Assembly: GCA_030038015.1 (NCBI GenBank)
Contig: JASHPR010000444.1
Location: 1 to 34,094 of the forward strand
From: Streptosporangiaceae bacterium
GTDB taxonomy: Bacteria > Actinomycetota > Actinomycetes > Streptosporangiales > Streptosporangiaceae
Direction: 5' to 3'
DNA: 34,094 nt
Below, one piece after another: positions 1 to 34,094 of the stretch. The number at the start of each line of letters is the position of its first letter. Position 1 is the stretch's first letter. The notes under the pieces are model-generated. The model was given only the letters and a program-made list of their open reading frames with translations, ran no database searches and was not told the DNA's origin. The translations under genes and the position numbers were made by a program.

Positions 1-1
1 C

Positions 2-3000
2 AGCCGGATCATCGGCCCGGGCCCGGTGAACGGGGAAGGGGAGGTGGGCGGGGAGCCGAGCCGGGTCATCGAGCCGGACCGGCCGGTCGCCCGGGGCCGG
101 GGCAACCGGGCCGTCGAGCCGAGCCTGCTGGCCGGGGCGGGGGGCGCACTCGAGGCCCGGGACGTCATCCAGCCGAGCGGGCTGTTCGAGCCGAAGGAGC
201 TGCTGTTCCCGTGGGGCGCCCGCGGCGTGCCGATGCCGGGGAGCTTGCTGACCGACCTCGACCGCCTGGTCTGGGCGCCCTGCCCGGGTCGCCAGGCCCC
301 GCCGCTCGGCTGGGATACGCCACAGATGACCGTGGACGCGGCCATGGGCTACCTGGGTCGCGGCGGGCTGCCGCGCGGCGACGGGCGCCGCGGCGACGAC
401 CAGGCGGGCAGGCACCCGACGCTGTTCGAGTCGGCGCTGGTGACGCTCATGTCCAGGCCGTTCGGCTGGCTGGTGGTGGCCGAGCCGTCGGAGGCCATCG
501 ACACCGAGATCGCCGAGCTGCGCCGGCAGCTGAACGTGCTGCGGCGTTACGACGAGGAGCACTCCCGCTTCGACGCCAGCCGCGCCGAGCGCCGCCTCGC
601 CGAGCTGGACGCGTTCCGGGAGGCCGGCCTGTGGAATGTTCGGGTTCTCGCCGGGGCGGCGACCGAGCAGGAACTGCGGCTGATCGCGCCGGTCCTGGTC
701 GGCTCGGCCGACCTCGCCGCGCATCCGTACCGGCTGCGCAGCGCCGAAGAGCCGCGCGACCTGGCCGACGCGCTCGCGGCCAAGCTGGCCGACCCGGTGG
801 ACGGGGCCCAGGTGCCGTTCGCCGCCACGGCCGGCGCGCTGGCCGCGCTCACCGGGCTGCCCCGCGGCGAGGTTCCCGGCGTGCGGGTGCTGGACCCGAC
901 CTCGTTCGACGTGACCAGCGAGACCATGAGCGAGGCCGCGGGCGGGCCCGAGACCCCCGTCGCGGACGGCGCCGTCAGGGGCGACAGCGCGATCGAGCTG
1001 GGCGCGATCCTGGACGGCCAGGACCGCAGGGTCGGCACGTTCCGGGTCCCGCTCGCCACCCTGAACCGGCACGCGTTCATCACCGGGGCCACCGGCGCCG
1101 GGAAGTCGCAGACCGTCCGGCACATGCTGGAGCAGCTGACCGGGGCCGGGATACCGTGGCTGGCGATCGAGCCGGTCAAGTCCGAGTACGCGGCCATGGC
1201 GGGCCGGATCGCGGGCTCGGGGTACGTGACCGTGATCAACCCGTCCGACCCCGCGGCCGTGCCGCTGTCGGTGAATCCCCTGGAGCCCGAGCCCGGCTAC
1301 CCGGTGCAGGCGCACATCGACATGGTGCGCGCCCTGTTCCTCGCCGCGTTCGAGGCCAGGGAGCCGTTCCCGCAGATCATCTCGCAGGCGCTGCAGCGGG
1401 TCTACGAGGGCTGCGGCTGGGACCCGGTGACCGGCGGCGGGCGGCCCGGCGCGCGATCCGACCCCGCGGTCCCCACCCTGGCCCAGCTGCAGCAGACGGC
1501 GCTCGAGGTGATCGAGGACGTCGGGTACGGCCGGGAGCTGCAGGCCGACGTGCGCGGGTTCGTCGACGTGCGGCTGCGGTCGCTGCGGACCGGCTCGGCC
1601 GGCCGGTTCTTCGAGGGCGGGCACCCCGCGGACATCGCCGAGCTGCTGCGCCGCAACGTGGTGCTGGCGATCGAGGACGTCGCCAACGACGAGGACAAGG
1701 CGTTCCTCATCGGCACGCTGATCATCAGGCTGGTCGAGCACCTGCGGATGCGCGCGCGCACCGGCCCGGCCGACGGCCTTGCGCACGTGATCGTCATCGA
1801 GGAGGCGCACCGGCTGCTGCGCGCCAGCAGGGAGGGCGCGAGCGCGCATGCCGTCGAGCTGTTCGCCAGCCTGCTCGCGGAGATCCGCGCCTACGGCGAG
1901 GGGATCCTCGTCGTGGAGCAGATCCCGGCCAAGCTGCTCCCCGATGTGGTGAAGAACACCGCGCTCAAGGTGCTGCACCGGCTGCCGGCGCACGATGACC
2001 GTGAGGTCGTGGGCGCGACGATGAACCTGGACGAGGAGCAGTCGCGGCAGGTGGTTTCGCTGCGGCCGGGCATGGCCGCGGTGTTCGCCGACGGCATGGA
2101 CCGGCCGCTGCGGATCCGGGTCCCGTTCGGCGGCGCCAAGGAGCGGCTGGAGCAGCCGCACGACCGCTCGGTCCCGGTCCGCGGCAGGCGCTCCGCCGCC
2201 TGCGGCCCGGTGTGCGTGTCCGGCCGCGCCTGCAACCTGCTCGAGCTGCGCGCCGCCGACCTGCTCGCGGCCGCGCCCGAGGACGCCTGGCTGCGGATCT
2301 GGGCCGAGGCTCTCGTGCTCGCGTACCTGACCAACCGGCCGCTGCCGGTGGTCCCCGCGGCGCTGCGGTCCCGGTGGGCGGAGCTCGACCAGCGGCTGCG
2401 CGAGTGCCTGCTGGCGACGGCGGTGGACAGGTCGCTGCGCGGCCGGGCGCTCGCGGTCCGGGCCCACTACGACCCGAAGGACCTGGCGGCCGCCACGGCA
2501 GGCGCCGCGCTGCGGCTCCTGGACGGCGGCAAGGGCGCCGGGGCCCCGCCCGGGCCTGACTGGGTGATCCCCCAGGTGCAGTGGCTGCACGAGGTGGAGC
2601 GGGTGTGCCCGTTCGGCAGCGACCAGCCGGACCCGTTCGCCGCGGCGCCGCCGCTGGACTACCCCCTGCGCGGCCTGGCCGACGGGCCAGGGCTGCGGGT
2701 CGGGCAGCGCGTCACCGGCCTGCGCAGGCACCCGCTGTCGATGGAGCTCGCCCGCAACCGGGCGCCGGCCTGGACCGTGCTGCTCGGCGAGGACGAGCAG
2801 CACGGCTTCGCCGACGACCTTGCCGCGGTGGTGATCGGCGTGAGCCACCGCGGCCAGCTGCGCCAGGCAGCAGGCGAGATGGGCATCGTGGGCTGGCTGG
2901 AGACCGTGCTGAGCTGGCCCCGCCGGTTCATCGTGGGAAGCGATGACCTCGCGGCCGCGGCAGCGCCGCCTTCGGCCGCTGCGGCGCGCAGCGCTCCCGG

Positions 3001-3004
3001 ATAG
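2..3004 (+). CDS. HerA/DUF87-type ATP-binding protein, 5' truncated by window edge
   Basis: Walker A 'ITGATGAGKSQT', Walker B-like 'HVIVIEEAHRLL'; frame stays open upstream of the GTG at 26 to the window edge. Confidence 0.8.
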   Translation, partial: SRIIGPGPVNGEGEVGGEPSRVIEPDRPVARGRGNRAVEPSLLAGAGGALEARDVIQPSGLFEPKELLFPWGARGVPMPGSLLTDLDRLVWAPCPGRQAPPLGWDTPQMTVDAAMGYLGRGGLPRGDGRRGDDQAGRHPTLFESALVTLMSRPFGWLVVAEPSEAIDTEIAELRRQLNVLRRYDEEHSRFDASRAERRLAELDAFREAGLWNVRVLAGAATEQELRLIAPVLVGSADLAAHPYRLRSAEEPRDLADALAAKLADPVDGAQVPFAATAGALAALTGLPRGEVPGVRVLDPTSFDVTSETMSEAAGGPETPVADGAVRGDSAIELGAILDGQDRRVGTFRVPLATLNRHAFITGATGAGKSQTVRHMLEQLTGAGIPWLAIEPVKSEYAAMAGRIAGSGYVTVINPSDPAAVPLSVNPLEPEPGYPVQAHIDMVRALFLAAFEAREPFPQIISQALQRVYEGCGWDPVTGGGRPGARSDPAVPTLAQLQQTALEVIEDVGYGRELQADVRGFVDVRLRSLRTGSAGRFFEGGHPADIAELLRRNVVLAIEDVANDEDKAFLIGTLIIRLVEHLRMRARTGPADGLAHVIVIEEAHRLLRASREGASAHAVELFASLLAEIRAYGEGILVVEQIPAKLLPDVVKNTALKVLHRLPAHDDREVVGATMNLDEEQSRQVVSLRPGMAAVFADGMDRPLRIRVPFGGAKERLEQPHDRSVPVRGRRSAACGPVCVSGRACNLLELRAADLLAAAPEDAWLRIWAEALVLAYLTNRPLPVVPAALRSRWAELDQRLRECLLATAVDRSLRGRALAVRAHYDPKDLAAATAGAALRLLDGGKGAGAPPGPDWVIPQVQWLHEVERVCPFGSDQPDPFAAAPPLDYPLRGLADGPGLRVGQRVTGLRRHPLSMELARNRAPAWTVLLGEDEQHGFADDLAAVVIGVSHRGQLRQAAGEMGIVGWLETVLSWPRRFIVGSDDLAAAAAPPSAAAARSAPG

Positions 3005-3015
3005 CATCGGCGGCC

Positions 3016-4254
3016 ATGGGGAAGCTTCCGCTTCGTGCGCGCCTGGCCACCACGATCGGCGGCGCCGCTGGACGGATGTCGCGGATCTCGGGACGCGGCG
3101 ACGGCTCGGTGATCGGCGGCGTCGTGGGCCTGCGGATGGCCCCTGACCTGCTCAGGCTGCTCGCGATCGGCCGCCAGATCGTGCTGGTCACCGGGACGAA
3201 CGGGAAGACCACCACGACCAGGCTGATCACCGCCGCGATCGGCGCGCTCGGCCAGCAGGTCGCCACCAACGCGTTCGGCGCGAACATGGAGGCCGGGCTG
3301 GCGTCCGCGCTCGGCCGGGCCCCGGACGCGCCGTACGGCGTCCTCGAGGTTGACGAGCGGTACCTGCCCGCCATGATCGAGGTGACCGCGCCCAGGGTGG
3401 TCGCCCTGCTCAACCTGAGCCGGGACCAGATGGACCGGGCGGCCGAGATCTGGCTGGTGGCCAGGCGCTGGCGGGAGGCGCTGGCCGACGTCCCGGACTG
3501 CTACGTGGTCGCCAACGCCGACGACCCGCTGATCGCGTGGGCGGCGAGCGCGGCGAAGCGGGTCACCTGGGTCGCGGCCGGGCAGCGCTGGCACGAGGAC
3601 TCCTGGTGCTGCGCGGAATGCGGGTCGCACCTGCTCAGGGACGAGCTGGACTGGCGCTGTGCGGAATGCGGCTTCGCCAGGCCGGCGACCAGGTGGCTGC
3701 TCGACGGCGGCGCGGTCATCGACCCGTCCGGCCGGGTCTGGCAGCTGTCGCTCGCCCTGCCGGGGCGGGCCAACCGGGCGAATGCGGTGGTCGCGCTCGC
3801 GGTGGCGGACTTCTTCGGCGCGGGCGTGGGCCAGGCGCTGCCCAGGCTGCGCAGGGTGACGTCGGTGGCCGGCCGGTACACCCAGCTGGAGCGGGACGGG
3901 CGGCGGCTGCGGCTGCTGCTGGCCAAGAACCCGGCCGGCTGGCTGGAGGCGTTCGACGTTCTCGCCCCCGCGCCCACGCCGGTGCTGCTGGCGGTCAACG
4001 CGCGGGTGCCGGACGGCAAGGACACCTCGTGGCTGTGGGACGTGGACTACCGGCTGCTGCGCGGCCGCCAGGTGCTGGTGGCCGGGGAGCGCCGGACCGA
4101 CCTCGCGGTCAGGCTGGAAGCCGACCAGGTCGAGTTCCGGCTGGCGGACGGCGTCGACGACGCCGTGGCGCAGGTGCCGCCCGGCCCGCTGGACGTGATC
4201 GCCAACTACACCGCCTTCCAGCAGATCCGCAACGCCCTGGGCCGGGCCCAGTGA
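3016..4254 (+). CDS. murT: Mur ligase family protein MurT, lipid II isoglutaminyl synthase subunit
   Basis: 'VLVTGTNGKTTTTRLI', Cys4 ribbon 'CCAECGSH...CAECG', C-terminal DUF1727-like region, adjacent to gatD. Confidence 0.93.
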   Translation: MGKLPLRARLATTIGGAAGRMSRISGRGDGSVIGGVVGLRMAPDLLRLLAIGRQIVLVTGTNGKTTTTRLITAAIGALGQQVATNAFGANMEAGLASALGRAPDAPYGVLEVDERYLPAMIEVTAPRVVALLNLSRDQMDRAAEIWLVARRWREALADVPDCYVVANADDPLIAWAASAAKRVTWVAAGQRWHEDSWCCAECGSHLLRDELDWRCAECGFARPATRWLLDGGAVIDPSGRVWQLSLALPGRANRANAVVALAVADFFGAGVGQALPRLRRVTSVAGRYTQLERDGRRLRLLLAKNPAGWLEAFDVLAPAPTPVLLAVNARVPDGKDTSWLWDVDYRLLRGRQVLVAGERRTDLAVRLEADQVEFRLADGVDDAVAQVPPGPLDVIANYTAFQQIRNALGRAQ

Positions 4255-4317
4255 CTCCAGCGGCGAGGTGCTCAGTGGCGCGCCTCCGGCGCGACGCACC
4301 GCGAGGGAGGCAATGAG

Positions 4318-5109
4318 ATGACCCCGCGCCACCGCGCGCCGGAGCCGGCGCAGCCAGGTCCGGAGCGGGCCAGGCGGCCGGGCAGGCGCCGCCGGGGCCC
4401 GAGCAGCCTGCGCCTGGTGTGGGTCTACCCAGATCTGCTCAGCACCTACGGGGACCGCGGCAACCTGCTCGTGCTCCAGCGCCGGGCCAGGCTCCGCGGG
4501 ATCGCGACCGAGGCCGTGACGGTGAACGCCGACAAGCCGGTGCCCCGCGGCGGCGACATCTACCTCATGGGCGGGGGCGAGGACCTGCCGCAGATCCTCG
4601 CCGCGCGGCGGCTGCGCGCCGACGGCGGCCTGAACGCGGCCGCCGAGGCCGGGGCCGTGGTCCTGGCCGTGTGCGCCGGCTACCAGGTGATCGGCGCCGA
4701 GTTCGGCGGCAGCGAGGGCGAGCCGGTTCCCGGGCTCGGGATCCTGGACATCCGGAGCGGGCGGGGCGAGCGCCGCGGGGTCGGCGAGATCGTGGCCGAC
4801 GTGGATCCCGAGCTCGGCGTGCCCAGGCTCACCGGGTTCGAGAACCATCAGGGGGTGACCAGGCTGGGCCGGGGAGCCCGCCCGCTGGCACGGGTCACCG
4901 CCGGTGTGGGCAACGGCGATGGCACCGAGGGCGCGTACGCGGGGAAGGTGGTCGGGACCTACCTGCACGGCCCGGTGCTTGTGCGCAACCCGGGCCTGGC
5001 GGACCTGCTGCTCTCCTGGGTGGCCGGCCCGCTGGCCGCGCTGCCAGGTGCCGACGAGGAATGGGCCCGCCGGCTGCGCGAGGAGCGGCTCGCCGCGGCC
5101 GCGGGGTGA
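4318..5109 (+). CDS. gatD: GatD glutamine amidotransferase, lipid II isoglutaminyl synthase subunit
   Basis: 'VWVYPDLLSTYGDRGNLLVLQRRA', nucleophile motif 'AVCAGYQVIG', 'TYLHGPVLVRNP'; SD GGGAGG upstream. Confidence 0.93.
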   Translation: MTPRHRAPEPAQPGPERARRPGRRRRGPSSLRLVWVYPDLLSTYGDRGNLLVLQRRARLRGIATEAVTVNADKPVPRGGDIYLMGGGEDLPQILAARRLRADGGLNAAAEAGAVVLAVCAGYQVIGAEFGGSEGEPVPGLGILDIRSGRGERRGVGEIVADVDPELGVPRLTGFENHQGVTRLGRGARPLARVTAGVGNGDGTEGAYAGKVVGTYLHGPVLVRNPGLADLLLSWVAGPLAALPGADEEWARRLREERLAAAAG

Positions 5110-5125
5110 GCCGGGCGCGGGCCGT

Positions 5126-5491
5126 TCAGTACACGAGCGCCTGCGCGCCGTCGGCCATGATCTCCGCCAGGAACGTGGATGCCCCGGCGATGCGGATGCC
5201 CTCGATCGTGTCGTCGGCGGTGATGTCCCTGCGCGACGCGCACTGGGAGCAGACGGTCACCGTCCCTTCCTCCAGGACCTTGGCCAGGAGCTGCCCGAGC
5301 GGCGCCGCGTGCGGGAGCGCCACGTCGTCGGCGCGCTCGGGCAGGGCGAACCAGGCCGCCTCCCCGGTCAGCCAGAGCGACACCTGCAGCCCGCTGGCGA
5401 CCGCCGTCGCGGCCACGGTGAAGGCCTGGTTGCAACGTTCCTGGTCGTCCTTGCCCGCGGTGACCTTGACGACGAGTGAACGGGAAGTCAT
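5126..5491 (-). CDS. DsrE family protein
   Basis: 'MTSRSLVVKVTAGKDDQERCNQAFTVAATAVASGLQVSLWLTGEAAW' matches DsrE-like fold pattern. Confidence 0.75.
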   Translation of the reverse strand: MTSRSLVVKVTAGKDDQERCNQAFTVAATAVASGLQVSLWLTGEAAWFALPERADDVALPHAAPLGQLLAKVLEEGTVTVCSQCASRRDITADDTIEGIRIAGASTFLAEIMADGAQALVY

Positions 5492-5645
5492 GCCCGCAGC
5501 CTAATGCGGAATGCCCGGCTGCGCGCGTGCGCGGGCAGGCAGCAAGGCGGGCCGGCGGCATCGGGAATGGCGCTAAGGGGTGGCCGGCCTTCATACTCGA
5601 AGAAGTACCTTTCATGAACCGGTAGGCGGGACGGCTCGTGAACCG

Positions 5646-6329
5646 ATGAGTGGCCACGCTCCGACCGGGGGAGGGCGCTCCGTGAGACTGCGGCATCTGT
5701 TCCGTGTCGCGGCGCTGGTGATCGTCGGGTTGTCGGCCGCCGGGTGCAGCCTGGCTCCTCAGTACACCTACGTGTCGGACTCCGCTGACAACGCCTACTT
5801 CAAGGTGCCCCCCAGCTGGCACCAGGTGAACGAGTCCAGCCTGCAGTCGGCGGAGGGCACGTCCACCCAGGAAGGCAGCTACCTGTGGTCGGCGGCCTAC
5901 GATTCGTCCAGGCAGCCATCGGTCGAGCACGTCTTCTCGGCGACGGCCAGCCCGGTCGCGTACGCGAGCGTGCTGAGCCTGTCATCGGCCGAGCGCAACG
6001 GCATCTCGTTCAACGGCATGCGCGACCTGCTGCTTCCGGTGACCGCGTCGGCGCGCAGCGCCGCCGCTGCCGCCCACGAGGAGCTCTCCGGTTTTGCGTC
6101 CCTCAGCGATCAGGTGATCACAGATAGCAATAACGACCGGGGCATCCGCGAGATATTCGATTACGACCTCGGCGCCACGCCGGAGACGTTCGACTTGACC
6201 GTCCTGGTCAATCCCGCGACCACCAAGCTGTACTTCTTGCTCGTGCAATGCTCGGCGACCTGCTTCGCCGCCAGCTACTCGCAGATCTCTGGCGTCGTCA
6301 ATTCGTTCACGGTAGGAGGAGGGTCCTGA
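5646..6329 (+). CDS. Predicted lipoprotein of unknown function
   Basis: Signal peptide with lipobox 'LSAAGC'; start refined downstream of ORF-track start. Confidence 0.75.
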   Translation: MSGHAPTGGGRSVRLRHLFRVAALVIVGLSAAGCSLAPQYTYVSDSADNAYFKVPPSWHQVNESSLQSAEGTSTQEGSYLWSAAYDSSRQPSVEHVFSATASPVAYASVLSLSSAERNGISFNGMRDLLLPVTASARSAAAAAHEELSGFASLSDQVITDSNNDRGIREIFDYDLGATPETFDLTVLVNPATTKLYFLLVQCSATCFAASYSQISGVVNSFTVGGGS

Positions 6330-6411
6330 TGCCACGGCTAGGCGAGCCCAGCGCGGCTGACCCCGGCACGGTGAACACGGTTATGAATTCCTTCCCGGTG
6401 AGGAGCCCACG

Positions 6412-8943
6412 ATGACAATGGCCCGGGCAGGCGCTCCGGACGGACTGCGGCCGCCAGGCGGGCGGCCACGGGACGACGACAGGCCGACCCGCAAGCCGCT
6501 CCCGCTCTGGGACCGGGTGAAGTTCCTGATCCTGCTGGTACTGGTGTGGTTCGTCCTGGTCTGGTCCGTGATGGCGTCCGACCCGATCGTCGGGTTCAAG
6601 GACGCGATGCGGATCGAGGCCAAGGCGGGGTGGTGGGTTTTCGCCCTGATCGCCCTCGAGATCGTGCGCCAGGTGCACTTCCTGATCAGCGAGCACTGGG
6701 CCGGTTATCACCGCTTCTGGACCCGGACCTTCTTCGGCGGCTGGGAGCGGATGACCGACCGCAGGCTGTCCGCCTGGACCAGGTTCCGCTTCTGGCGACT
6801 GCTCACCTGGGTCTTCTGGATCGCCGTGGTCGCGGTCGTGGCTGGGAAGGTGACACACACCAACCCGGTACTGGCCCTGCTGCACATCCCGGCGTACGTC
6901 TGGCACGCGCTGCCGTTCATACTGCAGATCTTCGCGATCCTGCTGTTCGTAGTGCTCCAGTTCGCCGCGATCTTCTGGTTCCTGTCCCGCGGCGGAGTGG
7001 ACGTCTACTACCCGGACGACATCAAGACCCGGTTCACCGACGTGTGGGGCCAGGACAACGTGCTGGAGAAGGTCAAGGAGAACATCCTGTACCTTGAGGA
7101 CCCCGAGCAGATCGAGTCCCGCGGCGGCTATGTGCCAGGCGGCATCCTGCTCTGGGGCCCGCCCGGCACCGGCAAGACGCTGATGGCCGAGGCGGTGGCC
7201 GGTGAGACCGGAAGGCCCTACGTGTTCGTGGACCCGGGCGCGTTCATCAACATGTTCATGGGCGTCGGGATCCTGAAGGTGAAGTCGCTCTTCCGGAAGC
7301 TGCGCCGGCTGGCCCTTCGCTACGGCGGCGTGATCGTCTTCTTCGACGAGGCCGACTCGCTGGGCCGCCGCGGGGCGCTGGCCCAGGGCGGCCCGCCCGT
7401 CCCCGGCGGCCGCGCCACCCCCGCGGCCTGGCAGGCGGGCGGCTGCCACGGCTTCTCCTATCTGTCGCACGATGTGCAGTGGTTCCTCGCCCAGCGGGCG
7501 CTGTCGTCGGCCGGCGAGGAGCCGGACACCCGCCGCAACAAGCAGATCATGGGCATGGGCATGGGCGGCGGCGGCGGCGGCATGGGCACGCTGGAGGCCC
7601 TGCTCACCGAACTGTCCGGGCTCAAGAAGCCGCGCGGCTTCGTCAACCGCGTCGTCCGGCGGACGCTCGGCATGCGGCCCAAGCCGCCGCCGAAGTACCG
7701 GATCCTGGTCATGATGGCCACCAACCTCCCCGAGGCGCTGGATGAGGCACTGCTGCGGCCGGGCCGGATCGACCGGATCTACAAGGTGGGCTACCCATCC
7801 AAGGCGGGCCGGATACGCACCTACGAGGGCTACTTCGCGAAGGTCCGGCACGAGCTCACCCCCGAGCAGATCGACAAGCTCGCCACCATCACGCCGTACG
7901 CGACCGGCGCCACCATCAAGGACCTGGTCAACGAGTCGCTGATCACCGCGATCAGGGACGGCCGCGAGGTCATCAGCTGGCAGGACGTGATCCGGGCCAA
8001 GCAGCTCAAGGAGCTCGGGCCGCCCCAGGACGTGGAGTACATCGAGCGCGAACGGCACGCGGTCGCGGTCCACGAGGCCTGTCACGCGCTGGTCGCCTTC
8101 CGCACCCGCCGGCACATGGAGATCGACATCGCGACCATCGAGAAGGGCAGCGACTACCTCGGGATGGTGGCCAGCATCCCGCCGGAGGACCAGTTCACCC
8201 GGTGGCGCAGCGAGTACGAGACCGACATCCTTGTCTCGCTGGCGTCGCTGGCCGGGGAGCGGATGTTCTTCGGCAACGACAGCTCGTCGGGGGTCTCCGG
8301 TGACCTGGAGTCGGCGACCACCGTGGCCTCATTCATGGAGGGCTTCTGGGGCATGGGGTCGACGGTCTCCTCGTACTCGACCGCCAAGCGCCTGGAGGTC
8401 GGCTCACCCGGCGGCGGGGCGGGTGGCCGGAAGAAGAAGGGCCAGGACCCCGAGGCCGATGTGCGCCGGGCGCTGGCGGACCGGATCGAGGACAGCCTGA
8501 ACGGGCTGCTGGGACGGGTGCAAGACATCATCGCCGAGAACCGGCACGAGGTCCTCTCGCTGGCCCACGCGCTGGAGACCCACAAGACGCTCTCCGGCGA
8601 CGACGTGGTCGCCGTGATCGAGCGGACGCAGGGTCCGTTCGTAGATGGCCGGCCGTATGCGGAACCAGGCCTGATGCAGGAGCTGGAGGACTACCACCGG
8701 GACGCCGCCATAGCGCACCGCGACCACAGCAAGGTCTCGCTGAACATGCCCGAGATCCCCAAGCCGGTGCTGGCCGGGGCCTGGCTGCCGGCGCCGGACC
8801 CGGACCCGCTCAACGCCCGTGACGGGCACGGGACCGGGCCGGCCGCCGAGCCCGCGCCCGCGGACGGGCCGGGGTCACCGAACATCCGCGAGCAGGGGAA
8901 CGGCTCCGGGCCGCCGGGCGGGTTCGGCCCGGGCAGCGAGTAG
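6412..8943 (+). CDS. FtsH-like membrane AAA+ ATPase with M41-type zinc protease domain, divergent
   Basis: N-terminal TM segments, 'GPPGTGKT', 'VIVFFDEADSLG', 'LLRPGRIDR', 'HEACH' zinc motif, 'GDLESAT' third-ligand region; SD GAGGAG. Confidence 0.88.
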   Translation: MTMARAGAPDGLRPPGGRPRDDDRPTRKPLPLWDRVKFLILLVLVWFVLVWSVMASDPIVGFKDAMRIEAKAGWWVFALIALEIVRQVHFLISEHWAGYHRFWTRTFFGGWERMTDRRLSAWTRFRFWRLLTWVFWIAVVAVVAGKVTHTNPVLALLHIPAYVWHALPFILQIFAILLFVVLQFAAIFWFLSRGGVDVYYPDDIKTRFTDVWGQDNVLEKVKENILYLEDPEQIESRGGYVPGGILLWGPPGTGKTLMAEAVAGETGRPYVFVDPGAFINMFMGVGILKVKSLFRKLRRLALRYGGVIVFFDEADSLGRRGALAQGGPPVPGGRATPAAWQAGGCHGFSYLSHDVQWFLAQRALSSAGEEPDTRRNKQIMGMGMGGGGGGMGTLEALLTELSGLKKPRGFVNRVVRRTLGMRPKPPPKYRILVMMATNLPEALDEALLRPGRIDRIYKVGYPSKAGRIRTYEGYFAKVRHELTPEQIDKLATITPYATGATIKDLVNESLITAIRDGREVISWQDVIRAKQLKELGPPQDVEYIERERHAVAVHEACHALVAFRTRRHMEIDIATIEKGSDYLGMVASIPPEDQFTRWRSEYETDILVSLASLAGERMFFGNDSSSGVSGDLESATTVASFMEGFWGMGSTVSSYSTAKRLEVGSPGGGAGGRKKKGQDPEADVRRALADRIEDSLNGLLGRVQDIIAENRHEVLSLAHALETHKTLSGDDVVAVIERTQGPFVDGRPYAEPGLMQELEDYHRDAAIAHRDHSKVSLNMPEIPKPVLAGAWLPAPDPDPLNARDGHGTGPAAEPAPADGPGSPNIREQGNGSGPPGGFGPGSE

Positions 8944-8983
8944 CAGCCAGCGGCCAGGCACGTCCTGACGGAGGTGTGCCGCC

Positions 8984-9718
8984 GTGCCGAAGTTTCACCG
9001 CATCACCGTGCTGCGCCGGCTGCCCCATCCTGGCCGGGGCTTCACCCAGGGCCTGATCGCGGAGGACGGCTGGGTGTGGGAGAGCACCGGCCAGTACGGC
9101 CAGTCGACTGTCCGGCGCTACCAGCTCGGCCGGGACCAGGTGGACGCGAGCATGGCGCTGCCACCCGAGCTGTTCGGCGAGGGCATCTGCCGGGCAGGGG
9201 AGTCGCTCTGGCAGCTCACCTGGCGGGAGCGGGTCGCGCTTCGCTGGGACCCGCGCAGCCTGGCCCTGCTGGAGACCGTCTCGTACAACCGTGAGGGCTG
9301 GGGCATCTGCAACGCAGGCTCTTACGTTCTGACCAGCGACGGAAGCAGCGAGCTGGTCAGGCGTGATCCCCAGACCCTGATGCCGCTCGGCATCGTCGTG
9401 GTGCGCTGCGGCGGGCAGCACGTCGGCGGGCTCAACGATCTCGCATGGGCCGGGGGGCTAGTGTGGGCGAACATCGCCCCTCGGCCCTACCTGGCCGGAA
9501 TCGATCCGGCCGACGGCGAGGTCACGGCAATCGTCGACGCGCGGCCGGCCTGGGAGCGTCACCGGGGCAATCCCGAGGCGATCCTCAACGGAGTCACGGC
9601 ACTTCCCGGGGCCGGGGAATTCCTGCTCACCGGGAAGCACTGGGAGTTCATCTACCACGTACGCCTGGCCGGGGGCCGCGGCCCCCGGCGGCCGGAGAGG
9701 CTGGTGGCCGGCCGCTAG
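8984..9718 (+). CDS. Glutaminyl-peptide cyclotransferase (plant-type beta-propeller, Glu_cyclase_2 family)
   Basis: 'PHPGRGFTQGL', 'ESTGQYGQSTVRRY', 'GEGIC', 'QLTWRE', 'EGWGICN', 'LTSDGSSELVRRDP', 'LNDLAWAGGLVWANI', 'ILNGVTALPG...LTGKHWEFIYHV'; SD GGAGG. Confidence 0.85.
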   Translation: MPKFHRITVLRRLPHPGRGFTQGLIAEDGWVWESTGQYGQSTVRRYQLGRDQVDASMALPPELFGEGICRAGESLWQLTWRERVALRWDPRSLALLETVSYNREGWGICNAGSYVLTSDGSSELVRRDPQTLMPLGIVVVRCGGQHVGGLNDLAWAGGLVWANIAPRPYLAGIDPADGEVTAIVDARPAWERHRGNPEAILNGVTALPGAGEFLLTGKHWEFIYHVRLAGGRGPRRPERLVAGR

Positions 9719-9764
9719 ACACCTGGCCGGCGGCCGGCCGTGGGGCCGTGGGCCGTGGCCGGCG

Positions 9765-11249
9765 TCAGGCCGATGCTGGGGCGCGCACCGGCTCCGTCGG
9801 CATGAACAGCGCGATGACCAGGCCGGCCAACGCGAAAACGGTGAGCGCGGCGAGCGCGGCGGCGAACGGCTTCCCCTCGGGCAGCCTGGCGGACACCAGG
9901 ATCGATCCGGCCAGCGCCGTGCCCAGAGAGGATCCCAGGTTTGAGGCGCTGCGCCCCAGGCCGGAGATGTCGCCCTGGTCGGCATCGGGGAAGCTGGACT
10001 GGACGACGTTGGTGGACGAGGTCAGCATGACGCCGACCCCGATGCCGAAGAGCAGCAGGCCCGGCACCCAGGTGAGGACGCCGGAGTGCGCCCTGACCAG
10101 CGCCAGCAGCAAGATCATGCCGATCGTGGTCGCCGCGAAGCCGGCCGCGATCAAAGATCGCTGCGGATGACGCTTGGCGAGCCTGTCGGCGGCCGCGGCG
10201 GCGGCCAGGATCCCGATCGTGGCCGGGGTGAGCACCAGGCCGGTCTGGATCGCGCTGTCACCGTTGATCTTCTGCAGGTAGACGGAGAGCACGAAGAACG
10301 AGCCCTGCAGGACGAGCCACTGGATGAGCTGCGTCCCCAGCCCCAGGTTGGCCGTGCGGCTGCGGAACAGCCGGAGCGAGAGCAGGGCATCCCTGCCCTT
10401 CCGCTCGGCGGACCGGATGTGCCGGAAGAAGAAGAACAGCAGCAGCGCGCCGATGGCCACGAACAGCCAGACCGGCGAGATGCTGCCCTTCGGTATCACG
10501 ACCGTGCCCGCGATGGAGAAGTTCTGGCGCGCGACCAGGAAGCCGTATGTACGGGACTGCAGCACGCCGAGCACGACAAAGAACAGGCCGGCGGCCGACA
10601 GGAACGCCCCCCCGAGGTCGAAGCGCGGCCTCCGCCCGGGCCTCGCGGGTTCGGTGATCCTGCGGGCGAGCACGATGATCCACGCCACCGCCAGGACCTG
10701 CAGCCCGAACGACGCGCGCCAGCTGATCGCGCTGGTCACGAAGCCGCCGATCAGCGGCCCGGCGGCGGCACCCAGGCCGCCCGCGCCGCTGACCACGCCG
10801 AAATACCTGGCCCGCGACGTGACGTCGGGGAAGGTGACGGTCACCAGGATGTAGATCGGCGGGATCATCAGCGCCGAGCCCACGCCCTCGAGCAGCGAGT
10901 ACCCGGTGATCAGCAGCCCAAGCCCCGTCGCCAGCGCTGCCAGCAGCGCCCCGGCGCCATAGACGATCATTCCGGCGAGGAAGCATCGCTTGCGTCCCCA
11001 GATGTCAGTCAGCTTGCTGCCGGGGATCATCAGCGACGCCATCGTGAGCGTGAACAGCGTGATCGCCGTCTGCACGCCGGATACGGTCGTCCCCAGGTCC
11101 TTGGCGATCGCGCTGATCGCCACGTTCATGTTCGTGGCCGCGTAACTGGCGATGAACTGCGCCAGCGCCAGCGGGAGGATCATCCTCCGGGCCGCTGCCG
11201 GTGACTCGGTCACCGGGCCAGGCTGCCGAGCCGGCACGGGCACGGTCAT
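9765..11249 (-). CDS. MFS transporter (DHA2-like)
   Basis: Multiple TM helices, 'GSKLTDIWGRKRCFLAG' motif; start MTVPVPARQ chosen at 11249. Confidence 0.88.
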   Translation of the reverse strand: MTVPVPARQPGPVTESPAAARRMILPLALAQFIASYAATNMNVAISAIAKDLGTTVSGVQTAITLFTLTMASLMIPGSKLTDIWGRKRCFLAGMIVYGAGALLAALATGLGLLITGYSLLEGVGSALMIPPIYILVTVTFPDVTSRARYFGVVSGAGGLGAAAGPLIGGFVTSAISWRASFGLQVLAVAWIIVLARRITEPARPGRRPRFDLGGAFLSAAGLFFVVLGVLQSRTYGFLVARQNFSIAGTVVIPKGSISPVWLFVAIGALLLFFFFRHIRSAERKGRDALLSLRLFRSRTANLGLGTQLIQWLVLQGSFFVLSVYLQKINGDSAIQTGLVLTPATIGILAAAAAADRLAKRHPQRSLIAAGFAATTIGMILLLALVRAHSGVLTWVPGLLLFGIGVGVMLTSSTNVVQSSFPDADQGDISGLGRSASNLGSSLGTALAGSILVSARLPEGKPFAAALAALTVFALAGLVIALFMPTEPVRAPASA

Positions 11250-11383
11250 CACCCACCCCGGGTGGACCAGCCGCAGGATACTAACCCTTTTGCCGGACTC
11301 CAGCCCCGCCGGCGGTGTGTAATCTGTGACTGCCGCGACGACGGGGGTGCACGGGGCACGCGAGCCTGATGGCCCCGTGAGCA

Positions 11384-12547
11384 ATGGGGGTGGATCCGGC
11401 TATCCGGTCCAGGACGTACGTGTTCCTGCTGACGCTGCCGTTCTTGATGATGGCAGGGGTCGGTGTCGTCCGGTGCACCATCGGGCCGGGCTGGGGCCTG
11501 CTGCCGCTGCTGGTCGTGGGCCCCGCGGCGGCGGCCGCGGTGGGCGGGCTGGCCCTGACCCTGGGCGCCGGCGCGGTGGCGGTGGCCGAATGCCTGCTGT
11601 TCGCCATGGACATGTACCCGGATGTCCGGCCGGCCGGGGTCGCCTTGTTCGCCGCGGTCGGCGTCACGGCGGTCGGCGCCGCGGCCTGCCGGGTGCGGGA
11701 GCGCCGCGAGCGTGAGCTGGCGCAGGTGCGGGTCGTCGCCGAGGCAGCGCAGCAGGTGCTGCTGCGGCCGGTGCCGCGCCAGGTCGGCTCGGTGGCCATG
11801 GCGGTGCGCTACCTGTCGGCGTCCTCGGGCGCGCGGGTCGGCGGCGACCTGTACGAGGTCGTGGCGACGCGCGACCGCCTGCGCCTGATCGTGGGCGACG
11901 TGGAGGGCAAGGGCCTGCCCGCCATCCAGTCGGCGGCGGTGGTGCTCGGGGTGTTCCGCGAAGCCGCGCATGACGACATCGGGCTCGCCGGGATCGTCGA
12001 CAGGATCGAGACCAGCCTGGCCCGCGAACTCGGCGACGAGCAGTTCGTGACCGCCATCCTCGCCGACGTCGCCGTGCACGGCACCAAGATGCACCTGCTC
12101 AGCTGCGGCCACCCCGCGCCGCTGCTGCTCGGGGCGCCCGGGCCGCGGTTCGTCGGCCCCGACGAGGGCAGCCTCCCCCTCGGGCTCGGGCAGCTCACCG
12201 GCGCGCCGCGGGTCCCGCTCACGGTCCCGTTCGGGCCCGGCGACCGGGTCCTCTTCTACACCGACGGGGCGACCGAGGCCAGGAACAGGGCAGGCGACTT
12301 CTTCCCCCTGGCCGAGTGCGACTCGCTGCGCGGCGGGCCAGGCCACGCCGCGCTGGGCGATCCCGCCGCGCTGGTTGACCGGCTCAGCGACGAGGTCGTG
12401 CGGCACGTCGGCCACGCGCCGGACGATGACATAGCGCTGCTGCTGGCCTGCCGCCTCGCCACGCCGGCCGGCCAGGGAGCCAGGCCGCCGGACTCCGGGC
12501 AAGTACACTCCGGGTTATGGAGGGCGAGTTCAGCTGGCTCGTGCTGA
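11384..12547 (+). CDS. SpoIIE/RsbU-type PP2C protein phosphatase with N-terminal TM region
   Basis: 'GARVGGDLYEVV', 'LIVGDVEGKGLPA', 'SCGHPAPLLL', 'GDRVLFYTDGATEARN'. Confidence 0.88.
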   Translation: MGVDPAIRSRTYVFLLTLPFLMMAGVGVVRCTIGPGWGLLPLLVVGPAAAAAVGGLALTLGAGAVAVAECLLFAMDMYPDVRPAGVALFAAVGVTAVGAAACRVRERRERELAQVRVVAEAAQQVLLRPVPRQVGSVAMAVRYLSASSGARVGGDLYEVVATRDRLRLIVGDVEGKGLPAIQSAAVVLGVFREAAHDDIGLAGIVDRIETSLARELGDEQFVTAILADVAVHGTKMHLLSCGHPAPLLLGAPGPRFVGPDEGSLPLGLGQLTGAPRVPLTVPFGPGDRVLFYTDGATEARNRAGDFFPLAECDSLRGGPGHAALGDPAALVDRLSDEVVRHVGHAPDDDIALLLACRLATPAGQGARPPDSGQVHSGLWRASSAGSC

Positions 12548-12666
12548 TCGCGGCTTTTGCGGCGGTGACGGTGTTCTGCGGGCTATTGGCGGCCAGGCTC
12601 CTGCGCATCGGATCGGGCACCGGAGGGCGGGCCGGGAACGCGGGGCGGACCGGGGAGGCGGAGTGA
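12517..12666 (+). CDS. 49-aa small single-TM protein
   Basis: ATG 12517: MEGEFSWLVLIAAFAAVTVFCGLLAARLLRIGSGTGGRAGNAGRTGEAE*; TACACT 7 nt upstream of start; stop overlaps next GTG (GTGA). Confidence 0.6.
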   Translation: MEGEFSWLVLIAAFAAVTVFCGLLAARLLRIGSGTGGRAGNAGRTGEAE

Positions 12667-13193
12667 GCGAGCCGGAGCAGAGCCCGGCCACGGGGCGGCC
12701 CGGCGCCGGGCACCCGGCCGAGCATCCCGCGCTGGCCCCGGTGCGCTTCCTGCTCGGCCACTGGGAGGGCGCCGGGGTCGTCGGCTACCCGACGATCGAG
12801 AGCGCCAGGTTCGGCCAGGAGATCACGTTCAGCCACAACGGCAAGCCGTTCCTGATCTACACCAGCCGCACCTGGCTGCTGGACGAGGAAGGGCAGATCG
12901 GCAGGCCGCTCGCCATGGAGACCGGCTTCTGGCGGCCGCAGCCGCATGATGAGCTTGAAGTGCTGCTGGTGCACCCGACCGGGATCTGCGAGATTTACCT
13001 GGGTCAGGTGACCGGCACGAAGATCGAGATGGCGACCGACGCCGTGGTGCGGACCTCGACGGCAAAGGAGGTCACGGCGGGCCACCGGCTTTACGGCCTG
13101 GTCGGCGCCGACCTCGCCTATGCCTACGACATGGCCGCGGTCGGCCAGCCGCTGCAGGCGCACGCATCGGCCCAGCTCAAGCGCGTCGGCTAG
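12663..13193 (+). CDS. FABP-like / nitrobindin family heme-binding beta-barrel protein
   Basis: 'PVRFLLGHWEGAGVVGYPTIESARFGQEITFSHNGKPFLIYTSRTW'. Confidence 0.88.
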   Translation: MSEPEQSPATGRPGAGHPAEHPALAPVRFLLGHWEGAGVVGYPTIESARFGQEITFSHNGKPFLIYTSRTWLLDEEGQIGRPLAMETGFWRPQPHDELEVLLVHPTGICEIYLGQVTGTKIEMATDAVVRTSTAKEVTAGHRLYGLVGADLAYAYDMAAVGQPLQAHASAQLKRVG

Positions 13194-13375
13194 GGCCCCG
13201 CACCCGACACTGACTGGCCGCGTGGCCGCCATTTAACGCCCACGTGCCCGCGCAGCTTGAGGCGCAGGCGGCGCTGTACCGGAGCCTGCTGGCCGGGCGC
13301 AGCAAGTGGCCACTTTCAGCCACACGCGGCCCACGTGCATGATCTCGACGTCGCGGCAGCGGCACCTGCGGCCGG

Positions 13376-13567
13376 TCATGCGTCGCCGTCTGCCTTGGCT
13401 AGCATCGCGGCCAGCTCGTCAAGCGTAAGCGCCGCGTAACACTCGCCCACGCCATGACCCCACTCATCGCGATGCTGAGCCTCATAGCCGAAGCCGTCGA
13501 ATCCGATCCTCACGACGTAGCTGGGGTGGTCTTGGATGAAGCGGCCGACGTTGAGGTCATAGTCCAT
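13376..13567 (-). CDS. Hypothetical 63-aa protein
   Basis: Plausible composition; TAGGTT-N6-ATG leaderless-type promoter; divergent from the GntR gene. Confidence 0.5.
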   Translation of the reverse strand: MDYDLNVGRFIQDHPSYVVRIGFDGFGYEAQHRDEWGHGVGECYAALTLDELAAMLAKADGDA

Positions 13568-13617
13568 GAGGTCAACCTAGGTCATGCACATGCTTAAACA
13601 AGCCTAGACAGTCATGA

Positions 13618-13645
13618 ACGGTTAACTAAGATCACCCACGGTTAA
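13618..13645. promoter_or_regulatory. Direct repeat ACGGTTAA x2 in the divergent intergenic region, candidate GntR operator
   Basis: ACGGTTAA occurs twice about 20 bp apart between the divergent 13567(-) and 13650(+) starts. Confidence 0.4.
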
Positions 13646-13649
13646 GGTC

Positions 13650-13898
13650 ATGATCGTGATTGACCCGACCGGTCCGATCGCGCCGTACCGGCAGCTGGCA
13701 AGCATCCTGCGCAGGCGGATCGCTGACGGTACCCTGCCGGCTGGCGCCAGGATCACGGAGTCGGACATCACCGAGGAGTTCGAGGTGGCTCGCAACACTG
13801 CGCGGCGCGCTCTGGCGATCCTGCGTGATGAGGGGTTGGTCTACACCATGCCGCAGCGCGGGAGCTACGTCGGGCAGGGTCCGCCCGAAGAAGGGTAG
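13650..13898 (+). CDS. Minimal GntR-family wHTH regulator without an effector domain
   Basis: 'PIAPYRQLASILRRRIADGTLPAGARITESDITEEFEVARNTARRALAILRDEGLVYTMPQRGSYV'. Confidence 0.88.
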   Translation: MIVIDPTGPIAPYRQLASILRRRIADGTLPAGARITESDITEEFEVARNTARRALAILRDEGLVYTMPQRGSYVGQGPPEEG

Positions 13899-14091
13899 GC
13901 CTAGTGCCCTCCGCGCTCATCCCGCCTTCACGAGGCAGCCAGGCGACACGTACGCGCTTGGCCGGCCAGCCAGCCTCCCGGCCACCGAACCCGGCGCTTC
14001 CAGCCCGCATGCCGGGGTCACCGGAGCACGGCGTCCTGCCACCAGCTGAGTTTCTTTACGCAGCTCTGGCTGACACGCGGCCTGCTTCCTG

Positions 14092-14152
14092 ACCCGAACG
14101 CGAGCTGTAGCCACCGGACGCATAGCGGCGCCGTTCGGGTGTTCCGGTGGCT
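14092..14152. repeat. Interleaved inverted repeats (A-B-A'-B'), candidate pseudoknot, switch or protein/recombination site
   Basis: ACCCGAACG (14092-14100)/CGTTCGGGT (14132-14140); AGCCACCGGA (14109-14118)/TCCGGTGGCT (14143-14152); both perfect. Confidence 0.6.
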
Positions 14153-14329
14153 TGCTACCGGGCGGCTGCAGCCGTCACCGGCCCATCCGCGCATCCGCGG
14201 GCTGGGCGCATCCAGTGCTGCCGCCGTGGACCCATCCGGGCAGCTGAAGGCTGCGCTTCCGGATGCCGCCGCCGGCCGGGTGCCAGCCGCCCGGTGCGTA
14301 CCAGCACCGCCGCCAGCAGCGGTGACATG

Positions 14330-14363
14330 CCAAGAATAAAGACCCCCGGGCGCCTCCCGGGGT
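14330..14363 (-). terminator. Intrinsic terminator (minus strand)
   Basis: ACCCCGGG-AGGCG-CCCGGGGGT followed by CTTTATTCTT. Confidence 0.65.
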
Positions 14364-14690
14364 GGCTCACCAGAACCGGCCAGGAACCGCGGTGCGCCGA
14401 GAGGTGCGACGCGGCGCTCCTCTCACTGCGTTCCGCGAGACCGGAGGTGGAACCCACCACGGGGACCGGCTGGACAAGGCCGGCCAGCCCGGGGGTCCGG
14501 TGTCTGCCGTGTATTAGCCGGCCGCCGCTTGCGGCGCCCAGGCCCGCGACCGCGGTCACCCTGCGGTGCGGCCTGTGCCTGGCCGGTGCGCGCCCCGCTG
14601 GCATGCGGGGTGCTACACGGGACGGCGGCTAGCTGACAGCCACCTCGCGAGTCCGACATCTATGCATACTGTTGGACCACCTCCTTTCCC
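14332..14690 (-). ncRNA. Candidate small RNA / leader transcript with near-perfect SD and 12-codon ORF
   Basis: Minus strand: AAAGGAGGTGGTCC (14687-14674), ATG at 14667 encoding MHRCRTREVAVS*, several GC hairpins, intrinsic terminator at end. Confidence 0.5.
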
Positions 14691-14855
14691 GCGTTAGCCA
14701 GAACGCTATGTCACGGCGCGCCGTGGAGGCAAGCGCGTTATCTGCGCGGCGCTGCGGCGGCGGTCTGCTCGGCGCTGCGGCGGCGGGCAGCGGGTCACCT
14801 GGCGCGGCGCTGCGGCGGTTGGGCAATGCCTGCCAGGCTCACCTAGACTCGGCTC

Positions 14856-15299
14856 ATGTCGCAGACGTGGGACGCCGCGCTGCGGGCCAGGGGCTATCGG
14901 GTCACCCCTCAGCGCCAGCTCGTCCTCGAGGCCGTCACCAAGCTGGATCACGCCTCTCCCGAGGAGATCTTCGCCGAGGTGCACCAGAAGGCCACGGGCG
15001 TCAACGTCTCGACGATCTACCGCACGCTCGAGCTGCTCGAGCAGCTTGGCCTGGTGACCCACACCCACCTGGGGCACGGGGCGCCCCGCTACCACCTCGC
15101 GGCCGAGGCGCAGCACGTGCACCTGGTCTGCCGGGACTGCGGCCGGGTGACCGAGCTGGCCCCGGATGCCGCGCAGCCACTGGTCACCGCGCTGGACGAG
15201 GAGCACGGGTTCGAGACCGACGTGGGGCACCTCACCGTGTTCGGCACCTGCCGCGACTGCCGCCGGACGCGCCCAGGCCCCGGCGCCACGAGCGCATAA
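14856..15299 (+). CDS. Fur family transcriptional regulator
   Basis: 'RVTPQRQLVLEAV', 'SPEEIFAEVHQKATGVNVSTIYRTLELLEQLGLV', 'HVHLVCRDCGRV', C-terminal CxxC 'FGTCRDCRR'. Confidence 0.95.
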   Translation: MSQTWDAALRARGYRVTPQRQLVLEAVTKLDHASPEEIFAEVHQKATGVNVSTIYRTLELLEQLGLVTHTHLGHGAPRYHLAAEAQHVHLVCRDCGRVTELAPDAAQPLVTALDEEHGFETDVGHLTVFGTCRDCRRTRPGPGATSA

Positions 15300-15308
15300 C
15301 CTGACGGC

Positions 15309-16358
15309 ATGCAGAGCGCACAGGAGCAGAGCCCGCTGCTGGCCGTGCCGGGGGCGGTGCCCGCCGAGGGGCCGGACGCCGGCGTGGCCGCGCATTACGG
15401 GGATCCCTTCGCCGAACAGCGGGCGCTGTCACGTTCCCTGGGCCTGGTCGACCGGTCGCACCGGGGCGTGATCAGGATCACCGGCCAGGACCGGCTGTCC
15501 TGGCTGCACAGCCTGACCACCCAGCACCTGGAGAGCCTGACGCCGGGCAGCACGGCCGAGGCGCTGATCCTGAGCCCGAACGGGCACATCGAGCACCACC
15601 TGATCCTCACCGACGACGGCACGCAGCTATGGGCGCACGTCGAGCCGCACACCGCTGGCCCGCTGCTCGCGTTCCTCGAGTCGATGCGGTTCATGCTCCG
15701 CGTCGAGCCCGCCGACGTCACGGCCGACTATGCGGTGCTGACGCTCATGGGGCCGGACGCCGGCCCGGCCTCCGCGGCTGTGCAGGCGGCCGCCGCGACG
15801 GACGCGTTCGGAACGGACCTGATCGTCGGCAGGCAGCAGCTCGCCGAGGCCGCCGCTGGCCTGCGGCACCGGGGCGCCGTGCTCGCCGGGATGTGGGCCT
15901 TTGAGGCGCTGCGGATCGCGGCCAAGCGGCCGAGGTTCGGGCTGGACACCGACCACCGGACGATCCCGCACGAGGTGGGCTGGATCGAGACCGCCGTGCA
16001 CCTGAGCAAGGGCTGCTACCGAGGCCAGGAGACCGTCGCCCGGGTGCATAACCTCGGCCACCCGCCGCGCCGCCTGGTCCTGCTGCTGCTGGACGGCAGC
16101 GAGGAGCGGCTGCCCAGCCACGGCGACCCGGTCACCCTGGACGGCGCCAGCGTGGGTTTCGTCGGTTCGGCCGCGCGGCACTACGAGCTCGGGCCGATTG
16201 CGCTTGCCCTGGTTAAGCGGACGGTCCCGGTCGGCGTGACGCTGCTGGCCGCCGGCATCCCCGCCGCCCAGGAGGTCATCGTGCCGCCGGACGCCGGCGC
16301 CAACGTCACTGTGACGCTCCGGCGCGGGCCCGGCGACCTGACGCGTTCGCGCGAGTAG
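15309..16358 (+). CDS. YgfZ/GcvT-like folate-binding protein
   Basis: 'LSWLHSLTTQHLESL...EALILSPNGHIEHHL', signature 'KGCYRGQETVARV'. Confidence 0.92.
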   Translation: MQSAQEQSPLLAVPGAVPAEGPDAGVAAHYGDPFAEQRALSRSLGLVDRSHRGVIRITGQDRLSWLHSLTTQHLESLTPGSTAEALILSPNGHIEHHLILTDDGTQLWAHVEPHTAGPLLAFLESMRFMLRVEPADVTADYAVLTLMGPDAGPASAAVQAAAATDAFGTDLIVGRQQLAEAAAGLRHRGAVLAGMWAFEALRIAAKRPRFGLDTDHRTIPHEVGWIETAVHLSKGCYRGQETVARVHNLGHPPRRLVLLLLDGSEERLPSHGDPVTLDGASVGFVGSAARHYELGPIALALVKRTVPVGVTLLAAGIPAAQEVIVPPDAGANVTVTLRRGPGDLTRSRE

Positions 16359-16410
16359 CCTGGCCCGCAGGGACAACGCCGTTCCGCCGTGCCCAGGAGG
16401 TCGCCCGCCC

Positions 16411-17346
16411 GTGCTGCGCCGTGTGCTGCTGGCCGCATCAGCCAGCGAACAGGTCCGCAGGATCGTCACCACGGCCCCGGTGAGCCGTGGCGTCGTCGCC
16501 AGGTTCGTGGCCGGCGACAGCGCCGACGACGCCCTCGCGGTAACCCGCAGGCTGCTGGACGACGGCTTGCTGGTCACCCTCGACTACCTGGGCGAGGACA
16601 CCGTCGACCCGCAGCAGGCCGCCGCCGTGACCGACGAGTACGTGCGGCTGCTGGGGCTGCTGCAGGCCGGCGGCATGTCCGCCGGCGGCGCGGCCGAGGT
16701 GTCGGTGAAGCCCACGGCGGTCGGGCTGGACCTGGCCGAGCACGCCGAGAAGACCGCACGCGAGAACATCGCCAGGATCTGCGCCGCGGCCAGGGATGCC
16801 GGCACGACGGTCACGCTCGACGCTGAGGACTGCACCACGGTCGAGCCTGCGCTGCGCATCCTCGGTCAGCTCCGCGCCGAGTTCCCCGACCTTGGCTGCG
16901 TGATCCAGTCCTACCTGCGGCGCAGCCCTGAGGACTGCCGGACGCTCGCGGCCCCCGGATCGCGGGTCCGGTTGTGCAAGGGCGCGTACGACGCCGCGCC
17001 CGGGATCGCGTTCCAGGCGCATGCCGACGTCGACCGGTGCTATGCCCGCTGCCTGCGGGTGCTCATGGACGGGCCCGGCTACCCGATGATCGCCACCCAC
17101 GACCCGCGGCTGATCACCATCGCCGGCCAGCGGGCCAGGGCGGCGGGCCGCGGCGCCTCGAGCTTCGAGTACCAGATGCTGTACGGCATCCGGCCCGGGG
17201 AGCAGCTCCGCCTGGCCCGCGAGGGCGCCCGGGTGCGCGTCTACGTCCCCTACGGCAGCGACTGGTACGGCTACCTGGTCCGGCGGCTCGCCGAACGGCC
17301 GGCGAACCTGATCTTCTTCCTCCGCTCCCTTGCCTCGCGCGGCTGA
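16411..17346 (+). CDS. Proline dehydrogenase (monofunctional)
   Basis: 'VSVKPTAVGLDL', 'TLDAEDCTTVEPALRIL', 'CVIQSYLRRSPEDC', 'RLCKGAYD', 'ATHDPRLI', 'FEYQMLYGIRPGEQ', 'VRVYVPYGSDWYGYLVRRLAER'; SD AGGAGG. Confidence 0.93.
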   Translation: MLRRVLLAASASEQVRRIVTTAPVSRGVVARFVAGDSADDALAVTRRLLDDGLLVTLDYLGEDTVDPQQAAAVTDEYVRLLGLLQAGGMSAGGAAEVSVKPTAVGLDLAEHAEKTARENIARICAAARDAGTTVTLDAEDCTTVEPALRILGQLRAEFPDLGCVIQSYLRRSPEDCRTLAAPGSRVRLCKGAYDAAPGIAFQAHADVDRCYARCLRVLMDGPGYPMIATHDPRLITIAGQRARAAGRGASSFEYQMLYGIRPGEQLRLAREGARVRVYVPYGSDWYGYLVRRLAERPANLIFFLRSLASRG

Positions 17347-17385
17347 GCGGCCCGGGGCCTCCCGGTGCCTTGTAGGCTCCGTGAG

Positions 17386-18183
17386 GTGATCGCTGTACTC
17401 GGCGCCGGGCAAATGGGCGAGGCGCTGCTGTCCGGGCTGCTGAGGTCCGGGGTGGTGGCACCGGCCGGAGTCGTCGCCGCCGTGCGCCGCGGCGACCGGG
17501 CCGCCCAGCTGCACGACGCCTACGGGATCGAGGTGCTCACCGCCGCGGAGGCCGCCAGACGCGCGGACACGCTGGTCATCGCCGTCAAGCCGCAGGACAT
17601 GGCGGCGCTGCTCGGCGAGATCTCGGCCAGCGTGACCGCCGACAAGCTGGTCATCTCGATCGCGGCCGGGATCACCACGTCGTTCATCGAGAGCAGGCTC
17701 GTGCCCGACGTCCCCGTGGTCCGGGTGATGTCGAACACGCCGGTGCTGGTGGACGAGGCGATGAGCGTGATCTCCCCCGGCTCGCATGCCCGGGAGCAGC
17801 ACCTGAAGCGCGCCGAGGAGCTGCTCACCCCGGTCGGCAAGGTCCTGCGCATCCCCGAGTCGCAGCAGGACGCGGCGACCGCGCTGTCCGGCAGCGGCCC
17901 CGCTTACGTCTACTTCCTGGTCGAGGCGATGGTGGACGCCGGCATCCTGCTCGGCATACCGCGCGCCGCCGCCCTGGAGATGGTGAAGCAGGCCGTGTAC
18001 GGGGCGGCGACCATGCTGCGCGAATCGGGTGAGCATCCGGTGATCCTGCGCGAGGCGGTGACCTCGCCCGGGGGCACGACCATCAGCGCCATCCGCGAGC
18101 TGGAGAAGCACGGGGTCAGGGCCGCGTTCCTGGCGGCGATCGAGGCGGCGAGGGACCGGGGCCGCGAGCTGGCCGGCGGCTGA
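17386..18183 (+). CDS. proC: Pyrroline-5-carboxylate reductase
   Basis: 'IAVLGAGQMGEALLSGLL', 'VVRVMSNTPVLV', 'ALSGSGPAYVYFLVEAMVDAG', 'SPGGTTISAIRELE'; GTG start refined. Confidence 0.94.
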   Translation: MIAVLGAGQMGEALLSGLLRSGVVAPAGVVAAVRRGDRAAQLHDAYGIEVLTAAEAARRADTLVIAVKPQDMAALLGEISASVTADKLVISIAAGITTSFIESRLVPDVPVVRVMSNTPVLVDEAMSVISPGSHAREQHLKRAEELLTPVGKVLRIPESQQDAATALSGSGPAYVYFLVEAMVDAGILLGIPRAAALEMVKQAVYGAATMLRESGEHPVILREAVTSPGGTTISAIRELEKHGVRAAFLAAIEAARDRGRELAGG

Positions 18184-18335
18184 CCGCTGGCACCGGAATT
18201 GGCCTTGGTGACATAGTGGAATTGACCCCCCACGGTGGGGTTGCCCTTTTCCGTACAGGACTTACGCTGGAGACGGGCGTGACTGGTGCGCTGAGTATCG
18301 CCAGGCGCACGCAGCAGGCCGGAAGAGGGCTATCA

Positions 18336-18539
18336 ATGGCAGCAGACGCAACCTCGCTGAGCGAGGTAAGGTTCCTGACCGTGGCCGAGGTGGCCACGAT
18401 CATGCGCGTGTCCAAGATGACCGTCTACCGCCTTGTTCACTCCGGTGAGCTGGAGGCGATCCGGGTGGGCCGCTCGTTCCGGGTGCCGGAGCAGGCGGTC
18501 AACCAGTACCTGAGGGATGCCTTCGTGGCAGCAAGCTGA
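18336..18539 (+). CDS. Excisionase/MerR-type HTH DNA-binding protein
   Basis: 'FLTVAEVATIMRVSKMTVYRLVHSGELEAIRVGRSFRVPEQAVNQYL'; start ATGGCAGCAGAC within the longer ORF. Confidence 0.88.
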   Translation: MAADATSLSEVRFLTVAEVATIMRVSKMTVYRLVHSGELEAIRVGRSFRVPEQAVNQYLRDAFVAAS

Positions 18540-18693
18540 CAGCGGCGGGCCATCCGGTGCCCCCGGGCGGGCGGCCGGATGACGGGGGTCGGGGACACCG
18601 AGGTACCCTGTGGCCTTGGCGTGTGCCCGGCCCGCTGCGCGGGTGTGCGCGTGTGCATGCCCGTTGGCAAGGACGCAGAGCAAGGGTGGACTC

Positions 18694-18792
18694 GTGGGCT
18701 CAGTCATCAAGAAGCGCCGCAAGCGCATGGCAAAGAAGAAGCACCGCAAACTGCTGCGGAAGACGCGCGTTCAGCGCAGGAACAAGAAGTAG
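18694..18792 (+). CDS. Ribosomal mini-protein bS22 (AURKAIP1/COX24 domain)
   Basis: '[32 protein letters not shown]', 32 aa, GTG start; located between HTH and acyltransferase genes. Confidence 0.88.
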
Positions 18793-18874
18793 CGATAGGC
18801 CCGCCACCCCGCCGGGTAAATGCCCCGGAAGGGCGGTGCGGGCGGCGGCGCCCCCGGGTGAGGGGAGATGCAGA

Positions 18875-19735
18875 GTGGGCCAGCCCTGGCGTCCGGACGG
18901 CTGGCAGAAGTGGATCAGCGGCGCCGGCGATCTCTTCCGGCGGCTGCTGGTCGGTGATCACGAGGTCGATGAGTCCGGCTTCGACCCAGAGTTCGTCTCC
19001 AGCGTGTTCATGCCGCTGTTCCGCCCGCTGTACCGGAACTGGTTCCGGGTCCAGATGCGCGGGATCGGGAACGTCCCGGCGGCCGGCGCGGCCCTGGTCG
19101 TGGCCAACCACTCGGGCGTGCTGCCGTTCGACGCGCTCATGCTGCAGGCGGGCGTGTTCGACGAGCATCCCTGGCACAGGAATCTGCGCGTGCTCAGCGC
19201 CGACCTGGTCTACGAGCTGCCCGTGCTGTCCGACCTCGCCCGCCGGAGCGGGCACATCAGGGCCGACCCCGAGCTCGCCGACCAGGTGCTGGGCGAAGGC
19301 GAGCTCGTCGGGGTGTTCCCCGAGGGCTTCAAGGGGCTCGGCAAGCCGTTCAGCGAGCGGTACCGGATGCAGCGCTTCGGCCGGGGCGGGTTCGCCGCGA
19401 CCGCCCAGCGGGCCGGCGTGCCGATCATCCCCTGCGCGATCGTGGGCGCCGAAGAGATCTACCCGCTGATCGGGAACTCCGAGTGGGCGGCCAGGCTGCT
19501 GGGGCTGCCGTACTTCCCGGTCACCCCGCTGTTCCCCTGGCTGGGGCCGGTCGGCGCGATCCCGCTGCCGTCCAACTGGATCATCGAGTTCTGCCCGCCG
19601 GTGCGCACCGACGTCCCCAGCGCCAACGGGGCCGGCCCCGGCCAGGAGGCCCAGTGCCTCGCTGAGCAGGTGCGGGACATCATTCAGCGCAAGGTCGACG
19701 AGCTCGTGGCCGAGCGCGGCCCCGCCTTCAGCTGA
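18875..19735 (+). CDS. 1-acyl-glycerol-phosphate acyltransferase family protein
   Basis: 'VVANHSGVLPFDALML', 'GVFPEGFKGLGK', 'VPIIPCAIVGAEE'; GTG start with SD GGGGAG. Confidence 0.87.
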   Translation: MGQPWRPDGWQKWISGAGDLFRRLLVGDHEVDESGFDPEFVSSVFMPLFRPLYRNWFRVQMRGIGNVPAAGAALVVANHSGVLPFDALMLQAGVFDEHPWHRNLRVLSADLVYELPVLSDLARRSGHIRADPELADQVLGEGELVGVFPEGFKGLGKPFSERYRMQRFGRGGFAATAQRAGVPIIPCAIVGAEEIYPLIGNSEWAARLLGLPYFPVTPLFPWLGPVGAIPLPSNWIIEFCPPVRTDVPSANGAGPGQEAQCLAEQVRDIIQRKVDELVAERGPAFS

Positions 19736-19825
19736 GCCGGCGGGCCAGGAGCCGGGTGGCCCGCCCGGCCGGCCACGCGGCGTCCCGTTCAGGAAAAATG
19801 CCGGGAACCCGCTGCCGGCCCTGGG

Positions 19826-20701
19826 TCAGCCTGCCGTCCGCCGCCGGTGCACGGCGGCCCCGGCGGCCATCCCGCCGACCACGGCCCCCGCGCCTGCGGC
19901 GATCGGCAGCGCGATCATGGTGGCCCGGCGGCCGGAGCGGAAGTCGTAGACCGGCCAGCCGCGGCTGCGGGCCTCCGCGCGCAGGCCCGCGTCCGGGTTG
20001 ACCGCGTTCGGGTGGCCGACCAGCGTCAGCATCGGCATGTCGTTCAGCGAGTCGCTGTAGGCCGAGCACCGGGCCAGGTCCAGGCCCTCGCGGCGGGCGA
20101 GCGCCTCGATCGCGGCCGCCTTGGCCTCGCCGTGCAGCAGGCCGCCCACCAGGCGGCCGGTGTACACCCCGTCCTCGGTCTCGGCGACCGTGCCGAGCGC
20201 CCCGGTCAGGCCCAGCCGGCGGGCCAGGATGCTGGCGAGCTCGACCGGGGTCGCGGTGACCAGCCACACCCGCTGGCCCGCCTGCAGGTGGCGCTGGGTC
20301 AGCTCCCTGGTGCCCGCCCAGATCCGGTCGGCCATGGAGTCGTCGTAGATCTCCTCGCCCAGCCGGACGATGTCCGCCACCTTGTGCCCGGCGACGAACG
20401 CCAGGGCGGCCTGCCTGGCGGCGTCGATGTGGTCGGACTTCTCGGAGCCGCGCAGCCTGAAGGACACCTGGCCCCAGGTCATCCGGGCGAGGTCGCGCGG
20501 GCCGAACATCTTGCGGGCGGCGAGGCCGCGGGCAAAGTGATAGATCGAGGCGCCGCGCATCAGCGTGTTGTCGACGTCGAAGAACGCGCCGGCCTGCGGG
20601 TCGGGCTCGGGGGCCAGCCGCTCGACCTCGGCGGCTGCGGCGGAGGCCTGCCCGGCGAGCTCCGCGTGCTCCCGCGTGAGCCGTCTCGACAGCCCCCTCA
20701 T
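19826..20701 (-). CDS. HAD-IB family hydrolase (SerB-like)
   Basis: 'AFFDVDNTLMRGAS', 'VWLVTATP', 'AYSDSLNDMPML'; start MRGLSRR at 20701 with TAGGCT 7 nt upstream. Confidence 0.9.
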   Translation of the reverse strand: MRGLSRRLTREHAELAGQASAAAAEVERLAPEPDPQAGAFFDVDNTLMRGASIYHFARGLAARKMFGPRDLARMTWGQVSFRLRGSEKSDHIDAARQAALAFVAGHKVADIVRLGEEIYDDSMADRIWAGTRELTQRHLQAGQRVWLVTATPVELASILARRLGLTGALGTVAETEDGVYTGRLVGGLLHGEAKAAAIEALARREGLDLARCSAYSDSLNDMPMLTLVGHPNAVNPDAGLRAEARSRGWPVYDFRSGRRATMIALPIAAGAGAVVGGMAAGAAVHRRRTAG

Positions 20702-20825
20702 GCCGTCGAGCCTACCTGGGATACCGGCCGCGGGCCCGGGCCACGGGCGCGTCTGCCGGCGATGCGGCGGCTGACCAGCCGCCTCCGGTCGCATCATCAT
20801 CCCGCGTCGGGCAACATAGTCAGCG

Positions 20826-22448
20826 ATGTCTGTTCACTTGCTGGCCGCGATCGTGGGGGCGCTCATCGCCGCCGCCGGTACCGGCGTGCTCATCGCCAGG
20901 TGCCTCAGGGTGCCCAACGCGGCCCTGGCGGCCTGGGCCGTGGCGCTGTTCGGCCTCACCGTGGCGCTGGGCGCGCAGGCGCTGGGCTTCGACATCGGCT
21001 TCGGCCCGGTCGCGTTCCGGGCCATGGAGCTTGGCGCGCAGGTCGTCGCCCCTCTCGCGCTCTCGCTCGGCCTGGCCGAGCTGGTGGGCAGGTCCGTCGT
21101 CACCAGGTTCGCCGCCCGGCTGATCCTCACCGCGCTGGCGGTCGTGTCCCTGGTCATCTTCGCCAGCGACCCGCTGAGCGCCGCCGCCTTCAGCAAGGCC
21201 TGGCCGCCCTCTGGCGTCTACTACCAGATCGTGCCCAACAAGCTGCTCGAGTATGTGCTGGCCCCGGCCACGGTGATCGTCGTGGTGGCCGCGCTGATCT
21301 GCGCCGCGTGGCGGCCGGGCCGCGACCCGGCGTGGCGGGATGCCCTGGCGCCCGCGGGGGCGGCCGGGGTAGCCGCGCTGCTGCTCGCCGTGCCCGGCAT
21401 CACCACGCTGGCCAGCGTGAACGTGCCGCTGGCGTCGCTGTTCGTGCCGTTCTGCATCCTGGCGGCGGCCGGGGCCTGGCTCGCTGGCGTCCAGGTCAGC
21501 CGGCTGTCCCTGCAGGTGCTGCACCAGGACGCCGGGGCCGGGTGGGCGCTGCAGCCGTCCTGGGGCGGCCCGGAGACCGGCGGCTTCGGCGCGGTGGCCG
21601 CGGACGACGAATTCGGGATATACCGCAGCAACGGCTCCGACCGCCCGCGCGGTGATCTCGACTACCGGGGCGCCGCCGACTACACCGGGCAGCAGCCCGG
21701 GTACCCGGGTGAGGCCGGGTTCGCCGGCGAGCTGGGCTACCCCGGCGAGCACGGGTACCCGAGCCAGGACAGGTACCCGAGCCAGGACAGGTACCCGAAC
21801 GAGGCGGGGCACCTGGAGGACGGGCCGCTGTACCGCGACGAGACCGGGTACCCGGGTGCGAGCGGGTACCCGGGTGATCCCGGGTACGCCGCCGGCGCCG
21901 GGGCCGCCGGCGGGAGCGGGGCGCTGGACGAGCGGCCGCTGTACCGGGACGAGGTGGGATACCCGGGGGATGCCGGGCAGACCGGGCTGGGCCGGCAGGC
22001 GCGGGACGACCGGGACGAGGCGCATCTGTTCGGGCAGATCGCGATCTACACGCTGCTCGAGGACCGGGTCGAGGACTTCGACCGGCTGACCAGGCGGGTG
22101 GTCAGGCAGGTCAGGGACCACGAGCCGGACACGCTGGTCTACATCGTGCACGCCGTGCCCTCGGCGCCCATGCAGCGGATCCTCTACGAGGTGTACCGCG
22201 ACCGGGCCGCGTACGAGACCCACAGGCGGCAGCCGTACGTCGTGGACTTCGAGGCCGACCGCCGGCCGCTCGTCCTGGCGACCAACATCATCGAGCTCGG
22301 CCTGCAGCAGGCCAAGGTCTCGCCGCTGCCCTCGGTGACAGACCTGCTCAGCGACACGGGGTTCGACCTGCTCAGCGATACCGGGTTCGGCCAGCCAGGG
22401 TACGGCCCGCAGCCGCCCGGCGGCAGGGGCGGCCGGTCCCGTGGCTAG
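20826..22448 (+). CDS. Multi-TM protein with GYPG-rich low-complexity linker and C-terminal ABM (antibiotic biosynthesis monooxygenase-like) domain
   Basis: N-terminal hydrophobic segments; repeated GYPG/YPSQDR; 'QIAIYTLLEDRVEDFDRLTRRVVRQVRDHEPDTLVYIVHAVPSAPMQRILYEVYRDRAAYETHRR'. Confidence 0.75.
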   Translation: MSVHLLAAIVGALIAAAGTGVLIARCLRVPNAALAAWAVALFGLTVALGAQALGFDIGFGPVAFRAMELGAQVVAPLALSLGLAELVGRSVVTRFAARLILTALAVVSLVIFASDPLSAAAFSKAWPPSGVYYQIVPNKLLEYVLAPATVIVVVAALICAAWRPGRDPAWRDALAPAGAAGVAALLLAVPGITTLASVNVPLASLFVPFCILAAAGAWLAGVQVSRLSLQVLHQDAGAGWALQPSWGGPETGGFGAVAADDEFGIYRSNGSDRPRGDLDYRGAADYTGQQPGYPGEAGFAGELGYPGEHGYPSQDRYPSQDRYPNEAGHLEDGPLYRDETGYPGASGYPGDPGYAAGAGAAGGSGALDERPLYRDEVGYPGDAGQTGLGRQARDDRDEAHLFGQIAIYTLLEDRVEDFDRLTRRVVRQVRDHEPDTLVYIVHAVPSAPMQRILYEVYRDRAAYETHRRQPYVVDFEADRRPLVLATNIIELGLQQAKVSPLPSVTDLLSDTGFDLLSDTGFGQPGYGPQPPGGRGGRSRG

Positions 22449-22704
22449 CCGGGGCGGGAGCCGCCGGGCCCATGAGATCACGCTGCTGACGCGGCCCGGC
22501 TGCCACCTGTGCGACGATGCCCGGGCCGTGATCGCCCGGGTGGCCGCCGACCTGGGCGTGCCCTGGCAGGAGCGCGACATCACCCGCTCAGAGAGCGATC
22601 TGCGCGCTTACGGGGACATGATTCCGGTCACCCTCGTCGACGGCGTCCAGCACGACTTCTGGCGGGTCAGCGAGCAGCGGCTGCGCGCGGCGCTGGCCGG
22701 ATAG
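22441..22704 (+). CDS. Glutaredoxin-like protein
   Basis: 'ITLLTRPGCHLCDDARAVI...DITRSESDLRAYGDMIPVTLVDG'; overlaps preceding stop. Confidence 0.9.
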   Translation: MASRGGSRRAHEITLLTRPGCHLCDDARAVIARVAADLGVPWQERDITRSESDLRAYGDMIPVTLVDGVQHDFWRVSEQRLRAALAG

Positions 22705-22828
22705 GCCGCTTTCCTGCCCGCCTGGGCGGGAGCGCCCGGCCCGCCCGGGACCCCCAGGTACGGCGGCCCTCACCGTAAAAGGCTGGCAAAGTGCCGGTCA
22801 GGCCGCTGCGCGCAGGAACCCGGCGACT

Positions 22829-22846
22829 TTGTGCATGCGTTCACAA
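22829..22846. promoter_or_regulatory. Rex operator (ROP) with overlapping promoter
   Basis: TTGTGCATGCGTTCACAA, close to consensus TTGTGAACGCGTTCACAA; TTGTGC (-35) - 17 nt - TAGCGT (22852-22857, -10). Confidence 0.85.
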
Positions 22847-22864
22847 GGGCGTAGCGTGGCTGTC

Positions 22865-22951
22865 ATGCCGAGAAAGCGGGCCCAGCAGGCTCCCCTGCCC
22901 GCCGGCGTAGTTTCCCCCAGGAGTGCCGACGCATGTCCCGCAGTTCCATGA
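22865..22951 (+). CDS. Putative 28-codon leaderless uORF in the rex leader
   Basis: ATG 7 nt after TAGCGT; MPRKRAQQAPLPAGVVSPRSADACPAVP*; its TGA overlaps the internal rex ATG at 22948 (ATGA). Confidence 0.4.
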   Translation: MPRKRAQQAPLPAGVVSPRSADACPAVP

Positions 22952-23679
22952 CCGAAAATGGCCATCACGGTATCCCGGAGGCGACGGTCAACCGGCTCCC
23001 GGTCTACCTGCGGGCCCTTTACGCCCTGGCCGACCGCGGCATCGCCACCGTGTCGAGCGAGGAGCTGGCCGCAGCGGCGGGGGTGAATTCCGCAAAGCTG
23101 CGCAAGGACCTGTCCCACCTCGGTTCGTACGGAACCCGCGGCGTCGGCTACGACGTTGAATATCTGGTGTATCAGGTCTCCCGGGAACTCGGGCTCACCC
23201 AGGACTGGCCCGTGGTCATTGTGGGCGCGGGCAACCTCGGCCATGCGCTCGCCAACTACGGCGGCTTCGCCTCGCGCGGCTTCCGCGTCGCGGCGATCTT
23301 CGACTCCGACCCGCTCACGGTGGGCACGCAGATCGGCTCCCAGGTCGTCAGGCACGCCGACGAGATCGAGTCGGTGATCGCCGGGCACGGCGTGTCGATC
23401 GGCGTGATCGCCACCCCGGCCTCGGCCGCCCAGGCGGTGTGCGACCGCCTGGTCGCCGCGGGGATCACCAGCATCCTGAACTTCGCGCCGGTGGTGCTCA
23501 GCGTGCCGCCGGGCGTCGACGTGCGCAAGGTCGACCTGTCGATCGAGCTGCAGATCCTGGCATTCCACGCGCAGCGCCGGGCGGTGGTGCGCGTGGCGGC
23601 CAACGGGAACGGCACGGCGGGGGGCGCGGCGGCCGGGCCGGCGGCGGGGGCAGCGGCGGCGCGGGCGGTGCCGACGTGA
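22933..23679 (+). CDS. rex: Redox-sensing transcriptional repressor Rex
   Basis: 'TVSSEELAAAAGVNSAKLRKDLSHLGSYGTRGVGYDVEYL', 'VVIVGAGNLGHALANYGGF', 'VDLSIELQILAFH'. Confidence 0.96.
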   Translation: MSRSSMTENGHHGIPEATVNRLPVYLRALYALADRGIATVSSEELAAAAGVNSAKLRKDLSHLGSYGTRGVGYDVEYLVYQVSRELGLTQDWPVVIVGAGNLGHALANYGGFASRGFRVAAIFDSDPLTVGTQIGSQVVRHADEIESVIAGHGVSIGVIATPASAAQAVCDRLVAAGITSILNFAPVVLSVPPGVDVRKVDLSIELQILAFHAQRRAVVRVAANGNGTAGGAAAGPAAGAAAARAVPT

Positions 23680-25073
23680 GCGTCCTTGTGGTGGGCCTCA
23701 GCCACAAGAGCGCCCCCGTGGCCACGCTGGAGCGGGCCTCGCTGGGCCGCGACGCGCTCGGCAAGCTGCTGCGCGACGTGTCTCACGCGGAGGACGTCGC
23801 CGGCTCGCTGGTGGTCAGCACCTGCAACCGGGTCGAGGTCTACGCCGAGGTGGACAAGTTCCACGCCGGGGTAGCCGGGATCTGCGAACTGCTGGCACGG
23901 CACGCCGCGGTCCCGCTGACCGAGCTCACCCCGCACCTGTACGTGCACTACGAGGACCGGGCGGTGCAGCACCTGCTCTCCGTGGCCTGCGGGCTCGACT
24001 CGATGGTGATCGGTGAGAGCCAGATACTCGGCCAGGTCCGCCAGGCCCTGCGCAAGGCGGAAGAGCACGGCACCCTGTGCCGTTCCCTTTCCGACCTTGG
24101 CTCGCTGGCGCTGCGGGCAGGCAAGCGGGCGCACACCGAGACCGGGATCGACCGGGCGGGCGCGAGCCTGGTCAGCGTGGGGCTCGCCACCGCGGCGCAG
24201 CGGCTGCGCGGGGATGCTGGCCAGCCCGGGCCGGACACCGGCTCCGCGGGCGCCCTGGCCGGGCTGTCCGTCCTGGTGGTCGGCGCGGGCTCGATGAGCT
24301 CGCTGGCGGTGGCCACGGCGGCCAGGATGGGCGCCGCCCGGCTCGTGGTGGCCAACCGCACGGCCGCCCGGGCGGGACGGGTGGCGGCCACGGTCAGCGC
24401 CGCGGCGGTGGACCTTTCCCGGCTGCCCGCCGAGATCGCCGCCGCCGACCTGGTCGTCTCGTGCACCGGGGCTCCCGGCCACCTGATCAGCGCGGACGCC
24501 GTGGCGGCCGCGCTGGGGTCGCGGACGCCCGCCGGGCGGCCGCTCGTCCTGCTCGACCTCGCGCTGCCGCGCGACGTGGACCCGGCCGCCGAGGAAGTCG
24601 CCGGCGCCAGCGTCATCGACCTGGAGGCGGTCGGCGGGGCCGGCGGCGTCGGCGGGCCGGGCGGCGTGGGAGAGGAAGACGTGGCCGCCGTCCGGCGGAT
24701 CGTGGCCGAGGAACTCGCCAACCACGTGTCGGCGGATCGCGCGGCCAAGGTCGCGCCGACCGTGGTGGCGCTGCGGGCCAAGGCCGCCGAGGTAGTCGAT
24801 GCCGAGCTGGCCCGGCTGACCGGGCGGGTGGCGAGCCTGGATGCCCGCGCCCGTCGCGAGATTGCCCAATCGATGCGCCGGATCGCGGATAAGCTGCTGC
24901 ACGCGCCCACCGTCCGGGTCAAGGAGCTCGCAGGCTCGCCGGGCGGGGACTCGTACGAGGCGGTGCTGCGAGTGCTCTTCGACCTCGATCCCGAAGCCGT
25001 GCAGGCGGTGACCCGGGCAGACGCTGTCGCGCCGGGCTGGCCGGAGCAGTCCGAGCGGGAGGTGCCCAAGTGA
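23676..25073 (+). CDS. hemA: Glutamyl-tRNA reductase
   Basis: 'VGLSHKSAPVATLERASL', 'STCNRVEVYAEV', 'ESQILGQVRQAL', 'RELAGSPGG'-like C-terminus; GTG start overlapping rex stop. Confidence 0.96.
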   Translation: MSVLVVGLSHKSAPVATLERASLGRDALGKLLRDVSHAEDVAGSLVVSTCNRVEVYAEVDKFHAGVAGICELLARHAAVPLTELTPHLYVHYEDRAVQHLLSVACGLDSMVIGESQILGQVRQALRKAEEHGTLCRSLSDLGSLALRAGKRAHTETGIDRAGASLVSVGLATAAQRLRGDAGQPGPDTGSAGALAGLSVLVVGAGSMSSLAVATAARMGAARLVVANRTAARAGRVAATVSAAAVDLSRLPAEIAAADLVVSCTGAPGHLISADAVAAALGSRTPAGRPLVLLDLALPRDVDPAAEEVAGASVIDLEAVGGAGGVGGPGGVGEEDVAAVRRIVAEELANHVSADRAAKVAPTVVALRAKAAEVVDAELARLTGRVASLDARARREIAQSMRRIADKLLHAPTVRVKELAGSPGGDSYEAVLRVLFDLDPEAVQAVTRADAVAPGWPEQSEREVPK

Positions 25074-26047
25074 CGGCGCCGTCACCAGGGGCCGGCCGGG
25101 CCGCGCCGCTGCGGCTCGGGACCCGCCGGAGCCCGATGGCCATCGCGCAGTCCGAGCAGGTCGCGCGGCTGATCACGGAGCGGGCCGGGCGCGAGGTCGA
25201 GCTCATCGGGATCACCACGTTCGGGGATGTCAGCCGCGCCCAGCTGGCCCAGATCGGCGGCACGGGCGTGTTCGTGAGCGGCCTGCGGACCAGCCTGCTG
25301 GCCGGCGAAATCGACATCGCGGTGCACTCGCTCAAGGACCTGCCGGTCGCGCAGCCGGACGGTATCAGCCTGGCCGCGGTGCCGGGCAGGGACGACCCGA
25401 GGGATGCTCTCATCGCCCGCGACGGAGCCAAGCTCGCCGACCTGCCGCCGGGCGCGGCGGTCGGCACCGGGTCGCCGCGCCGGGCCGCGCAGCTGCTGCT
25501 GCTGCGGCCGGACCTGCGCCCCGTGCCGGTTCGTGGCAACGCCGGAACCCGGCTGGCCAAGGTCGAATCCGGGGAGGTTGACGCCGTCGTGCTCGCCTAC
25601 GCGGGCCTGGCCAGGATCGGCCGCCTCGATGCGGTCAGCCAGGTCTTCGACCCCGACGAGATGCTCCCGGCGCCTGGGCAGGGGGCCCTGGCGGTGGAGT
25701 GCCGGTCCGGCGAGCCGGGCCTGGCGGAGCTGCTGGCCTGCGCCGATGACCCGGCCACCCGCGCCGCCATCACGGCGGAGCGCAGCCTGCTGGCCGCGCT
25801 CCAGGCAGGTTGCAGCGCCCCGGTCGGCGGGTATGCCGCTGGCACGGATGGATTGCGGCTGCGTGCGGTTGTCGCCGCGGCCGACGGGGAGACAGCACTG
25901 CGGGCAAGCGCTAGCGGCCCGGCCGGCCAGGCCGAGGAGCTCGGCCGCTCGGTAGCCGCCGAGCTGCTAGGCCGCGGTGCGGGACGGTATACGGCAGTGT
26001 CCGCTGGGATAGCGGGACAGATCAGCAACGGGGACGATGACCAGTGA
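25070..26047 (+). CDS. hemC: Hydroxymethylbilane synthase
   Basis: 'LRLGTRRSPMAIAQSEQVA', 'DIAVHSLKDLPV', 'VGTGSPRRAAQLL', 'LPAPGQGALAVECR', 'GCSAPVGGYA'. Confidence 0.96.
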   Translation: MTAPSPGAGRAAPLRLGTRRSPMAIAQSEQVARLITERAGREVELIGITTFGDVSRAQLAQIGGTGVFVSGLRTSLLAGEIDIAVHSLKDLPVAQPDGISLAAVPGRDDPRDALIARDGAKLADLPPGAAVGTGSPRRAAQLLLLRPDLRPVPVRGNAGTRLAKVESGEVDAVVLAYAGLARIGRLDAVSQVFDPDEMLPAPGQGALAVECRSGEPGLAELLACADDPATRAAITAERSLLAALQAGCSAPVGGYAAGTDGLRLRAVVAAADGETALRASASGPAGQAEELGRSVAAELLGRGAGRYTAVSAGIAGQISNGDDDQ

Positions 26048-27690
26048 ACCCACCCGTGACAGATGGTGCTGCCCGTGCGGCAGACAAGCCAGCCGTCAAG
26101 CCAGCCGGGACCCGGGCAGCCGACAAGCCCGCCGTCGGCCGGGTCGCTTTTGTCGGCGCAGGGCCCGGGGACGAGGGGCTGCTGACCGTGCGCGCCGCCG
26201 CGCTGCTGGGCGAGGCGGACCTGGTCGTGGCGGACCCTGAGCTGATGGCCCAGCTCGGCAGGCTGGTCAGCCCCGAGGCGGAGGTCGCCGACGCCGACGC
26301 TCTGGCGCAGGACCCGCGGCTGGCCGTCAAGGCGGCCAAGGCGGGCCAGCACGTGGTCCGGCTGGTTCGCGGGGACCCGTTCCTGTTCGGCCACGCCGCT
26401 GCCGAGGCAGCGGCGTGCGCGAAGGCGCGCGTGCCGTTCGAGATAGTGCCAGGGGTGCCGCCGGCAACGGCCGTGCCCGCCTACGCTGGCATCCCGCTGA
26501 CCTCCGACGCCAGCAGCGACGTGCGGATCATCCATGCCTCCGAGGTGAGCCGGGTGCAGGCCGGCCCGGGCAGCCTCGTGATCCTCGGCGCGGAGACCGG
26601 GCCCGCCGACATAGCGAAGATGCTGGTGGCGGCGGGCTGGGCGGACACCACGCCGTTCGCGCTCACCTGGGACGGCACCACCACCGACCAGCACACCGTG
26701 GTCTGCACGCTGGGGACGGTGACCGCCGACCTCAAGGCCGCCGGGGTGAGCCTGCTCACCGCCCACGGGCCCGCGGTCGCGGTGGTCGGGGAGGGTGTCG
26801 GCGCCCAGAGCGAGCTGTCGTGGTTCGAGACCAAGCCGCTCTTCGGCTGGCGGGTGCTGGTGCCGCGCACCAAGGAGCAGGCCGGCGAGGTGACGAGCCG
26901 GCTGCAGGCCTGGGGCGCGGTGCCGGAGCAGGTCCCGACGATCGCCGTCGAGCCGCCGAGGACGCCGCAGCAGATGGATCGCGCCGTGAAGGGCCTGGTG
27001 ACCGGCAGGTACCAGTGGATCGCGTTCACGTCGGTGAACGCCGTGCGCGCGGTACGGGAGAAGTTCGAGGAGTACGGCCTTGACGCGCGCGCGTTCGCCG
27101 GGATCAAGGTGGCGGCCGTCGGCGAGCACACGGCCGCGGCGCTGCGCGAGTTCGGCATCATGCCCGATCTCGTGCCGGACCGGAAGCAGTCGGCCGAGGG
27201 CCTCGCCGACGTGTGGCCGGCCTACGACGACGTGCTCGACCCGATCAACCGGGTGCTGCTGCCGCGGGCCGACATCGCCACCGAGACCCTCCTGGCCAGG
27301 CTCACCAGCCTCGGCTGGGAGGCCGAGGACGTCACCGCGTACCGGACGGTGCGCGCGGCGCCGCCGCCCGCGCCGATCCGCGAGGCGATCAAGGGCGGCG
27401 GGTTCGACGCGGTGCTGTTCACGTCGTCGTCCACGGTGCGGAACCTGATCGGGATCGCGGGCAAGCCGCATGCGGTGACGGCGATCGCGGTGATCGGGCC
27501 GGAGACGGCGAAGACCGCCGCCGAGTTCGGGCTCAGGGTGGACGTGATGGCACCGCGGCCTTCGGTCACCGCCCTGGTGGACGCGCTGGCCGACTACGGG
27601 GCGGGGCTGCGCGACGCCGCGGTCGCCGCCGGCGAGCCGGTGCGCAGGCCGAGCGAGCGACGCCGGGGGGCGCGCCGCAGGATCAGGTGA
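26044..27690 (+). CDS. hemD: Bifunctional uroporphyrinogen-III C-methyltransferase-like / uroporphyrinogen-III synthase
   Basis: SUMT-like N-terminus 'FVGAGPGDEGLLTVRAAALLGEAD', 'EIVPGVPPATAVPAYAGIPLT'; HemD C-terminus 'WIAFTSVNAVRAV', 'AVLFTSSSTVRNL'. Confidence 0.9.
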   Translation: MNPPVTDGAARAADKPAVKPAGTRAADKPAVGRVAFVGAGPGDEGLLTVRAAALLGEADLVVADPELMAQLGRLVSPEAEVADADALAQDPRLAVKAAKAGQHVVRLVRGDPFLFGHAAAEAAACAKARVPFEIVPGVPPATAVPAYAGIPLTSDASSDVRIIHASEVSRVQAGPGSLVILGAETGPADIAKMLVAAGWADTTPFALTWDGTTTDQHTVVCTLGTVTADLKAAGVSLLTAHGPAVAVVGEGVGAQSELSWFETKPLFGWRVLVPRTKEQAGEVTSRLQAWGAVPEQVPTIAVEPPRTPQQMDRAVKGLVTGRYQWIAFTSVNAVRAVREKFEEYGLDARAFAGIKVAAVGEHTAAALREFGIMPDLVPDRKQSAEGLADVWPAYDDVLDPINRVLLPRADIATETLLARLTSLGWEAEDVTAYRTVRAAPPPAPIREAIKGGGFDAVLFTSSSTVRNLIGIAGKPHAVTAIAVIGPETAKTAAEFGLRVDVMAPRPSVTALVDALADYGAGLRDAAVAAGEPVRRPSERRRGARRRIR

Positions 27691-27713
27691 CGGTCAGGTA
27701 AAGGAGAGCCCCG

Positions 27714-28703
27714 ATGGCCGCCGGATTCCCCGCTGTCCGACCGCGCAGGCTCCGCCGGACAGCCGCGCTGCGCCGCCTGGTCGCGCAGACCAGCGTCCGT
27801 CCCGCCGACCTGGTGCTGCCGCTGTTCGCGAAGGAGGGGATCAGCGAGCCGCAGCCGGTCGCCTCGATGCCCGGCGTGCTGCAGCACACCAGGGACAGCC
27901 TGCGCAAGGCCGCAGTCGAGGCGGTGAGCGCGGGGGTGGGCGGGCTCATCCTGTTCGGTGTCCCCGCGGTCAAGGACGCGCGCGGCTCGGCCGCCGACGA
28001 CCCGGCCGGCATCGTCCAGCTGGCCCTCGGCGACCTGGTCGCCGAGGTCGGTGACGAGACCGTGCTCATGGCCGACCTCTGCATGGACGAGTACACCGAC
28101 CACGGCCACTGCGGCATGCTCACGCTGTCCGGCCAGGTGGACAACGACGCGACCCTGGAGCGGTACGCGTCGATCGCGGTCGCCCAGGCGGCGGCCGGGG
28201 TCCACGTGGTCGCGCCGAGCGGGATGATGGACGGCCAGGTGGCCGCGATCAGGTCCGCGCTGGACGCTGCCGGGTTCGGCGAGGTCGCGATCTGCGCCTA
28301 CTCCGCCAAGTACGCCTCGGCGTTCTACGGGCCGTTCCGGGACGCGGCGGAGTGCGCCCCGCAGTTCGGTGACCGTGCTTCCTACCAGCAGGATCCGGCG
28401 GGCGCCGGCGAGGCGGAGGCGCTGCGCGAGGTCCAGCTCGACCTGGACGAGGGCGCGGACATCGTCATGGTCAAGCCCGCCCTCGCGTACCTGGACGTGA
28501 TCAGCCGGGTGGCCGCCGCCGTGCCGGTGCCGCTCGCCGCCTACCAGGTCAGCGGGGAGTACGCGATGGTGGAGGCGGCGGCGGCCAACGGCTGGCTGGA
28601 CCGTGACCGGGTCATCATGGAGACGCTGACCGCGATCCGCCGGGCCGGCGCGAGCATCATCCTGACCTACTGGGCCACCGAGGCCGCCCGCCGCCTGCAC
28701 TGA
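27714..28703 (+). CDS. hemB: Delta-aminolevulinic acid dehydratase (porphobilinogen synthase)
   Basis: 'RPRRLRRTAALRRLVAQTSVRPADLVLPLF', 'VAPSGMMDGQVAAIR', 'MVKPALAYLDVI', 'AYQVSGEYAM'. Confidence 0.96.
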   Translation: MAAGFPAVRPRRLRRTAALRRLVAQTSVRPADLVLPLFAKEGISEPQPVASMPGVLQHTRDSLRKAAVEAVSAGVGGLILFGVPAVKDARGSAADDPAGIVQLALGDLVAEVGDETVLMADLCMDEYTDHGHCGMLTLSGQVDNDATLERYASIAVAQAAAGVHVVAPSGMMDGQVAAIRSALDAAGFGEVAICAYSAKYASAFYGPFRDAAECAPQFGDRASYQQDPAGAGEAEALREVQLDLDEGADIVMVKPALAYLDVISRVAAAVPVPLAAYQVSGEYAMVEAAAANGWLDRDRVIMETLTAIRRAGASIILTYWATEAARRLH

Positions 28704-28734
28704 CCCGGCCCGCACCGCGCCGCATTGATGTGAA

Positions 28735-28772
28735 GGACTCCTTGCTGTTCAAACAGCAGCAGCAGGGAGTCC
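28735..28772. terminator. Strong hairpin downstream of hemB, possible U-less terminator
   Basis: GGACTCCTTGCTGTT-CAAACAGC-AGCAGCAGGGAGTCC; about 15-bp stem incl. two G-U pairs, no trailing T-run. Confidence 0.5.
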
Positions 28773-28973
28773 ACGACCCCGTTCGCCGGCTCACCCGGCG
28801 CCGAAAGCCGCCGCCCGACGCGACCGGGCCGGCCATGGTTCACCGTGCATTGGTCACTTTGCAATCACCGTTACGCAACACCTGGATCTCGTAACCGGGG
28901 CGCCCGGCGAGCCGGTGTCCGGGCCGGGCATTATCGGTGGATACAGAATGCGGGCCGGGCCGGGAGTGAGCCG

Positions 28974-29678
28974 ATGGTGGAGGCGGTACTGCGCCGGAGC
29001 CGACGCAAGGCCGTGGGGCGGATGGCGGCCGCTGCCGCCGGGTATGCCGCCATGGGCTGGCCGGTCTGCGCGGGCGCCTACCCGCCGGGCCGGCCGCACC
29101 GCCACGAGGAGATGCTCAGGGCCTGTTCCTGCGACCGGGTGGGGTGCCCCAGCCCGGGTGCGCATCCCGTCTCACCCGCCTGGCAGGTCCAGGCCACGGC
29201 GGACCTGGCCATGGTCGGGAGCTGGTGGGCGGCGCAGCCCGAGGCCAACGTCATCCTGGTCACCGGCCGGGTGTTCGACGTCCTGGACGTGCCGGCGAAT
29301 GCTGGAGCCGCGGCGCTCGCCTCGATGGAGCGGTCGGCAACCAGGCCCGGTCCCGTCGCGATCAGCGCGGGGAACCGGGCCTTGTTCTTTGTCGCCACCC
29401 GCGGGACGCCCGCCGACGAGGACGAATGGTGGCCCTGCAACCTGGACTGCGAGCCCGAGACGAACGCTGAAGTGGCCGGGCTACGCTGGCACTGCCGGAA
29501 CAGCTATGTGCTCGCGCCGCCATCCCGCGACGGCAACGCGGTGAAGGCGCACTGGCTGCGCCCGCCGGACGGCGGGCCGCTGCCGGACGGGCTCAGGCTG
29601 CTCGGTTTCCTGGCCGACGCCTGCGAGGGAATGCCTGATGACAGAGGACCGATCCGGCGAGCTGTTCGCCCGGGCTAG
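28974..29678 (+). CDS. Bifunctional DNA primase/polymerase (prim-pol) N-terminal-like protein
   Basis: '[19 protein letters not shown]...[21 protein letters not shown]...[34 protein letters not shown]'. Confidence 0.75.
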
Positions 29679-30933
29679 CAGGGTCACGCCCGGCGGGGTC
29701 AACTCGCCGGTGCGCGCGTTCGGATCGGTGGGCGGGACGCCCGTTTTCATGGCGTCGGGCAGCGGGCCTTACCTCACCGACGTCGACGGGCGCGACTACG
29801 TCGACCTGGTGTGCTCCTGGGGCCCGATGATCCTCGGGCATGCGCACCCCGACGTCATCGAGGCCGTGGGCCGCGCGCTGGCCAGGGGAACCTCGTTCGG
29901 CACGGTCACGCCGGGCGAGGTGGAACTGGCCGAGGAACTGGTCGCGCGCGCCCCCGTGGAGAAGGTCCGCCTGGTCAGCTCGGGCACCGAGGCGACGATG
30001 ACGGCGCTGCGCCTGGCCAGGGGCTACACCGGCCGGCGGATCGTGGTCAAGTTCGCCGGCTGCTACCACGGCCACGCCGACGCGCTGCTCGCCGCCGCCG
30101 GATCCGGCGTCGCCACCTTCGGCCTGCCCGACTCGCCAGGGGTGACCGGCGCCGCGGCCGCCGACACGCTGGTGCTGCCCTACAACGACGCCGAGGCCGT
30201 CCGCCAGGCGTTCGCGGAAAAACCGGACGAGATCGCCTGCGTGATCACCGAGGCCTGCCCGGCGAACATGGGCGTGGTGCCGCCGGCCGGCGGCTTCAAC
30301 GAGCTGCTCGCCTCGCTGTGCAGCGAGCACGGCGCGCTGCTGATCATGGATGAGGTGCTGACGGGGTTCCGGGTGACCCATTCCGGCTGGTACGGGCGCG
30401 AGGGCGTGGCCGGTGACCTGATGACGTTCGGCAAGGTGATGGGCGGCGGGCTGCCCGCGGCGGCGTTCGGCGGCCGCGCCGAGATCATGGACAGGCTGGC
30501 TCCGGCGGGCCCGGTGTACCAGGCGGGCACGCTGTCCGGGAACCCCCTCGCCACGGCCGCGGGGCTGGCCACGCTGCGGGCGTGCACCCCCGGCGTGTAC
30601 GCCCGGGTGGACCAGGCCGCCGCGGCCGTCGCGGCGCTCGCGGCGGACGCCCTGAAGGCCGAGGGCGTCCCGTTCCGGCTGCAGGAGGCCGGCAGCCTGT
30701 TCTCGGTGTTCCTCGGCGTCGCGCACCCGGTCCGCGACTTCGCGGAGGCCAGGGCCCAGTCGTCGGCCGCGTACGCCGCGTTCTTCCATGCGATGCTGAA
30801 CCGCGGCGTCTACCTGCCGCCGTCGCCGTACGAGGCCTGGTTCCTGTCGGCGGCGCACGACGACTCGGCCATCGGCCGGATCGCCGACGCGCTGCCGGCC
30901 GCCGCGCGGGCAGCCGCCCAGGCACTCGGCTGA
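29638..30933 (+). CDS. hemL: Glutamate-1-semialdehyde 2,1-aminomutase
   Basis: '[14 protein letters not shown]', '[17 protein letters not shown]', '[14 protein letters not shown]', 'MDEVLTGFR', '[17 protein letters not shown]'. Confidence 0.96.
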
Positions 30934-31052
30934 ACACGCAGGCCCGCGGGGCGCCCGCCGGGCGGCGAAATAAGGCGTTATGAGAACGTTGCCGCGCGGT
31001 GCCAGGATGCCATTAGAGCCGCGCTGAGCGGCGCCCGAGAAAGGAGCCGGGC

Positions 31053-31922
31053 ATGGCCATGCGCAACGTGATCAGCACCCTCAACCACGACGGAACCGAG
31101 GTCATGGGCCCCGGCGTCCTGATGTACCACTATCCCGGCAACGACATCATGAACGGCAGCCTGCTCACGGTCGAGAGCAACCACTTCTGCGTGCTCAAGT
31201 CGCGCGGCGCCATCCTCGACGTGTACGAGACCGGCCAGTACCCCGTGCAGACCCCGCAGCGGCCGCTGCTCGGCAGCATCCAGCAGAGCTTCTACGGCGG
31301 CCAGTCCCCGTGGCAGTACGAGGCGCTGTTCGTCTCCAGGGCCAAGAGCGTGGCCAAGTCCCGCGGGCTCGCACTGTCCCGGGAGCTCGCCGAGCTCGAC
31401 TACGACGTGGACTACTACGTCCATGTGGACAGCAAGGAGGACGCGGTGAAGCTGGTGACCCACATGCCGTACGCGGGGCACGTGCTCACCACGGACGCCG
31501 TGAACGCCTACGCGGGCCCGGTCGTGGAGCAGTCGATCAACCAGCTCGTCCAGGTCACGCCGCTGGAGCAGGTGAACGAGAAGATCCACGACATCACCGA
31601 GCTCGTCCGCGGCCACCTGCAGGACTTCCTGTCGATCTACGGGATCATGCTGAACGACGTCAAGGTCCTGATGCGGCCCAAGGACGAGCGGATGCGCGAG
31701 CTGATCTCGCTGCGCGCGTTCGGGCTGTCCGAGCACGAGGCGGTGCGGTACTACGTGGCCATGAAGATGGCCGAGCACGGCCTGCTGTCCGCCCCCAACA
31801 TGGCGATCGGCGAGCCGTTCAACATCGGGATCACCGCGGCCCAGGCAGGGCCGGTGGCTGCGGCGGTGCCCGCGGCCGGCGACGGCGGCCTGGGCGCGCA
31901 GGCGGCCCGTCCCGGGGCGTGA
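31053..31922 (+). CDS. SPFH domain-containing protein
   Basis: 'VESNHFCVLKSRGAILDVYETGQYPVQTPQRPLL' and long SPFH-like region, C-terminal Ala/Gly-rich tail; SD AAAGGAG. Confidence 0.6.
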   Translation: MAMRNVISTLNHDGTEVMGPGVLMYHYPGNDIMNGSLLTVESNHFCVLKSRGAILDVYETGQYPVQTPQRPLLGSIQQSFYGGQSPWQYEALFVSRAKSVAKSRGLALSRELAELDYDVDYYVHVDSKEDAVKLVTHMPYAGHVLTTDAVNAYAGPVVEQSINQLVQVTPLEQVNEKIHDITELVRGHLQDFLSIYGIMLNDVKVLMRPKDERMRELISLRAFGLSEHEAVRYYVAMKMAEHGLLSAPNMAIGEPFNIGITAAQAGPVAAAVPAAGDGGLGAQAARPGA

Positions 31923-31923
31923 A

Positions 31924-32436
31924 GTGGCCGACGGGGTAGCCGACAAGCTGCGCAGCCTGCTCGCGTCGGACGTGTACACCGCCAAGGGCCGGCTGCGCTC
32001 CGACGACCTGCTGGTCCGCGAGCGGGTCGGGCGCGGCCTCGGCGAGGCGACCGCGCGGCTGCGGGACCTGGTCAGCCGGTGGCGGGCGGACCGGGTGCCG
32101 CCGTGCACCCGGGAGCAGCCGTTCCCGCCCGCCGAGGTGATGGAGCCGATCCGCCGGGCCGAGCGGCTGATCCGCTCGATCGACGACCTCTCGGCCGCCG
32201 TGCGCGGCCTGCCCCTGCTGAACCAGGACAAGGTCTGGGACCGGGTGCGGCAGATCGGCCTCGGCGAGCTGCTGCAGTTCGACTGGACCCTGGTCGGCGA
32301 GTCCGACGCGCTGTCGCAGGACCTCGGCTCCGTCGCCGTCCTCGACGAGGTCGATGTGGCCGCCGCCGAGGCGCGGCTGCGGACGATCCGCCAGGTGATC
32401 GCGGACCGGAGGCGCTACCTGGAGATCCTGGCCTGA
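31924..32436 (+). CDS. Hypothetical helical protein, probably co-translated with the SPFH gene
   Basis: GTG start 1 nt after SPFH stop; charged helical composition; no recognised family. Confidence 0.7.
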   Translation: MADGVADKLRSLLASDVYTAKGRLRSDDLLVRERVGRGLGEATARLRDLVSRWRADRVPPCTREQPFPPAEVMEPIRRAERLIRSIDDLSAAVRGLPLLNQDKVWDRVRQIGLGELLQFDWTLVGESDALSQDLGSVAVLDEVDVAAAEARLRTIRQVIADRRRYLEILA

Positions 32437-32564
32437 CGTCTTTTTCTTGAACGTGACGCCAGCGGGCTGGCCGCCGCGCCGGGTCGCCCTGGTTCCGGGG
32501 GCGCCCCGCGGCGCCGCCGTGGCCACCGGGGAGGCCGGGGCAGGGCCGATAAGCTTGGCGCGAC

Positions 32565-33209
32565 ATGAGCGAGGACCCGGCGGACGTCACGGTCGTGCAC
32601 GTGGTGCGCCACGGCGAGGTGGAGAACCCGCACCGCGTCCTCTACGGCAGGCTCCCGGGATACCGGCTATCGGCCGACGGCAGGGTGATGGCCAAGGCGG
32701 CTGCCGACTTCCTGGCCAGCCGGGACGTCGTGCTGCTGCGGTCGTCGCCGCTGGAGCGGGCGCTCGAGTCCGCCGAACCGATCGCCACGCAGTTTGGCCT
32801 GCCGGTGGTGACCGACGACCGGCTGATAGAGCCGTGGAACCATTTCGAGGGCATGACGTTCGGCGTCGGGGACGGCGCGCTGCGGCGGCCCCGGCACTGG
32901 CGGCACCTGTGGAACCCGTTCCGGCCCTCGTGGGGTGAGCCCTACCGCGAGATCGCCGCGAGGATGCGCGCCGCCATCGACGACGCCGCGGCCGGGGCAC
33001 GCGGGCGCGAGGCCGTCCTGGTGAGCCATCAGCTGCCGATCTGGGTGGCCCGCCGCAGCGTTGAGAGGCGGAGGCTGTGGCACGATCCGCGGCGGCGCCA
33101 GTGCGCCCTGGCCAGCGTCACCAGTTTCAGCTACCGTGGCGGCCGGCCGGCCGGGGTGAGCTACGCCGAGCCCGCGGGTGCCGGGCACGGCCAGGTGGCC
33201 GGCGCCTGA
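32565..33209 (+). CDS. Histidine phosphatase family protein (phosphoglycerate mutase-like)
   Basis: 'VVHVVRHGEVENPHRVLYGRLPGYRLSADG', 'LLRSSPLERALESAEP', 'VLVSHQLPIW'. Confidence 0.92.
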   Translation: MSEDPADVTVVHVVRHGEVENPHRVLYGRLPGYRLSADGRVMAKAAADFLASRDVVLLRSSPLERALESAEPIATQFGLPVVTDDRLIEPWNHFEGMTFGVGDGALRRPRHWRHLWNPFRPSWGEPYREIAARMRAAIDDAAAGARGREAVLVSHQLPIWVARRSVERRRLWHDPRRRQCALASVTSFSYRGGRPAGVSYAEPAGAGHGQVAGA

Positions 33210-33372
33210 TCCAGTCCGGCCCCGCTCCGCGGGCAGCATCGTCGGCACTTGCTGCTGCTCTGGCAGCTGGCGCTCTGCTGTCGTCAGGAGCGAACGCCCC
33301 ACCCGCTTCTCGCTCGTCAGAGCGGATCCGGCACAATAGGGCGCGGTACTACTGTGTGTAGGAGATCACCGA

Positions 33373-34014
33373 GTGTTCCGGCCGCCGTACTCCGCTAGCC
33401 GCGTGGCCGGCGCTGCGGCGCCGTGGGCGCGCCGTGCCGCCGCCGGCGTGCTGGTGGCTGCTGCCATGGCGCTTGGCGCCGCGGCCTGCGACGCGGGCGC
33501 GACCCCGCAGGACACCGCGGTCGGCAACGGAAGCAGCTTCGTGACCGGCAGCTACGGCACGACCGTGTTCGGGGCAGGGGCCCGCCCGGAAGCGCCCGAC
33601 GTCCGCGGCACCACACTGGCGGGCAGCAGGTTCGAGCTCTCCGCGGACAGGGGTTCCGTGGTCGTCATGAACTTCTGGGGCTCCTGGTGCACGCCCTGCC
33701 GCGAGGAGGCCCCGGCGCTGGGCACTCTCGCCCGGCAGCTGGCCGGGACCGGCGTGCGGTTCATCGGCGTGGACATCAGGGACAACCCGGCGAGCGCCGA
33801 GGCGTTCATGCGCACGTTCCGGATCACCTACCCCAGCCTCAACGACCCGAACGACGCGATCGCGCTTGACTTCAGCGGGACCGTACCGCCGGCCGGCATT
33901 CCAACTACCCTGGTCATCGACCGGAGCGGGCGGATCGCGGCGCGCATCGTGGGCCAGGTGTCGTATTCCGGGCTCAAGGCGCTGATCACTCAGGTAGCGG
34001 CGGGGCGCGGATGA
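33373..34014 (+). CDS. TlpA/ResA-type thiol-disulfide oxidoreductase, secreted/lipid-anchored
   Basis: N-terminal signal with 'LGAAAC', 'VVVMNFWGSWCTPCREEAPAL', 'PTTLVIDRSGRIAARIVG'. Confidence 0.92.
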   Translation: MFRPPYSASRVAGAAAPWARRAAAGVLVAAAMALGAAACDAGATPQDTAVGNGSSFVTGSYGTTVFGAGARPEAPDVRGTTLAGSRFELSADRGSVVVMNFWGSWCTPCREEAPALGTLARQLAGTGVRFIGVDIRDNPASAEAFMRTFRITYPSLNDPNDAIALDFSGTVPPAGIPTTLVIDRSGRIAARIVGQVSYSGLKALITQVAAGRG

Positions 34015-34094
34015 CCTGGCTGCGCACCCCGCCGGAAGCCCAGCCGGCCGGGCCGGACGCCGGCCAGGCCGGCCAGGCCGGCCGGGGCAGGGCC
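34011..34094 (+). CDS. 5' end of next gene (possibly CcdA-like, by gene order only)
   Basis: ATGA overlap with tlpA stop; MTWLRTPPEAQPAGPDAGQAGQAGRGRA..., open to window end. Confidence 0.4.
   Translation, partial: MTWLRTPPEAQPAGPDAGQAGQAGRGRA

Follow-up and report, generated by a model that had tools for sequence, protein, structure and literature searches.

A ribosome-engaging candidate among actinobacterial small RNAs: Ms_IGR-5 carries a whole-tail Shine–Dalgarno sequence and a conserved open reading frame of about 12 codons

What is an extreme ribosome-binding site doing in front of an open reading frame of only 12 codons? This arrangement lies on the minus strand of a 34,094-nt stretch of DNA from a Streptosporangiaceae bacterium, which as a whole we refer to as the window, and a sequence-only reading had proposed it as a candidate unannotated small RNA or leader that might serve ribosome sequestration, attenuation or a dual function. 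We find that positions 14696-14341 (-) are a complete stand-alone small-RNA gene of the Ms_IGR-5 family. The entire Rfam model RF02471 Ms_IGR-5 (positions 1-184) matches the 5′ part of this RNA (14341..14696 as a whole) at 14444-14694, with a covariance-model score of 56.2 bits against a curated cut-off of 45, and R1, a covariance model built in this analysis, scores 86.8 bits over 14438-14697. The earlier call of an RNA gene was therefore right, but not that of an unknown RNA, since its 5′ part is RF02471. Its fold is also more stable than that of shuffled versions (z -3.58). At 358 nt, where the median is about 212, the window copy exceeds most homologs in length because it has two long inserts, by which it also differs from the Rfam family; the hairpins CCCCGC-ATGCCA-GCGGGG and GAGAGG..CCTCTC that had been pointed out are present, but inside these inserts, which most homologs lack. 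Two longer reading frames, 14423-14659 (previously considered as a protein that might explain the constraint) and 14155-14604, gave no Pfam matches and were rejected as protein-coding.

Ms_IGR-5 is already known as an uncharacterised family that is transcribed in M. smegmatis (PMC10454040), S. lividans (PMC8079986) and S. avermitilis (PMC8780764), and the window RNA agrees with it in scoring above the curated cut-off and in being actinobacterial, stand-alone and present in one copy per genome. Its conservation was borne out by homologs across Actinomycetota: at E <= 0.001 the Rfam model found 73 of 398 phylum-wide genomes and 53 of 60 relatives, and our own model (36 diverse members) matched 142 of the 398, with a single copy in all but one genome; the roughly 64% of sampled genomes with no match may reflect either real absence or strict filters. 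Named hosts include Mycobacterium, Nocardia, Rhodococcus, Amycolatopsis, Micromonospora, Frankia, Nocardioides, Actinomadura and Cellulomonas. Homologous loci were collected through the Shine–Dalgarno (SD) and GAGGTG motifs or through models containing both, a procedure that favours conserved members. New beyond Rfam are an SD that spans the whole 16S tail, a mini-ORF, a helix that we call P0, a pseudoknot and changing flanking genes; the ORF, the full 16S complement, P0 and the pseudoknot are described in none of the Ms_IGR-5 papers found. Taken jointly, the anatomy of an RNA gene with a conserved ORF, a tail complement and P0 is well supported, and we hold it with high confidence.

The near-perfect SD reported on the minus strand is indeed present as AAAGGAGGTGGTCC at 14687-14674, within an extended element, GGAAAGGAGGUGGUCC (14674..14689, minus strand), that is complementary to the 16S 3′ tail GGAUCACCUCCUUUCU. 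All 16 nt of GGAUCACCUCCUUUCU can pair with GGAAAGGAGGUGGUCC, at a calculated -29.9 kcal/mol versus -11.6 for AAGGAGGU. The pattern AAAGGAGGTGRTCC has a single occurrence in the 6.69-Mb assembly, where the reversed control pattern has 0, and with <=2 mismatches the SD pattern would be expected 0.16 times in shuffles of the window. As the 16S 3′ end of the host was not found in its own assembly, we used the 16S ends of relatives; the 16S gene terminates in CTGGATCACCTCCTTTCT in 8 of 12 genomes checked, the 16S identity of these gene ends being confirmed for one of the 12. Over 12 genomes, pairing along the whole tail was possible only for the antisense strand of 16S genes, the Ms_IGR-5 RNA and two other sites in total, and in 10 of the 12 Ms_IGR-5 was the only such site besides the antisense strand. 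In 243 distinct homologs, 389 departures from the perfect complement occur over 14 positions, and 386 of them retain pairing as G-U. Of these, 237 are a single fixed G at position +10, so the independent evidence comes mainly from the remaining 149, which are likewise all G-U. A candidate SD lock, CCACCUCC (about 14450-14443, minus strand), is a 16S-like anti-SD in the window-specific P3 insert and could base-pair with the SD of the same RNA; it was set aside as not common to the printed homolog loci, among which only L028 has CCACCTCC, at a different place in the RNA.

The ATG at 14667 opens a real short ORF, as first read: MHRCRTREVAVS (14629..14667, minus strand), with the stop TAG at 14631-14629, is conserved in frame, length and stop. 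An ORF of 10-15 codons stands at the right distance from the SD in 236 of 237 distinct homologs (12 codons in 154), beginning with TTG in 101, ATG in 90, GTG in 27 and, in 18, only with ATT, ATC, ATA or CTG, near-cognate codons that are possible, inferred starts. ORFs started by ATG, GTG or TTG occur in 213 of 236 sequences, compared with 33.8 +/- 5.3 expected when the spacer is shuffled, while the other two frames yield 5 and 15; GC content is 40% at the start region versus 70% in the flanks. The peptide ends in T-x-E-V-x-x-(R/S), with codons of the conserved C-terminal residues doubling as helix strands. Eight deep sequences keep the start, length and stop, and encode a different peptide in another frame. 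Because the ORF lies in another frame in this one lineage, translation looks more conserved than the peptide, and we take selection to act on translation and not chiefly on the peptide. The lineage (L080, L082, L083, L084, L263, L277, L282 and L285) is deep actinobacterial and uses the same stop; its peptides end SGGG/SGGD.., and several members are also devoid of GGAC and of the GUCC loop of helix P3.

Covariation supports a helix between the 5′ end of the RNA and the ORF. In this helix, P0, CGCG at 14690..14693 pairs with CGCG in codons 7-8 (14646..14649; both minus strand). In an alignment of 172 sequences, three P0 pairs and one pair flanking GGAC/GUCC rank highest among 2510 inter-block covarying column pairs; a tree-simulated null, whose tree derives from the same short alignment as the covariation, reached P0 SD-5, SD-4, SD-3 and the pseudoknot flank 0, 1, 0 and 0 times in 200, and the P0 pairs show 9, 3 and 12 compensatory double changes. 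After correction over all pairs, the strongest P0 pair has an E printed as 0.000 and the other three have E 0.4-0.7. It is thus this pair alone that is individually beyond doubt, and the case for the helix rests on its adjacent pairs together. The GGAC inside the ORF (14651..14654, minus strand) can pair either with the GUCC of the P3 apical loop (14472..14475, minus strand), which would form a pseudoknot, or with a GUCC flanking the SD (P1). RNAalifold predicts a GGAC-GUCC helix, and the flanking pair of the ORF GGAC covaries with the P3 loop; support for this putative pseudoknot with the terminator loop is moderate, less strong than for P0, and the window's own version is a 4-bp core only. 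No covariation excess was seen for the P1 flanking pair (ORF-9 with SD+14). P1 and the pseudoknot are mutually exclusive, and neither is an antiterminator of P3 by the covariation and structure evidence. Helix P2 in the whole-length alignment joins ORF codons 8-11 (outer 5′ strand, 14635..14644) to GGCAGACACC (outer 3′ strand, 14499..14508), again on the minus strand; because pairing helped to locate its 3′ strand, its covariation in the 172-sequence set leans in its favour. For a structure of 40 pairs, 87.4% of cells are paired and the covariation score is 0.314, with slid versions reaching at most 0.087; these values come from a separate 36-sequence whole-length alignment of the family, on which the structure was also chosen, and this favours it. 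We depart from Rfam in one helix, the SD-sequestering pairing of the SD with codons 9-11, whose covariation did not go beyond shuffles and which we rejected.

The ends of the gene are also marked. A -10 element, TAGCGT (14703..14708), and a TTG-type -35 element, TTGCCT (14727..14732; both minus strand), which most homologs carry at a distance of 17-18 nt from the -10, place the expected transcript start near 14696. Of 213 distinct upstream regions, 195 have TANNNT at 18-21 nt ahead of the SD (196 with one further away), where shuffles predict 24, which points to a conserved housekeeping-type promoter that would set the 5′ end just before P0. At the other end, GACCCCCGGGC (14487..14497) and GCCCGGGGGUC (14341..14351) form the conserved closing stem of P3, the terminator, beyond which lies a U-rich tail, UUUAUUCUU (14332..14340), all on the minus strand. 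The intrinsic terminator proposed earlier corresponds to a terminator-like site at 14362-14344 (1 found versus 0.2 expected), but the conserved form has this different closing stem. Its neighbours in the window encode, on the upstream side, a FUR-family regulator and a folate-binding GCV_T protein and, on the downstream side, a GntR-type protein and a THAP4-like heme-binding protein; as had been remarked, no gene in the same orientation is close by downstream, the next minus-strand candidate being an ORF at 13567-13376. The GntR-type protein (13650-13898, plus strand) is a single-domain DNA-binding protein of 82 aa that, with the divergent 63-aa ORF at 13376-13567 (-), looks like a small mobile-element-type regulator pair.

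Since the flanking genes vary among lineages, the RNA is not the leader of one downstream gene; varying neighbours and a conserved promoter together make it a stand-alone unit, and the idea of a separate transcript of ~350 nt gains support from its predicted promoter and terminator. The same observations weigh on the view that the locus encodes a leader peptide through which a downstream gene is attenuated. An SD, a short ORF overlapping a hairpin and then an intrinsic terminator do resemble classical attenuators, but when genes are called with a simple codon-position rule, 119 loci have their nearest downstream gene on the opposite strand and 84 on the same strand, and these genes belong to many families; the homolog peptides contain no run of regulatory codons, and no regulated same-strand downstream gene conserved with the leader was found. 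Attenuation of a neighbour, one of the functions first suggested, is accordingly disfavoured and in our view very improbable. One may postulate instead a micropeptide gene, in which the 12-residue peptide is the conserved product and the RNA its mRNA, and the frame, length and C-terminal half kept in 228 sequences would fit. Nevertheless, the conserved residues coincide with helix strands, the eight deep sequences encode a different peptide in their other-frame ORF, the starts are mostly weak and the 3′ part is long and conserved, and we consider this reading unlikely. By the same token the suggested dual-function RNA is possible, but its peptide is not universally conserved, one lineage having the ORF in another frame.

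Two further scenarios were weighed. The RNA might pair with the 16S 3′ tail in 16S maturation or quality control rather than translation; the complement does extend past the usual anti-SD, through GGAUC, to cover the tail completely, but this reading alone would not require the in-frame ORF, which is equally conserved, and we judge it slightly less probable still than a micropeptide. A better candidate, though itself a doubtful one, is a translation-gated base-pairing small RNA acting in trans on mRNAs with a segment that follows the ORF, such as a freed P2 3′ strand, with the mini-ORF controlling only folding or stability. P2 joins ORF codons to that downstream strand, so that translation would expose it, and the gene is stand-alone; against this, the RNA has no conserved long unpaired stretch aside from the SD.

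Ms_IGR-5 probably acts by engaging ribosomes, and ribosome engagement, as first suggested from an extreme SD on a short ORF, remains the best clue to its function. More specifically, we favour, at a little under an even chance, a ribosome-directed mechanism in which the RNA captures 30S subunits and is briefly translated, serving as a 30S decoy or as a sensor of initiation capacity. Because the 5′-proximal SD can pair along the entire 16S tail, 30S should be held more tightly than by ordinary mRNAs, and because the start codon is usually weaker than AUG, the bound subunit would enter elongation slowly. The anatomy suggests that the ribosome would then read about 12 codons, opening P0, the GGAC pseudoknot and P2, and terminate within P2, where the stop codon lies; the RNA could then refold and capture again, and the time spent bound and the turnover of the RNA would depend on start-codon selection and ribosome supply. 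Ribosome-protected reads have been found on Ms_IGR-5 homologs in M. abscessus and M. smegmatis, but the authors caution that short or non-coding RNAs can show non-specific protected reads (PMC4974804). The conserved P2 and P3 are more elaborate than a simple decoy needs, which counts against a decoy, and such a role would matter only if the RNA is abundant.

Comparison with known systems places these features in context. SgrS and RNAIII are dual-function small RNAs with a short ORF, and Ms_IGR-5 likewise is a stand-alone regulatory RNA with a short ORF; it differs in that the ORF is at the extreme 5′ end, the peptide is not shared by all lineages and no target-pairing seed was identified. Another comparison is with the Caulobacter small RNA CC2171 (RF01867), whose model begins GAAAGGAGGUGAUCCA, the complement of the whole 16S tail. 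By covariance-model score, however, it is not homologous to the window RNA (14.6 bits at window 14696-14624 (-) versus a cut-off of 75) and has no match in the host genome, and this alphaproteobacterial RNA is possibly an independent example of the same device; the literature searched yielded nothing on function, on an M. tuberculosis name or on CC2171. More tentatively than the capture mechanism itself, we suggest that Ms_IGR-5 could represent a class of 30S-capturing RNAs, distributed throughout Actinomycetota, that combine a whole-tail hold, a gate formed by a usually weak start codon and an unfold-and-reset cycle of ~12 codons through which initiation capacity is read or buffered, with CC2171 perhaps an independent invention. 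Mycobacterial Ms1 and 6S RNA act on RNA polymerase. If Ms_IGR-5 controls or senses 30S availability, it would be their ribosome-level counterpart, analogous in logic as an abundant small RNA occupying a core gene-expression machine and with no sequence relation claimed, within a phylum to which mycobacteria and streptomycetes belong; with the anatomy defined this exactly, the mechanism is testable by point mutants.

A mobile or phage origin was considered and rejected: no viral contigs carried the pattern, and the sole phage-listed match is doubtful. Plasmid matches came to one, on a Nocardia farcinica replicon of 2.66 Mb. The phage-listed entry, MT835602.1 ('Bacteriophage sp.', L313 2498-2670), is an unverified scaffold with a full Ms_IGR-5 RNA (103 bits); its neighbouring ORFs look cellular, and it is probably an actinobacterial chromosome fragment filed as phage.
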